Part shown: piece by piece, positions 1-49,819 of the stretch
How the letters are laid out: each line of letters starts with the position of its first letter
Numbering within the stretch: position 1 is the stretch's first letter
NCBI GenBank assembly: GCA_016192135.1
Contig: JACPUR010000040.1
Span: forward strand, 67,771-117,589
Source: Candidatus Tectomicrobia bacterium
GTDB lineage: Bacteria; UBA8248
DNA length: 49,819 nucleotides
Direction: 5' to 3'
Program-made: the position numbers and the translations under genes
The notes under the pieces: model-generated
The model's database searches: none
Seen by the model: only the letters and a program-made list of their open reading frames with translations
Told to the model about the DNA's origin: nothing

Positions 1-1
1 T

Positions 2-127
2 GCTCCCAGAAACGCCGGCCATGGCGGAAGAGACATCGCACTAGGGGAGATGGTGCCCGAGGGCATGGCGACGCTGGAGCGGGTGCGCATCCTCTTCTAC
101 CGGACCCACCGGGGGGACGGGGACTAG
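2..127 (+). CDS. 3' end of an unidentified gene (partial)
   Basis: An open frame runs from the left edge to a TAG at 125-127 and encodes about 41 residues ending FYRTHRGDGD. The part from GEMVPEGMATLERVRILF looks like an ordinary helical C-terminus, so this may be the tail of a gene that begins outside the window. No family is recognisable and the frame could be fortuitous. The next gene lies on the opposite strand, so this would be a convergent end. Confidence 0.3.
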   Translation, partial: APRNAGHGGRDIALGEMVPEGMATLERVRILFYRTHRGDGD

Positions 128-160
128 CCTCTCTTCGGAGGCCATCGCCCGGGCGGCTCA

Positions 161-373
161 TCAGGCGAGGTCGCGCTTCTCCGCGTCCTGCTCGAGCTCC
201 CAGAGGGGCCGGGGCATCTCGTTCTCCCAGGGCGAGGGCATGGGGCGCTCGAGCTCCTCGGCCAGGTCGTCCTTCAGCTCGGGCTTCTTCCGGTAGGTCT
301 CCGGCCCGATGCGCCGGAGCCAGCGGCGGGCGGCGTGGTTCTTGGGGTCGAAGTCCCTCGGGAAGTAGAACAT
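161..373 (-). CDS. Small hypothetical protein, 70 aa
   Basis: A 70-residue soluble, highly charged protein starting MFYFPRDFDPKNHAARRW. There is no signal peptide or membrane segment. Tryptophans and acidic/basic alternation dominate the C-terminal half (PWENEMPRPLWELEQDAEKR). An ATG start is preceded on the minus strand by GGGAGGAA, a good ribosome-binding site, which supports real translation. I do not recognise the family. It stands alone, convergent with the truncated gene at the left edge. Confidence 0.55.
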   Translation of the reverse strand: MFYFPRDFDPKNHAARRWLRRIGPETYRKKPELKDDLAEELERPMPSPWENEMPRPLWELEQDAEKRDLA

Positions 374-604
374 GGCGCTTCCTCCCGGCCCGGATGCCCG
401 CTAGGCGGAGGGGCTGCGCGTCCCGTCGAAGGACGCGGCGGGTCAGGCCGTCACTCTTTATGTACGGCAGGACGAGCGGGAGCTTCAGTGACGGGCGACA
501 CGGAACGCCTATTTCTCAGTTTGACGCGGTTCGCCGCGCTGGCCGGAAAGGGCCGCGCCTCCTATACTCTTCGGCCCACGCCCCGCTCACGAGGAGATCA
601 CCCG

Positions 605-871
605 ATGGCCGACCGCGCCGACTTCCGCTCCTACTACCGCGCCGCGAACGCTGTGAGCCTGCTCACCGATCGGGAGAAAACCCTTATAGGGCTTTCCGTC
701 GCCATCGTGCGCAACTGCCAGCCCTGAGTGGACCGCCGCCTGGCGGACGCCGGGAAGGCGGGCATCGGGGAGGACGTGCTGGATGCGGCGTTCGATCTGG
801 TCGCCGCCGTCATGGGCGGCATCGCCCAGAGCATGAACCAGCGCTATAAGGAGGCCCGGAAAAAAGAGTAG
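605..871 (+). CDS. Carboxymuconolactone decarboxylase/AhpD-like selenoprotein (CxxU), 88 aa with in-frame UGA
   Basis: The frame starting at ATG 605 (AGGAG upstream) reads through TGA at 725-727 to a TAG at 869-871. The N-terminal half holds LTDREKTLIGLSVAIVRNCQP, followed by UGA (residue 41) and VDRRLADAGKAGIGEDVLDAA. In AhpD/CMD-fold proteins this is the CxxC redox motif at the start of the catalytic helix, typically NC-x-x-C followed by a helix and an AGxxxEEIxEA segment. The UGA therefore replaces the resolving cysteine exactly, giving C38-Q-P-U41. Homology continues on both sides of the UGA, so this is not a truncated gene. Such proteins reduce peroxides or act as disulfide reductases; the substrate is unknown. 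A GC-rich hairpin with loop GGGAA lies 24 nt after the UGA. The gene stands alone, far from the main selenoprotein island. Confidence 0.8.
733..761 (+). promoter_or_regulatory. Candidate bacterial SECIS hairpin for the CMD-like selenoprotein
   Basis: Inside the coding region just after UGA 725-727, CGCC (748-751) can pair with GGCG (757-760) around a GGGAA loop at 752-756. An alternative longer-range pairing is CCGCC (733-737) with GGCGG (757-761). The apical loop begins 24 nt after the UGA and carries adjacent G residues, the geometry expected for SelB recognition. The fold was found by eye and the short stem is only moderately strong. Confidence 0.5.
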
Positions 872-937
872 CTCGAAGCAAAGAGAGAGGTGAGCCCGCC
901 GCGGAGGGCTCGCAGGAGAATTCGCCGTGAACTTACG

Positions 938-1240
938 CTATTGCCGCGCGGCTCGCCCGCGCCAGTATCCCGGGCGGCGGTGATGGTGGGCTGCCGCGAC
1001 GAAGTATATGCGGTCGTCCCGGACGCGGCAAATGATGTTGCAGGGAAAAGCGGAAATGCGCCGTTTTCGAAACCCGCCCGCGAGCGGCGAACCTGCTTCG
1101 GGATCAGCGGAGATCCTCTCCGCCGCCCCTTCCACCGCCTCGAGGAACCGGAGGCCGAGCCCCTCGAGGTGCGCCTCATAGAAACCCCTCGCTTCCCTTA
1201 TTTCCTCCCGGGCTTCCGGGTGGAAAATCGTTTCCTTCAC
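938..1240 (-). CDS. RelE/ParE-family toxin of a type II toxin-antitoxin pair
   Basis: A 100-residue protein with the ParE/RelE layout: an N-terminal HPEAREEIREARGFYEA helix, a LGLRFLEAVEGA helix, and a C-terminal beta-sheet reading RRISAFPCNIICRVRDDRIYFVAAAHHHRRPGYW. The pattern of basic residues and the final HxxRxPGYW is typical of plasmid-stabilisation toxins that cleave mRNA on the ribosome or poison gyrase; which one cannot be told. It begins at a GTG that overlaps the antitoxin stop by four bases (GTGA), indicating translational coupling. The antitoxin precedes it, the usual order. Confidence 0.8.
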   Translation of the reverse strand: MKETIFHPEAREEIREARGFYEAHLEGLGLRFLEAVEGAAERISADPEAGSPLAGGFRKRRISAFPCNIICRVRDDRIYFVAAAHHHRRPGYWRGRAARQ

Positions 1241-1479
1241 GGCCGCTCGCGCTTGGCCCGCAACTCGGCGAAGACCTCCTGAGCGGGAATTCCCTGCGCG
1301 ACGCCCTCCCGCAGTTCTTGAAAGCGCCGCTCCGCCTCGGCGAGCCAGAGCTTTTCAATCTCTTCCGGAGATTCCGCGGCCTCCTCCAAGCTGTCCAACA
1401 GGCGCACCGCCAGCCGGGCACGGTCCCCGGCGGGCAAACCCATGGCCTCTTTCTCGATATCCGGAAAGGAATGCGCCAT
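1237..1479 (-). CDS. Addiction-module antitoxin, 80 aa
   Basis: Starting at MAHSFPDIEKEAMGLPAGDR, this matches the putative addiction-module component family: an N-terminal helix, the DRARLAVRLLDSLEE segment, an acidic stretch and a C-terminal WLAEAERRFQELREG helix that usually wraps the toxin. The ATG at 1479 is preceded by GAGGAGGGG, so I prefer it over the longer frame that opens at 1521. The gene ends inside the first codon of the toxin. Antitoxins of this class repress their own promoter together with the toxin; no operator was identified. Confidence 0.75.
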   Translation of the reverse strand: MAHSFPDIEKEAMGLPAGDRARLAVRLLDSLEEAAESPEEIEKLWLAEAERRFQELREGVAQGIPAQEVFAELRAKRERP

Positions 1480-1598
1480 ATTGCCCCTCCTCTTGCATGA
1501 AAATAGCATGAGCGCCCGCATTCGGCGAATGCTTGAAAATCAGGGGCGCTCATTCCCTTGCGCCTATCGCCAGGCCATCGGGATTTTCTGGCAGAAAC

Positions 1599-2252
1599 CT
1601 ATCTGAGGTCCGCCCGGACGACGAAGTCCTGCCGGGTGAGGGACTCAATCAGGCGGCCCGGGTCGAAGTCCCGGGGGACGGACATCTCGATCTGCAGGTG
1701 GACCACCCCGGTCTCGGGGTGCTTGCGGACCTCCATGCTGCGGGCGTTGCACCGCTGCTTGGAGAGAAGATCCTCGATCTGCTGCACCACCTCCTCGTTC
1801 TCCTGGCGGACCTGGATCTCCAGCCGCCGGAACCGCATGCGGACGATGAAGCGCCGCTCCACAGATTTCAGCACGGTCAGGGAGACGAGCAGGATGGCCG
1901 TCGCGGCGGCGGCCTCGATGTGGAGCCGGGCGCCGACGGCGAGGCCGATGCCCGCGCTGGTCCAGATGCTGGCGGCCGTGGTGATCCCCCGGACGGAGGC
2001 CCCCATCCGCAGGATGGCCCCGGCTCCCAGGAAGCCGATGCCGCTCACCACCTGGGCGGCGATGCGCCCCGGGTCGTACCCCTCGCCCGCGACCCGGGCG
2101 GACACCACCATGATCAGGGCCGAGCCCAGGCAGAGGATGATGTGGGTGCGGAGGCCCGCCGGCTGGTTGTTGCGCTCGCGCTCGAGGCCGATCAGCGCCC
2201 CGAGGAAAGCCGCCTCCAGGAGGAGGAGAACGGTCTCGAGCTGCGGGCCCAA
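1599..2252 (-). CDS. MgtC/SapB family membrane protein
   Basis: About 217 residues with an N-terminal block of hydrophobic helices (ETVLLLLEAAFLGALIGLER, then THIILCLGSALIMVVSARV), the MgtC hallmarks ERERNNQPAGLRTH and GIGFLGAGAI, and a C-terminal soluble ACT-like domain (RFRRLEIQVRQENEEVVQQI). MgtC proteins sit in the inner membrane; in pathogens they modulate the F1Fo ATPase and support growth at low magnesium. No ATG is available near the N-terminus. A TTG at 2252, two bases after the stop of the upstream gene, fits the domain start. The tight spacing suggests an operon with the PPC-domain gene, and the start codon is the least certain point. Confidence 0.8.
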   Translation of the reverse strand: MGPQLETVLLLLEAAFLGALIGLERERNNQPAGLRTHIILCLGSALIMVVSARVAGEGYDPGRIAAQVVSGIGFLGAGAILRMGASVRGITTAASIWTSAGIGLAVGARLHIEAAAATAILLVSLTVLKSVERRFIVRMRFRRLEIQVRQENEEVVQQIEDLLSKQRCNARSMEVRKHPETGVVHLQIEMSVPRDFDPGRLIESLTRQDFVVRADLR

Positions 2253-2254
2253 CG

Positions 2255-2860
2255 CTATTTCACGCCCGAGGGCTTCGGACGCGCCTTCCGCTTCTGGATC
2301 TCCTGCTTCACCTGCTCGGGCGACTTTCCGTTCAGCGGGATGCCGTACACCTCGCCCACGCGGGTGTGCTGATCCATCAGGCGCATGAAGGCCAAGCCGG
2401 TGACCTCGGCCAGGACCATCTCGCAGGTGCTGAAGATGGTGCAGCCCTCGACGAGGTGCCCGCCGAAGCAGGTGGCCTCCGGGCGCCCGAGCGAGATGGT
2501 GACGTGGGCGTGGAGGTAGGGATCGCCGCTCTCCGTCTGGGTGATGTTGCCGCTCATCTGGAGGAGCTCGAGGGGGCCGTTCACGGGCGTGAAGATGCGG
2601 CAATCGTCCGTGATCGGGAAGGGGTCGGGGAACTTCCAGACGTTGCGCAGGACGGCCTTCTGGAGGCTCGCCGCGGCGCTCATGATCACGCCCGCCTTCA
2701 CGCCCTTCTCCCGGCAGATCTTGAGGGTCGTCCCGTAGAGATCGTCGCCGGGGGCCATCCGGATGCAGAGGACCCGCCCGACGCCGCCCTCGGCCACGTC
2801 GTAGCGGGGCTTGCGGGTCTTCCAGTCGGTGTTGTCGAAGATCGCCGCCTTCTTGGCCAT
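2255..2860 (-). CDS. PPC (DUF296)-domain protein
   Basis: A 201-residue cytoplasmic protein. Residues about 28-165 hold the PCC/PPC fold seen in bacterial DUF296 proteins and plant AT-hook proteins: RVLCIRMAPGDDLYGTTLKIC, LHAHVTISLGRP and the conserved FGGHLVEGC with its HxH and GGHL residues. The C-terminus (PEQVKQEIQKRKARPKPSG) is basic and could contact nucleic acid. The biochemical role of bacterial members is poorly defined, and metal-binding trimers are known. The start is ATG 2860 with GAGGAGAA upstream. The mgtC-like gene follows immediately, suggesting co-transcription. Confidence 0.65.
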   Translation of the reverse strand: MAKKAAIFDNTDWKTRKPRYDVAEGGVGRVLCIRMAPGDDLYGTTLKICREKGVKAGVIMSAAASLQKAVLRNVWKFPDPFPITDDCRIFTPVNGPLELLQMSGNITQTESGDPYLHAHVTISLGRPEATCFGGHLVEGCTIFSTCEMVLAEVTGLAFMRLMDQHTRVGEVYGIPLNGKSPEQVKQEIQKRKARPKPSGVK

Positions 2861-2982
2861 TCCCGCTCTTCTCCTCTGGAGTCGGTTTTTTCTTCTCGGC
2901 CCCAGCGGCATGACAACCCCCGCAGGAGGCGTCTCAATCTGAGCATTGTAATGCCGAACGCCCGGCCTGCAAATCGCCCCGG

Positions 2983-4296
2983 CTATCCCGCCGCGAAGCG
3001 CGCCTCGCCCCCCGTCACTGTGCAGACAATCCGGATCTCCGGATGAAAGAGGGCCTCCGCCGAGAGCGCGACCCCTGGGGGGGGCTCCGCCACGGCGAAG
3101 TCGGCGGCCCCCCCCTCTCGGAGCTGCCCCGCCCCCTCCCCCGCCAGGCCCAGCGCCTCCGCCCCGGCCAGGGTGCAGAGCCGGAGGAGCTCCTCCGGCC
3201 CGAATCCCGCGTTCCGCAGGGCGGCCGCCTCCGCCAGCAGGGAGCCAGAAGGGTTGCTGGCCCGGCTGTCGGTGCCGAGGCAGAGCCCGAGGCCGGCCCG
3301 GCGCATCCCGGCGGCGTCGGCGAAGGGATGGCCGAAGAAGCGGGCCGAGCCGGGGCACAGGCACACCCTCACTCCCGCGCGCCGCAGCCGCTCCCACTCG
3401 GCGGGGCTGGTCTGGTTGCAGTGGACGGCCAGGCGGAGGCCATCGAGGGCGCCCGCCCGGTCCAGGTACTTCACCGGGGAGCATCCGGGCGGATGGAAGC
3501 GTTCGGCGGGGCTCCCCAATTCACTGTGCATGCGGGCAAAATCCCCTCCTCCCTCCCGGAGGAAGCGCGCCTCCTCCGGGCTCTCGGCCAGGTGGGTGGC
3601 CGCCGGGCGGCCGCTCGCCCGGCAGGCCTCGAGGACCGCCCGGTAGAGCTCCGGCGAGGTGGTGTAGGGGGCATGGGGGCTCAGCCCCGCCGCCGGCTGG
3701 CCCGGCAGGCCCGGCAGCACCCCCCGGTAGGCGTGGGCGCCCCCCAGGGATGCCAGCTTCCGCGCCAGGATCTCCTCCGCTTGGACGCCGTCCAGGCCGA
3801 GCACCTCGTGGAAGACGACCCCCCGCAGGCCCGCGTCCGCGATGGCGGTGGGGCTCTCGCCCGAGGCGGTCACGTCCCCCACGCAGGTCACGCCCGCCGC
3901 GAGGGTGCCCGCCGCGCCCATCTTCGCCGAGGCGAGGAAGAGAGAGGAGGACCAGGCGCGCGTCTCGCGGACCAGGGCCACGATCCAGTCCGCCATCGGG
4001 GCGGGGGAAAGCCGGAGCCCCGCCAGCTCGAGGTGGGTGTGGGCGTCCACGAGGCCAGGGATGAGGATGGCGCGCCCGAAGTCGTGCCGGAAAGGCTTGG
4101 GGACGCAGGGGAGGAGTTCCTCCGCCGGTCCCAGGGCGGCGACGCGTCCGGCGTCCGTCAGGAGCGCGCCCCGGCGGATGGGCGGGGCGCCCACGGGGAG
4201 CACCAGATCGGCCGCCCAGACGGCGGCCGCGCCCGTCAGGGCGGGGAGGCTGGATCGGCCCTCCAAGGAGCCGTTCGCGCCGTTCGAGCCCTTCAT
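2983..4296 (-). CDS. Amidohydrolase of the deaminase type; candidate aminodeoxyfutalosine deaminase
   Basis: A 437-residue amidohydrolase-superfamily enzyme of the TRZ/ATZ group. Visible metal-site motifs are LVDAHTHLELAG (HxH near residue 85), ATHLAES, AVHCNQTSPAEW and LGTDSRASNPSGSLLAEAA with the catalytic Asp. This class deaminates aminated purines and triazines. The gene lies 34 nt downstream of mqnC on the same strand, and mqnE and mqnA are 11 kb away. The attractive reading is therefore MqnX, which converts aminodeoxyfutalosine to futalosine. That function is inferred from context; the motif set alone only supports a deaminase. The start is ATG 4296 with a weak ribosome-binding site. 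Confidence 0.7.
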   Translation of the reverse strand: MKGSNGANGSLEGRSSLPALTGAAAVWAADLVLPVGAPPIRRGALLTDAGRVAALGPAEELLPCVPKPFRHDFGRAILIPGLVDAHTHLELAGLRLSPAPMADWIVALVRETRAWSSSLFLASAKMGAAGTLAAGVTCVGDVTASGESPTAIADAGLRGVVFHEVLGLDGVQAEEILARKLASLGGAHAYRGVLPGLPGQPAAGLSPHAPYTTSPELYRAVLEACRASGRPAATHLAESPEEARFLREGGGDFARMHSELGSPAERFHPPGCSPVKYLDRAGALDGLRLAVHCNQTSPAEWERLRRAGVRVCLCPGSARFFGHPFADAAGMRRAGLGLCLGTDSRASNPSGSLLAEAAALRNAGFGPEELLRLCTLAGAEALGLAGEGAGQLREGGAADFAVAEPPPGVALSAEALFHPEIRIVCTVTGGEARFAAG

Positions 4297-4330
4297 GCGG
4301 GCCCCCGGGGATCTCCGGCGGCTGGGGAGA

Positions 4331-5410
4331 TCAAATCAGCTCGTAGAAGAAGTTGCGGCGGCGGGGCTCGAACCCCGCGGCGCGGGCCATGCGGTGGAGG
4401 TCGGTCTCGTTCATGCAGTAGACCGTGCCGGCGGCGCTCACGACGTTCTCCTCGAGCATGGTGGAGCCCATGTCGTTCGCCCCGTAGTGGAGGGAGAGCT
4501 CCCCCACCTTCTTCCCCTGGGTTACCCAGGAGGACTGCACGTTGTCGAAGTTGTCCAGGTAGAGCCGGCTGATGGCCAGCATGCGGAGGTACTCGCTGCT
4601 GCCCACCGTCGGCGCCCGCAGGGTGGCCGAGCCGTCGTTCTGGAAGGTCCAGCAGATGAAGGCGGTGAAACCCCCCGTCTCGTCCTGGAGCCGGCGGAGG
4701 CGGTCGAGGTGCTCGATGCGCTCCTCGGGCGTCTCGACGTGGCCGAACATCATGGTGGCGGTGGAGCGCACCCCCAGCCGGTGCGCCGCGCGCATGACGG
4801 CGAGCCATCCATCGGCGTCCACCTTGAGGCGGGCGATCTTGCGCCGCACCCGGTCCACCAGGATCTCGCCCCCTCCGCCCGGGATGGAGTCGAGGCCCGC
4901 CTCCCGGAGGCGGGAGATGACGATCTCGTAGGGCATGTCCTCGAGCTTCGAGATGTGGTGGATCTCGGGGGGGCTCAGGGCGTGCAGGTGGAGGCCGGAG
5001 AACTCGGACTTCATCCAGCGGAAGAGGTCCTCGTACCAGCCGATGCGCAGATCGGGGTGATGGCCGCCCTGGAGGAGGACCTGCCTTCCCCCGGCGGCGT
5101 AGAGGGCCCGGAGCTTCTCCCGGATCTGGTCCCGGGTGAGGACGTAGGACTCGGGGTGCTCCCCCGGCGGCCGGTAGAAGGCGCAGAAGGTGCAGTAGAC
5201 GTCACAGACGTTGGTGTAGTTGATGTTGCGGTCGACGCAGTAGGTGACGAAGCCCTCGGGGTGCTTGCGGGCCCGCACCTCGTCGGCCCCCGCCCCCAGG
5301 GCCGTCAAATCATTTCCCTCGAGGAGGGCCAGCCCCTCCTCGTAGGAGAGGCGCTCCCCGGCGGCGGCTTTCTCGATGGCGCCGTAGAAGGCGGAGGTGG
5401 CGGTGGGCAT
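4331..5410 (-). CDS. mqnC: Cyclic dehypoxanthine futalosine synthase (MqnC)
   Basis: A 359-residue radical SAM enzyme. The cluster motif CDVYCTFCAF (CxxxCxxC) follows NRNINYTNV, the signature of MqnC/MqnE/CofH-type enzymes. Further landmarks are LLQGGHHPDL, SIPGGGGEILVDRVR, TATMMFGHVET and ETGGFTAFICWTFQ. The protein uses S-adenosylmethionine to cyclise dehypoxanthine futalosine in the futalosine route to menaquinone. The start at MPTATSAFYG (ATG 5410) has GAGGA upstream and matches the family N-terminus, although the open frame extends further. The deaminase-type amidohydrolase follows it. No mqnB or mqnD gene is seen here, so the pathway must be completed elsewhere. Confidence 0.88.
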   Translation of the reverse strand: MPTATSAFYGAIEKAAAGERLSYEEGLALLEGNDLTALGAGADEVRARKHPEGFVTYCVDRNINYTNVCDVYCTFCAFYRPPGEHPESYVLTRDQIREKLRALYAAGGRQVLLQGGHHPDLRIGWYEDLFRWMKSEFSGLHLHALSPPEIHHISKLEDMPYEIVISRLREAGLDSIPGGGGEILVDRVRRKIARLKVDADGWLAVMRAAHRLGVRSTATMMFGHVETPEERIEHLDRLRRLQDETGGFTAFICWTFQNDGSATLRAPTVGSSEYLRMLAISRLYLDNFDNVQSSWVTQGKKVGELSLHYGANDMGSTMLEENVVSAAGTVYCMNETDLHRMARAAGFEPRRRNFFYELI

Positions 5411-5507
5411 GGGACCAGTCCTCGGTGCGCAGGCCCGGCGATCCGAAGCCGGGGGGAAAATGAATTTTAAAGGATAAGAGCCGCGCCCCGCCACGACGCC
5501 CGGCGAA

Positions 5508-6287
5508 TCAAGGGGAGGCGGCTGGGACCCGGCCGGCCAGCGCCTCCTCCCGCTCCACGTCGAGCAGGCGGGTCTTCCGCTTCAGGAAGAGCACCGAGAG
5601 ATAGAACGCCAGGGCCGAGAGGAACAAGGCGGCCCACATGGGCTCGAGAACAAGCCTCCCCTCCTCGATGAAGTCGCTGACGATCTCCAGGAGGGTCATG
5701 ATGGCGGCGAGACCGAAAATCCGCTTGTACTCCCGCCGCACCGCCTTGCGCCAGGAGAAGGGAACGTCCGGCTTCACCCATCCCGAGAGCCGGGGGACGA
5801 TGAGGGGAGCGCGCTCCGTCCAGCGCAGGTACTCCTCCCCGAACTGGCCGGCCAGGAATTCCTCCTCGCCGAGGATGAGCCGCTCGTAGTAGAGCCAGAA
5901 GGCGAAGATGAAGATCGCCGCCACCGGCAACGACATGGGGAACAAGAACACCCCCAGCGCCAGCAGGAAATTGCCGAGGTAGAGGGGGTTGCGGCAGAGG
6001 GAATACATGCCAGTGGTCTTCAGGCTTCCCTCCCAGAGGCGGGCGGTGCTCTCGCCCACGTACGAGGACCCCTTGGGGGAGTAGCCCATGACCAGGAAGC
6101 GGATGAGCAGGCCCGTCCCAGAGACAACCAGGCACAAAATCTCCCAGAGCATGTCGTAAAACTCGGAACCGCCGGGGTAGTGGTAGTTCCAGAAGCCCAT
6201 CACCATGACCGGGGTCATCAGCAGGGGCAGATAGCCCCTCCAGCGGTACATCCGGGCGCCCTGGCGGGCGAGCTCCGTCCGCAGCAT
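5508..6287 (-). CDS. ICMT/PEMT-like membrane methyltransferase (paralogue 1)
   Basis: A 259-residue membrane protein with about six hydrophobic segments. The signature MYSLCRNPLYLGNFLLALG is the RNPLY core of isoprenylcysteine carboxyl methyltransferase/phospholipid methyltransferase folds, followed by LYYERLILGEEEFLAGQFGEEYLRW (the usual E-x-x-L-x-x-x-F-G-x-x-Y). Such enzymes use S-adenosylmethionine to methylate membrane lipids or lipid phosphates; some bacterial relatives act on lipid A phosphate. The substrate here is unknown. A clear paralogue lies at 8885-9637 on the same strand, and the molybdopterin oxidoreductase sits between the two. The C-terminus carries two extra hydrophobic helices (EPMWAALFLSALAFYLSVLF). 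Confidence 0.75.
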   Translation of the reverse strand: MLRTELARQGARMYRWRGYLPLLMTPVMVMGFWNYHYPGGSEFYDMLWEILCLVVSGTGLLIRFLVMGYSPKGSSYVGESTARLWEGSLKTTGMYSLCRNPLYLGNFLLALGVFLFPMSLPVAAIFIFAFWLYYERLILGEEEFLAGQFGEEYLRWTERAPLIVPRLSGWVKPDVPFSWRKAVRREYKRIFGLAAIMTLLEIVSDFIEEGRLVLEPMWAALFLSALAFYLSVLFLKRKTRLLDVEREEALAGRVPAASP

Positions 6288-6400
6288 GCCTTCAAACCTC
6301 CCCGCGGCCTCAGCCTTCCACGACAGAAGTGCAAAACCAGCGCGGGATTATGACGCTTTCCCTTCCCTTCCGCCAGTTTCCGTCCCTCGGGCCCAGGCCG

Positions 6401-6430
6401 TTGACAGAAAACGCAAATAGAAGACATATT
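6401..6430 (+). promoter_or_regulatory. Candidate sigma-70 promoter of the molybdopterin oxidoreductase
   Basis: A consensus -35 TTGACA (6401-6406), an 18-base spacer that is AT-rich for this genome, and CATATT (6425-6430, four of six matches) as -10. It lies about 50 bases upstream of the ATG at 6482, in the gap between the divergent methyltransferase and the oxidoreductase. Confidence 0.5.
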
Positions 6431-6481
6431 TGTCCTATTAGAGAGCGCATTCCCATCGGCCAGGACCGGAGGGGGCGGGAG

Positions 6482-8872
6482 ATGGAGGAGCCAGGCGGCG
6501 CTTACCGGATCGTGAAGTCGGGCTGCTTCCTCTGCCACGGCGGGTGCGGGATCATCGTCCACGTCCGGGGGGGCCGGGCCATCCGGGTGGAGGGGGACCC
6601 GGATCATCCCAACAGCCGGGGCTACTTGTGCGTGAAGGGCCAGGCCGGGATCGAGCTCCTCTACCACAAGGAGCGCCTCCTCCACCCCCTGAGGCGGGCC
6701 GGGGCGCGCGGCGAGGGAAAGTGGGAGCGCATCTCCTGGGACGAGGCCCTCGACACCTGCGCGGCGGAGCTCCAGAAGGTCATCGACCGGCACGGCCCGC
6801 TCGCCGTCACCGGCGGGGACGGCACCAAGGCGGACGAGGTGGCCTGGATCGTCGATCTCTTCCTCCTCAACCTGGGCAGCACCAACCGCACCGGGCCGGG
6901 CCGCGCCCAGTGCATGCTCCCCCGCCGGGCCGCCTCGAACGCCACCTTCGGGAACTACTACTCCCCCGACTACGAGGGCGACCCCAAGCTCATCGTGCTC
7001 TGGGGCGACCAGCCCGAGATCACGAATCACAACTCCATCCTCGGCTACAAGATGATCGAGAAAAGCCGGCAAGGGGCCAAGCTCATCGTCATCGACCCCC
7101 GCCGCACCGCCGCCGCCCGGCGGGCGGACATCTGGCTTCCCATCCGCCCCGGGACCGACGCGGCCCTCGCCCTCAGCATGATGCACGTCATGATCGAGGA
7201 GAACCTCTACGACCGCGAGTTCGTCGAGAAGTGGACGAACGCGCCCCTCCTGGTGGATGTGCAGAGCGGCGACCTCCTCCGCGGCGCGGGAGGCGGTTAT
7301 CTGGCCTGGGACAAGGAGAAGCTCCTCGCCGTGCCGGGCGATTTGCCGGGCGCCCAGCCCGCCCTGTGCGGCGCCTTCGACGTCGGGGGCCGGGTCTGCA
7401 AGACCGTGTGGCAGCTCCTGAAGGAGCGCTGCGCCGAGTACACGCCCCCCAAGGCCGCCGCCATCACCTGGCTCGATCCCGGCGACATCGTCCGGGCTGC
7501 CCGGCTCTACGCGGCGACCAAGCCGGCCGCGCTCGCGTGGGGCGTCGGGCTCGACATGTGCGTCAACGCCCACCAGAACGGCCGGGCCTGCACCCTCCTC
7601 GAATGCCTCACCGGCAACGTGGACGTCCCGGGCGGCAACATGCACCCTGTTCCCTCGCACAAGGGCTGCCGCACCTTCACCGACGCCTTCGGCGAGACCC
7701 TCCCCCGGGAGGCCTACGTCAAACAGCTCGGCGCGGAGCGCTTCCGGCTCTGCGCGGGGCCCACCACCATGCGCTACGCGAACAACCCGGCCGTCCTCAA
7801 GGCCATCCTGACCGGGGAGCCCTACCCGGTCCGCGCCTGGGTGGCCGTCGGCGGCAACCCCCTCCTCACCTGGAGCAACGCCAAGGAGGTCTACCGCGCC
7901 CTGATGAAGCTCGACTTCTTCATGGGGGTGGACCTCTTCATGAACCCCTCGCTCCAGCTCGCGGACATCGTGCTCCCGGCGCCCACGCACTTCGAGAAGG
8001 AGCGCCTGATGGAGACGCACGGGTACGGGCCCTTCGGCAACGTGCGCTGCGTGAGGGCGGTGGAGCCCCTGGGCGAGGTGCGGGACGAGTTCGAGGTGTG
8101 CGGGGACATCCTCCGGCGGATGGGCATGGACCGGAACTGGCCCTGGCGCACCGTGGTGGACTTCTACGACGAGCGGCTGCGCGAGGCGGGGATGACCTGG
8201 CGCGAGGCGGTGGAGGCGGGCGGCGCCTTCGACCGCGTCGCCTACCGCAAGCACGAGACCGGGCACTACCGCCAGGGAGGGGGCTTCCCCACCGCGACCG
8301 GGAAGGCCGAGCTCTGGAGCACCGTCTGGCGCCGGAACGGCTACGACCCGCTCCCGGACTACACCGAGGTGCCCGAGAGCCCCTACAGCGACCCCGGGCT
8401 CATGGAAAAATATCCCTTCGTCGTCATCACGGGAGGCCGGCTGCCCGGCTACTTCCACTCCCAGCAGCGCCAGGTCGAGACGCTCCGCCGCCTCCACCCC
8501 GACCCCCAGACTCAGATTCACCCGGAGGCGGCGGCCCGGCTCGGGATCCGGAACGGCGACTGGGTGTGCGTCGAGTCCCCGCGCGGCCGGTGCGTCCAGC
8601 GCGCCCGGCTCTTCGCCGGCATGGATCCGCGCCTCGTCCACGTCGAGCACGGCTGGTGGTTCCCCGAGGAGGAGGGGGCCGTGCCCCACCTCTACGGGGC
8701 CTTCCGCTCGAACGCGAACACCCTCACCCCGAACGCCGACCCCTTCCTCGACCCCGCCTTCGGGGGCTACACCCTGCGCGGCTTCGCGGGCCGGGTCTAC
8801 AAGGTGAGCGAGGAGGAGGCCCAGCGCATCGGCTGGGAGGAGGCCCTCGAGGCGCGGATGGGGGTTTCCTGA
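6482..8872 (+). CDS. Molybdopterin-dependent oxidoreductase, DMSO-reductase superfamily
   Basis: A 796-residue catalytic subunit. The N-terminus carries a [4Fe-4S] site, GCFLCHGGCG (CxxCxxxC near residues 15-22) plus the fourth Cys in RGYLCVKGQAG. Molybdopterin-guanine-dinucleotide regions follow: VTGGDGTKADE, LIVLWGDQPEITNHNS, KLIVIDPRRTAAARRADIWLPIRPGTDAAL, VAVGGNPLLTWSN, LADIVLPAPTHFEKE and a C-terminal cap domain (TQIHPEAAARLGIRNGDWVCVES). Cys in GRAQCMLPRR is a possible Mo ligand. There is no twin-arginine signal, so the enzyme should be cytoplasmic. No electron-transfer or membrane subunit adjoins it, and the substrate cannot be inferred. The start is ATG 6482 after GGAGGGGGCGGGAG. Two paralogous methyltransferases flank it. 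Confidence 0.85.
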   Translation: MEEPGGAYRIVKSGCFLCHGGCGIIVHVRGGRAIRVEGDPDHPNSRGYLCVKGQAGIELLYHKERLLHPLRRAGARGEGKWERISWDEALDTCAAELQKVIDRHGPLAVTGGDGTKADEVAWIVDLFLLNLGSTNRTGPGRAQCMLPRRAASNATFGNYYSPDYEGDPKLIVLWGDQPEITNHNSILGYKMIEKSRQGAKLIVIDPRRTAAARRADIWLPIRPGTDAALALSMMHVMIEENLYDREFVEKWTNAPLLVDVQSGDLLRGAGGGYLAWDKEKLLAVPGDLPGAQPALCGAFDVGGRVCKTVWQLLKERCAEYTPPKAAAITWLDPGDIVRAARLYAATKPAALAWGVGLDMCVNAHQNGRACTLLECLTGNVDVPGGNMHPVPSHKGCRTFTDAFGETLPREAYVKQLGAERFRLCAGPTTMRYANNPAVLKAILTGEPYPVRAWVAVGGNPLLTWSNAKEVYRALMKLDFFMGVDLFMNPSLQLADIVLPAPTHFEKERLMETHGYGPFGNVRCVRAVEPLGEVRDEFEVCGDILRRMGMDRNWPWRTVVDFYDERLREAGMTWREAVEAGGAFDRVAYRKHETGHYRQGGGFPTATGKAELWSTVWRRNGYDPLPDYTEVPESPYSDPGLMEKYPFVVITGGRLPGYFHSQQRQVETLRRLHPDPQTQIHPEAAARLGIRNGDWVCVESPRGRCVQRARLFAGMDPRLVHVEHGWWFPEEEGAVPHLYGAFRSNANTLTPNADPFLDPAFGGYTLRGFAGRVYKVSEEEAQRIGWEEALEARMGVS

Positions 8873-8884
8873 GCGGGAAGAGGC

Positions 8885-9637
8885 CTACCGGCCCGGCACG
8901 TGCAAGAGGCGGGTTCCTTTCTTTAGGAACATGCAGGCCAGATAGAAGGCCAGGCTGAACCCGAAGAACGCCCTCCATTCCGGCTCGAACGTGAAGCGCC
9001 CCTCCAGAATGGTGTCGCCGACAACCTCGAAGGCCGTCATGATGGCGGCTACGGCGAAGAAGCTCGTGTATTCGCGCCGCAGGATGGTGCGCCACGAGAA
9101 GGAAAGCGCCGGCCTCCGCCAAGCCCGGAAGCGCGGGACGATGGCCGGCGTGCGGTCCGCCCACCTAAGGTAGCTCTCGCCGAACTTCCCGTGGAGGAAT
9201 TCCTCCTCCCGCATGATGATCCGCTCGTAATAGAGAAAGAACGTGAGCACATAGAGGGTTTGGACCACGAAGGAGTGCAGGAACAGAAGCACCCCAAAAC
9301 CCATCAGGAAGTTTCCGAGATAGAGGGGATTGCGGCAAAGGGAGTACATGCCGGCCGTGTTAAGCTCCGCGGCTTTCTGCCCGCTGGTGATGCGGCCGGA
9401 GGTCCCCCGCGGGGCGTACCCCGCCACGAGCCCCCGGACCGCCAATCCACAGAACGCGATGGCGAAACACATTCCCTCAAGGATTTCGTCCAGGAGGGGC
9501 GAATCCAGCGGAAAGCGAAACGACAGGAGGTCCGCCGCGACGGGAGGCACCAGCAGGAGAGGAATGTAGCTCCTCCACCGGAATAGCCAGTCCCCCTGGC
9601 GCGCCAAGCTATCCCGGAGCAATCTCGGACTCCTCAT
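8885..9637 (-). CDS. ICMT/PEMT-like membrane methyltransferase (paralogue 2)
   Basis: About 250 residues, aligned along its length with the protein at 5508-6287. It shares the LARQG-x-x-x-x-RWR N-terminus, GMYSLCRNPLYLGNFLMGFG, LYYERIIMREEEFLHGKFGESYLRWADRTPAIVPR and a C-terminal membrane pair. Functionally it should be a SAM-dependent membrane methyltransferase of unknown substrate. I chose the start at MRSPRLLRDSL because it aligns with the paralogue; ATG 9655 is possible. It is convergent with the molybdopterin oxidoreductase, whose stop is only a dozen bases away. Confidence 0.72.
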   Translation of the reverse strand: MRSPRLLRDSLARQGDWLFRWRSYIPLLLVPPVAADLLSFRFPLDSPLLDEILEGMCFAIAFCGLAVRGLVAGYAPRGTSGRITSGQKAAELNTAGMYSLCRNPLYLGNFLMGFGVLLFLHSFVVQTLYVLTFFLYYERIIMREEEFLHGKFGESYLRWADRTPAIVPRFRAWRRPALSFSWRTILRREYTSFFAVAAIMTAFEVVGDTILEGRFTFEPEWRAFFGFSLAFYLACMFLKKGTRLLHVPGR

Positions 9638-9787
9638 GGCGGCATCTCTGCCCATCGCCCGGAAACGGATTATACGTCCGATCTCCTCATTCCCTGGATT
9701 TTTCGCGCTGGCGCTCAGAACCAAAACGGAGCCATCCCCGGGCCGGGCCCGGAGAACCGCGTCCGGGGCGGCATTCGGGGCGGCCCC

Positions 9788-10621
9788 CTACTCCTTCAGG
9801 CCGCTCAGGGCGATGCCGCGCACGAAGGCGCGCTGGAAGAGCAGGAAGACGAGCGCGGTGGGGATCATGCCTATCACCGCCGCCGCCATGATCTCGTGGT
9901 AGGCGGCCGAGTCGATGCCCTCCATCTGGGCGAGGCCCAGGGGGAAGGTCTTGAGGGTGTCCCGGGCGGCCACGATGAAGGGCCACAGGAACTGGTCCCA
10001 GTTGTCGCGGAAGGTGAGCAGCGCCAGCGCGCCCAGCGCCGGCTTGCAGTTGGGCAGGATGATGCGCCAGAAGATGCCGAACTCGCCGCAGCCGTCGAGG
10101 CGGGCGGCCTCGATGAGGGACTCCGGCAGGTCCTTGATGTACTGGCGCATGAGGAAGATGCCGAAGGCGTCCACCGCCAGGGGGACGATGAGCCCGCCGT
10201 AGTTGTTCACCAGGCCGAACTGGCGCGCCACGAGGTAGGTGGGGACCAGGATGATCTCGAGCGGCAGCATCATGGTGCTCAGGATGAGGCGGAAGCTCGC
10301 CTCCCGGTAGGGGAAGCGGAACTTCGCCAGGCCGTAGCCCGCCATGCTGCAGAAGACGAGGTTGCCCGCCATCACCGCCAGGGCCACCACCGCGCTGTTG
10401 TAAAAGTAGGTGCCGAAGGCCCCGTGGGAGAGAGCGTTCGGGTAGTTCTGCCACTGGGGCACCTCCGGCAGCCATGCGACCGGGAGATTGAAGACCTCGC
10501 TCCCGGTCTTGAGGGAGGAGCTGAACATCCAGAAGTAGGGCAGGAGCATGAGCCCGACCCCCGCCACCGTCAGGAGGGTCAGGAGCTTTCCGCCCCAGCG
10601 CAGCGCCGCCTTCTTGCTCAT
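9788..10621 (-). CDS. Sugar-type ABC transporter permease (MalG-like)
   Basis: A 277-residue inner-membrane permease with six predicted helices. The EAA loop reads EAARLDGCGEFGIFWRIILPNCKPALG (EAA-x3-G-x9-I-x-LP), which contacts the ATPase. It ends with FVRGIALSGLKE, a very typical MalG-family tail. It starts at ATG 10621, overlapping the stop of the companion permease by four bases (ATGA). Together with the binding protein at 11591-12871 and the ATPase at 13245-14342 it makes a complete carbohydrate-uptake type 1 importer; the sugar or polyol is not identifiable. Confidence 0.88.
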   Translation of the reverse strand: MSKKAALRWGGKLLTLLTVAGVGLMLLPYFWMFSSSLKTGSEVFNLPVAWLPEVPQWQNYPNALSHGAFGTYFYNSAVVALAVMAGNLVFCSMAGYGLAKFRFPYREASFRLILSTMMLPLEIILVPTYLVARQFGLVNNYGGLIVPLAVDAFGIFLMRQYIKDLPESLIEAARLDGCGEFGIFWRIILPNCKPALGALALLTFRDNWDQFLWPFIVAARDTLKTFPLGLAQMEGIDSAAYHEIMAAAVIGMIPTALVFLLFQRAFVRGIALSGLKE

Positions 10622-11577
10622 TCCACTCCCCCCCGGCGCAGGAGCCTGAGCTGGATGAGCGTCAGGCCGAAGACGAAGGCGAAGAGCACCATCGAGGCGG
10701 CGGCGGCCTCCCCCATCCGGTAGTAGGCGAACCCGGTGTCGTAGATGAAGTAGGGCAGCACCCGGGTGGTGCCGTTGGGGCCGCCCTCGGTCATCACCAG
10801 GGGGTTCAGGAAGACCTTCACCGCCGAGAGGAGGGACATCACCATCACGAAGAGGATGGTGGGCATGAGGAGCGGGAGGGTCACGTGGATGAAGCGCTGG
10901 AAGGGCCCCGCGCCGTCGATGGAGGCGGCCTCGTAGTACTCCTTGGGGATGGACTGGAGCCCGGCGAGGTAGATGACCCCGAAGAGCGGGATGCCGCGCC
11001 AGACGCCGATGGCGATGAGGGCGGGCAGCGCCGTCTCCTCGGTGGAGAGCCAGTTGACGCGGCCGATCCCGATGTAGCCGAGCAGGGTGTTCACGAGGCC
11101 GAGCGGGTTGTACATAAACTTCCACACCATGGCCACCACGATCTGGGACATCGCGATCGGGAAGAAATAGGCCAGGCGGATGAGGGAGCGGCCGGGCATC
11201 TGGCGGTTCAGCAGGAGGGCCAGGCCCAGCGCGAGGAACCACTCGGGGATGGAGACCCCGAACATGTACTTGGCCGAGACCCAGAAGGACTGGTGGAAGA
11301 GGGGGTTCTCCCAGATGGCCCGGTAGTTCTCCAGTCCCGCGAAGGTGGGCGGGCTCATGAGGTCGTACCGGAAAAAGCTCAGCCGGGCCGCCTCGAGCAT
11401 CGGGTAAAGCTTGAAGGTGACGAGGTGCAGCAGGGCGGGCAGCACGAACAGGAAACCCGCCCACCGGAGGCGGGTCCGGAGGGTGAGCCTGCCCTCCCAG
11501 ACCCGCCCCCGACGGAGCCGATCGAGCCATTCGCCTCTCGGCCGGGCCGGTGCGGCCTGCGCCGGTGAATCCGCCAT
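10618..11577 (-). CDS. Sugar-type ABC transporter permease (MalF-like)
   Basis: A 319-residue permease with an arginine-rich N-terminal cytoplasmic stretch, then six helices starting WAGFLFVLPALLHLVTFKLY. The EAA loop is EAASIDGAGPFQRFIHVTLPLLMP. FFPIAMSQIVVAMVWKFMYNP and LSAVKVFLNPLVMTEGGPNGTT are family landmarks. It starts at ATG 11577, 13 bases after the binding-protein gene, and runs into the MalG-like gene with an ATGA overlap, so the three genes form one operon. Confidence 0.88.
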   Translation of the reverse strand: MADSPAQAAPARPRGEWLDRLRRGRVWEGRLTLRTRLRWAGFLFVLPALLHLVTFKLYPMLEAARLSFFRYDLMSPPTFAGLENYRAIWENPLFHQSFWVSAKYMFGVSIPEWFLALGLALLLNRQMPGRSLIRLAYFFPIAMSQIVVAMVWKFMYNPLGLVNTLLGYIGIGRVNWLSTEETALPALIAIGVWRGIPLFGVIYLAGLQSIPKEYYEAASIDGAGPFQRFIHVTLPLLMPTILFVMVMSLLSAVKVFLNPLVMTEGGPNGTTRVLPYFIYDTGFAYYRMGEAAAASMVLFAFVFGLTLIQLRLLRRGGVE

Positions 11578-11590
11578 CCGGAGGCTCCGC

Positions 11591-12871
11591 CTAGTTCCTG
11601 GCCAGCGCCCGGTCGATGTCCGTGCAGGCCTGGTCCAGGGACTTCTTCGGGTCCTCTTTCTTCAGCACCACGCGCTCCATCGCCCGGTGCATGGCGTCCG
11701 AGATCTCGATGAAGTGGGGCGAGCGCGTGACGAAGACGCCCGTCCTGATGTCGCCGACGAAGACGTCGAGGTAGCGGGTCTTCCGGGCCTCCTCCATCCC
11801 GGGCAGCTCGAGGAAGTTCGCGCTCGGGAAGGGATAGGAGGTCTTGTCGTACCACTGCTTGGGGTTGGTCATGACGTGCTTGATCAGGTCGTGCACCGCC
11901 TTCTGCTTCGCCTCGGAGATGTGGGGATTGATGGCGAGGGCGAAGCCGTACACGATGCTGACGGGCTTCTGGGGGTTCACCTGAGGGAAGGGCACCACCT
12001 TGATGTGCTCCATCACCTTGGGGCCGAACTGCGCCACGCTGCCCGCGTGGGTGATGAACATCGAGACCCGGCCCTTGGGCACGTCGTCGGCCGGGAGCGC
12101 GTTCGTGCCGACGCTCACGGTGGGGTCGGAGATCTTGTACTTGTGCGCGTACATGGAGCGCACCTGCATGGCCTTGACGCCCGCCGCGCTGTTGGCCGTG
12201 CACTTCTTGCCGGCGGCGTCCAGGATGCTCCCGCCGTGCTGGCGGATGAGGGCCTCCATGTACCACATGGTCCAGGCCGAGGAGTGCATGGCGAAGTCGA
12301 AGGCCTCGCGGGTGATGGTGCTGCCCTGGCGCTTCACGAGCTTCGGGCCGACCTTGGCGATGTCCTCCCACGTCCTTGGGTAGTCCTTGTCGGCGTCGAG
12401 CCCCGCCTCCTTGAAGTGGTTCTTGTTGATGTAGAGGCTGAAGACGGAGGCGATGGGCGGCACGGCGTAGAGCTTGCCCTCGTGGATGTAGCCGTCGAGC
12501 GAGCCCGGCAGGAAGGCCTTCTTCATGTCCTCCAGGTCCTTGTAGCCCAGCCACTCCGGCCGGACGGGGGCGAGGACCTTCTTCGTCGTGAAGCTCGGGA
12601 GGAGCGTGTCGATGACCGTGAACATGTCGGCCGCGGACTTGGTGGAGAGCGCCGCGGAGAGCTTCTTGAAGTAGGGGGTCATCGCGAAGAACTCGTACTG
12701 CACTTGGCGGCCGGGGTTCTTCTTGTTCCACTCCGCCACCAGCTCCTTGGAGTAGTTGTTGTGGGGCGGGTTGCTGTGCTCCCACCAGGTGATGCTCTGC
12801 GCCTGGGCCGGGCCCGCGGCCAGCGCGAGCGCCGCCGCCGAGAACAGGCATGCCGTGAGGAACCGCCGCAT
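11591..12871 (-). CDS. ABC transporter extracellular solute-binding protein, family 1
   Basis: A 426-residue periplasmic binding protein. A signal peptide (MRRFLTACLFSAAALALAAGP, cleavage after AQA) precedes the mature part SITWWEHSN. It has the family-1 pattern: an alternating fold with WEDIAKVGPKLVKRQG, a Trp-rich ligand region (SSAWTMWYMEALIRQHGG) and the late GFALAINPHISEAKQKAVHDLI. It captures a sugar or related solute for the MalF/MalG-like permeases that follow. The start is ATG 12871 with GGAGGAGGAAAG upstream. The ATPase is transcribed divergently from the same 370-base gap. Confidence 0.88.
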   Translation of the reverse strand: MRRFLTACLFSAAALALAAGPAQAQSITWWEHSNPPHNNYSKELVAEWNKKNPGRQVQYEFFAMTPYFKKLSAALSTKSAADMFTVIDTLLPSFTTKKVLAPVRPEWLGYKDLEDMKKAFLPGSLDGYIHEGKLYAVPPIASVFSLYINKNHFKEAGLDADKDYPRTWEDIAKVGPKLVKRQGSTITREAFDFAMHSSAWTMWYMEALIRQHGGSILDAAGKKCTANSAAGVKAMQVRSMYAHKYKISDPTVSVGTNALPADDVPKGRVSMFITHAGSVAQFGPKVMEHIKVVPFPQVNPQKPVSIVYGFALAINPHISEAKQKAVHDLIKHVMTNPKQWYDKTSYPFPSANFLELPGMEEARKTRYLDVFVGDIRTGVFVTRSPHFIEISDAMHRAMERVVLKKEDPKKSLDQACTDIDRALARN

Positions 12872-13244
12872 GGACTTTCCTCCTCCTCCTGGACCAACCG
12901 GACCGAACGGCCCATCCCCCTGCTGCGGATGGGGCCGCGAAAGCACGTCGCCCGCGAAAGGGCCGCCGCCGGCGTGCGCCCCCGCACGCGGTTGATGACT
13001 GGGATGTGTGTGACGCGACGGGCGCATTATAGCGGTTCCGCGGCGCCCGGCAAGTTTCGGCCGCATTTCCGCGAGGCCTCATTTGCGCGATGCGCCGGTA
13101 ATGTGGACGGCGGACCGGCATGTGAGACAAAGGACGGCTTCCTCTTCTTTCTCCGGCGCCTCCCTCCTCCCTTGAACAACCGCGAAAAGTTGTCTAGGTT
13201 GTGCCGGTTCACGAATTTTTCGGGCGGAGGGCGAGGAGGCCCCG
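12872..13244 (+). other. Intergenic region between the divergent ABC-importer operons
   Basis: About 370 bases separate the binding-protein gene from the ATPase gene. I see one good promoter toward the ATPase (13172-13200), purine-rich ribosome-binding sites at each end and no convincing ORF, tRNA or repeat. Both importer transcripts start here, so an operator for a sugar-responsive regulator would be expected, but no clear inverted repeat was found. Confidence 0.5.
13172..13200 (+). promoter_or_regulatory. Candidate sigma-70 promoter of the ABC ATPase gene
   Basis: TTGAAC (13172-13177), an exactly 17-base spacer, then TAGGTT (13195-13200). It lies 44 bases upstream of the GTG start at 13245. 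The -35 matches five of six consensus positions and the -10 four of six. Confidence 0.5.
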
Positions 13245-14342
13245 GTGGGCGAGCTGGTCCTGGAAAGCTTGGGCAAGAAGTACGGCGAGGTGACCGCCGT
13301 CAAGGACGTGAGCCTCAGCATCCACGACGGCGAGTTCGTGGTGTTCCTGGGGCCCTCGGGCTGCGGGAAGACCACCACCCTGCGCATGATCGCCGGCCTC
13401 GAGGAGATCACGAGCGGCAGCATCCACCTCGACGGCCGCCGCCTGAACGACATCCTCCCCGGCGAGCGCGACATCGCCATGGTCTTCCAGAACTACGCCC
13501 TCTACCCCCACATGACCGTGTTCAAGAACATGGCCTTCGGCCTGAAGATGCGGAAGGTCCCCAAGGGGGAGATCGGCGAGCGCGTGGCGCGCGCGGCGGA
13601 CATCCTCGGCATCCAGCACTTGCTCCACCGCTACCCGCGCCAGCTCTCGGGCGGCCAGCGCCAGCGCGTGGCCGTGGGCCGGGCCATCGTGCGCGACCCC
13701 AGGGTCTTCCTCTTCGACGAGCCCCTCTCGAACCTCGACGCCAAGCTGCGCGTCCAGACCCGGGTCGAGCTCCTGAAGCTCCACCGCCAGCTCTCGGCCA
13801 CCTCGGTCTACGTGACCCACGACCAGGTGGAGGCCATGACGATGGGGGACCGCATCGTCGTCATGCTCGACGGCAGCGTCCAGCAGGTGGGCCCGCCGAT
13901 GGAGGTCTACCAGAACCCGGCCAACGTCTTCGTCGCGGGCTTCATCGGGAGCCCCGCGATGAACTTCCTGCCGGTGCGGGTGGCGCCGGAGGGAGGGGGG
14001 GACGGCCTCTGGCTGGAGGGGAAGGGCTTCCGGCTCCCCGCGCCCCCGGGGCGGGAGGCCCGGCTCGCGGCCCTGCGCGGCAAGGACCTCACCCTGGGCG
14101 TGCGCCCCGAGGACCTGCTCCTGCGCCCGGCGGGCCCCGAGGGGAACGTCCTGCGCGCCACGATCGAGATCGTCGAGGCGGTGGGCTCGGACATCTTCCT
14201 CGACCTGAACCTCGCGGGCCAGACCTTCACCGCCCGCGTCGAGGCCACCGCCGACGTGAAGGCGGGCCAGGAGGTCATCCTCCACCCCAACCCCGGCCGG
14301 GTCCACCTGTTCGACCCGGAGAGCGGGAAGAACCTGGGCTGA
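13245..14342 (+). CDS. ABC transporter ATP-binding protein (UgpC/MalK type)
   Basis: A 365-residue ATPase with Walker A GPSGCGKTTTLRMIAG, a Q-loop in MVFQNYALYPHMTV, the signature LSGGQRQRVAVGRAI, Walker B VFLFDEPLSNLDAKLR and a switch His in VYVTHDQVEAM. Residues after about 235 form the MalK-type regulatory OB-fold domain (FIGSPAMNFLPVRV, LTLGVRPEDLLL). It energises the MalF/MalG-like permeases encoded on the other strand. It starts at GTG 13245 after GCGAGGAGG. Its separation from the permease operon is common for shared CUT1 ATPases. Confidence 0.88.
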   Translation: MGELVLESLGKKYGEVTAVKDVSLSIHDGEFVVFLGPSGCGKTTTLRMIAGLEEITSGSIHLDGRRLNDILPGERDIAMVFQNYALYPHMTVFKNMAFGLKMRKVPKGEIGERVARAADILGIQHLLHRYPRQLSGGQRQRVAVGRAIVRDPRVFLFDEPLSNLDAKLRVQTRVELLKLHRQLSATSVYVTHDQVEAMTMGDRIVVMLDGSVQQVGPPMEVYQNPANVFVAGFIGSPAMNFLPVRVAPEGGGDGLWLEGKGFRLPAPPGREARLAALRGKDLTLGVRPEDLLLRPAGPEGNVLRATIEIVEAVGSDIFLDLNLAGQTFTARVEATADVKAGQEVILHPNPGRVHLFDPESGKNLG

Positions 14343-14371
14343 TTCGTTTCATTGGCAGCGAACGCGTTGGC

Positions 14372-14475
14372 TTGTCATTCTGAGCGACCGCAGGGAGCGA
14401 AGAATCTCGGTTTTCATCCCACAAACAACAAAGCAACTGCCGAACCGAGATGCTTCGCTTCGCTCAGCATGACAA
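14372..14475. repeat. Short palindromic (MITE/REP-like) element, copy 1
   Basis: A roughly 104-base element starting TTGTCATTCTGAGCGACC and ending CGCTTCGCTCAGCATGACAA. The two ends are imperfect inverted repeats of about 35 bases. The unpaired centre is AT-rich (ACAAACAACAAAGC). A second, more diverged copy lies at 21897-21981. There is no transposase, so it would be mobilised in trans or act as a structured intergenic repeat. It sits between the convergent ATPase and amidase genes. Confidence 0.75.
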
Positions 14476-14504
14476 CCATCGGATGTTCAGCAAATTCTCA
14501 TCCC

Positions 14505-15923
14505 CTACTCGCACCCCGGCCACTTCGTCCGCAGCTCCGGCGTCGCCCCCTCGTAGGCGTGGGCGATGGAGAGGAGGCGCGCCTCGCTCCACTCCGGGCC
14601 CGCGATCTGCAGCGAGAGCGGGAGGCCCTCCCCGCTGAAGCCCATGGGCACGGCCAGGGCCGGGACGCCGGCCAGGTTGAAGCCGCTCTGGAAGGGCCGG
14701 TGGATCCAGGTGGCCTCCACCTCCTTCCCGTTCAGGCGCGCCTTGAGGTTCGAGATGGGCGCGGCCGCCACGGGCATGGTCGGCAGGATGAGCGCGTCCA
14801 CCCCCTTGAAGAAGGCGGCCACCTCGCGGCGCAGGAGCTCCCGCTCCCGCATGGCGCGCACGTACTCGTCCGTGGTGATCTTGAGGGACCACTCGATGCG
14901 CTCGCGCACGTCCCGGCCGTAGCCCTCCGGGTTCTTGGCGTAGAAGGGCCGGTGGAACTCGCCATACTCGGGGCCCGAGATGGGCCGGAAGGCGTCCTGC
15001 ATGCGCTTGCCGTGGGCGAAGGGCACCGTCTCGACCCGGGCGCCCAGCCCCTCGAAGACCCGGACCGCCTCGTTGAAGGCGCGCTCCACCTCGGCGTCCA
15101 GCTCGGCCCCCGCGTAGAAGCCGGGGCTGAGCGCGATCCGAAGCCCCCGCACCCCGCGATCGAGGTCCGCCGCGTAGTCCGGCACGGGGGCGTCGCGCGA
15201 GGCCGGGTCGCGCGGGTCGTAGCCCGCCAGGGCCTGGAGCATGAGGGCGGCGTCGCGCGCCGAGCGCGCCATGGGGCCCACGTGGTCGAAGGTCATGGCG
15301 TTCGGGCATACCCCGGTGAGGCTCACCCGGCCGTGGGTGGGCTTCAAGCCCACCACCCCGCACAGGGCGGCCGGCTGGCGGATGGAGCCGCCCGTGTCCG
15401 ATCCCAGCGCGAGGGGGACGAGCCCCGCCGCGAGGGCGCCGGCCGAGCCCCCGCTCGATCCCCCGGTGATGCGGTCGAGCTTCCAGGGGTTGTGCGCGGG
15501 GCCGTAATGCGGGTTCACGGTGGTGGGCGCCGAGGCGAACTCGTGGGTGTGGGCCTTGCCGATCAGGACGGCGCCCGCGAGCCGCATGCGGACGATGCAG
15601 TCCGCGTCCGCCGCGGGCACGTTGTCGCGGAAGAAGCTCGAGCCGTGGGTGGTGCGGACCCCGGCCGTGTCGATGATGTCCTTGGCCGCGTAGGGGAGGC
15701 CGTGAAGGGGCCCCCGCCAGCGCCCGGCCGCGATCTCGCGCTCGGCGCGCCGCGCCTCCTCCAGGGCGCTCTCCCCGGTGACGGTCAAGAAGGCGTTGAG
15801 CCTGGGATTCAGGGCCTCGATGCGGCGCAGGTGCGCCTCCGCCACCTCGACGGGCGAGACCTCGCGCCTCCGGATGCGGAGGGAGAGCTCGTGGGCACTC
15901 AGCTGGCAGAGCGGTTCGTTCAT
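14505..15923 (-). CDS. Amidase-signature enzyme (internal start within the MqnA fusion frame)
   Basis: The 472-residue C-terminal part read from ATG 15923, which has a strong AAGGAG site. The Ser-cisSer-Lys triad is visible: Lys in PYAAKDIIDTAG, the first Ser in TGGSSGGSAGALAAG and the nucleophile in GSDTGGSIRQPAALCG. GLKPTHGRVS and GPMARSARDAALMLQ complete the amidase signature. The family includes GatA and many amide hydrolases. With no gatB or gatC nearby and an indole-acetamidase-like C-terminus, a stand-alone amidase is more likely than a tRNA amidotransferase subunit. Whether it is made as an independent protein depends on use of the internal start. Confidence 0.8.
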   Translation of the reverse strand: MNEPLCQLSAHELSLRIRRREVSPVEVAEAHLRRIEALNPRLNAFLTVTGESALEEARRAEREIAAGRWRGPLHGLPYAAKDIIDTAGVRTTHGSSFFRDNVPAADADCIVRMRLAGAVLIGKAHTHEFASAPTTVNPHYGPAHNPWKLDRITGGSSGGSAGALAAGLVPLALGSDTGGSIRQPAALCGVVGLKPTHGRVSLTGVCPNAMTFDHVGPMARSARDAALMLQALAGYDPRDPASRDAPVPDYAADLDRGVRGLRIALSPGFYAGAELDAEVERAFNEAVRVFEGLGARVETVPFAHGKRMQDAFRPISGPEYGEFHRPFYAKNPEGYGRDVRERIEWSLKITTDEYVRAMRERELLRREVAAFFKGVDALILPTMPVAAAPISNLKARLNGKEVEATWIHRPFQSGFNLAGVPALAVPMGFSGEGLPLSLQIAGPEWSEARLLSIAHAYEGATPELRTKWPGCE

Positions 15924-16784
15924 CGTCTTTTCTCCTTCCTTCCGCGCCGGGGGCGCAGGGACCGCCTGTACCCAATGGGGGCGGGAGGCCACGCTGTCCA
16001 GGAGCGTCCTCGGCTCCCAGCCCGGGGGCGCCAAGCCGTCCTCCACCAGGAACTGGTAGTAGAGCCGGAGGCCTTCCTCCTCCTCGGGCCCGATGTCGTA
16101 GCGGATGCTCTCGGTGAGGTAGCGCCGGGCCCGCTCCGGGGAGAGGAAGGGGTGCGTCCCCGCCGCCTGGGCGAGGATCTCCTCCATCCGGGCGAGGCCG
16201 TCCGCCTTGGCCTCCTGAAGGAGCCTGACCTCCTCCGGCCCGCCCGCCCCCGGCCGGAACATCCAGAGCGCGTAGACGAAGGGCTTGCGGGTGAAGGCCG
16301 TCCACTCGTCCCCGAGGTCGAGGACGTAGAGCTCCCCCGGCGGCTCGCGCAGGGCGTTGTCCCCGATCAAGAGGAAGGCGTCGACCGACGGGTCCTCGCG
16401 CGGGGGCCTGAGGGGGTCCACCGGCACAAACTCGGGCTCCGCCCCCCAGCGGCGCTTGAGGAGGACGCGCGCCAGGTTCGAGCCCGCGAGGGACCACGAG
16501 TCCAGCCCCACCCGCCGGAGGGCGTCCGCGGGCTTGCGGCAGTAGAGCTGGATGCTCTCGACCGGCCCCCGGCTGGCGATGCCCACGCCTGGGACATAGC
16601 GGGAGCCGGGCGCGTGGAAGAGCGCGAAGGAGGAGACGAGGGCGCCCTCCAGGCTCCCCTCGCGGAGCATCTCGTTCAGCATCGAGGGCGGATGGACGGA
16701 GAGCGACACGTCCTCCCGGCCCTCGAGGGCGAGGGTCAAGGGCCTGGTGTTGAGGTAGGGAACGTCGCCGAGCCGGAGGGTCAT
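14505..16784 (-). CDS. mqnA: MqnA (chorismate dehydratase) fused in frame to an amidase
   Basis: A single 759-codon frame. Residues 1 to about 275 are MqnA: MTLRLGDVPYLNTRPL, SMLNEMLREGSLEGALVSSFAL, GVGIASRGPVESIQLY, FLLIGDNAL and FTRKPFVYALWMF are typical of this periplasmic-binding-fold enzyme, which converts chorismate to 3-enolpyruvylbenzoate at the start of the futalosine pathway. The frame then continues without a stop through a Pro/Ala/Lys-rich linker into a full amidase-signature protein. The linker DNA is itself a strong ribosome-binding site (AAGGAAGGAG) followed by ATG 15923. Translation could therefore give both a fusion and a free amidase. MqnA normally stops at about 280 residues, so loss of its stop codon is likely. 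It follows mqnE by 25 bases. Confidence 0.8.
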   Translation of the reverse strand: MTLRLGDVPYLNTRPLTLALEGREDVSLSVHPPSMLNEMLREGSLEGALVSSFALFHAPGSRYVPGVGIASRGPVESIQLYCRKPADALRRVGLDSWSLAGSNLARVLLKRRWGAEPEFVPVDPLRPPREDPSVDAFLLIGDNALREPPGELYVLDLGDEWTAFTRKPFVYALWMFRPGAGGPEEVRLLQEAKADGLARMEEILAQAAGTHPFLSPERARRYLTESIRYDIGPEEEEGLRLYYQFLVEDGLAPPGWEPRTLLDSVASRPHWVQAVPAPPARKEGEKTMNEPLCQLSAHELSLRIRRREVSPVEVAEAHLRRIEALNPRLNAFLTVTGESALEEARRAEREIAAGRWRGPLHGLPYAAKDIIDTAGVRTTHGSSFFRDNVPAADADCIVRMRLAGAVLIGKAHTHEFASAPTTVNPHYGPAHNPWKLDRITGGSSGGSAGALAAGLVPLALGSDTGGSIRQPAALCGVVGLKPTHGRVSLTGVCPNAMTFDHVGPMARSARDAALMLQALAGYDPRDPASRDAPVPDYAADLDRGVRGLRIALSPGFYAGAELDAEVERAFNEAVRVFEGLGARVETVPFAHGKRMQDAFRPISGPEYGEFHRPFYAKNPEGYGRDVRERIEWSLKITTDEYVRAMRERELLRREVAAFFKGVDALILPTMPVAAAPISNLKARLNGKEVEATWIHRPFQSGFNLAGVPALAVPMGFSGEGLPLSLQIAGPEWSEARLLSIAHAYEGATPELRTKWPGCE

Positions 16785-16809
16785 TTCCAGCGCCCCGGGG
16801 GCGGCCCCG

Positions 16810-17955
16810 TCAGGCGAGAACCGCCCATCGGTCTCCTTCGCGGACCACCTCGCGGTAGAGCGTGTCCCGCTCCACGGGCTCGCGGCCCGCCTCTCGTATG
16901 AGGCGGCGGATGTCTTCCACGCCCAGGCGCTGCGGCGTCTGGGCGCCGGCCATGTGGTAGATCTTCTCCTGCACCACCGTGCCGTCGATGTCGTCCACCC
17001 CGTAGCCCTGGCTGATCTGGGCGATGGCCACGCCGACCATGATCCAGTACGCCTTGATGTGCGGGATGTTGTCGAGGAGGAGACGCGCGGCGGCGTAGTT
17101 CCGGAGGTCCGCCAGGCCTCCCGCGGCGGGCACCTCGGCCATCTGGGTGTTGTCGGGGTGGAAGGAGAGCGGGATGAAGGCGGTGAAGCCGCCCGTCTCG
17201 TCCTGGAGGGCGCGCAGCCTCAGCATGTGATCCACCCGGTCGGCGTCCGTTTCCACATGGCCATAGAGCATGGTGCAGGTGCTCCTGAGGCCCATGCCGT
17301 GCGCGATGCGGTGGACCTCGAGCCAGTCCTCGGCCGGCTGCTTGCCCTTGCAGATCCTGGAGCGGGTGGGCTCGGCGAAGATCTCGGCCCCGCCCCCGGT
17401 GAGGGAGCCCAGGCCCGCCTCGACGAGGGCCCGGAGGGTCTCCTCGACGCTCAGCCCGGCGATGCGGTCGGCCAGCCAGCGGACCTCGGTGGCGGTGAAG
17501 CACTTGAGGTGGAGCTGGGGGTGGATGCGCTTGATGCCCCGGATCATCTCCAGGTAGTACTCGAACGGGAGGTCAGGGTGGAGCCCGCCGACCATGTGGA
17601 ACTCGGTGCGGCCCCGGCCCAGCTCCTCGGCCATCCTGAAGATCTCGTCCAGGGAGTACTCGTAGGCGTCCTTCTGGCCCTCCTTCTTGCCGAACGCGCA
17701 GAACTTGCACGCCTTCCAGAGGACGCAGATGTTCGAGTAGTTGATGTGGCTGTTGACGTTGTAGTAGGTGCGGTCCCCGTGCAGGCGCTCGCGGGCGAGG
17801 TTGGCCATGAAGCCCACGGCGTTGATGTCGGGCGCGGCGTAGAGGCGCAGGCCGTCCTCGAAGGAGAGGCGCTCGCCCGCCTCCACCTTCCCGAAGATGT
17901 CCGCCAGCCCTCCCCGGCGCAGCCGCCGGACCATGAAAGTATCGGCCACCATCAT
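16810..17955 (-). CDS. mqnE: Aminodeoxyfutalosine synthase (MqnE)
   Basis: A 381-residue radical SAM enzyme. Landmarks are YYNVNSHINYSNICVLWKACKFCAFGKKEG, where CVLWKACKFC supplies the cluster cysteines in the variant spacing of MqnE, then FHMVGGLHPDLPFEYYLEM, GLGSLTGGGAEIFAE, STCTMLYGHVETDADRV and FIPLSFHPDNTQM. It adds the SAM adenosyl radical to 3-enolpyruvylbenzoate to form aminodeoxyfutalosine. It is a homologue of MqnC at 4331-5410. It is followed by the mqnA fusion, so steps 1 and 2 of the pathway are co-transcribed. Start is ATG 17955 of several close candidates. Confidence 0.88.
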   Translation of the reverse strand: MMVADTFMVRRLRRGGLADIFGKVEAGERLSFEDGLRLYAAPDINAVGFMANLARERLHGDRTYYNVNSHINYSNICVLWKACKFCAFGKKEGQKDAYEYSLDEIFRMAEELGRGRTEFHMVGGLHPDLPFEYYLEMIRGIKRIHPQLHLKCFTATEVRWLADRIAGLSVEETLRALVEAGLGSLTGGGAEIFAEPTRSRICKGKQPAEDWLEVHRIAHGMGLRSTCTMLYGHVETDADRVDHMLRLRALQDETGGFTAFIPLSFHPDNTQMAEVPAAGGLADLRNYAAARLLLDNIPHIKAYWIMVGVAIAQISQGYGVDDIDGTVVQEKIYHMAGAQTPQRLGVEDIRRLIREAGREPVERDTLYREVVREGDRWAVLA

Positions 17956-18030
17956 TTCGCCCCGGATTGTCCGAATATCCGCCTCGTCCAGGCCCGAGTG
18001 TGATCCGGCCGGAGGCGGCGTGTCAACGGA

Positions 18031-18306
18031 TCACGGCCCCGGGAAGGCCTCGGGCGGCTTGCCGGGGCCCGGCCCCTTGCGGTCCTTGCGGCGGCGGCGC
18101 GGGCCCGGGCGCCAGAGGCCCTCGCGCTGGCCCAGGTCCTCCTCGTCCTTCTTGGGCTCGTCCCGGTAGGCGGGCCCTTTCTCGAAGGCCATCCGGCCGA
18201 AGATGTTGCGCAGCGCCCCGAGGCCCGGGGCCTCCTTGCGCTCCTTGCGTTCTTTCTCCCGGTCCTCGCCGGGAGGCGTCTTCTCGTCCTTGGGATTCCC
18301 GGTCAT
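18031..18306 (-). CDS. Charged low-complexity hypothetical protein, 91 aa
   Basis: Starts MTGNPKDEKTPPGEDREKERKER and ends in a very basic GPRRRRKDRKGPGPG tract. No signal or membrane segment. A short middle segment (LGALRNIFGRMAFEKGPAYRDE) may form a helix. The start ATG 18306 has GGGGAGAG upstream and overlaps by four bases the stop of the glutathione-peroxidase fragment, which suggests it was once translationally coupled to a full peroxidase gene. The function is unknown. Confidence 0.55.
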   Translation of the reverse strand: MTGNPKDEKTPPGEDREKERKERKEAPGLGALRNIFGRMAFEKGPAYRDEPKKDEEDLGQREGLWRPGPRRRRKDRKGPGPGKPPEAFPGP

Positions 18307-18452
18307 GGGCTCTCCCCCGGCGGCGCGGCCTCGACGGCCCGGATGAGGGCGGGGTCCTCGGGCGTCACCCGGGTTGGGAACCACCCCCGCGGCTCGCCGT
18401 CCGGGCCGATCAGGTATTTGTGGAAGTTCCAGCGGGGCGCGGCCCGCCTCAC
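18303..18452 (-). pseudogene. C-terminal fragment of a glutathione peroxidase
   Basis: A 49-codon frame reads PRWNFHKYLIGPDGEP, GWFPTRVTPEDPALIRAVE, which matches the end of glutathione peroxidases (the WNFxKFLxxxxG strand that carries the catalytic Trp and Asn, and the terminal P-x-x-P-x-L helix). The first two-thirds, including the Sec/Cys and Gln residues, are missing. The frame opens exactly at a GTG that overlaps the stop of the lipoprotein gene (GTGA) and closes with an ATGA overlap into the next gene. It is either a deletion remnant or a retained mini-ORF. Confidence 0.65.
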
Positions 18453-19279
18453 TTCTCCTCCCCGAGGAGCGGCTGGGAGGGGTCCTCGTACTCCGGGCCG
18501 AACACGTTGATCAGGGCGGGGGACATGAGCCGGAATTCGGGCGATACGGAGGCGACCTCGCTCAGGCGGCCGAAGACGTAGATGTCCTTGTCGGCGGAGA
18601 GCTCCAGCACGGTGGGCGAGATCCACTTCCCGGTGAACGAGGCCCCGGCCTTCCCGCTCCGGATGGAGATGTCCTTGTAGCGCCCCCTCAGCCGCTCGGC
18701 GTCGGCCGGGGCGTACTCCATCGAGACGGCGAAGCCCGTCACCCGCACCCCGTTCGACTGGGCCATGATGGTCTCCCGGTCCAGGTCCTTCCGCAGGAGG
18801 CTGCCGGCGGGAACTTCCTTGAGCCTCCCGCCGAAGGCACCCTCCGCCAGGCGGTCCACCGCCCACCCCCGCACCCGCACGGTCACCCTGTCCGTCTTGT
18901 CGAGGGCGGCCTCGAACTCGGTATCCATCGGCTGGAGCGGGTTCATCAGGAGCTGGGTCGGGAAGAGCCGCACCAGGGTGAAGCGCCCCTCCTTGCAGGG
19001 CGCCGCCTGGGCCGCCTCGACGGGCGCCGGACCCGAGCCCTTGGCCTCGGCCGAGGACCACCGCAGGCGGTAGGTGCCCACGTTGGTGCGGCGCCAGATG
19101 GAGCCCGGCCCGGCCTGATCCGAGGGCCCGTAGAACACGCCGCCCTCCAGGACCTCGCCCGCCCCGCAGCGGATGAGCACCTCCTGCCAGGACGCCTTGG
19201 CCTGCTGGTACCGGCACCCCGAAACCGCGAGCAACAGCGCGAGAACCGCCACGGCCGAAACCGACCTGCCCTTTCGCAT
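18449..19279 (-). CDS. Predicted lipoprotein of unknown function
   Basis: About 276 residues from MRKGRSVSAVAVLALLLAVSGC, with a lipobox VSGC, so it should be lipid-anchored at the outer face of a membrane. The mature part alternates beta-like stretches (GSIWRRTNVGTYRLRWSSAEAKG, RVTVRVRGWAVDRLAEGAFGGRL, GRYKDISIRSGKAGASFTGKW) with no family I can name. Of several ATGs, 19279 has GAGGATGG at good spacing and places the lipobox correctly. The stop overlaps the start of the peroxidase remnant, possibly marking an old deletion junction. Confidence 0.65.
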   Translation of the reverse strand: MRKGRSVSAVAVLALLLAVSGCRYQQAKASWQEVLIRCGAGEVLEGGVFYGPSDQAGPGSIWRRTNVGTYRLRWSSAEAKGSGPAPVEAAQAAPCKEGRFTLVRLFPTQLLMNPLQPMDTEFEAALDKTDRVTVRVRGWAVDRLAEGAFGGRLKEVPAGSLLRKDLDRETIMAQSNGVRVTGFAVSMEYAPADAERLRGRYKDISIRSGKAGASFTGKWISPTVLELSADKDIYVFGRLSEVASVSPEFRLMSPALINVFGPEYEDPSQPLLGEEK

Positions 19280-19397
19280 GGAGACCATCCTCATCTGGGT
19301 TCGCATGGACAAAGGGCCGCCGCGCGCACGCGGCTTCAGCGGACGGCCACCGGAGAGCGCATCATAGCATCTTGGTCGCGGGGAATCCCCCCGTCCC

Positions 19398-20492
19398 CTA
19401 CCCCACCTGCCACCGCTCCCCGATGGCCATGATCTTGATGTTGTCCATCGAGCCCCCGCGCTCTTGGACCGCGCGGGCGAGGGCCTGGGGGGGATCGCCG
19501 ATGGGCTCGTCGGTCAGGTCGAAGACGCCCCAGTGCATGGGGATCATCCAGCGGGCCCTGAGGTCGAGGAAGGCCTCGTAGCCCTCGGCGGGGTTCATGT
19601 GGGGGTAGCGCATCATCCAGCGGGGCTCGTAGGCCCCGATGCTGAGCATGGCGGCGTCGATGGAGCCGAACCGGCGCGCGAACTCGGCGAAGCCCTGGAA
19701 GTAGCCGCTGTCCCCGGAGAAGAAGTAGCGCCGCTCGCCCGAGTCCAGCATCCAGGCGCACCAGAGGGTGGCGTCGCGGCCCTGGCCGATGCGGTTCGAC
19801 CAGTGCTGGGCGGGGAGGCAGGTGAGGGTCCAGCGGCCGTGGCGGGCGCTCTGCCACCAGTCGAGCTCGGTCACCCGCCGGGGGCCGTGCGAGCGGACGT
19901 ACTCCCCCAGCCCCATCGGGACGTACCAGGCCACGCTCCGCGGCAGCCGCTCCAGGGTGAAGGTGTCGAGGTGGTCGTAGTGGTTGTGGGAGAGGACGGC
20001 GAGGGCGCCGCCGGGGATCTTCCCGAGGGGCACGCCGGGGGCGTGGTGCCTCCCGTAGAGGAGGGAGCGGGGGCCGAAGTGGGGGTCGGTCAGGAGGGTG
20101 TCGGGGCCGTCCTTGATGACGAAGGTACAGTGGCCCACCGAGGTGATGGAGGCGGAGGACTCGGGCCGGGCGAGGTAGTCTCCCGGGTTCTCCACCACGG
20201 GCACCGGCGGGGGCGTGCGGCGCGCCTCGGCGAACTCGTTGCGGTAGAGGAGCTTCCACTTGAGGAGGTTGACCCGGCTGTGGCGGGAGGGCCACCAGGG
20301 GTTGAACCACGCCCCCGGCCCCCCGTGGGGCCAGTAGAGCGCCTCGGGCTCCCGGGAGAGGAGCCCCACCGCCCGGGGGGCGTCCGGCTCGGGGGGCGTC
20401 AGCCCCAGGTTCAGGCGGGCGCAGCCGCTCCCGATGCCGGCCGCGGCGAGGGCGAAGAGTCCCGCTCGCATGAGAAAGTTCCGCCTCCTCAT
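19398..20492 (-). CDS. Metallo-beta-lactamase-fold hydrolase (NAPE-PLD/UlaG-like), secreted or lipid-anchored
   Basis: 364 residues. An N-terminal MRRRNFLMRAGLFALAAAGIGSGC is a twin-arginine-like or Sec signal ending in a lipobox-like GSGC. The catalytic domain has SVGHCTFVIKDGPDTLLTDPHFG, the metal motif LSHNHYDHLD (HxHxDH), CLPAQHWSNR, FFSGDSGYFQGF and MIPMHWGVFDL. These are characteristic of NAPE-phospholipase-D-like and RomA proteins, zinc hydrolases that often act on phosphodiester or lactone bonds. The substrate is unknown. Start ATG 20492 has AGGAGGACC upstream; the open frame extends further 5' but without similar support. Confidence 0.8.
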   Translation of the reverse strand: MRRRNFLMRAGLFALAAAGIGSGCARLNLGLTPPEPDAPRAVGLLSREPEALYWPHGGPGAWFNPWWPSRHSRVNLLKWKLLYRNEFAEARRTPPPVPVVENPGDYLARPESSASITSVGHCTFVIKDGPDTLLTDPHFGPRSLLYGRHHAPGVPLGKIPGGALAVLSHNHYDHLDTFTLERLPRSVAWYVPMGLGEYVRSHGPRRVTELDWWQSARHGRWTLTCLPAQHWSNRIGQGRDATLWCAWMLDSGERRYFFSGDSGYFQGFAEFARRFGSIDAAMLSIGAYEPRWMMRYPHMNPAEGYEAFLDLRARWMIPMHWGVFDLTDEPIGDPPQALARAVQERGGSMDNIKIMAIGERWQVG

Positions 20493-20646
20493 CCGGTCCT
20501 CCTGATCCTCCAGCCTAGCCATTCCAATGGCGCCCCGCCACCGGGGGTTTCCCCACGCCTCCGCGCCCGGATCGGTGATAGAATTCCGCTTCGCCCCGGA
20601 GCCGCGGGCCCCGGGCTCCGCCTTCGCGCGCCGCCGGGAACCGCGC

Positions 20647-21798
20647 ATGTCCTCCGCCGCCTGGACTCTCCGGCCGCTCATCGCCGCGGCTCTCCTCTGC
20701 CTCTCCCTCGCGGCCTCCCCCGCCCGGGCGCAGATCCCCGGGACGGCGCCCTCGCCCGAGCGCCCCCCGGAGGACTACATCCGCGGCTACGCCGCCGCCG
20801 TGCTCGAGCGCGAGTTCGGCATCCGGGACGCCCGGATCGGCCTCAAGGAGGGCGCGATCACCATCCGGGTGCGTCCCCTCCCGCCCGAGGAGCGGAGCCG
20901 CCTCCTCCGGGCCCTGCGCTCCCTGCCGGGGGTCGAGCGGGCCGAGGTGGTGGAGGAGCACGCCGCCCCGCTCCCGCCCCTGGACGCCCCCGAGACGGCC
21001 CGGCACGAGTTCCTCCCGCGGAGCGACCTCTTCGCCCCCCTCATCGCCGACCCGCGCTGGCCGCACTTCTCGCTGGGCTACCAGTTCTACTTCAACGACC
21101 AGGCCTTCCAGAACGTCTTCGCCCCGAGCTTCGGCGAGACCATCCCCTTCTACCGCCTGCCCACCCCGGCCGGGCCGGTGCAGTTCGGGGTGCACGCGGC
21201 CGTCTTCCCCATCTTCGACCTGGACGCGGACTCCTTCGATCTGATCAACGCGGACTACTGGGTGGCCGGGGCGGCGGAGTACAAGCGGGGGCCATACTCG
21301 GCCCTCTTCCGGATTTTCCACCAGAGCTCCCACCTGGGGGACGAGTTCCTGCTGCGGACGCGCCGGGACGAGATCAACCGCGTCAACCTGAGCTACGAGG
21401 CGGCGGGCCTGCTGCTCTCGCGGGAGTTCTTCGAGAGGGCGCTGCGGCTCTACGCCGGGGCGGAGTACATCTTCCACCGCGATCCCCGGCGCCTGAAGCC
21501 CTGGACGCTCCAGTACGGCGCCGAGCTCTACAGCCCCGTCACCTACTTCGGCGGCTGGCTCCGCCCCGTGGCCGGGCTGGACATCAAGAACGCCCAGGAG
21601 GCCGGCTGGGACGCCAACCTCTCCCTCCGCGCCGGGGTGCAGGTCGAGCCGCCCCGCGAGCCGTCCGAGGTGCTGTCCGGCCTGCGGGAGCGGCGCATCC
21701 AGTTCATGCTCGAGTTCTTCACCGGCCGCTCCCCGAACGGCCAGTTCTACGACGAGACCTTCAAGTATCTGGGCGTGGGGATGCATTTGTATTTCTAG
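20647..21798 (+). CDS. DUF1207-type outer-membrane protein with an N-terminal BON-like domain
   Basis: A 383-residue exported protein. The signal peptide (LRPLIAAALLCLSLAASPARAQ) is followed by a small alpha/beta domain (GIRDARIGLKEGAITIRVRPL, LRSLPGVERAEVVEE) resembling a BON-like repeat. The C-terminal two-thirds match DUF1207: PHFSLGYQFYFND, FGVHAAVFPIFDLDADSFDLINADYWVAGAAEY, FRIFHQSSHLGDEFLLR, YAGAEYIFHRDP and GRSPNGQFYDETFKYLGVGMHLYF. Alternating beta strands and the terminal aromatic Phe are those of an outer-membrane beta-barrel. The function is unknown. Start ATG 20647 is chosen for the signal peptide. Confidence 0.75.
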   Translation: MSSAAWTLRPLIAAALLCLSLAASPARAQIPGTAPSPERPPEDYIRGYAAAVLEREFGIRDARIGLKEGAITIRVRPLPPEERSRLLRALRSLPGVERAEVVEEHAAPLPPLDAPETARHEFLPRSDLFAPLIADPRWPHFSLGYQFYFNDQAFQNVFAPSFGETIPFYRLPTPAGPVQFGVHAAVFPIFDLDADSFDLINADYWVAGAAEYKRGPYSALFRIFHQSSHLGDEFLLRTRRDEINRVNLSYEAAGLLLSREFFERALRLYAGAEYIFHRDPRRLKPWTLQYGAELYSPVTYFGGWLRPVAGLDIKNAQEAGWDANLSLRAGVQVEPPREPSEVLSGLRERRIQFMLEFFTGRSPNGQFYDETFKYLGVGMHLYF

Positions 21799-21846
21799 GC
21801 GAGGAAATCGACGCGGCCCGACATGCGGGCAATGAATGGAAAATCC

Positions 21847-21877
21847 GTAGGGGCGGGTTTGAAACCCGCCCCGGCGG
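21847..21877. repeat. GTAGGGGCG-family palindrome
   Basis: Arms GGGGCGGGTTT and AAACCCGCCCC around a GA centre. It is the same family as copies at 38186, 38242, 38292 and 39171. Non-coding, lying just after the DUF1207 gene. Confidence 0.8.
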
Positions 21878-21896
21878 AAAAAGCATAAGAAAAAGA

Positions 21897-21981
21897 GGTC
21901 ATTCTGAGCGACCGAAGGGAGCGAAGAATCTACGTGTGCGGCCGCTGACGAAGATTCCTCGCGGGGCTCGGAAAGACAAGC
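21897..21981. repeat. Short palindromic (MITE/REP-like) element, copy 2
   Basis: Begins with GTCATTCTGAGCGACCG and GGAGCGAAGAATCT, nearly identical to the left end of the element at 14372-14475. The right half (AAGATTCCTCGCGGGGC) is a more diverged inverted arm. Together with the adjacent GTAGGGGCG palindrome it fills the gap between the DUF1207 gene and the quinone oxidoreductase gene. Confidence 0.65.
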
Positions 21982-21987
21982 TCCCCC

Positions 21988-23031
21988 TCACCCCACCGGC
22001 AGGACGAGCTTCCCCTGGACGTGGCCCTCCTCGAGCATGAGGTGCGCGCGCCCGATGTTCCGGGCGTTGAGCGGCCCCACCTCGGTGACCATCGGGGGCT
22101 TGAGGGCGCCCGTCTCCAGCCACTCGCGGATGTGGGCCAGGCTCTTCTGGTACTGGCCGAAGTAAGCGCGGCCGCCCCCGCGCACCGGGGTGCGCAGGAA
22201 GACGGCGTGGAAGGAGCACGACTTCCAGAAGATCCCCTCGGGCTGGGTGGTGAAGAACTGGGGGATGGGGTTGTCCGGGTCCGAGGCGATGGAGCAGACG
22301 TGGCCCCAGTAGTCCACCACCCGCATGCACACCCGCTTCATGTCCCGCCCCACGAGGTCCACCGCCACCTTGACGCGCCGGCCCCCGTTCGCCGCCTGCA
22401 CCTTGGCGGCGGCCTCCTCGACCGACAAGCCGCTGTAGCGGACGATGTGCCGGTCCTCGAGGCCCAACTTCTCGCGCAGGTAGGCCGCGCTCTTCTCGCC
22501 GCCCGCAGTGGCGAGGACGGGCGCGGCCCCCAGGATGCGGAGCATCTGCACCGCCATGGTGCCCACCCCGCCCGAGGCCCCGGCCACGAAGGCGGATTCC
22601 CCCCGCTCGAAGCGCGCCTTCATCACCACCGCCTCGTAGGCCGTGAGGGCGGTCAGGGGCACCGCCGCCGCCTCGGCGAAGGAGAGCCTCCGGGGCTTGG
22701 GCGCCACGAACTCCTGGGGGACGCAGGCCAGCTCGGCGTAGCCGTTCCCCCCGTCGTCCCCGAAGCGGGGGAGGTAGGCCATCACCTCGTCCCCGGCCTT
22801 GAAGGCGCCCGCGCCCTTGCCGGCGCCGTCCACCACCCCCGCCACGTCCCGCCCGAGGATGAGAGGGGTCTTCCCCTCGTTCCCGCCCCGGCGGGCCTTG
22901 AAGTCGGTCGGGTTCACCGAGGCCGCCTTGACCCGGATGCGCACCTCCCCCTCCCCGGGCGAGGGATCGGGCCACTCCATGTCCGCCAGGTTCTCCACCC
23001 CGCCGAATTCCTTCAGCACCACCGCGCGCAT
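21988..23031 (-). CDS. Zinc-independent quinone oxidoreductase/MDR-family dehydrogenase
   Basis: A 347-residue medium-chain dehydrogenase/reductase. The N-terminal GroES-like domain reads MRAVVLKEFGGVENL, VRIRVKAASVNPTDFKARRGG and LGRDVAGVVDGAGKGAGAFKAGDEVMAY. The NADPH-binding Rossmann part begins ESAFVAGASGGVGTMAVQMLRILGA. The structural and catalytic zinc cysteines of alcohol dehydrogenases are absent, so a quinone or enone reductase is likely. Start MRAVVLKEF (23031) is preferred over an upstream ATG at 23058 because it matches the family N-terminus. Confidence 0.82.
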   Translation of the reverse strand: MRAVVLKEFGGVENLADMEWPDPSPGEGEVRIRVKAASVNPTDFKARRGGNEGKTPLILGRDVAGVVDGAGKGAGAFKAGDEVMAYLPRFGDDGGNGYAELACVPQEFVAPKPRRLSFAEAAAVPLTALTAYEAVVMKARFERGESAFVAGASGGVGTMAVQMLRILGAAPVLATAGGEKSAAYLREKLGLEDRHIVRYSGLSVEEAAAKVQAANGGRRVKVAVDLVGRDMKRVCMRVVDYWGHVCSIASDPDNPIPQFFTTQPEGIFWKSCSFHAVFLRTPVRGGGRAYFGQYQKSLAHIREWLETGALKPPMVTEVGPLNARNIGRAHLMLEEGHVQGKLVLPVG

Positions 23032-23042
23032 GGGACTATCCC

Positions 23043-23471
23043 TCACCACGCATTCCAAGGCTGCACAGGTACTCCGATGGCTTCGAAATGCCTGATGTTT
23101 TGCGTCACCACCGTTGCTTCAAGGCTAATCGCAAGAGCACCTAGCAAAACGTCAAAGTCAATCCTGTCTTCCTTGGACAAGGGATGACCACGCCTCCGCA
23201 AGTCCGCCCAAATTTCCGCACCCCGCCGCCAGTCTGCCCAGGATAGTTCTTGCACTCCCAAGACTTGAGCGAAATCCTCCAGGAATTGCACTTCTTCTGT
23301 CGCGTCTATGTGTAACAGACCTCGGAGGGTTTCATACAGAGCAGGGGCAGAAACATAAACGTCCTCGCCTCTCTCAAGTGCAGCTTGGAGACGCTCCTTC
23401 GCTTGACGAACAACTTGATCCTTCTTTTCGACTAGTTCACTAAGCGCCGAGGTATCAAGCAGAAACGGCAT
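23043..23471 (-). CDS. PIN-domain ribonuclease (VapC-like toxin)
   Basis: A 142-residue PIN-domain protein. MPFLLDTSALSEL has the first acidic residue (Asp6), ALYETLRGL a Glu, DRIDFDVLLGALAISLEATVVTQNIRHFEAI the third acidic cluster and the T-x-N-x-x-H-F ending. These residues bind Mg2+ for RNA cleavage. It lies 15 bases after the small gene at 23487-23858, whose C-terminus could serve as the antitoxin. The DNA from here to about 24700 is clearly AT-richer than the surroundings, suggesting acquisition. Confidence 0.82.
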   Translation of the reverse strand: MPFLLDTSALSELVEKKDQVVRQAKERLQAALERGEDVYVSAPALYETLRGLLHIDATEEVQFLEDFAQVLGVQELSWADWRRGAEIWADLRRRGHPLSKEDRIDFDVLLGALAISLEATVVTQNIRHFEAIGVPVQPWNAW

Positions 23472-23486
23472 AAGGCGGCTCTACAC

Positions 23487-23858
23487 CTATTCCCGAAAAG
23501 ACAATGAACGACCTTCCGCGATAACCTGTCTGAACTTTTCCCATTTTTCTTCCGGAACCCGGCTGGGTTTCGAGAACCATTGTTCCAAGAGTTCGATGGC
23601 CTTTAGATTTTTCGGAGGAATGGCACGGGCCGTTACACTGATCTCCTCTTCCTCCCGTCCGTGTTTTGGAAAAAAAGGCTCATACCCTGCCGCATACGCG
23701 CTTGGTACCCGAGGCGGAAGAACAAATGCCTCCACGACGGCACTCTCACCGACGCTCACCGCGCTTGCGGAGCATGTGTTAAACTCTGGCGCGTCATATG
23801 GAAGATCGGACAAATGACGGCGGGGTATTTGCCCAGGCAACTCAAGAACCACAGGCAT
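23487..23858 (-). CDS. Hypothetical protein of the PIN/TIGR04255 cassette (antitoxin candidate)
   Basis: 123 residues. The N-terminal part MPVVLELPGQIPRRHLSDL contains no known fold that I recognise; the middle is beta-like; the end (LKAIELLEQWFSKPSRVPEEKWEKFRQVIAEGRSLSFRE) is helical and resembles toxin-wrapping tails of VapB-type antitoxins. It overlaps the upstream TIGR04255 gene by one base (TAATG) and precedes the PIN gene by 15 bases, so the three form an operon. Its antitoxin role is inferred from position. Confidence 0.55.
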   Translation of the reverse strand: MPVVLELPGQIPRRHLSDLPYDAPEFNTCSASAVSVGESAVVEAFVLPPRVPSAYAAGYEPFFPKHGREEEEISVTARAIPPKNLKAIELLEQWFSKPSRVPEEKWEKFRQVIAEGRSLSFRE

Positions 23859-24613
23859 TACGATTCCTCCACGCCGAAACGCTCACGCAATTTATTGCCA
23901 ATGATTGACTCATAAACCTCGATAATTCTCGAGTGCGCTTCTTCAAGAACTATCCCAACGTTTTTCTCTGCGGGTGATTCCATCCGATTGAAGGCAATGT
24001 GATCCAAATCTACGATATTGGCAATCTGTCCTTTTTCCGCAGGCTCTGTATGCGTTGCAACGGTCAGATGAAGCCGCGTCTCCATATAGGGAGACAGTTC
24101 TACTCGAACTAGAAATGGACCTGGCTCCTGATATACCCCGCCGGGCAAGTAAGACGACTTCGCGAAAAACCGGTCAAATTTAAATTCCGCTTCGGGCAAG
24201 ACAATGCGGTTAATATATCGTAGCCCGGTGCGCACAATCGCTTTCGGTTGAATCACCGAAATGTAGTCTTTGAGTCTTGCCAAAATGAGCGGCTTGAATT
24301 TTTTCCACCCTGGATATTTGGGAAGAAGGTTGACGGCTAATAGGTTCTTGGAGATTTGTACTAATGCGGTTTTATCCTTGCGATGGAATCGCATTCGGAT
24401 TCCGACCTCTCGGAACTGCTGGTCAATCCTCCCAGGTTTAGTCTGGAAACCCATTTCCAACCCGTGAAGCTCTTTCGCCTCCGGAAATTCGTCTTTGATC
24501 CTCTCGTGGAAAAGCCCAAAAAAAGTGGCATTCCATTTAAGGCCCTCCTCGAAGTGAATTTCGCAGAGGGCCTCGGCGATGGGAGGATTCTTATAGCGCT
24601 TCTCTGTGCTCAT
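23858..24613 (-). CDS. TIGR04255-family protein
   Basis: 251 residues beginning MSTEKRYKNPPIAEALCEIHFEEG, the family hallmark (PPI-x-EA-x-CE-x-x-F). Also visible are FFGLFHERIKDEFPEAKE, VQISKNLLAVNLLPKYPGWKKF, GLRYINRIVLP and DLDHIAFNRMESPAEKN, all characteristic. The family is widespread in accessory regions and has no established biochemical role. Start ATG 24613 has GCGAGGA upstream. It leads an AT-rich operon with a small protein and a PIN RNase, so a defence or toxin-regulating role is plausible but unproven. Confidence 0.75.
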   Translation of the reverse strand: MSTEKRYKNPPIAEALCEIHFEEGLKWNATFFGLFHERIKDEFPEAKELHGLEMGFQTKPGRIDQQFREVGIRMRFHRKDKTALVQISKNLLAVNLLPKYPGWKKFKPLILARLKDYISVIQPKAIVRTGLRYINRIVLPEAEFKFDRFFAKSSYLPGGVYQEPGPFLVRVELSPYMETRLHLTVATHTEPAEKGQIANIVDLDHIAFNRMESPAEKNVGIVLEEAHSRIIEVYESIIGNKLRERFGVEES

Positions 24614-24711
24614 GAGTCCTCGCTTAAGAGCCAAGCTAGTTCTCGCCTTATCTTCTCACTCCCTGAATAGAATACTGGCCAAAACAAACAAGAGCAACAA
24701 CTGCTCCCCCC

Positions 24712-25494
24712 TCACACCATCCACGCCCCGCCGGCGAGCATGAGGCCCTGGCCGGTGACGTTGCGGCTCTCGTCGCTGGCGAGGTAGACCGCCATGTGGC
24801 CCACGTCGTCGGGGGTCTGCTCCCGGCCGAGGGGGACGGCCGACTTCACGAAGGCGTCGAACACCTCGCGGGGCGCCTTGTCGCTGTCCAGCCCCATGAT
24901 CACCCCGTGGCCCTTCTCCCAGAGGTCGGTCCACAGCAGGCCCGGGTTGATGGCGTTCACGTTCACGCCGTGCTTCGCCATCTCCTTGGCGAGGCTCATG
25001 GTGAAGCTCATGCAGGCGGCCTTCGAAGCGCAGTAGTGGGGCACGTTCTCGTTCGCCCGGCGCGCCGCCATGGAGGCGATGTTGATGATCTTGCCGTAGC
25101 GCCGCTCCCGCATGTGGGGGGCGACGGCCCGGCACATCAAGAAGACGCCCACCGTGTTCACGGCGAAGACCTCGTTCCACTCTTCCAGCGTGAGCCGGTC
25201 GATGGGGTTCCCCATCAGCCTCGAGGCCCGCCCGTGGCAGTTCACCAGGATGTCCACGCGGCCCAGGCGGCCGAGGGCGGTTTTCACGGCGCGCGCGACG
25301 TCCGCCTCCTTCGTGACGTCCACCCCGATGGCGAAGGCGTCCTTCCCCCCGTCGGCCACCCCGCGCTTGGCCACCTCCTCGGTCACGTCCATGACGCAGA
25401 CCCGGGCGCCCTCCCGGGCGAACGCCCGGATGATTCCCCGCCCGATGCCCCCTCCGCCCCCCGTCACGATGGCCGTCTTGTCCTTCAAGCGCAT
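24712..25494 (-). CDS. Short-chain dehydrogenase/reductase
   Basis: A 260-residue classical SDR. The cofactor motif TGGGGGIGRGIIRAFAREGA, then VDVTKEADV, NCHGRAS, the catalytic Ser in INIASMAARR, YCASKAACMSF (YxxxK) and the PG motif NAINPGLLWTDLWEKG. Asp after the second strand (VCVMDVTEE) suggests NAD(H) preference. It probably oxidises or reduces a hydroxy/keto metabolite. Start ATG 25494. Confidence 0.85.
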   Translation of the reverse strand: MRLKDKTAIVTGGGGGIGRGIIRAFAREGARVCVMDVTEEVAKRGVADGGKDAFAIGVDVTKEADVARAVKTALGRLGRVDILVNCHGRASRLMGNPIDRLTLEEWNEVFAVNTVGVFLMCRAVAPHMRERRYGKIINIASMAARRANENVPHYCASKAACMSFTMSLAKEMAKHGVNVNAINPGLLWTDLWEKGHGVIMGLDSDKAPREVFDAFVKSAVPLGREQTPDDVGHMAVYLASDESRNVTGQGLMLAGGAWMV

Positions 25495-25982
25495 GGATGA
25501 GCCCCCCGGGAAGACATGGATGATCGCTTCGAGGGGCGAATCTTAAGCCCCGGGGGCGGGGGCGTCCACGGCGGGGCGGGCATAGCGGCGGGATGAATGT
25601 AGAGGCGAACCTCGCGTTCGCCCCCGCGGACCAGTTCCCCCGCCCGTCATTTCCGCGCCTGAGCATGAAGGTGCGCGAAATTGCGCGAAATTGCGGTAGC
25701 GGGCGGCGCGGCCGGAGGGGGTATGTTGGATTGGGGGCGCGGGTCCGGTTTTCCCCCCTCTCCCTTTGGGAGAGGGGGAATTCCAAACCGGGCACATGGG
25801 TGGCAGGCGATTCTGGATGGCCGGTAAGGCCCGTCGCGGATAGTCGCGGATATTGAGGGGTATTGAGGGATAAAGCCCATGTTTTCACCCGGGAGGAGAA
25901 AGCGGGGGCGGGACGTGAGTAACGGCTAGTAACGCTTATTGAGGGATAAAGAGGGGATAAAGCCCCGTTTTTCCCGCTGGTC
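25495..25982. other. Repeat-rich intergenic region, 488 bases
   Basis: No convincing gene. It holds a hairpin at 25751-25780 with arms CCCTCTCCC and GGGAGAGGG around TTT, a short tandem of GCGAAATT near 25675-25695, and a direct repeat of TTGAGGGATAAAG at about 25863 and 25939 followed by a third GGGATAAAGCCC unit. The hairpin could terminate transcription between the SDR gene and the znuB side; the rest looks like degenerate intergenic repeats. Confidence 0.5.
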
Positions 25983-26777
25983 TTACCGCGCCCGGAGGGG
26001 GGCGAGGGCGCTCAGGGCGAAGAGGAGGGCGGCGGCGAGCACCACCGAGGGCCCGGCCGGGGTGTCCCACCGCAGGGAGGCGGCCAGGCCCCCCGCCACC
26101 GCCAAGAGCCCGAGCAGGCTGGCGAGCAGGGCCATCTGCTCGGGGGTGCGGGCCAGCCGCCTCGCCGCCGCCGCGGGGATGATGAGGAGGGAGGTGATGA
26201 GGAGCACCCCCACGATCTTCATGGCGATGGCCACCGCGAGGGCGATGAGCCCCATGAAGAGGAACCGCACGCGCAGGGCGGGCACCCCCTCGGCCTGGGC
26301 CAGCTCCTCGTGGACGGTCAGGGCCAGGAGATCCCGCCAGAGCCAGGCGAGGCCGGCGAGCACCACCGCCCCGCCTCCCCAGATCCAGGCGAGGTCTCCG
26401 GGGGTCACGGCGAGGATGTCGCCGAAGAGGTAGCCCATGAGATCGGCCCGAAGGCGCTCCATCAGGCTCACCGCCACCAGGCCCGCCGCGAGGGCGGTGT
26501 GGGCGAGGATGCCCAGCGCCGTGTCCGAGGCCAGGCCGTCCGGGCGCTGGAGGAGGACCAGGAGGAGCGCGAGGACGAGGCACACCGCCAGGCTCCCCAC
26601 CCTGAGGTCCAGCCCCAGCAGGAAGCCCAGCGCCACCCCCAGCAGCGCGCTGTGGGCGAGGGCGTCGCCGAAGTAGGCCATCCGCCGCCACACCACGAAG
26701 CAGCCGAGCGGCCCCGCCACCAGGGCCGCCGCCGCCCCGCCCAGGAGCCCGCGCAGGAGGAAGTCCTCGGTCCACAT
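25983..26777 (-). CDS. znuB: Zinc ABC transporter permease (ZnuB)
   Basis: A 264-residue ABC-3 family permease with about eight hydrophobic helices. Hallmarks are LVAGPLGCFVVWRRMAYFGDALAHSALLGVALG, SLMERLRADLMGYLFGDIL, and KIVGVLLITSLLIIPAAAARRLA. It imports Zn2+ (or Mn2+) delivered by the binding protein at 28566-29570 with the ATPase at 27112-27978. Start ATG 26777. Unusually, 334 bases of hairpin-rich sequence separate it from znuC, so expression may be uncoupled or attenuated. Confidence 0.88.
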   Translation of the reverse strand: MWTEDFLLRGLLGGAAAALVAGPLGCFVVWRRMAYFGDALAHSALLGVALGFLLGLDLRVGSLAVCLVLALLLVLLQRPDGLASDTALGILAHTALAAGLVAVSLMERLRADLMGYLFGDILAVTPGDLAWIWGGGAVVLAGLAWLWRDLLALTVHEELAQAEGVPALRVRFLFMGLIALAVAIAMKIVGVLLITSLLIIPAAAARRLARTPEQMALLASLLGLLAVAGGLAASLRWDTPAGPSVVLAAALLFALSALAPLRAR

Positions 26778-27111
26778 GCTAATGGGAAGCCCTCCCCGCG
26801 CCCGCCGCCCGGGAAAGAAACGTGATTTTCCCCTCTCCCCCCGGGAGAGGGGCGGAGAGCCCCCAGCGGCGCAACGCTGGGGGCGAGCCGGGGTGAGGGG
26901 CATCCCAAGCGGCTCGCCGCTCGGGGACCCCGGGGTGAGGGAAGATTCCGGCGGGCACAGCATTTTCCCTCACCCCCGTCCCCTCTCCCTCCTCCCGAGC
27001 CGGCGGGCCGGTTCGGGGACCCGGAACGACGGAGAGAGGGGTGACGCGGAACACGCCGGAGCCGGTTTTCTGAATTACTTGGACCCCCTTCATCGCTGGC
27101 GGTTCCACATG
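26778..27111. repeat. Hairpin-rich intergenic repeats between znuC and znuB
   Basis: Three or more inverted repeats lie in tandem: CCCCTCTCCC with GGGAGAGGGG near 26829-26852, CCCCCAGCG with CGCTGGGGG near 26862-26886, and GC-rich palindromic segments around 26940-27030 with CCCTCACCCC and CCCTCTCCC motifs. They resemble BIME/REP clusters. Their position inside what should be a zinc-uptake operon suggests mRNA processing or attenuation, but no coding capacity. Confidence 0.55.
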
Positions 27112-27978
27112 CTAGTGCCCGCCCCCCCCGTGATGGTGCCCGTGGAGCCCGTGATGGCCGCGGGGCGGCTGCGGCCGATCCTCCACGCCGGTGGGCTCCC
27201 GGGCGGGGCCGTTCGGGCGCAGGGGGACCACCTCCCCCTCGGGGCCGTGCCGGTGGTCGTGGGCGTGGGTGTAGACGGCGAGGTTCCGCGCCGCCTGGGG
27301 GCCGAAGAGGGCGAGGTACTCCGGGTGGGCGCTCACGTCCTCGGGCCGGCCGTGGCAGCAGATGTGGCGGTTGAGGCACACCACGCGATCCGTCGAGGCC
27401 ATCACCACGTGGAGGTCGTGGGAGACCATGAGGATGCCGCACCCCCGCTCGCCGCGGATGCGGGAGATGAGGCCGTACATCTCGAGCTGGCCCGTCACGT
27501 CCACGTTCTGGACGGGCTCGTCGAGCACGAGGAGGTGGGGGCCGCGCAGGAGCGCCCGGGCGAGCAGCACGCGCTGCATCTCGCCCCCCGAGAGGGCGTG
27601 GACGGAGCGGTCCATGAGGTACGCGGCGCCCGTCTCATCGAGGGCGCGGGAGGCCTCTCTCTCCGGGACGGGGCGGGGGAGGCTCAGAAGGCGCCGCACG
27701 GTGAGGGGAAGGATGGGGTCCACCGCGACGCGCTGGGGGAGGTAGCCGACCACCAGCCCCGGCTTGCGGCGCACCGAGCCCTCCGCCGGGGGGAGGAGGC
27801 CCAGCAGGGCGCGGATGAGGGTGGTCTTCCCCGCTCCGTTGGGGCCGATGAGGGAGACGACCTCCCCCGGGTGCACGGCCAGATCGATGCGATGGAGGAT
27901 GGACTGCCCGCCGAGGCGGACCCCCACCCCCCGGGCCTCGACCAGGGGCTCATCGCGGGGCCGGGCCTCAGCGCGCAT
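27112..27978 (-). CDS. znuC: Zinc ABC transporter ATPase (ZnuC) with a His-rich tail
   Basis: 288 residues. Walker A LIGPNGAGKTTLIRALLG, Q-loop in VGYLPQRVAVDP, signature LSGGEMQRVLLARALL, Walker B LLVLDEPVQNVDVTGQ and switch MVSHDLHVVMAS define the ATPase; CLNRHICCHGRPEDVSAHPEYLALFG is the ZnuC-type end of the domain. A Pro-rich extension finishing GHHGLHGHHHGGGGH is a likely zinc-binding tail. It overlaps the zur gene by eleven bases, indicating co-transcription with the regulator. The ATPase powers zinc uptake with ZnuA and ZnuB. Confidence 0.88.
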   Translation of the reverse strand: MRAEARPRDEPLVEARGVGVRLGGQSILHRIDLAVHPGEVVSLIGPNGAGKTTLIRALLGLLPPAEGSVRRKPGLVVGYLPQRVAVDPILPLTVRRLLSLPRPVPEREASRALDETGAAYLMDRSVHALSGGEMQRVLLARALLRGPHLLVLDEPVQNVDVTGQLEMYGLISRIRGERGCGILMVSHDLHVVMASTDRVVCLNRHICCHGRPEDVSAHPEYLALFGPQAARNLAVYTHAHDHRHGPEGEVVPLRPNGPAREPTGVEDRPQPPRGHHGLHGHHHGGGGH

Positions 27979-28477
27979 CGGCTTGCGCCTTCTCGCGGCA
28001 GGCGGGGCAGCGTCCCTGCACCTCGATGACCGGGGTCTCCACCTCGAAGCCCGCCCGGGCCGCCGCCTCCCCGATGGCCCCCTCGATGCGCGGCTCGTCC
28101 ATCTCGGCGACGGCGCCGCATCCCCGGCAGATGAGGAACTGGGCCATGTGGGGGTTGTCCGGGACGCCGCAGCCCACGAAGGCGTTCACGCTGCTCAGGC
28201 GGTGGACGAAGCCCTGCGCGATCAGGAAGTCGAGGGCGCGGTACACCGTGGCCGGGGCACCGCCGCGCCGGCCCCCGGGATCCATCCGGGCGAGGATGTC
28301 GTACGCCCCGACGGGGGCGTGGCTCCCCCAGACGAGCTCCAGGACGCGCCGGCGGATGGCGGTGAGCCGGGCCCCCCGCCGGGCGCAGAGCTCCGAGGCG
28401 CGCTCCAGGGCGTCGGCCACGCAGGCGGCGTGGTCGTGCCCGCTTTCGGGAAACTGCACCTGGGATTCGCCAGCCAT
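27968..28477 (-). CDS. zur: Fur-family zinc uptake regulator (Zur)
   Basis: A 169-residue Fur-family repressor. The winged-helix part is LTAIRRRVLELVWGSHAPVGAYDIL and PATVYRALDFLIAQGFVHRL; the dimerisation domain holds two CxxC zinc-site pairs (CRGCGAVAEM and CPACREK) and an early His cluster (ESGHDHAACV). Linkage to znuC on one side and a divergent znuA on the other identifies zinc as the signal. A perfect 19-base palindrome lies just upstream of the start, between zur and znuA, and should be its operator. Start ATG 28477. Confidence 0.88.
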   Translation of the reverse strand: MAGESQVQFPESGHDHAACVADALERASELCARRGARLTAIRRRVLELVWGSHAPVGAYDILARMDPGGRRGGAPATVYRALDFLIAQGFVHRLSSVNAFVGCGVPDNPHMAQFLICRGCGAVAEMDEPRIEGAIGEAAARAGFEVETPVIEVQGRCPACREKAQADAR

Positions 28478-28499
28478 TTCTCCCCTCTTGCTAATCCAA

Positions 28500-28518
28500 A
28501 ATGATATGTTATATCATT
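28500..28518. promoter_or_regulatory. Zur operator (perfect palindrome) in the zur/znuA divergent promoter
   Basis: AATGATAT-GTT-ATATCATT: eight-base arms match perfectly around GTT. The centre TGATATGTTATATCA resembles Zur-box sequences. The region is strikingly AT-rich for this genome and lies 22 bases from the zur start and about 48 bases from the znuA start, where it can repress both transcripts when zinc is ample. Confidence 0.8.
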
Positions 28519-28565
28519 AGTGACTGAACTGCTACGTTATCTTATCACCATTTGGAGGACTTTCC

Positions 28566-29570
28566 ATGCGCATCCGCCCGCCCGCCTGGCTCGGGGCCGC
28601 CTGCCTGAGCCTTTTTTTCCATCCGGCCGCCGCCCCGGCGGCGCCCCGGGTGGTCGTCACCATCAGCCCCATCCACTCCCTCGCCGCCTCGGTGATGGAG
28701 GGGGCGGCCTCCCCCCGCCTCCTGATCCCGGGGACGGCCTCGCCGCACAACTACACCCTCAAGCCCTCGGACGCCCAGGCGCTCGCCCAGGCCCAGCTCA
28801 TCATCTGGGTGGGGGAAGAGATCGAGCCCATCCTGGAGAAGCCCCTCAAGGCCCTGGGGAAGAAGGCGCGCGTGCTGGAACTCTCCAAGGCTCCGGGGAT
28901 CACCCTCCTGGACGCGCGCGAGGGCGGGGTCTGGGAGGGGCACGGGCACGAGGAAAAGGAAAAGGGCCACGCCCAGGACGAAACGAAGCGCGGCCACGAC
29001 GAGCAGGAGAAGAAAGAAGCCGGAAAGAAGGAGGAGCGACACGAGGAAAAAGACATGCACATCTGGCTGAGCCCGGCCAACGCCAAGCGGATCGCCCGCG
29101 CCATGGCCCAAGCCCTCGGTGAGATCGATCCCGGCAACGCCCCCGCCTACCGCGCCAACGCGGAGAGGCTCGCGGCGGGGATCGACGCCCTCGACGCCGA
29201 GCTGCGGGAACAGTTGAAGCCCGTCCGGGGCAAGCCCTACATCGTCTTCCACGACGCCTACCAGTACTTCGAGCGGCACTACGGCCTCTCCCCCGCGGGC
29301 TCGATCTCGGCCTCCTCGGCCCACGCGCCGGGGGCCAAGCGGCTCTACGAGATCCGCAAGAAGATCGTCGAGTCGAAGGCCGGCTGCGTCTTCCGGGAGC
29401 CCCAGTTCCCCTCCCGGCTGGTGGAGACGGTGGTGAGCGGCACCCCGGCCAAGATCGGGGTGCTCGACCCGGACGGCGGGGCCACGATTCCTCCGGGGCC
29501 GGGGGCTTACTTCCGGCTCATGCGCAACCTGGCCGGCTCCCTGCGCGCCTGCCTTCTTTCGGAGAACTAG
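28566..29570 (+). CDS. znuA: Zinc ABC transporter substrate-binding protein (ZnuA)
   Basis: A 334-residue periplasmic metal-binding protein. A signal peptide ending AAPAAP precedes VVVTISPIHSLAASVM. Metal-ligand histidines occur in ASPHNYTLKPSDA, DMHIWLSPANAKRIA and IVFHDAYQYFERHYGL. Between residues about 120 and 160 lies the charged His/Glu/Lys loop (GHGHEEKEKGHAQDE) typical of ZnuA, which captures zinc. The start has GGAGG upstream. It is the first gene of an operon with the DUF1007 and NicO genes, and the Zur palindrome lies immediately upstream. Confidence 0.88.
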   Translation: MRIRPPAWLGAACLSLFFHPAAAPAAPRVVVTISPIHSLAASVMEGAASPRLLIPGTASPHNYTLKPSDAQALAQAQLIIWVGEEIEPILEKPLKALGKKARVLELSKAPGITLLDAREGGVWEGHGHEEKEKGHAQDETKRGHDEQEKKEAGKKEERHEEKDMHIWLSPANAKRIARAMAQALGEIDPGNAPAYRANAERLAAGIDALDAELREQLKPVRGKPYIVFHDAYQYFERHYGLSPAGSISASSAHAPGAKRLYEIRKKIVESKAGCVFREPQFPSRLVETVVSGTPAKIGVLDPDGGATIPPGPGAYFRLMRNLAGSLRACLLSEN

Positions 29571-29639
29571 GAGCTGAAAGGGATTTCCGGCCCGGCGGAG
29601 GCGCGCTATAATCGGGGCGGTTCCACCTGTCCGTGTTCA

Positions 29640-30284
29640 ATGGGACGCCGCGCCGCCGCAGGGTTCGACCCGCTCATGACGCTCCGCTGCTTGCGCCTTC
29701 TGCTGCTCGCCGCCGCCCTCGTGGCGTGGCCGCCCTCGCCCGCCCTGCCCCATCCCCACGTCTGGATCACGAACGGCACCACCTTCCTCTTCCAGGACGG
29801 GAAGCTCGCCGGGGTGCGGCTTGAGTGGGCCTTCGACGAGCTCTTCAGCGACACCCTGGTGCGCGAGTTCGACGAGAACAAGAACGGCAAGCTCGACCCG
29901 GCCGAGGTCCAGCAGATCCAGAAGGAAACCTTCCCCTACCTCCAGAAGTTCCACTTCTTCGCCCACATCATGCTTGGCCAGAAGAAGGCGCCCGTGACCG
30001 AGGTGCACGAGTTCTCGGCCGAGGCCCGCAAGGACGGCGTGCGCTACCGCCTGACGGTGCGGCTCCCGGAGCCGGTGGACCCCCGGAAGACCCCCGTGAC
30101 GGTCAACGTCTTCGACGAGACCTACTACGTGGACTTCATCCACGAGAAGAAGGACCCGGTGCGCATCGAGGGGGCCCCGGCCGGGACGTGCACCTACCGG
30201 ATGGGGAGGAGCATCCTCTCCGTCGTCTCGGGCTGGAACATGATGGTCCCCACCCCGATCCATCTGGAATGCCCCGCGCGATGA
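29640..30284 (+). CDS. DUF1007-family exported protein
   Basis: About 214 residues (or about 202 from ATG 29676). A signal peptide (LRLLLLAAALVAWPPSPALP) precedes HPHVWITNGTTFLF, the DUF1007 hallmark. FDELFSDTLVREFDENKNGKLDPAEVQQI resembles an EF-hand loop. The family is almost always adjacent to nickel/cobalt or zinc transport genes and is presumed to handle metal in the periplasm. It follows znuA and its stop overlaps the start of the NicO gene (ATGA). Neither candidate start has a strong ribosome-binding site. Confidence 0.8.
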   Translation: MGRRAAAGFDPLMTLRCLRLLLLAAALVAWPPSPALPHPHVWITNGTTFLFQDGKLAGVRLEWAFDELFSDTLVREFDENKNGKLDPAEVQQIQKETFPYLQKFHFFAHIMLGQKKAPVTEVHEFSAEARKDGVRYRLTVRLPEPVDPRKTPVTVNVFDETYYVDFIHEKKDPVRIEGAPAGTCTYRMGRSILSVVSGWNMMVPTPIHLECPAR

Positions 30285-31246
30285 CGCGGCTCCGGCGGGG
30301 GGCAATCCTCGCCCTCCTCGCCCTTCTCCTCGCCCTGCCGGGCGCGGCCGGGGCGGCCAACCCCTTCGGCCGCCCGGCGCAGCCTCCCCCGGCGGGGGCT
30401 CCCGCGCCCGGGGGCCAAGCTCCCGCGCCCGAGCGGAGCATGGCTCCCTCGGGCTTCTTCGCGCCGGTGACCTACTTCATGCTGAGCCTCCAGCGCGAGA
30501 TGACGCGGAGCATCTCCCGCCAGCTTCGGGCCATCCGCGACGGGGAGCCGGGCGGGGCGCTCTTCTTCGCGGCCGTCATGGGTCTCCTCTACGGCTCGCT
30601 CCACACCCTGGGGCCCGGGCACGGGAAGTTCGTCGTGATGACCTACTTCCTCTCGCGCGACGCCAAGCCCTGGCGCGGCTTCCTGATGGGGGGCCAGATC
30701 GCGCTCTTCCACGTGCTCTCGGCCATCGCGCTCCTCTGGATGGTGGACCTCGTCGCCCGGAAGGCCTTCGGCATGCCCGCCGGGGAGATACGGGCCGTCC
30801 AGCAGGCGAGCTACGCCTCCATCGCCCTGATCGGACTCTACATGGCGGGCCGCGCCCTCCGCTCCCTCATGCGGAACGGGGAGGGACATCGCCACGATGG
30901 GCACGATCACGGCCACGAGCATGGGCACTCCCACAGCCTGGGGCAGGAGGGCCTCCTCTCCCTCTTCGTGGGCCTCGTCCCCTGCACGGGGGCGATCCTG
31001 GTGATGCTCTACGCGCTCGCGAACAACATCGTGCTGGCCGGCATCGTGGTGGTCGCGGCCATCGGAGCCGGGATGGCCCTCACCATGGCGGGGATCGGCC
31101 TCCTCGGGATGGTGGCGAGGAGCCTCGTCCTCTCGCGCCTGGAGGGAAGCCCCGGGCGCGGCCGCTGGGCGGCGGGGGCCGTCCAGCTCGCGGGCGGCGC
31201 GGCCATCACCGCCATCGGCGCGGCCTATTTCCTCTCCTCCCTCTGA
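30281..31246 (+). CDS. NicO/RcnA-like metal transporter
   Basis: 321 residues with a signal peptide (LLALLLALPGAAGAANPFG), a Pro/Ala-rich linker and six membrane helices. LGPGHGKFVVMTYFLS is the HxxxGPGHGK-type motif of NicO, and MVGLVPCTGAILVM-like FVGLVPCTGAILVMLYAL marks the second half. A cytoplasmic His-rich loop (HRHDGHDHGHEHGHSHS) is the metal-binding linker seen in RcnA and nickel/cobalt exporters. In this context zinc or cobalt handling is likely; the direction of transport is not certain. Coupled by ATGA overlap to the DUF1007 gene. Confidence 0.82.
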   Translation: MTRLRRGAILALLALLLALPGAAGAANPFGRPAQPPPAGAPAPGGQAPAPERSMAPSGFFAPVTYFMLSLQREMTRSISRQLRAIRDGEPGGALFFAAVMGLLYGSLHTLGPGHGKFVVMTYFLSRDAKPWRGFLMGGQIALFHVLSAIALLWMVDLVARKAFGMPAGEIRAVQQASYASIALIGLYMAGRALRSLMRNGEGHRHDGHDHGHEHGHSHSLGQEGLLSLFVGLVPCTGAILVMLYALANNIVLAGIVVVAAIGAGMALTMAGIGLLGMVARSLVLSRLEGSPGRGRWAAGAVQLAGGAAITAIGAAYFLSSL

Positions 31247-31353
31247 GATACCCCCCCGATTTCTTGTCCCCGGCGGAGAGCCGGTGGTATTCTCTGTCTC
31301 GCGCCGGCGCGGCCCGGAGGCGGGCTGCCGGGACTCCCTGAATGGAGAGACAC

Positions 31354-31788
31354 ATGCCCCTCATCAAGATGACGAAAGGCTCCATCGACATCGGCATCGT
31401 CGTGAAGGACCTGGACCGGGCGGCCAAGTTCTACGGGGAGGTCCTGGGCTTCCCCCAGGTGCGGGAGCTGGAAGTCTCCAAGGAGAAGGCGGCTCAGGCG
31501 GGCTGCGCCTCGGGCCGCTTCCGCTTCAAGGCCTTCCAGGCCGGCGAGGTGCAGCTCAAGCTGGCCCAGGCGGACGCGAACCCCGCCCCGGGCGGCGGGA
31601 AGGTGGACGGCGCCACGGGCTACCGCTACATCACCTTCATGGTGGAGAGCGTCGGGGAAACCCTCAAGAGCCTCCAGGCCGCGGGGGTCAAGCCCGCGGG
31701 CGAGATCACCGAGGTCGTGCCGGGGCGCTTCATCCTCTTCTTCCAGGACCCGGACGGCAACATGCTGGAGTGCGTGGGGCCGAAGTAG
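31354..31788 (+). CDS. VOC-family (glyoxalase/bleomycin-resistance) protein
   Basis: 144 residues. Two beta-alpha-beta-beta-beta modules are visible: IDIGIVVKDLDRAAKFYGEVLGFPQV and YRYITFMVESVGETLKSLQAAGVKPAGE, ending RFILFFQDPDGNMLECVGPK. The terminal D-P-D-G-N-x-x-E is the usual metal-ligand strand. Members isomerise or sequester reactive metabolites; no specific substrate is evident. The start ATG 31354 has GGAGAGACAC upstream, better than ATG 31342. Confidence 0.8.
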   Translation: MPLIKMTKGSIDIGIVVKDLDRAAKFYGEVLGFPQVRELEVSKEKAAQAGCASGRFRFKAFQAGEVQLKLAQADANPAPGGGKVDGATGYRYITFMVESVGETLKSLQAAGVKPAGEITEVVPGRFILFFQDPDGNMLECVGPK

Positions 31789-31911
31789 GCCCTTCCTCCA
31801 TGGCGAAGCCCAGAACGCAGCCGCCGCCCGCCGCCGAACCGGCCGCACCTCCCCGGCCCCGCGCCCATGCCGCCCGGGAGGCCCTCACCGCCGCCCGCCC
31901 GGGTACTTGGC

Positions 31912-32526
31912 ATGTTTGAGATCGTTCAAGGCTATTTGGCCGAGTTCACCTACGCGGGGATATTCCTCGTCCTCTTCCTGTGCGGCCTGGGCCTGCCCGT
32001 CCCCGAGGATGTCCCGATCATCGTCTCGGGCTACCTCTCTTACCTGGGAACCATCCAGCCCTTGCCCGCGCTGGGGGTGAACCTGGCCGGAATCCTCCTC
32101 GGCGACATGATGATCTACTCCTTCGGCTACTGGATGGGCCCCCGCGCCCTGCGGCTCCGGCTGATCCGGCACGTGATGACGCCCGAGCGCGCGGGCAAGG
32201 TGAACCGCTTCTTCCAGAAGCACGGGAAGAAGGCCGTCTTCTTCGGCCGCTTCGTCGCCGGGCTCCGGGCGCCGCTCTTCCTCGCGGCGGGCGTCGCCCG
32301 GGTCCCCCCCCGTACCTTCGTCCTCATGGACGGCGCGGCCGCCATGATCAGCGTGCCGGTGCTCTTCTTCCTCGCCTTCTACTTCGGGGAGAAGCTGGAC
32401 GCCCTGCGGGAGTTCCTGGGCAGCACGAAGCGGCTGGTCGCGGTCCTGCTGACGGTGGGGTTCGCGGTCTGGCTCGCGCGCGGCTACCTGATACGGCGCC
32501 GGCGCGCGAAGGATCTTCCGGCCTAG
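31912..32526 (+). CDS. DedA-family membrane protein
   Basis: 204 residues with a typical DedA layout: CGLGLPVPEDVPIIVSGYLSYLG, a re-entrant helix, ILLGDMMIYSFGYWMG, RFFQKHGKKAVFFGRFVAGLRAPLFLAAGVARVPPRTFVLMDG (G-R-F-x-x-G-x-R) and a long C-terminal helix. DedA proteins flip polyprenyl phosphates or phospholipids and support envelope integrity. Start MFEIVQGYL (31912) is preferred because the upstream extension is Pro-rich. The stop overlaps the convergent thrB stop by four bases. Confidence 0.82.
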   Translation: MFEIVQGYLAEFTYAGIFLVLFLCGLGLPVPEDVPIIVSGYLSYLGTIQPLPALGVNLAGILLGDMMIYSFGYWMGPRALRLRLIRHVMTPERAGKVNRFFQKHGKKAVFFGRFVAGLRAPLFLAAGVARVPPRTFVLMDGAAAMISVPVLFFLAFYFGEKLDALREFLGSTKRLVAVLLTVGFAVWLARGYLIRRRRAKDLPA

Positions 32527-33470
32527 CCCTTCCGCAGGAGCCGCGGAGCCCCTTCGGCCATGGCGATGTCCGCGGCGTGGGCGCCGCGGGGGTCCATGCG
32601 GAGGACGTGCATCCGGCACCCGATCCCGCGGGCCAGGTAGACCTCCCGCATGGCGTTCCCGACGCGGCCGGGGTTGTGCGCGCAGATGGCGAGCACGCAC
32701 GGGCCCGCCCCGCTGATGCAGACCCCCAGCGCCCCCGCCTTGCGCGCCGCGGCGAAGACCTCCTCCAGCGGGCCCATGAGCCCGGCGCGGTAGGGCTGGT
32801 GGAGGCGGTCCTCCATGGCGTCTCGGAAGAGATCGTCCCGCCCGGTGGCGAAGGCGGCGAGGAGCATGCTCACCCGCTGCACGTTGAAGATGGCGTCGGC
32901 CAGGGGGATCTGGCGGGGGAGCTTCTGGCGGGCGGCCTTCGTGCTCACCTCGAACGAGGGCACCACGATCACCCACAGGTAGCGGTCCACCACGGGGGCC
33001 CGGGTGTAGACGGCGCGGCCCGCGGTGTCGATGGCCGAGATGCAGAATCCTCCCAGCAGGGCGGGCACCACGTTATCCGGGTGGCCCTCCATCTCGACGG
33101 CGAGCTGGACCAGGCCGTCCATGGTGAGCGGCCCGCCGAGCATGAGGTTCGCGCCCACCAGCCCCCCGACCAGGGCGGCGGAGCTGCTCCCCAGCCCGCG
33201 CGCCAGGGGGATGTGGTTGCGCTGCTTCATCCAGAGGCCGCGGAAGGGGCGCCCGGCCCGCTCGTAGACCCGCTTCACCGCCTCGACGCAGATGTTGGAC
33301 TCATCCCGGGGGATGGTGTTCTTCCCCTCGCCCTCCACCTGGATCGAGATGCCCCAGGGCAGCTCGTCCAGCTCGACCCGGTTGTAGAGCCGCAGCGCCA
33401 CGCCCAGGGCGTCGAAGCCGGGGCCGAGGTTCGTGGTGCTCGCGGGGACCTGGACTCGGACCAGCGCCAA
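32523..33470 (-). CDS. thrB: Homoserine kinase (ThrB)
   Basis: A 315-residue GHMP kinase. ASTTNLGPGFDALGVAL is the homoserine-kinase N-terminus, HIPLARGLGSSSAALVGG the ATP-binding motif, GHPDNVVPALLGGF the family's second motif and LGVCISGAGPCVLAI the third. It phosphorylates homoserine on the path to threonine. It starts at TTG 33470, preceded by GCGAGGAGAG. It stands apart from other threonine genes, 25 bases downstream of pncA. Confidence 0.88.
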   Translation of the reverse strand: MALVRVQVPASTTNLGPGFDALGVALRLYNRVELDELPWGISIQVEGEGKNTIPRDESNICVEAVKRVYERAGRPFRGLWMKQRNHIPLARGLGSSSAALVGGLVGANLMLGGPLTMDGLVQLAVEMEGHPDNVVPALLGGFCISAIDTAGRAVYTRAPVVDRYLWVIVVPSFEVSTKAARQKLPRQIPLADAIFNVQRVSMLLAAFATGRDDLFRDAMEDRLHQPYRAGLMGPLEEVFAAARKAGALGVCISGAGPCVLAICAHNPGRVGNAMREVYLARGIGCRMHVLRMDPRGAHAADIAMAEGAPRLLRKG

Positions 33471-33495
33471 AGGGGTCTCTCCTCGCCCGGGACGA

Positions 33496-34074
33496 TCAGG
33501 CCGCGACGCCGGCCGAGCGGGCCACGGCGCAGCCCGCCTCGCGCATCTCGTCCAGGGCGCGAGCGCCGTCGCCCGGCTGGACGTCCACCGCGCGGACGGC
33601 GTCCTCCAGGACGATCACCTCGAAGCCCGCCTTGCGGCCGTCCAGGGCGGTGTTGAGGACACAGTAGTCCGTCGCCAGCCCGCACACGAAGAGGCGCCGA
33701 ACCCCTCGCCGCCGCAGCTCATCGCGGAGGGCGGTGCCCTGGAAGCCGGAGTAGGCCTCCTCGCCGGAGCGGTCCCCCTTCGACACCACGAGGTCCGCCT
33801 TCGCGGCGTCCATCCCGGGGTGGAACTCCGCGCCGGGCGTCCCCTGCACGCAGTGCGGGGGCCAGATGCCCCCCCGCGCCCGGAACGACACGTGATCCGG
33901 GGGGTGCCAGTCCCGGGTGGCCACCCGGAACCACCCCGGCGCGGCCAGGAGGCGGTTCACGGGCTCCACCACGCGGTCCCCCTCGGGCACGGCCAGCGCC
34001 CCGCCGGGGCAGAAGTCCACCTGCAGATCCACGACGATCAGGGCGTCCGAGGGACTCACGGGGATACGGGGCAC
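33496..34074 (-). CDS. pncA: Nicotinamidase (PncA)
   Basis: 192 residues with the full catalytic set: Asp in IVVDLQVDFCPGG, the metal-binding DWHPPDHVSF, Lys in VVSKGD and the nucleophile in CGLATDYCVLNTAL. It hydrolyses nicotinamide to nicotinate in NAD salvage. It starts at GTG 34074. It lies between thrB and the phosphatase gene in a minus-strand cluster. Confidence 0.88.
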   Translation of the reverse strand: MPRIPVSPSDALIVVDLQVDFCPGGALAVPEGDRVVEPVNRLLAAPGWFRVATRDWHPPDHVSFRARGGIWPPHCVQGTPGAEFHPGMDAAKADLVVSKGDRSGEEAYSGFQGTALRDELRRRGVRRLFVCGLATDYCVLNTALDGRKAGFEVIVLEDAVRAVDVQPGDGARALDEMREAGCAVARSAGVAA

Positions 34075-34093
34075 CGCGCGCCCTCCCCTTGGA

Positions 34094-34555
34094 TCAGCGG
34101 CCGTTGCGAAGCGAGGCGAGGAAGCCCTGGATCGCCTGGGTCAGCTCGCCGAAATACTGGCGGTAGAAGAAGGCCGACTGCCCCTGGGGGTCCTTCAGGG
34201 AGTCCCCGGGCTTGCCGCCGGGGCGGAAGGCGGCCAGCTCGGCCACCTTGGGGAGAGCGTCCGGGAAGTTCATCTCGATGAAGTCCCGGTGCTCGGGCCC
34301 CATGATGACGATGCGGTCCGCCCACGCCACGAGGTCGGGGGTGAGGGGGCGGGAGCGGTGCCGGCTCAGGTCCACACCGGCGATCTCGGCCACCTTGATG
34401 GCCTCCGCCGGGCAGCCGCTACCCGCCATGGCGTGGGTGCCCGCGGACTGGAGCTGCACGTCCTTGCGCCCCTCCCGCGAGAGGAACTTCCGCAGGAGAG
34501 CCTCGGCCATCGGGGAGCGGTTGAGGTTCCCCGTGCACACGAACAGGATCTTCAT
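34094..34555 (-). CDS. Low-molecular-weight protein-tyrosine-phosphatase-like protein
   Basis: 153 residues. The P-loop CTGNLNRSPMAEALL is the CX5R(S) motif of LMW-PTP/arsenate-reductase-fold proteins, with Asn where the second Cys is usual (CxGNxCRS). MGPEHRDFI and the late KDPQGQS (general-acid Asp-Pro) complete the site. It could dephosphorylate tyrosine in exopolysaccharide systems or a small substrate. The start overlaps the stop of the upstream DUF151-PDZ gene by four bases (ATGA). Confidence 0.8.
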   Translation of the reverse strand: MKILFVCTGNLNRSPMAEALLRKFLSREGRKDVQLQSAGTHAMAGSGCPAEAIKVAEIAGVDLSRHRSRPLTPDLVAWADRIVIMGPEHRDFIEMNFPDALPKVAELAAFRPGGKPGDSLKDPQGQSAFFYRQYFGELTQAIQGFLASLRNGR

Positions 34556-35385
34556 TGCGGCGAGGCTCCCCCGGAAGGATCGAACTCGATCCGGATGTTC
34601 ACGTCCTCTCCGCGCTCCGCCCCGCGGCGCACGGCCAGGATGAGCGAGCCATTGCTCTCCCGGAATATCTCCTCGAACCTTTCCGGAGTGGTCACTGGCT
34701 TGCCGGCCGCCTGGAGGATGACGTCCCCGCGCCGCAGGCCGGCCCGGGCCGCGGGCGCGTCCTCCCGCACCTGAGCGACCAGCAGCCCCTCCGGCTTTCC
34801 CCCGCCGAAGAACTTGGCCAGGGCCGGGGTCATTGGCTGGAGCACCAGCCCGAGCCGCTCCTGGTGGCTCTCCCGGCGCCCCTCTCCCAGGGGGACCGCC
34901 GACTCGAGCACCTCGCGCTTGGCGAAGATGGGCGCCTTCATCCGCAGCGCCAGCGCGATGGCATCCGAGGGGCGGCTATCCATCGAGAAGCTGCGCCCGG
35001 GCCCCTTGATATCGACCAGGGCGAAGTAGGTGCCGCCCTTCAGCTCGGTGATCACCACGCGGGCCACCTCGCCCTTGAGCGCCCCGAGGAGGGTCCGCAT
35101 CAGGTCGTGCGTCAGCGGCCGGGGCGGGGCCACCTTGTTCAGCTCAAGCAGGATGGCGTGGGCCTCGGCGGGCCCAACCCAGATGGGCAGCACCTTGCCG
35201 GCCTTCTTGTCCTCCAGGAGGACGACGGGCTGCTGGGTGCGCGGGTCCATCACCACGGCCCGCACCTGGAGCTCCTGGAGCGGCGCCGCCTCCTCGGCCG
35301 CCCGCGACCGCGCGGCGTGCACCGCGAAGGCGAGGAAGGGCACCAGGGCGGCGGCGGCCAACCGGCTCACGCGAGGCGAGGCCAT
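34552..35385 (-). CDS. Exported DUF151 (bifunctional-nuclease fold) protein with a C-terminal PDZ domain
   Basis: 277 residues. A signal peptide (LAAAALVPFLAFAVHAARSRAA) is followed by a DUF151 domain at about 37-170: LQELQVRAVVMDPRTQQPVVLLEDK, LPIWVGPAEAHAILLEL, RPLTHDLMRTLLGAL and DSRPSDAIALALRM. Residues about 195-265 form a PDZ-like module (PEGLLVAQVREDAPAARAGLRRGDVILQAAGKPV). DUF151 proteins are usually cytoplasmic and single-domain, so this exported fusion is unusual; a periplasmic quality-control role is conceivable but unproven. It is translationally coupled to the phosphatase gene. Confidence 0.8.
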   Translation of the reverse strand: MASPRVSRLAAAALVPFLAFAVHAARSRAAEEAAPLQELQVRAVVMDPRTQQPVVLLEDKKAGKVLPIWVGPAEAHAILLELNKVAPPRPLTHDLMRTLLGALKGEVARVVITELKGGTYFALVDIKGPGRSFSMDSRPSDAIALALRMKAPIFAKREVLESAVPLGEGRRESHQERLGLVLQPMTPALAKFFGGGKPEGLLVAQVREDAPAARAGLRRGDVILQAAGKPVTTPERFEEIFRESNGSLILAVRRGAERGEDVNIRIEFDPSGGASPQ

Positions 35386-35422
35386 CGTTCTTCCCCCGAG
35401 GCGGCCTGCAAGGTGTTCTTGC

Positions 35423-35878
35423 CTAGCGCTTTTCGGCTGTCGCCGGACGGAACACGCACTCCGGGATCTGGAGATCGACCCGCTGCCCCGGCTTTTCCTC
35501 CACCTTCATGTCGAAAACGCCGTCGCAATCGCTGTCCATCAGGGTGATGTCGAAGGGGTACTTCCCGTCCACGTCCATGTTGATCGCGAAGACGACGCCG
35601 TTGATGGAGATCGTCTCGAACTGGAACCCCCACTCGTCCACGTACTGCTTGAAGAGGGTCTCCTCGCCGGGGACGTGCCTCGTGATGTCGCGCCTCACCC
35701 AGCCCAGGAACTTGGAGCGGGCGATGACGGGGGCGTCGAAGCCCTCGGCCCGGCGCTCGATGGCCTCCCCGCCCGCGTTCGGCCCGCCTGGCGCCGACTG
35801 GCCGCGGGCGGCAGGCGAGGCCGGCGCGAGGAGCGCCAGCCCGCCCAGCAGCAGTGACAAGAACCGGAGCTTGCGCAT
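35423..35878 (-). CDS. Hypothetical secreted protein, 151 aa
   Basis: A signal peptide (MRKLRFLSLLLGGLALLAPASPAARGQ) precedes an acidic domain with SKFLGWVRRDITRHVPGEETLFKQYVDEW and an Asp-rich segment DITLMDSDCDGVFDMKVEE that looks like a calcium-type D-x-D-x-D-G loop. Two Cys (DSDCDG, IPECVF) could form a disulfide. No family is recognised. Start ATG 35878 is chosen for the signal peptide. It sits alone downstream of the 240-base gap that precedes the divergent HDOD operon. Confidence 0.6.
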   Translation of the reverse strand: MRKLRFLSLLLGGLALLAPASPAARGQSAPGGPNAGGEAIERRAEGFDAPVIARSKFLGWVRRDITRHVPGEETLFKQYVDEWGFQFETISINGVVFAINMDVDGKYPFDITLMDSDCDGVFDMKVEEKPGQRVDLQIPECVFRPATAEKR

Positions 35879-36119
35879 GCGGGAAACCCCCGACGGTTCG
35901 GCGGCGGCCACGGAGCCTCATTGTGCGGCCCCAAAGGTAGCACCGGGAAAAGGGCCAATCAAGACGCCGCTCTCCCGGCCCCGGCCCGCGCCGCGCCTCC
36001 TTGACAGGCCACGCGCCCTGAGCCACTTTTCCCTTCCCGGGCCCCCGCGCGCAGGACCCCCCCCGGAGACGGCCCTTCGGCGGGGGCCGCGGCCCGCCAT
36101 CCCAGGAGATGCGCCCCCC

Positions 36120-36491
36120 ATGCAGCGGATCAAGCTCACCCAGGCGGCGCCGGGGATGGTGGCGGCCCGGCCCATCGAGGCGCCGAACGGGCAGGTGCTG
36201 TGCGCCAAGGGGACGGTGCTGTCCGAGGCCATCATCGCCCGGCTGCAGAAGATGGACCTCACGCATGTCGCCGTCGAGGGCCATCCCGTCGACGATGGCC
36301 AGGCGCCCCAGACGCTCGAGGCGGAGCTGGCCGAGCTCGACCGCCGCTTCGAGCGCGCGATGGACAACCGGCTGATGGCGGCGCTCAAGGCGGCGGTCCA
36401 GAAGCACATCCGCAGGCGCTACGCGCGCATGGCGGGCGAGGCCCCCGCCCCTGGAGGCGGCGGGGCCGGAAGCCCCCCCGCCGGCGCCTAG
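36120..36491 (+). CDS. Hypothetical protein preceding an HDOD gene, 123 aa
   Basis: Starts MQRIKLTQAAPGMVAARPIEAPNGQVLCAKGTVL, a beta-rich motif often found in front of HD-type signalling proteins, followed by helices (IIARLQKMDLTHVAVEGHP, LEAELAELDRRFERAMDNRLM) and a Gly/Pro tail. It lies ten bases upstream of the HDOD gene and is surely co-expressed with it. It may be a small sensory or partner subunit. A start at 36120 has CAGGAGATG upstream. Confidence 0.6.
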   Translation: MQRIKLTQAAPGMVAARPIEAPNGQVLCAKGTVLSEAIIARLQKMDLTHVAVEGHPVDDGQAPQTLEAELAELDRRFERAMDNRLMAALKAAVQKHIRRRYARMAGEAPAPGGGGAGSPPAGA

Positions 36492-36500
36492 GAGCCTCCC

Positions 36501-37340
36501 GTGCCCGTCGACCTCGCTTCCTTCCGGCGCAAGATCGAGAACCTCGACAACCTGCCCACCCTGCCCGGCGTGGTGGAGAAGCTCTCGGCCATGGTGGAGA
36601 GCTCCACCATCAGCACGGCCCAGGTGGGGGGCATGATCCAGGCCGACCAGGTGCTCTCGGCCAAGGTCCTTCGCCTGGTCAATTCCGCCTTCTTCGGCTT
36701 CCCCGGGAAGATCGGCACCGTCACCCACGCCCTCGTGCTCCTCGGCTTCAACGCGGTGAAGGGCCTGGTGCTGACCGCGTCGGTCTTCGACATCATGGCG
36801 GGGGAGATGCTGGGCCTATGGAAGCACTCGCTGGGCGTCTCGGTCGCCTCGGGCCTCATCGCCCGGCGGCTGGGGCTCAAGGACCCGGAGGAGGTGCAGG
36901 TGGCCGGGCTGGTGCACGACATCGGCAAGGTCGTCCTCAAGGTGGAGAGCCCCGAATACTTCGAGGAGATCAACCAGAAGGTGGCGGAGGGGGGCCTCTC
37001 CTTCATCGAGGCGGAGCGCGAGGTGCTGGGCTTCGACCACACAAAGATCGCCGAGTGGCTCTGCGATAAGTGGAACCTCCCGGCCTCGCTCCGGGCGCCC
37101 ATCGTCTTCCACCACCGGCCGATGGTGGCGCACGAGGCCATCGACGCGACCGCCGCCGTCCACATGGCGGACGTGCTGGTGCGCGCCGTGGGCTTCGGGA
37201 GCGGAGGGGATCAGACCGTCGCCATCCTCGACCGCGAGGCGGTGAAGAAGCTCGGCCTCTCCCTCACCGCCGTGGAGGAGATTCTCGACGAGATGGACGA
37301 GGAACTGGTGAAGGCCGAGGATCTCATCCCCACCGACTGA
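36501..37340 (+). CDS. HDOD-domain signalling protein
   Basis: 279 residues. An HDOD output domain: LPTLPGVVEKLSAMVE, QVGGMIQADQVLSAKVLRLVNSAFFGFPGKIGTVTHALVLLGFNAVKGLVL, then AGLVHDIGKVVLK with the degenerate HD site and AEWLCDKWNLPASLRAPIVFHHRP. HDOD proteins lack nucleotide hydrolysis and act as regulators of motility, stress or cell cycle. It starts at GTG 36501 after TAGGAGCC. Confidence 0.82.
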   Translation: MPVDLASFRRKIENLDNLPTLPGVVEKLSAMVESSTISTAQVGGMIQADQVLSAKVLRLVNSAFFGFPGKIGTVTHALVLLGFNAVKGLVLTASVFDIMAGEMLGLWKHSLGVSVASGLIARRLGLKDPEEVQVAGLVHDIGKVVLKVESPEYFEEINQKVAEGGLSFIEAEREVLGFDHTKIAEWLCDKWNLPASLRAPIVFHHRPMVAHEAIDATAAVHMADVLVRAVGFGSGGDQTVAILDREAVKKLGLSLTAVEEILDEMDEELVKAEDLIPTD

Positions 37341-37406
37341 GGCGCCCTCCGCCCTCTTCCGAAAGGACGCCATGAACGGCCCCGCGGGTTCCGGCAGGAG
37401 AGCGGC

Positions 37407-38177
37407 ATGAGCGGCCTCGCCCTCACCGTCCTGGGCTCGGGGGACGCCTTCTCGACCGCGGGGCGCCCCTACAGCAGCTATCTCCTGGAACCCCTGGAGG
37501 AGCGGGAGGGCGAGGCGCGGGCCGTCCTCCTCGACTGCGGGCCGACCACCGTCCCCATGCTCATGGGCATGGGCTTCGACATGTCGCGGCTCGGCCTCGT
37601 CCTCCTGAGCCACTTGCACGGAGACCACGCCCTCGGGATGCCCATGGTGTTCCTGGACGCCCAGTTCCGCACCAAGCGGCGCAGCCCCCTCGTGGTCGCC
37701 GGCCCCCCCGGGACCGAGGCCAAGTGCGAGGCCCTCTTCCGCCTCGCCTACACCGAGACGGCCACGCTCATGGAGCGCCGCTTCGAGGTGGAGTACCGGG
37801 AGCTCCCCGAAGGCCGGGAGAGCGAGGCGCTGGGGCTCCGGATCACCCCCCGGAAGGTGGTGCACCAGGTCCGCGAGATTCCATATGGCTACCGCATCTC
37901 CTGGCGGGATAGCACCCTCGCCTGGACGGGGGACACCCAGTGGTGCGAGGCCATCCCCGATCTCGCGCGGGGGGCGGACCTCCTCGTCGCCGAGTGCTTC
38001 ACGGCGGGCTTCCAGCTCAAGTTCCACACCTCGATCGAGGACCTGGAGCGGAACCGGGACCGCCTCGGGGCGCGCCGCGTCCTCCTCACCCACCTGGGGG
38101 AGAGCGTGCTGCGCCGCATGGCCGGGGGGAAGCTCCCCTTCGAGGCGGCGATGGAGGGGCAAAGGATCGAGATTTGA
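37407..38177 (+). CDS. Metallo-beta-lactamase-fold hydrolase, RNase Z-like
   Basis: 256 residues. LTVLGSGDAFSTAGRPYSSYLLE is the tRNase-Z-like start; LLSHLHGDHALGMP the HxHxDH zinc motif; LAWTGDTQWCEAIPDLARGADLLVAECF the later metal Asp; RVLLTHLGESVLRRM the final His. The exosite arm of true tRNase Z is missing, so it could act on small phosphodiesters instead. It lies 66 bases downstream of the HDOD gene. Palindromic repeats follow it. Confidence 0.8.
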   Translation: MSGLALTVLGSGDAFSTAGRPYSSYLLEPLEEREGEARAVLLDCGPTTVPMLMGMGFDMSRLGLVLLSHLHGDHALGMPMVFLDAQFRTKRRSPLVVAGPPGTEAKCEALFRLAYTETATLMERRFEVEYRELPEGRESEALGLRITPRKVVHQVREIPYGYRISWRDSTLAWTGDTQWCEAIPDLARGADLLVAECFTAGFQLKFHTSIEDLERNRDRLGARRVLLTHLGESVLRRMAGGKLPFEAAMEGQRIEI

Positions 38178-38185
38178 GGGGATGT

Positions 38186-38213
38186 GTAGGGGCGTATCGC
38201 AATACGCCCCTAC
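38186..38213. repeat. GTAGGGGCG-family palindrome
   Basis: A perfect 28-base palindrome: GTAGGGGCGTAT, four-base centre CGCA, ATACGCCCCTAC. It is the first of three copies in 140 bases after the RNase Z-like gene. Confidence 0.85.
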
Positions 38214-38241
38214 GGAAGAAAGAGAAGATGGGTTTGAATCT

Positions 38242-38269
38242 GTAGGGGCGCACGGCCGTGCGCCCCTAC
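38242..38269. repeat. GTAGGGGCG-family palindrome
   Basis: A perfect 28-base palindrome with arms GTAGGGGCGCAC and GTGCGCCCCTAC around GGCC. The same sequence is repeated at 39171-39202. Confidence 0.85.
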
Positions 38270-38291
38270 AGCCCACGGATGCGGTGTTCAT

Positions 38292-38324
38292 CCGCAGGGG
38301 CGGGTTTGAAACCCGCCCCTGCGG
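38292..38324. repeat. GTAGGGGCG-family palindrome (GCAGGGGCG variant)
   Basis: A perfect palindrome with arms CCGCAGGGGCGGGTTT and AAACCCGCCCCTGCGG. It shares its core with the copy at 21847-21877. Confidence 0.85.
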
Positions 38325-38333
38325 ACATGACGG

Positions 38334-38651
38334 TCAGCGATTCCGCTCCCTCCCCTGCGAGAGCACCACCTCGTAGAAGGAGAGCTTCGAGGGGCCGTCG
38401 AAGAGGTCCTTGGGCGTCTGGCCCGCCCGGGCGTGGACCTTGTGGAAGGCCTCGCTGCCGACCCACGCCTCGAAGGCTTCCTTGCTCTCCCAGAGGGTGT
38501 GGCTGATGTACTCCCCGTCGGGGCCCCGGAGGAAGTGGAAGGCCACGAAGCCCGGCACCTCGCCGAGGTAGGATTCCCGGGTGCGCCAGATCTCCTCGAA
38601 CTCGGCCTCCCGGCCCTTTTTGATCTGAAAGCGGTTCATCGTAATGTACAT
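38334..38651 (-). CDS. Antibiotic-biosynthesis-monooxygenase (ABM)-domain protein
   Basis: 105 residues, [29 protein letters not shown], then [41 protein letters not shown]: a classic dimeric ABM fold. Relatives include heme-degrading and quinol monooxygenases; FxxFHFLRG and W-x-S-x-x-A-F-x-x-W resemble the heme-oxygenase branch, but the function is open. Start ATG 38651. It is divergent from the YjbQ gene. Confidence 0.75.
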
Positions 38652-38733
38652 GGCGAGCCTCCGCGGAGTGAGGTTCCGCCGCATTATGGTCCGCCGCGGG
38701 GGGCGCCGGTCAATCCTGCCGGGGAGAAAGCGG

Positions 38734-39147
38734 ATGAAGGCCCACACCGGCTACCTCGCCTTCGAGACGAAGCGCCGCATCGAGTTCATCAACATCACCC
38801 GGGAGGTCGAGGCCGTCGTGCGCGAGTCCGGGGTGCGGGAGGGGCTCGTGCTGGTCAACCCCATGCACATCACCGCCTCGGTCTACGTCAACGACGCCGA
38901 GCCCGGCCTGATCGAGGACTACCAGGAGTGGCTCAAGACGCTCGTGGACACGGCCAAGGACTACCGCCACAACCGGACCGGGGAGGACAACGCCTACGCC
39001 CACCTCATGCGCACCGTCATGGGCCGCGAGGCCGTGGTGGCGATCACCGGGGGTAAGCTCGACTTCGGCCCCTGGGAGCAGATCTACTACGCCGAGTTCG
39101 ACGGCCGGCGCAAGAAAAGGGTGCTCGTGAAGGTGCTGGGGGAATGA
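38734..39147 (+). CDS. YjbQ-family (UPF0047) protein
   Basis: 137 residues. [83 protein letters not shown] are landmarks of the UPF0047 family, which has a conserved His/Asn site and for which a thiamine-phosphate synthase-like side activity is reported. The native role is uncertain. Start ATG 38734 has GGGGAGAAAG upstream. Confidence 0.82.
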
Positions 39148-39170
39148 TGACCCGGCATCGGTGCGTGGAC

Positions 39171-39202
39171 TTGTAGGGGCGCACGGCCGTGCGCCCCTAC
39201 AA
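39171..39202. repeat. GTAGGGGCG-family palindrome
   Basis: A copy of the 38242-38269 palindrome extended by TT and AA at its ends. It lies between the YjbQ and cupin genes. Confidence 0.85.
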
Positions 39203-39239
39203 GGCAGGTTGTAAACCCATTCCCGAAAGGAGGCCCCTC

Positions 39240-39593
39240 ATGCCCGCGACCAGCCGCCGCGCCCGCCTCATCCGCCCCGACGAGCTCGCCTCCGAGGGCA
39301 TGGCCGGGGGCGCCAGCCACAAGCCCATCGTCACCAAGGGGAAGGACGGCACCGACATCTCCGTCTACTACTCCCTCATCAAGCCCGGCCAGACCCACGA
39401 CTGGCACCACCACGAGGAGGACGAGGTCATCTTCGTCGTCCAGGGCGAGGGCCGCTACGACCTCGAGGACGGCGCCATCCCCTACAAGCCGGGCCAGTTC
39501 ATCTTCATGCCCAAGGGCACCCGCCACTGCAACGTCTGCACCGGAAAGGAGGACGTGCGCCTCGTCGCCATCTTCCAGCCCGGGAGGGAGTAG
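39240..39593 (+). CDS. Cupin-domain protein
   Basis: 117 residues forming one cupin barrel: motif 1 GQTHDWHHHEEDEVIFVVQGEGRY (G-x5-H-x-H-x3-E-x6-G pattern) and motif 2 YKPGQFIFMPKGTRHCNVC. The histidine cluster binds a metal. The substrate or sugar ligand is unknown. Start ATG 39240 has AAAGGAGG upstream. The MFS gene starts ten bases after its stop, so the two may be co-transcribed. Confidence 0.8.
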   Translation: MPATSRRARLIRPDELASEGMAGGASHKPIVTKGKDGTDISVYYSLIKPGQTHDWHHHEEDEVIFVVQGEGRYDLEDGAIPYKPGQFIFMPKGTRHCNVCTGKEDVRLVAIFQPGRE

Positions 39594-39603
39594 GGGAGGT
39601 TCC

Positions 39604-40815
39604 GTGCCGCCGTCCGCCGGGGAGGGGACCGAGGGGGCGACCCTCCGGGAGGGCTGGCTCCAGATCGCCTGCTGCTTCCTCGCCGTCTTCAGTGCCTACA
39701 TCGTCGCCTTCATGCTCGGCCCCATCATCGTCCCGATGGGGCGCGACCTGGGCGCCTCCGTCCCGGCGATGGGCCAGGCGGCGGCCCTCATGTTCGTGAG
39801 CTGGGGGATCGGGGCCCCCCTCATCGGGCCCCTCTCCGACCGCTTCGGGCGCAAGCCCGTCATCCTCGCCGGCCTGGCCGGGCTCGCCCTCACCTGCGCC
39901 GCCACCGCCTCGATCCAGAGCTACGCCGGGCTCCTCCTCTGCCGCCTCGCGACGGGGGTCTTCGGGGGCTGCGTCCCCCCCACCTGCGTCGCCTCGATCG
40001 GGGACCGCTTCTCCGCCAAGGCGCGGGGGAACGCCATGGCCCTCTCGGGGGCGGGCATCTCGGCGGGCCTCCTGGCCGGCATCCCCTTCCTCGCCTGGGT
40101 GGCGGACCGGGCCGGCTGGCGCCTCTCCTTCCTACTCGCGGGAGGGGCCGCCCTCGCCGCCCTGGCCCTCGCGGCCTGGGCCTTCCCCTCCCCCCGGCGC
40201 CCGGCCCGCGCCGAAACCTACCTCGGCAGCTTCGGCTGGGCGCGCGAGCCCGCCGCCTGGCACCTCATCGCCGGGAACGTCCTGGAGCGCGTGATCGTCA
40301 CCCTCTTCCTCACCTACGTCTCGGTCCTCTTCCTGAGGCGCTACGGCCTCTCCCTCGCCTCGGTGGCCGGGCTCATCTCAATTATGTCCGTGGGGAACGC
40401 CATCGGGGGCCTGGCGGGAGGCCCCCTCGCCGCCTGGAGATACCGAATCCAGGCCGTGCGCGCCCTGGCGCTCTTGCAGGGAGGCCTCATCGCCCTCCAG
40501 TTCTCGCTCCTCCCGCCGCTCGCCCTCTCCGCCGCGGCGGGCTTCCTCTACAGCTTCGCGGGCCAGATGAGCCGGCCCGCCGTGATGGATGGCCTGCTCG
40601 CCCTCGCCCCCCGCTCGAAGGGCTCCGTCATCGGGGGCTACGCCATGAGCAACCAGCTCGGCCACATGCTGGGCGCCGCCCTGGGCGGGGCCGTCATCGC
40701 CTGGGCGGACGTCGAGGGCCTCGGCTGGCTCGGCCTCGCCTCGGGCATCGCCAGCGCGCACATGTACGGGAAGCTGCTCCGGCCAAGGGCGGAGAGGATG
40801 GGGGAGGTGGATTGA
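39604..40815 (+). CDS. Major facilitator superfamily transporter
   Basis: 403 residues with twelve helices. MFVSWGIGAPLIGPLSDRFGRKPVILAG is the loop 2-3 signature (G-x3-D-R-x-G-R-K). Motif-C-like GAGISAGLLAGIPFLAWVADRAGWR follows. It probably exports a small molecule (drug or metabolite). It starts at GTG 39604 with AGGGGAGG upstream, just after the cupin gene. Its last 47 codons reappear in diverged form at 47907-48048, on the far side of the selenoprotein island. Confidence 0.85.
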   Translation: MPPSAGEGTEGATLREGWLQIACCFLAVFSAYIVAFMLGPIIVPMGRDLGASVPAMGQAAALMFVSWGIGAPLIGPLSDRFGRKPVILAGLAGLALTCAATASIQSYAGLLLCRLATGVFGGCVPPTCVASIGDRFSAKARGNAMALSGAGISAGLLAGIPFLAWVADRAGWRLSFLLAGGAALAALALAAWAFPSPRRPARAETYLGSFGWAREPAAWHLIAGNVLERVIVTLFLTYVSVLFLRRYGLSLASVAGLISIMSVGNAIGGLAGGPLAAWRYRIQAVRALALLQGGLIALQFSLLPPLALSAAAGFLYSFAGQMSRPAVMDGLLALAPRSKGSVIGGYAMSNQLGHMLGAALGGAVIAWADVEGLGWLGLASGIASAHMYGKLLRPRAERMGEVD

Positions 40816-40902
40816 GGGGGGATGTTCCGGCGGATCAACCATGCAGGCATGGTGAGCCGTTCCACCGTCCCGCGCCCATCCGCCATCCATACCGCTTCCA
40901 AG

Positions 40903-40932
40903 TTGACTTACACCGCCCAAAATGGCCTAGTT
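40903..40932 (+). promoter_or_regulatory. Possible promoter of the DUF411 selenoprotein gene
   Basis: TTGACT (40903-40908) is a good -35. The best -10 is CTAGTT (40927-40932) at an 18-base spacing, only a weak match. The stretch is AT-rich compared with neighbouring DNA and ends 28 bases before the start codon. Confidence 0.3.
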
Positions 40933-40960
40933 AGTGTGCGGATGGAGGAGGAGCAAGCAG

Positions 40961-41440
40961 ATGAAGATCAAGCGGTCCTGGAAAGCGATTGTGCTGAGCG
41001 GAGCCGGGCTGGCGCTGCTGGCCGGGGTCATCGTCCTGTCCGGAAAGCCCACCCAGGGAGCGCCGGTGATGACGGTCTACAAGACCCCGGCGTGAGGGTG
41101 CTGCGGCGCGTGGGTGGTTCACCTGCGCTCGGCCGGCTTCAAGGTTGATGCGAGAAACGTATCGAGCATCTCCCTTGAGACAGCCAAGGACGAGAACGGC
41201 GTGCCGCCCGGCCTGCGGACGTGCCATACCGCCCGGGTGGGAGACTACGTGATCGAGGGCCACGTCCCGGCGGAGGTCATCCACCGGCTGCTGAGAGAGA
41301 AACCAGACGTGAAAGGCATCGGGGTGCCCGGGATGCCCGTCGGCTCCCCGGGGATGGAAGGTCCTGGCGCCCGGCTTTATACCGTCTACTCATATGATCG
41401 GGACGGCCGCACCCGGGTATACCAGCAGGTGAATCCCTAG
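40961..41440 (+). CDS. DUF411-family selenoprotein (U-G-C-C motif), 159 aa with in-frame UGA
   Basis: ATG 40961 (GGAGGAG upstream) starts an exported protein with a hydrophobic N-terminus (AIVLSGAGLALLAGVIVLSG). The mature part reads MTVYKTPA, then UGA (41093-41095, residue 45), then GCCGAWVVHLRSAGFKVDA. DUF411 proteins carry MxVYKSPTCGCCxxW at this point, so the UGA replaces the first of three motif cysteines exactly. The later GVPPGLRTCHTARVGDYVIEGHVPAEVIHRLL and GIGVPGMPVGSPGME are the conserved rest of the family. DUF411 proteins are copper/metal-associated periplasmic thiol proteins. The hairpin at 41106-41128 is a candidate SECIS. A start downstream of the UGA would lose the motif entirely. 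The gene opens the selenoprotein island. Confidence 0.85.
41106..41128 (+). promoter_or_regulatory. Candidate SECIS hairpin of the DUF411 selenoprotein
   Basis: GCGC (41106-41109) pairs with GCGC (41125-41128). The inner stem is either GGTG with CACC (41113-41116 and 41120-41123) around a GTT loop, or GTG with CAC closing a GGTGGTT loop. The apical loop begins 17-21 nt after UGA 41095, and a small bulge separates the two stem parts, as in known bacterial SECIS elements. Confidence 0.6.
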
Positions 41441-41462
41441 AGCGTTGCGGGCTCCTAAAGCT

Positions 41463-41909
41463 TCAATCTGGAAGTCCTTTCGGCCGCGCCCACCAAAGAC
41501 TCAATCCTGGAACCAGCACCCATTGGAGCAAGGGCGACACCCCTACATTCAAGAAGGGAACAATGGGCATGGGGCTGGAGTAGTTCCAAGTGCCCAGGAG
41601 ATACACGTTCAGCCATTCGGCAAATATCGCCAGGACGACGCCCACGGCAATCGCCCGCCCTCCCGCGGCCCAATAGCCGGCGTCCGGCCAGCCGCTGTTC
41701 CCAGTGAGCCAAACGGCGAGCGACAAGGCGGCCAAGGCAAGTAAAGTGTCGATAATGACGCAGCGCGCGAGAAGCAGGGGAGTCTCCGAGATCAGACCCG
41801 GCATCCATCCCCGGTAAAGGGGCGCATGCAGGATTTCCCAGGCCGAGTGGCCGAACGCCGAGCTCGTGATATAGCGCCGGAGGGCGAAGCGCCGCTTCTC
41901 GGAAATCAT
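41463..41909 (-). CDS. Small integral membrane protein of unknown function, 148 aa
   Basis: Begins MISEKRRFALRRYITSSAFGHSAWEILHAPLYRGW and has three or four hydrophobic helices (IDTLLALAALSLAVWL, AIAVGVVLAIFAEWLNVYLLG, LLQWVLVPGLSLWW). No metal motif and no cysteine pair is evident. It lies last in the minus-strand selenoprotein operon, downstream of the CcdA/TauE-like gene and convergent with the DUF411 gene. The function is unknown. Confidence 0.65.
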   Translation of the reverse strand: MISEKRRFALRRYITSSAFGHSAWEILHAPLYRGWMPGLISETPLLLARCVIIDTLLALAALSLAVWLTGNSGWPDAGYWAAGGRAIAVGVVLAIFAEWLNVYLLGTWNYSSPMPIVPFLNVGVSPLLQWVLVPGLSLWWARPKGLPD

Positions 41910-41940
41910 GGTTTTCAGCCTCAGCCGCCGTTGGGGCCGG

Positions 41941-42705
41941 CTACAGAAAGTTGTAAACCGCCGTGTCGTGAACCCCCGCCAGCAGGAAGATCACGCCCGC
42001 CAGCCGGCGGAACGCCGCGTTCCACCGGGGCAAGCCTCGCGTCCATCCCGCCGCGAGCCCGCTTCCGAGCGTGAGGGCACCCACGGCGAGCAGGAGCGGC
42101 ACCGCGGTCCCGAAGCCGAAGATGAGCGGGAAGGCGAACCCTCCCCCGCTCTTCAGGCTGAGCGGCAGCACCCAGCCGAAGAAAAGCAGGAAGAGCGTGG
42201 GACAGAAGGAGAAAGAAACCGCGAACCCCAGGAAGCCCGCGCCCCAGGCTCCATCTCCCCGGTGCATCCCTTGAAGCTTCTGGGAGAGCCTCCCGCCCAC
42301 GCTGAAGCGCAGCCGGAACGCCCCCAGGAAATACAACCCCGCCAGGATGAACGCGGGGCCGAGCAGCCTCCGGTAGAAGATGACGAAGGGGACCGACCTG
42401 GCTTCGAGGGTGGAACCCAGCGCAAACGCGAGCGCGCCGAAGATCCCGTACGCCAGCATCTTCCCCCCGGTAAACAGCGCCCCCGCACGCAGGGCGAAGG
42501 CGGACTCCCCCGGCCGCTGGGCGGCGTAGGAGGCCGCGGTCAGGTTGCCCGTCATCTGGCAGGGCGAGAGCGATCCCAGCACGCCGAAGAGGAAGGCACT
42601 CAGGACGGGAACCTGGAGCGTATCGATCCACCCGTTGATCGGACCGTACAGGGAATACGCCGCCTGCGAGAGCAGGATGTACCATTGGCCGATGAGGTCC
42701 CTCAT
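41941..42705 (-). CDS. CcdA/TauE-like membrane protein (thiol or selenol electron transporter candidate)
   Basis: 254 residues, six or more helices. FGVLGSLSPCQMTGNLTAASYAA and FAVSFSFCPTLFLLFFGWVLPL each carry one cysteine after a Ser/Pro turn in pseudo-repeated halves, the arrangement of CcdA/ScsB/DsbD-type proteins that move reducing equivalents across the membrane. It could equally be a TauE/SafE-type exporter. Its place next to the UxxU thioredoxin-like gene favours the electron-transfer reading. Both Cys codons are ordinary TGC. Start ATG 42705 has AAAAGGAAGAG upstream. Confidence 0.7.
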   Translation of the reverse strand: MRDLIGQWYILLSQAAYSLYGPINGWIDTLQVPVLSAFLFGVLGSLSPCQMTGNLTAASYAAQRPGESAFALRAGALFTGGKMLAYGIFGALAFALGSTLEARSVPFVIFYRRLLGPAFILAGLYFLGAFRLRFSVGGRLSQKLQGMHRGDGAWGAGFLGFAVSFSFCPTLFLLFFGWVLPLSLKSGGGFAFPLIFGFGTAVPLLLAVGALTLGSGLAAGWTRGLPRWNAAFRRLAGVIFLLAGVHDTAVYNFL

Positions 42706-42780
42706 GGAACTCTTCCTTTTCCAGCTTCCCTCACGACGACAACCAAACCATCCCCGAACCCGAAGCCGTTCGGGCAAACG

Positions 42781-43296
42781 TCAGCGAAGGAAACGTCCGG
42801 GGTCCTTCCCGGCCTCATCCCAGAGCTTCAAGGCGTCGTCGAACGAGTAGCTCACCCAGCGCTTCCTGCCCTCGGCGTCGATGAGGACAACGGCCGGATG
42901 TCCCCGGAGGCCGTACTTCCGGAAAGCGTCCGCCGTAGGGTCCATCAGGATGACCGCCTCAATCTTTTCCGCTTTCACGAACTCCGCGACCTGGCTCCTG
43001 GCCTCCCCCACGCTGATCGCCAGGACCTGGATTCCCTTCCCGCTGGCCTCCCGGGCCAGCCGCCCGAGGGACGGCAACTGCCGTCCTCAGACGGGTCAGG
43101 TGGTCTGCCAGAAAGCGAGAAGAACAGGACTCCCGCGGAGGCCCTTGAGCGACACGGACTTGCCGCTCAGGTCCGGGAGCTGGAACCCCGGCGCCTGAGG
43201 ATGATCCGGAAACAGGATGACGCTCTGGGCAAAAGCGGCACCCGGCAGCATGAGCGCCCCAAAGACCAGCCCCAAAAGGATGCGTCTCGCGAGCAT
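42781..43296 (-). CDS. TlpA/AhpC-TSA thioredoxin-like selenoprotein with a UxxU active site, 171 aa
   Basis: Starting at ATG 43296, a signal peptide (LLGLVFGALMLPGAAFAQ) precedes a thioredoxin fold: APGFQLPDLSGKSVSLKGLRGSPVLLAFWQTT, then UGA (43098-43096), Pro, Val, UGA (43089-43087), GRQLPSLGRLAREASGKGIQVLAI, later YGLRGHPAVVLIDAEGR with the cis-Pro loop. TlpA/ResA proteins have FWxTWCxxC exactly here, so both active-site cysteines (residues 67 and 70) are replaced by UGA, giving UxxU. Both halves align with one family, share one frame and have no other frameshift. A strong hairpin follows the second UGA and another with a GG-containing loop begins 24 nt after it. The likely role is disulfide/selenosulfide exchange in the periplasm, fed by the CcdA-like gene downstream. 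Confidence 0.85.
43047..43086 (-). promoter_or_regulatory. Tandem hairpins after the UxxU codons (candidate SECIS)
   Basis: In the minus-strand RNA, GGACGGC pairs perfectly with GCCGTCC around AGTT immediately after the second UGA (43086-43069). A second hairpin, CCTC-GGG with CCC-GG-GAGG, closes loop CGGCTGG at 43062-43056, whose start is 24 nt after the second UGA. The second has the expected SECIS position and loop; the first may be a further recoding or pausing structure. Confidence 0.6.
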
Positions 43297-43336
43297 GGAA
43301 AATCTCCCTTCTTCGGCGGTGAAAACGTCTTTCCCC

Positions 43337-43825
43337 CTACCGGCGCGGGTTGGGGTTGTTGGGCGCGTACTTGGCGTCGATCCGCCGCTTGATCTCGGGG
43401 ATGGGCATCCCCCGCCTGTACATGTCCCTCGCGTCCAGCGAGATGTTCTGGCAGATCGCTCACCCGAAGGCGTGCTGGTCCGTGTAGCAGTCGAGGTTGT
43501 TCTGGTGGCCGGCGCTCTGGTAGCAGCCGCAGTAGCAGGGCATCCGCTCCAGGAGCTCCGGGTGATCCCGGGCGGCCTGGTAGGCCTCCCGCGTCCTTCC
43601 GAGGAACTGGGCGGGGTCCAGGGTCTTGGGCCGGGGGACGCGCGGCGTCCCCGTGAGGACGTACCGCGGATCGGCGTCGGCGACGGTGGGATCGGCGGGG
43701 GAAGGAGCCCCCAGGTACCAGGCCCCCGCGCCCAGGGCCGCCAGCAGCGCCGCCGCGAGGAAGGCCCATCCTATCTTGCCGGAGCCGGACCTCTTTCGTT
43801 TCATGGGGGACCTCTTTTGCTTCAT
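43337..43825 (-). CDS. PCYCGC-motif selenoprotein (UxxC), 162 aa with in-frame UGA
   Basis: A membrane anchor (KIGWAFLAAALLAALGAGAWYLG) leads a periplasmic domain holding LLERMPCYCGCYQSAGHQNNLDCY, the diagnostic PCYCGC block, then TDQHAFG, UGA (43462-43460) and AICQNISLDARDMYRRGMP, ending IPEIKRRIDAKY. In family members with cysteine the corresponding stretch is CxxC followed by a helix, so the UGA substitutes the first Cys of a CxxC pair. The frame closes at TAG 43339-43337. The family is of unknown function but is often near cytochrome-oxidase assembly genes. A hairpin with loop TGGAC starts 22 nt after the UGA. Start ATG 43825 or 43804 is possible; it follows the SCO gene by 34 bases. Confidence 0.85.
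43427..43443 (-). promoter_or_regulatory. Candidate SECIS hairpin of the PCYCGC selenoprotein
   Basis: In the minus-strand RNA, CTCGC pairs with GCGAG (extended by a G-U pair) around loop TGGAC (43437-43433). The loop starts 22 nt after the UGA and contains adjacent G residues. Confidence 0.6.
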
Positions 43826-43859
43826 GCTGCCCTCATCGCATTACCCGCTATCCGCCGTC

Positions 43860-44621
43860 CTAATCCCCGTGCAGAAGGCTCCGGATGTCCTCCCGCAGCC
43901 GCCGCAGGGTTTCCTCCTCAAAGAGGGGGAGGAACTCCCCCTCCGTTTGCGAGGCGGGGGATACGATGCCCATGTAAGCGCCCCGCACCCGGGCCTGCCT
44001 GTCCACCAGCACGAAGCGGGAGCTGTGGATGTAGGGCTGGGTGGGGCCGGGATGGTGGGCGTGGGCGGAACGCGGTGTCAGCCATTTCAAGAGCGAAGAA
44101 GATCCGGCCTTGCCCGCCCCCGCCTTCGGCTCCACCGCGTTCAGGCGGAATCCTTTCTGGGCGAGGCGGTAGATGGCCTCCTTCTCCCCCGTCAGGAAGA
44201 GCCACCTCTCGGGGTCGGCGCGGAATTTCCTCGCGTACCCCGCCAGGACCTCGGGTGTGTCCCGCTCCGGGTCCACCGTGAGGGAGACCAGCCGGAAGTC
44301 TTTCTCGCCCGCGAATTCCTTCTGGAGCTTCGCCATCTCCGCCGTCTGCAAGGGGCAGGTGTCGGTGCAGTGCGTGAAGATGAGATTGGCGACCCAGACC
44401 TTCCCCTTGAGGCCGGCGAGGGCGACCGCGCGGCCGCTCCGCTCGGTGAGGGAGAAATCGGGCACCTCCCAATAGACGGGCAGCTCCTCCCGGCCCAGGA
44501 GCACCCACCCGGCGCTTGCTCCCGCCAGCGCGGCGAGCAGCCACAGAACGAGACCCGCATAGAACGCCGTACGTTTCCCGCGGCCAGCCGCTTCCGCTTG
44601 CCCAGCTTGTGCTTGCTCCAT
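43860..44621 (-). CDS. SCO1/SenC-family copper chaperone
   Basis: 253 residues with one N-terminal membrane anchor (FYAGLVLWLLAALAGASAGWVLLG) and a thioredoxin fold: DFSLTERSGRAVALAGLKGKVWVANLIFTHCTDTCPLQTAEM has the copper-binding CxxxC, VSLTVDPERDTPEVLAGYARKF the family strand and IHSSRFVLVDRQARVRG the conserved His. SCO proteins insert or reduce copper at the CuA centre of cytochrome oxidase. Unlike its neighbours, the CxxxC is encoded by ordinary TGC codons. ATG 44621 is preferred over TTG 44627. It sits between the Rieske gene and the PCYCGC gene. Confidence 0.85.
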   Translation of the reverse strand: MEQAQAGQAEAAGRGKRTAFYAGLVLWLLAALAGASAGWVLLGREELPVYWEVPDFSLTERSGRAVALAGLKGKVWVANLIFTHCTDTCPLQTAEMAKLQKEFAGEKDFRLVSLTVDPERDTPEVLAGYARKFRADPERWLFLTGEKEAIYRLAQKGFRLNAVEPKAGAGKAGSSSLLKWLTPRSAHAHHPGPTQPYIHSSRFVLVDRQARVRGAYMGIVSPASQTEGEFLPLFEEETLRRLREDIRSLLHGD

Positions 44622-44657
44622 AAACAACCCCTATCGAGACCGGGAGACCCCCCTCTG

Positions 44658-45203
44658 CTACAACCGCAGATACGCCTCCGTATTCCCCCATTCCCCCCTT
44701 TCCTGGCGGAAGCTCCTCGACTTGTCGACGAGAACCTGCCCGTCCTCGGCCAGGACGATCTTCAGGCGCTCCAGGGGCCGGGGCGCGGGGCCCTCGAAAT
44801 TCACCCCGCTCCGGTAGAAGCCGCTCCCATGGCAGGGGCACTTGAACTTGTTCTCCTGGGGGAGCCAGTTCGGGGTGCAGCCCAGGTGGGTGCAGACGGC
44901 CAGGAGGGCATAAAAGCCCCCCTCCTCCCGGACGATCCACACCCGCTGGCTCTGCTTGTAGCGCTCGTCCACCGCCCCCGCGATGTATTCCTCGGGCTGG
45001 CCCGCCTTGAACACTGGAGCAGGCTCGAAGAGGACCCGGGGGAAGAGAAAGCGGAGGAAACCCAGCAAGGCCACCCCCAGCGAGCCCAGGACGCCCAGCC
45101 ACCCCACCCAGTTCATGAAGCGCCGCCGGTCCATGCCCCGGGGAGGAGGCTTCACCATCTCCCGGGGCATCTGAATCCGAGGCTTCTCCTTCACGGCTGC
45201 CAT
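44658..45203 (-). CDS. Rieske [2Fe-2S] protein, QcrA-like
   Basis: 181 residues: a basic twin-arginine-like N-terminus (GMDRRRFMNWVG) and one membrane helix (WLGVLGSLGVALLGFLRFLFP), then the Rieske domain with cluster ligands CTHLGC and CPCHGSGF. It resembles the Rieske subunit of menaquinol-cytochrome c reductases, but no cytochrome b or c gene adjoins it. In this operon it may pass electrons between the quinol pool and the SCO/selenoprotein set. Start ATG 45203 has GGAGGAGGC upstream. Confidence 0.82.
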   Translation of the reverse strand: MAAVKEKPRIQMPREMVKPPPRGMDRRRFMNWVGWLGVLGSLGVALLGFLRFLFPRVLFEPAPVFKAGQPEEYIAGAVDERYKQSQRVWIVREEGGFYALLAVCTHLGCTPNWLPQENKFKCPCHGSGFYRSGVNFEGPAPRPLERLKIVLAEDGQVLVDKSRSFRQERGEWGNTEAYLRL

Positions 45204-45258
45204 CTCGAAAGCCTCCTCCTCCGGGGAGGGGGAAGATGCCCCCCTCCCCGGAGACCGT

Positions 45259-46191
45259 TCAGTTCCGCGCCTGGTTCTGCTTCTTCCAGGACTTCCCGCC
45301 GTCCCCGCTCCGGTAGATCGTTCCTTCCGTCGTCGAGACGAAGATCTCCTCGGGACGCTTGGGGTTCACCGCCACGGCGGCAAGTTCCTTCAACTCGGGC
45401 GACATGGAAACCCACGCGCGGCCCCCGTCCGCGCTCCGGAAGAGCCCCTGGAGCATGGCCGCGTACATGACCTGCGCGTTCCCCGGGTCCGTCGTGAACC
45501 CATGCACCGTCCGTCTCGCGGGCAGACCGCCCACGTTGAGGAAGCCTCAGAATCAGTCCGGGCTCTTGAACAGGCCCTCCGTGGTGCCCGCGTAGAGGTA
45601 GATGCCCCCCATGCCGGTCGAGAGGTTCACCGAGGCGAGGGACTTCACCTCCCCCTTCGGGCCGTCCGCCACGCGCTCCCAGCTCTTCCCGCCGTCCCGG
45701 GTGCGGTAGATGCCCTCGGCCCCGTCCCGGACGGCCGCGTGGAGCTTCTCCGTGGAGTTGGGGTCGAAGGCGAGGCCGTGGATGTCCTGGCCGCCCAAGC
45801 CCTCGCTCATCCGCGCCCAGGTGGCGCCACCATCCACCGTCTTGAAGACCCCCGCCTCGTGCGTCCCGAGGTAGATGACCTTCGGGTTCCTCATGTCCGG
45901 GGCGATGGACATGACCTCCAGCTGGGGATGCCGGGGCGAGACCTTGGCCTCCTTCCACGTCTTCCCGCCGTCCTCGCTCCGCAGGAGGGCGTGATGCGTC
46001 CCCATCCAGAGGGTTTTGCCCCCGGCGTCCGTCACGAGCGCATGGACGTGCCCGTACCGGAAGCCGTCTTTCTCTCCCTGGGATGGCGAGGCCGCCAAGC
46101 CCGGGGAAGCCGCGCCGGCGCCCGCGAGCGAGAGAAGCGCCCCAAGGGCGCACGCGCCTCGCAGATTTCTTAGGCCCAATATCCGTCTCAC
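45259..46191 (-). CDS. BNR/YCF48-like beta-propeller selenoprotein with a UFU motif, 310 aa with two in-frame UGAs
   Basis: GTG 46191 has a near-perfect AAAGGAGG and overlaps the upstream stop by four bases. A signal peptide (ACALGALLSLAGAGAASPGLAA) precedes a propeller of Asp-box repeats: RSEDGGKTW, KTVDGGATW, RTRDGGKSW, RSADGGRAW and RSGDGGKSW. The repeat between the third and fourth of these reads LFKSPD, UGA (45555-45553), Phe, UGA (45549-45547), GFLNVGGLPARRTVHGF. The two UGAs (residues 213 and 215) thus sit where an Asp-box turn would be, as U-F-U-G. The cysteine counterpart would be a CFCG metal or redox loop. Propeller repeats continue after the UGAs to TAG/TGA-free sequence up to 45259, so the gene is not truncated. 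A hairpin with a GGTCT loop follows. Confidence 0.8.
45518..45534 (-). promoter_or_regulatory. SECIS hairpin candidate with a GGTCT apical loop
   Basis: In the minus-strand RNA, GTGGGC (45534-45529) pairs with GCCCGC (45523-45518, one G-U pair) around GGTCT (45528-45524). The loop starts 18 nt after the second UGA and 24 nt after the first. As I recall, it matches the GGUCU loop of the E. coli formate dehydrogenase SECIS, making it the most convincing of the set. Confidence 0.7.
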
Positions 46192-46574
46192 GAGCGGACC
46201 TCCTTTATGGGTTCCTCCAAAACATTCTCCGCCAGGGGGACCGGCGGGGCGGCCGCTCCGCCCGCGCCCGGCTGCTGGCGCGACATCCGCCACATCATGA
46301 AGCCCATCGCGGCGGGACACGCGAGAAAGGCGAGTGTGGAGAGGAGCGAGGCCCCGGTGATGCCGAGGACGCCCCCGAAGAGAGGCAGCGCCGCCAGCAG
46401 GAGAATCGGCGCGGCGCAGCAAGCGGCCATCTTCAGGTATCCCATGTGCCCGCCGCCCGGGTGGCAGCCGGCCCCGGCCCCTTCCGGCGCGGCTCCGCTG
46501 AATGGCTCAGCTCCCTTTGACGGCTCCGGCTTACGAACCTCGGCGGGAGCGCTTTGCCGATCTTCTTTCGTCAT
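46188..46574 (-). CDS. Small Cys/Gly-rich membrane protein, 128 aa
   Basis: Begins MTKEDRQSAPAEVRKPEPSKG, a charged cytoplasmic stretch, then GAGCHPGGGHMGYLKMAACCAAPILLLAALPLF and a second hydrophobic helix (LLSTLAFLACPAAMGFMMW). CH, CC and C-P motifs facing the membrane suggest metal or heme-like binding, as in small DUF2933-type proteins. Its stop overlaps the GTG of the propeller selenoprotein gene, so it is translationally coupled. The function is unknown. Confidence 0.65.
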   Translation of the reverse strand: MTKEDRQSAPAEVRKPEPSKGAEPFSGAAPEGAGAGCHPGGGHMGYLKMAACCAAPILLLAALPLFGGVLGITGASLLSTLAFLACPAAMGFMMWRMSRQQPGAGGAAAPPVPLAENVLEEPIKEVRS

Positions 46575-46656
46575 GGATCCATACCTCCGAATGATCCCTC
46601 CATTTCCGGAAGCCCTCCCCCTCCCGAAGCGAAGAGGGAGGGCTCCCGATGTGAAA

Positions 46657-47115
46657 TTAATAAATGGAGCGGGCGTGCCCCGTGCGCTTGTCCACGATGA
46701 CCTTGTCCACGAGGGCGCCGTCCTTCGTCGTGATCTCCACGACAAAGCTGGCCGTTTCCTCCGTCACCTTCCCCGCCTTGAGGTTCGGGTTGCGGAGGTT
46801 CGTCAGGTATTGCTTGACGATGGCTTCGGCCCTCTCCTTGGTGACGGGCTCGGCGGAGGCGGGCGAGGCCTCCATCATGCGGCCGCACTCGTTCATCATC
46901 CGCATCATGCCCATCATCCCGCCCATCCCGCCTTGACCACCCATCATCCCGCCGCCCTGGCCCATCATGCCGCCTTGACCCATTCCGCCTTGCCCCATCA
47001 TGCCGGGGCCCATCATGCCCCCGCCTTGCCCGCCCATCATGCCCCCCTGGGCGAAGGCGTAGCCGGCGGCGGCGAGAGTCAGCAGTGCGGCGAGCGCGAT
47101 GATTTTTCTGTTCAT
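46657..47115 (-). CDS. Met/Gly-rich periplasmic protein with a PepSY-like C-terminus
   Basis: 152 residues. The signal peptide (IIALAALLTLAAAGYAFAQG) precedes about 60 residues of GGMMG-type repeats rich in Met, as in copper-binding periplasmic proteins, then a C-terminal module (VTKERAEAIVKQYLTNLRNPNLKAGKVTEETASFVVEI, DKVIVDKRTGHARSIY) that resembles a PepSY domain. The likely role is Cu(I) sequestration. Start ATG 47115 has GGAGGTTT upstream. It leads the minus-strand operon. Confidence 0.75.
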   Translation of the reverse strand: MNRKIIALAALLTLAAAGYAFAQGGMMGGQGGGMMGPGMMGQGGMGQGGMMGQGGGMMGGQGGMGGMMGMMRMMNECGRMMEASPASAEPVTKERAEAIVKQYLTNLRNPNLKAGKVTEETASFVVEITTKDGALVDKVIVDKRTGHARSIY

Positions 47116-47321
47116 GGGAAACCTCCATTCCGCGAAAGGCTCCGCGCCCGAAAGGCCCGGGCGCCACGGGCCCCTCTTCGGGTACGTGCCGTTTTGAAAC
47201 CAGACATTCCAAGTGAGCGCAGCGGAAACACCCCGCCCGGACCCCCGGTGCCTTCGGCCGCCCGGACAGCCGGGAGCCCGAAGGAGCGGCCCTCGGAACC
47301 CAGGGAGAACGGCGAGCGAGG

Positions 47322-47591
47322 CTAGGCGCGGGGTCTAGGAGGCGGCGTCTCGGGAAGGTGAGTCGTCTGGTCGAGGAAAGCGTAGGGGTGAGCCGCGAAA
47401 CGGGCCTGCGGCTCCGGGGGGAGAGCCGGGTGGGCCTCTCCCTTGACGGTGGTCCCGCAGGGCCGGTTCTGGGAAGGGCACGGCGAGTTGGTGCCGCACA
47501 CCGCCATCATGCCGGGCGAACACGCCATGGCCGGGAAAGATACGGCCGCCAGGAACGCGAGCGCCAGGGCCGTCATCGCCAGCTTTCTCAT
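47322..47591 (-). CDS. Small Cys-rich exported protein, 89 aa
   Basis: A signal peptide (MRKLAMTALALAFLAAVSFPAMAC) precedes a short domain with several cysteines, CSPGMMAVCGTNSPCPSQNRPCG, and a Pro/His-rich tail (HPALPPEPQARFAAHPYAF). No family is recognised. It probably binds a metal or forms disulfides in the periplasm. A start three codons upstream (47600) is possible. It is separated by about 200 bases from the Met-rich gene. Confidence 0.6.
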   Translation of the reverse strand: MRKLAMTALALAFLAAVSFPAMACSPGMMAVCGTNSPCPSQNRPCGTTVKGEAHPALPPEPQARFAAHPYAFLDQTTHLPETPPPRPRA

Positions 47592-47757
47592 GGGGTCCAT
47601 CCCGAAGCGGCGCGGGGGGAAAAGCGGGTTCCCTCCATCCAGAACCATGTTCTTTCCAAAAGATTCCCTTGTCAACGGCCCCCCTTGGCGCGGTCTGCCC
47701 CCCGGGCCTACATTCAGAGGGAGAACGCCGCCTCGGCCGCCTCCGGAGGGCGCGCAC

Positions 47758-47877
47758 ATGATGGACGGAATGGGCGGCATGGGCGGCATGATGTGGGCCG
47801 GCGGCCTGGCCTGGCTGCTCCTCCTCGTCGTCCTGGTCCTCGCCGCCGCCGCGCTGGTCAAGTATTTGAGGGCGTAG
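47758..47877 (+). CDS. Short Met-rich membrane peptide, 39 aa
   Basis: MMDGMGGMGGMMWAGGLAWLLLLVVLVLAAAALVKYLRA: a Met-rich head followed by one membrane helix, the pattern of the small peptides found next to copper-resistance genes. GGAGGG upstream at good spacing supports translation. It is divergent from the Cys-rich protein gene. Confidence 0.6.
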   Translation: MMDGMGGMGGMMWAGGLAWLLLLVVLVLAAAALVKYLRA

Positions 47878-47906
47878 CGAGGAGACAAGCGCACACTAAT
47901 CTCCTC

Positions 47907-48048
47907 CGCCGCCCTGGGCGGGGCCGTCATCGCTTGGGCAGACGTGGAAGGGCTCGGCTGGCTCGGGCTGGCGGCGGGAACAGGCGGTGCGTACTTCTGC
48001 GGAAGACCACTCAAACCGAGAACGGGGAGGGCGGTAGAGGGGGATTGA
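47907..48048 (+). pseudogene. Fragment of an MFS transporter (diverged copy of 40675-40815)
   Basis: Read in frame to TGA 48046-48048, it encodes AALGGAVIAWADVEGLGWLGL followed by a more diverged tail, matching the last 47 codons of the MFS gene at 39604-40815. The junction lies 30 bases after the small membrane peptide gene. It marks a duplication or recombination boundary of the selenoprotein island. Confidence 0.8.
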
Positions 48049-48106
48049 GGGAGGCTGTTTTTTTTCAGCGAGTCACATGCATCTTACCAAAAAGCGGAGC
48101 GACACT

Positions 48107-48874
48107 TCAGGAAAGTGATTTACCTTTCTCTTGGGTGTCGGTTCGCGGAATAAGCTCATCCTTCAGGGCGAGGACCGCTTTGCGCCGGTCATTTCTCAAG
48201 GCGGGAACTACGTAAATTTCATGCAGTACCTCGGCCAGCGCTGCCAAGATGATCCTTAAATGCTTTGCCTCCCAACCATCGTAAGAATTCTCGTGCACCT
48301 TTGAACTAGTCACCTGTTGGATCGTAAGCAGGGTATCGAAAAATTCAGGCGAAACATCACGATATATCTGCTTCAACGACTTGATTCGACTCTCATAGTC
48401 GTCACCATCAGCTTTGCTTAATACGCCTAGTTCATATACGATTTTTCGAGCGCATGCCGATGCTCCAGTCAAAAAATTGCTTTTGAGGCATCCTTCAGCT
48501 TCGGTTAGCAACTCTCGAAGGATGCGAGGAACCCGCTCGTCAAGAACAAAGAATGAAGTTGGAACCGAGTAGAAAAAAGCTCGATCCAACACATCACCAG
48601 CATCTATGTCATCCTTAAACGAAAATCTCCACCTGTCGTCGCCGCTGATCTTTCCGAGCCACTTATAATCAAGTTCCTCGAAAGTAAGGTGCATTGATTG
48701 CTTGCTACACGAATGGCACACAACGAAGAAACAGTGGCACCGCCTTTTGTCTGTCCAGTCAAAACTTACAATATCATAGATGGTGTAAGACACATGACGC
48801 CTGTTGCAGAAAGGACAGTTGTAGATCGATCCATCTACAAAGTAGCGATTATCTAAATAAGATTGGTCCGGCAT
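48107..48874 (-). CDS. DUF4145-like protein with N-terminal zinc ribbon
   Basis: 255 residues. An N-terminal zinc-ribbon (IYNCPFCNRRHV and VCHSCSKQSM) is followed by a helical DUF4145-like domain (VPRILRELLTEAEGCLKSNFLTGASACARKIVYELGVL, HENSYDGWEAKHLRIILAALAEVLHEIYVVP). DUF4145 proteins are frequent in defence and mobile regions, with no single known function. The codon use and base composition are much AT-richer than the neighbours, indicating recent acquisition next to the MFS fragment. Confidence 0.7.
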   Translation of the reverse strand: MPDQSYLDNRYFVDGSIYNCPFCNRRHVSYTIYDIVSFDWTDKRRCHCFFVVCHSCSKQSMHLTFEELDYKWLGKISGDDRWRFSFKDDIDAGDVLDRAFFYSVPTSFFVLDERVPRILRELLTEAEGCLKSNFLTGASACARKIVYELGVLSKADGDDYESRIKSLKQIYRDVSPEFFDTLLTIQQVTSSKVHENSYDGWEAKHLRIILAALAEVLHEIYVVPALRNDRRKAVLALKDELIPRTDTQEKGKSLS

Positions 48875-48901
48875 AGCTACTCCCCAGATGCCTCCCTCCC
48901 C

Positions 48902-49819
48902 CTACCCCTGCCCCTTGACGGCCTCTTTCCTTCTCGGCTCGGGGAAGACGTCCGGGTCGCAGATGACGTCGACGAGGACGGGCTTGTCCTGTTTGAGGGC
49001 CTCGGCGAAGACGGATTCCAAGTCCGCGGGGTCCTCGACGCGGTAGCCCACGGCGCCGAAGGCGCGGGCGTAGTCGTCGAAGCGGGGGTTGCCGATGCGG
49101 TCCCCGATGTAGCGGCCCCCGTAGAAGTGGCGCTGGTAGGCGCGCTCGGAGCCGAGGTTGAAGTTGTTCAGGATGACGCAGACGGTGTTGAGCCGCTCGC
49201 GCACGGCGGTCTCGAGCTCGGCCCCGTTGCAGAGAAACGCGCCGTCCCCGCTGATGGTGACTACGGGGCGGTCCGGGCAGGCGAGCTTGGCGCCGAGGCC
49301 GACGGGGTAGCCGATGCCGATGGCGGCGAGGTCCTGGGGGGCGAGGAAGCTCCGGGGGCGGAGGAACCTCTGGTATTCGTAGGTGTAGCCGGCGGCGCTC
49401 CCGGCGTCGATGGTGAGGATGGCGTCCCGGGGCAGCACCCGGGCGAGGGCGGCCTGGGCGCGGCGCGGGTCGATGGGCCTGCCGGGGAGCCTGAGGGCCG
49501 CCTCGCGGTGCCTCTCCTGGGCGGCGCACACCTGGGCGGCCTTCTCGCGCCAGGCGGGGCGGCTTCTCTTTTCCACGGCGCGCAAGAGGCCCTGGAGGAC
49601 GAGGCCGGCGTCGGCGGCGATGCCCACGTCGGCCCGGTAGGCGCGGCCGATTGAGCGGGGGTCCAGGGCGGCGTGGATGAGCTTGGCCCCCCCCGGGAGG
49701 AAGCCGGGCTTCAAGAAGCTCGTGGTGTGGGCGAGGCGGGTGCCCACGGCGAGCACCACGTCGGCCGCCTCGAAGAGGGCGCGCGCCTCGGGGAGGGTGC
49801 CCCGCCCGATGGAGCCGAG
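48902..49819 (-). CDS. Thiamine-diphosphate-dependent enzyme (acetolactate-synthase-like), partial
   Basis: The 306 visible residues lack the N-terminus, which lies beyond the right edge. The central domain reads LGSIGRGTLPEARALFEAADVVLAVGTRLAH; the C-terminal domain has the TPP/Mg motif SGDGAFLCNGAELETAVRERLNTVCVILNN (GDG-x25-NN) and QDLAAIGIGYPVGLGAKLA. Such enzymes include acetolactate synthase, benzoylformate decarboxylase and relatives; the reaction cannot be set. The stop is TAG 48904-48902. Confidence 0.82.
   Translation of the reverse strand, partial: LGSIGRGTLPEARALFEAADVVLAVGTRLAHTTSFLKPGFLPGGAKLIHAALDPRSIGRAYRADVGIAADAGLVLQGLLRAVEKRSRPAWREKAAQVCAAQERHREAALRLPGRPIDPRRAQAALARVLPRDAILTIDAGSAAGYTYEYQRFLRPRSFLAPQDLAAIGIGYPVGLGAKLACPDRPVVTISGDGAFLCNGAELETAVRERLNTVCVILNNFNLGSERAYQRHFYGGRYIGDRIGNPRFDDYARAFGAVGYRVEDPADLESVFAEALKQDKPVLVDVICDPDVFPEPRRKEAVKGQG

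Follow-up and report, generated by a model that had tools for sequence, protein, structure and literature searches.

The locus described here raises the question of whether a gene carrying two in-frame UGA codons six bases apart encodes a protein with two selenocysteines (Sec, U) and, if so, what a Sec-Phe-Sec motif might do in a beta-propeller. It lies in a 49,819-nt stretch of a Candidatus Tectomicrobia bacterium contig, hereafter the window.

A six-box propeller with two in-frame UGA codons

The gene occupies positions 45259..46191 of the minus strand in a single frame (45259-46194 translated with TGA read as U), which encodes 310 residues and ends at a TGA stop. Its GTG start codon at 46191 is preceded by AAGGAGG, and the gene coordinates of the original prediction are therefore exact. 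Codons 213 and 215 are UGAs, so that the product reads ...TTEGLFKSPDUFUGFLNVGGLPARR... across them. The elements of the gene to which we refer below are:

46199..46205, minus strand: ribosome-binding site AAGGAGG, from the sequence
45553..45555, minus strand: UGA codon 213, putative first Sec codon of UFU; kept in L038, G115 and G381, replaced by TGC where homologues read CFU or CFC
45547..45549, minus strand: UGA codon 215, putative second Sec codon of UFU; kept in six of six Sec genes
45541..45564, minus strand: fourth Asp box, S-P-D-U-F-U-G-F, residue 210; in register with the five others
45517..45535, minus strand: SECIS-like hairpin CGUGGGC-GGUCU-GCCCGCG; its loop lies 24 nt downstream of UGA 213 and 18 nt downstream of UGA 215

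Pfam matches of the product were to BNR/Asp-box, Sortilin-Vps10 and PSII_BNR. AlphaFold2, run with six window and locus sequences, returned a confident all-beta model (pLDDT 84, pTM 0.85), for which Foldseek retrieved Asp-box propellers, namely GH74 enzymes, Ycf48 and DAIP. Six Asp-box-type motifs, at residues 72, 118, 164, 210, 253 and 295, together with the predicted fold, identify the product as an Asp-box (BNR) beta-propeller whose fourth box has no Gly. The N-terminus, read by eye, resembles a signal peptide, from which we infer that the protein is exported.

The published Asp-box consensus is S-X-D-X-G-X-T-W (PMC2716378). Aligned to it, the UGAs of the fourth box fall on the X positions flanking the usual Gly, which is replaced by Phe, and the 46-residue repeat spacing is preserved at this box. 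Regular spacing and the location of the UGAs at consensus X positions indicate a substitution and rule out an insertion in the blade. The pair had been predicted to sit at an Asp-box turn with Asp boxes on both sides, as is indeed the case; its description as inserted in a blade has to be dropped.

The UGA pair corresponds to an invariant Cys pair in homologues

Among 18 genomes of the phylum, one other carries the propeller gene, that of Candidatus Tectomicrobia bacterium RIFCSPLOWO2_12_FULL_69_37 (L038), from the same genus as the window genome, with 78% identity and both TGAs at the same codons. Relatives retrieved from named genomes by first-round tblastn, L038 apart, shared about 33% identity or less and were uninformative on the motif. 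A profile search of 386 bacterial genomes yielded six in which a match reached 1e-40, and the best match has a motif TGA in all six. UFU is found in the window genome, L038, and a related pair from another phylum (G115 and G381); CFU takes its place in G048 and G074, each a member of a further small phylum. In G115 and G381 the gene stops at TAG, the two TGAs being the only ones between start and stop. A second domain-wide genome sample, largely overlapping the first, contained no further member, and wider scans within the phyla of G048, G074 and G381 covered one to four genomes each. Since the same codons are TGA in L038, and also in G115 and G381, the UGAs are neither chance nor assembly errors, the latter a doubt that had accompanied the prediction.

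Homologues with CxC at this loop, for example CFCG, had also been anticipated, and we found them: all ten Cys homologues read, from alphaproteobacterial plasmids, have DCFC exactly at the UFU position. The motif is KSPDCFCGW in Jiella, Nitratireductor and Sinorhizobium plasmid proteins, and RVPDCFCRW or similar elsewhere. D-C-F-C makes up four of the 22 invariant columns in a 12-row alignment. These propellers from copper- and mercury-resistance plasmids, for example Jiella WP_139802388 and Sinorhizobium pSinB WP_173238108, are about 31-45% identical to the window protein and resemble it in length, Asp boxes, motif position and SCO/TlpA/CcdA context, but have Cys at both places and no SECIS-like hairpin. 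They are annotated as hypothetical, exo-alpha-sialidase or sialidase family proteins. Within the subfamily, homologues devoid of a Cys or Sec pair are thus not the rule, since six Sec and ten Cys members have one. Asp-box proteins further removed from it, at most about 33% identical, have ordinary Asp boxes in place of the pair, which therefore marks a subfamily rather than the fold. The homologue tree has weak deep forks and long branches, and the order of Sec and Cys is not fixed by it.

Several neighbouring configurations were recorded in passing. In both other-phylum genomes, the gene immediately upstream of the UFU gene encodes an Asp-box paralogue that does not have UFU (L143 7862-8902(-); G115:C143:41387-42292). 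At G002:C185:1217-3523 (L121, L023), in the same genus as the window genome, a PCYCGC-Sec gene and an Asp-box protein occur close together; the latter has an ordinary box in place of UFU and is possibly a motif-less counterpart of the UFU propeller. On a Nitratireductor plasmid (L130 6723-7454), the DCFC gene overlaps at its 3' end with an IS6 transposase gene, and its last repeat is replaced.

A conserved hairpin and Sec machinery support UGA recoding

The hairpin recurs in every Sec gene at identical spacing (18 nt from the second UGA), with a stem of 6-8 bp and a five-base loop that reads GGUCU, or GGGCU in one gene. At the same position, the six Cys genes tested form a stem of 0-1 bp only. 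A stem of this kind at that spacing occurs in about 1% of the codons of these genes; when every permitted geometry is counted, 6-bp stems are frequent (23-34% of codons). G115 and G381 have U-A instead of C-G as the closing pair, owing to two synonymous and jointly compensatory changes, GGC to GGU and CUG to CUA. Pair cells are kept at 97% over five distinct rows, and sliding the partner destroys pairing. A minimum-energy fold of 57 nt showed no excess over shuffles, the best fold not always containing the hairpin, and a comparison of the two Tectomicrobia genes showed no significant increase in synonymous conservation (p 0.25). The element presumably resembles that of E. coli fdhF. Bacterial SECIS rules prescribe a loop of 3-9 nt with G in the first two bases, a stem of 4-16 bp, a distance of 16-37 nt from the UGA and -7.5 kcal/mol or lower (PMC13188914), and the window hairpin complies with them for both UGAs (GGUCU, 7 bp, 18 and 24 nt, -12.1 kcal/mol). 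A single hairpin after the second UGA thus appears to serve both codons.

The window genome encodes tRNA-Sec (74.8 bits) and a full SelB (389 bits), the two components on which we judged the Sec machinery to be present. Neither exceeded its cut-off in the G074 assembly, nor did SelB in G001, perhaps because these assemblies are incomplete. The part of the gene downstream of the UGAs is evidently translated, since its dN/dS (0.30) matches that of the part before them (0.29), purifying selection being equally strong on both. The propeller gene has what is expected of a bacterial selenoprotein, an in-frame UGA at a conserved site occupied by Cys in homologues.

Two readings would dispense with Sec. 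UGA is a standard-code stop and terminates the propeller gene itself, so codons 213 and 215 could be true stops of a truncated propeller or marks of a decayed gene; conservation of both across phyla, undiminished selection downstream and Cys homologues running continuously through DCFC make this very improbable. UGA also occurs inside several genes of the locus, as it would if the organism read it as an ordinary amino acid, an option that we consider more remote still, because UGA ends many ORFs here, including that of the propeller, the internal UGAs lie at conserved Cys positions, and tRNA-Sec and SelB are present. TGA conservation, Cys homologues, the hairpin, tRNA-Sec and SelB, purifying selection and the neighbouring Sec genes described below collectively argue, at the sequence level, that UGAs 213 and 215 are almost certainly decoded as selenocysteine.

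The propeller gene lies among metal, thiol and further Sec genes

On the minus strand, the order is Met-rich protein, small membrane protein, UFU propeller, Rieske, SCO1/SenC, PCYCGC, TlpA-like and DsbD/CcdA, with a DUF411 gene on the opposite strand at the end of the block:

46657..47115, minus strand: Met/Gly-rich exported protein without Pfam match; kept in L038
46188..46571, minus strand: small membrane protein with the Cys pair KMAACCAAP; its stop overlaps the propeller start (GTGA)
44658..45203, minus strand: Rieske [2Fe-2S] protein, PF00355
43860..44627, minus strand: SCO1/SenC protein, PF02630
43337..43825, minus strand: PCYCGC/CYCXC family selenoprotein, UGA at 43462-43460
42781..43296, minus strand: TlpA/AhpC-TSA-like protein, UPVU in place of CxxC, UGAs at 43098-43096 and 43089-43087
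41941..42777, minus strand: DsbD_2/CcdA-type membrane protein, PF13386
40961..41440, plus strand: DUF411 protein with UGCC for CGCC, UGA at 41093-41095

Small genes similar to that of the membrane protein precede the propeller in L038 and L143. Three neighbours (PCYCGC, TlpA-like UPVU and DUF411 UGCC) have in-frame UGAs at Cys positions of their families, bringing the locus to four Sec genes and six Sec in about 5 kb. The PCYCGC protein scores above the cut-off of the curated model NF041379, 'CYCXC family (seleno)protein', a known Sec family, and each of the eight genes of the phylum that match PF13798 contains one TGA. The TlpA-like protein reads FWQTT-UPVU against FWATWCGPC in a relative, which places Sec at both active-site Cys. 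The DUF411 gene has a SECIS-like hairpin and its UGCC is kept in L038 (near 9503(-)); as DUF411 is absent from a published table of 119 Sec families (PMC13188914), its Sec form would seem to be another new Sec family.

Homologue loci contain varying sets of SCO, TlpA/DsbE, DsbA, CcdA, and DUF411 or DUF1573 genes, with the addition of Cu-ATPase, PCu(A)C, CueR, multicopper oxidase, cytochrome oxidase assembly protein or MerT/MerB. SCO is present in nearly all of them, most have copper genes without mer genes, and MerT and merB adjoin the Jiella homologue. A DUF411 protein responds to copper stress in Pseudomonas (PMC6444534). We regard it as very likely that the propeller gene belongs to a metal/thiol operon.

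A possible selenolate site for soft metals

We propose that the exported propeller would hold D-U-F-U-G-F in the hairpin turn of its fourth Asp box, UFU being the Sec counterpart of the DCFC that is invariant in a propeller subfamily of copper/mercury-handling, thiol-redox operons. Selenolates are expected to have higher soft-metal affinity and lower redox potential. Two of them would grip Cu(I) or another soft metal in a periplasmic surface loop, as the CFCF thiolates of Cox11 do, and metal or electrons would pass between this site and the SCO, TlpA, DsbD/CcdA and DUF411 proteins of the adjacent genes. In Cox11, copper is held by the two Cys of CFCF in a surface loop (PMC9172173). From this analogy and the copper and mercury genes found alongside the family, we put the chances that UFU/CFC is a site for Cu(I) or a similar soft metal at about even; the full statement, with Sec decoding, equivalence to the DCFC site and the soft-metal mechanism, we favour by a little.

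Sec decoding would equally accommodate a redox couple that holds no stable metal, whether diselenide, selenenylsulfide or disulfide, in exchange with the TlpA-like UPVU protein and DsbD. TlpA-like, DsbE, DsbA and CcdA genes lie beside the family almost everywhere, thiol-redox neighbours suit such a role just as well, and oxidoreductases make up the majority of known selenoproteins whose motif has been identified (PMC13188914). We nonetheless consider this rather unlikely, given the specific copper and mercury genes in the same loci, a CxC/UxU spacing less usual than CxxC for thioredoxin-type exchange, and a predicted model that is a propeller without thioredoxin fold. The copper, mercury and thiol neighbours and the CFC spacing of Cox11 led us to prefer a soft-metal site over a purely redox diselenide, and the two roles would be compatible if the relay keeps the UFU site reduced. 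The metal itself might be mercury or another toxic soft metal, the site serving detoxification or sensing rather than copper delivery. Hg(II) is bound strongly by selenolates, MerT and merB stand beside the Jiella homologue, and several families in the 119-family table are mercury-linked (PMC13188914); this option is improbable in our judgement, as most homologue loci have copper genes without mer genes and nearly all have SCO.

Soft-metal binding by UFU admits a broader, tentative reading to which, as a whole, we give somewhat less than an even chance. The UFU propeller, UxxU TlpA, PCYCGC-Sec and DUF411-Sec might form a periplasmic selenolate relay that acquires Cu(I), transports it and passes it on. 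UFU might be a new biological copper-selenolate site, and the family the first with a propeller fold and UxU. The CFC, CFU and UFU forms might record a stepwise exchange of sulfur and selenium.

Relation to known families and significance

The best NCBIfam match of all members tested was the F510_1955 family glycosylhydrolase model NF045728 (81-131 bits), which the window propeller matches at 100.8 bits against a cut-off of 175; all members score below it. The Ycf48/HCF136 photosystem II assembly factor shares the Asp-box propeller fold with the window protein, as Foldseek and sequence matches revealed, whereas the score against its NCBIfam model is 63.9 bits for a cut-off of 326, which rules out that identity, and the context in the window is metal/thiol and non-photosynthetic. 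The BNR/YCF48-like propeller originally proposed is hence borne out as regards the Asp-box fold; YCF48 itself is only distantly related, the nearest named model being F510_1955, below cut-off.

The Cu(I) chaperone Cox11 (CtaG) resembles the DCFC form in that it is an exported beta protein, has a surface loop with two Cys split by Phe, and occurs in a copper/oxidase context (PMC9172173). It differs from the UFU propeller in its immunoglobulin-like fold and unrelated sequence, only the C-F-C spacing being common. Indeed, the 45259-46191(-) product is modelled as a propeller and does not have the Cox11 fold. We know of no Sec form of Cox11. Multi-Sec proteins and operons have been described (MbdU, the UxxU families, and the selenoprotein operons SAO and Tso; PMC13188914), and likewise feature two Sec per protein and clustered metal/redox Sec genes; none of these is a propeller or has UxU, and the gene set of the window cluster is different. 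The 119-family table of this 2026 review includes PF13798, DUF1573 and UxxU thioredoxin-like Sec families, and no propeller, UxU motif or DUF411 (PMC13188914). NCBIfam 20 holds no propeller or UxU selenoprotein model matching the 45259-46191(-) product, and the open-access literature yielded nothing on selenoproteins in connection with Tectomicrobia, BNR repeats or DUF411.

As far as tested, the UFU propeller would therefore be a new selenoprotein family that relies on a known mechanism, UGA recoding: a double-Sec protein with a fold and motif absent from that table and from NCBIfam 20, in a cluster of four Sec genes. Such genes are broken at UGA by standard annotation. SECIS spacing rules find a test case in a hairpin that apparently serves two UGAs at a distance of six bases, and the natural CFC/CFU/UFU series makes the contribution of each selenium atom to a metal or redox site directly accessible to study.
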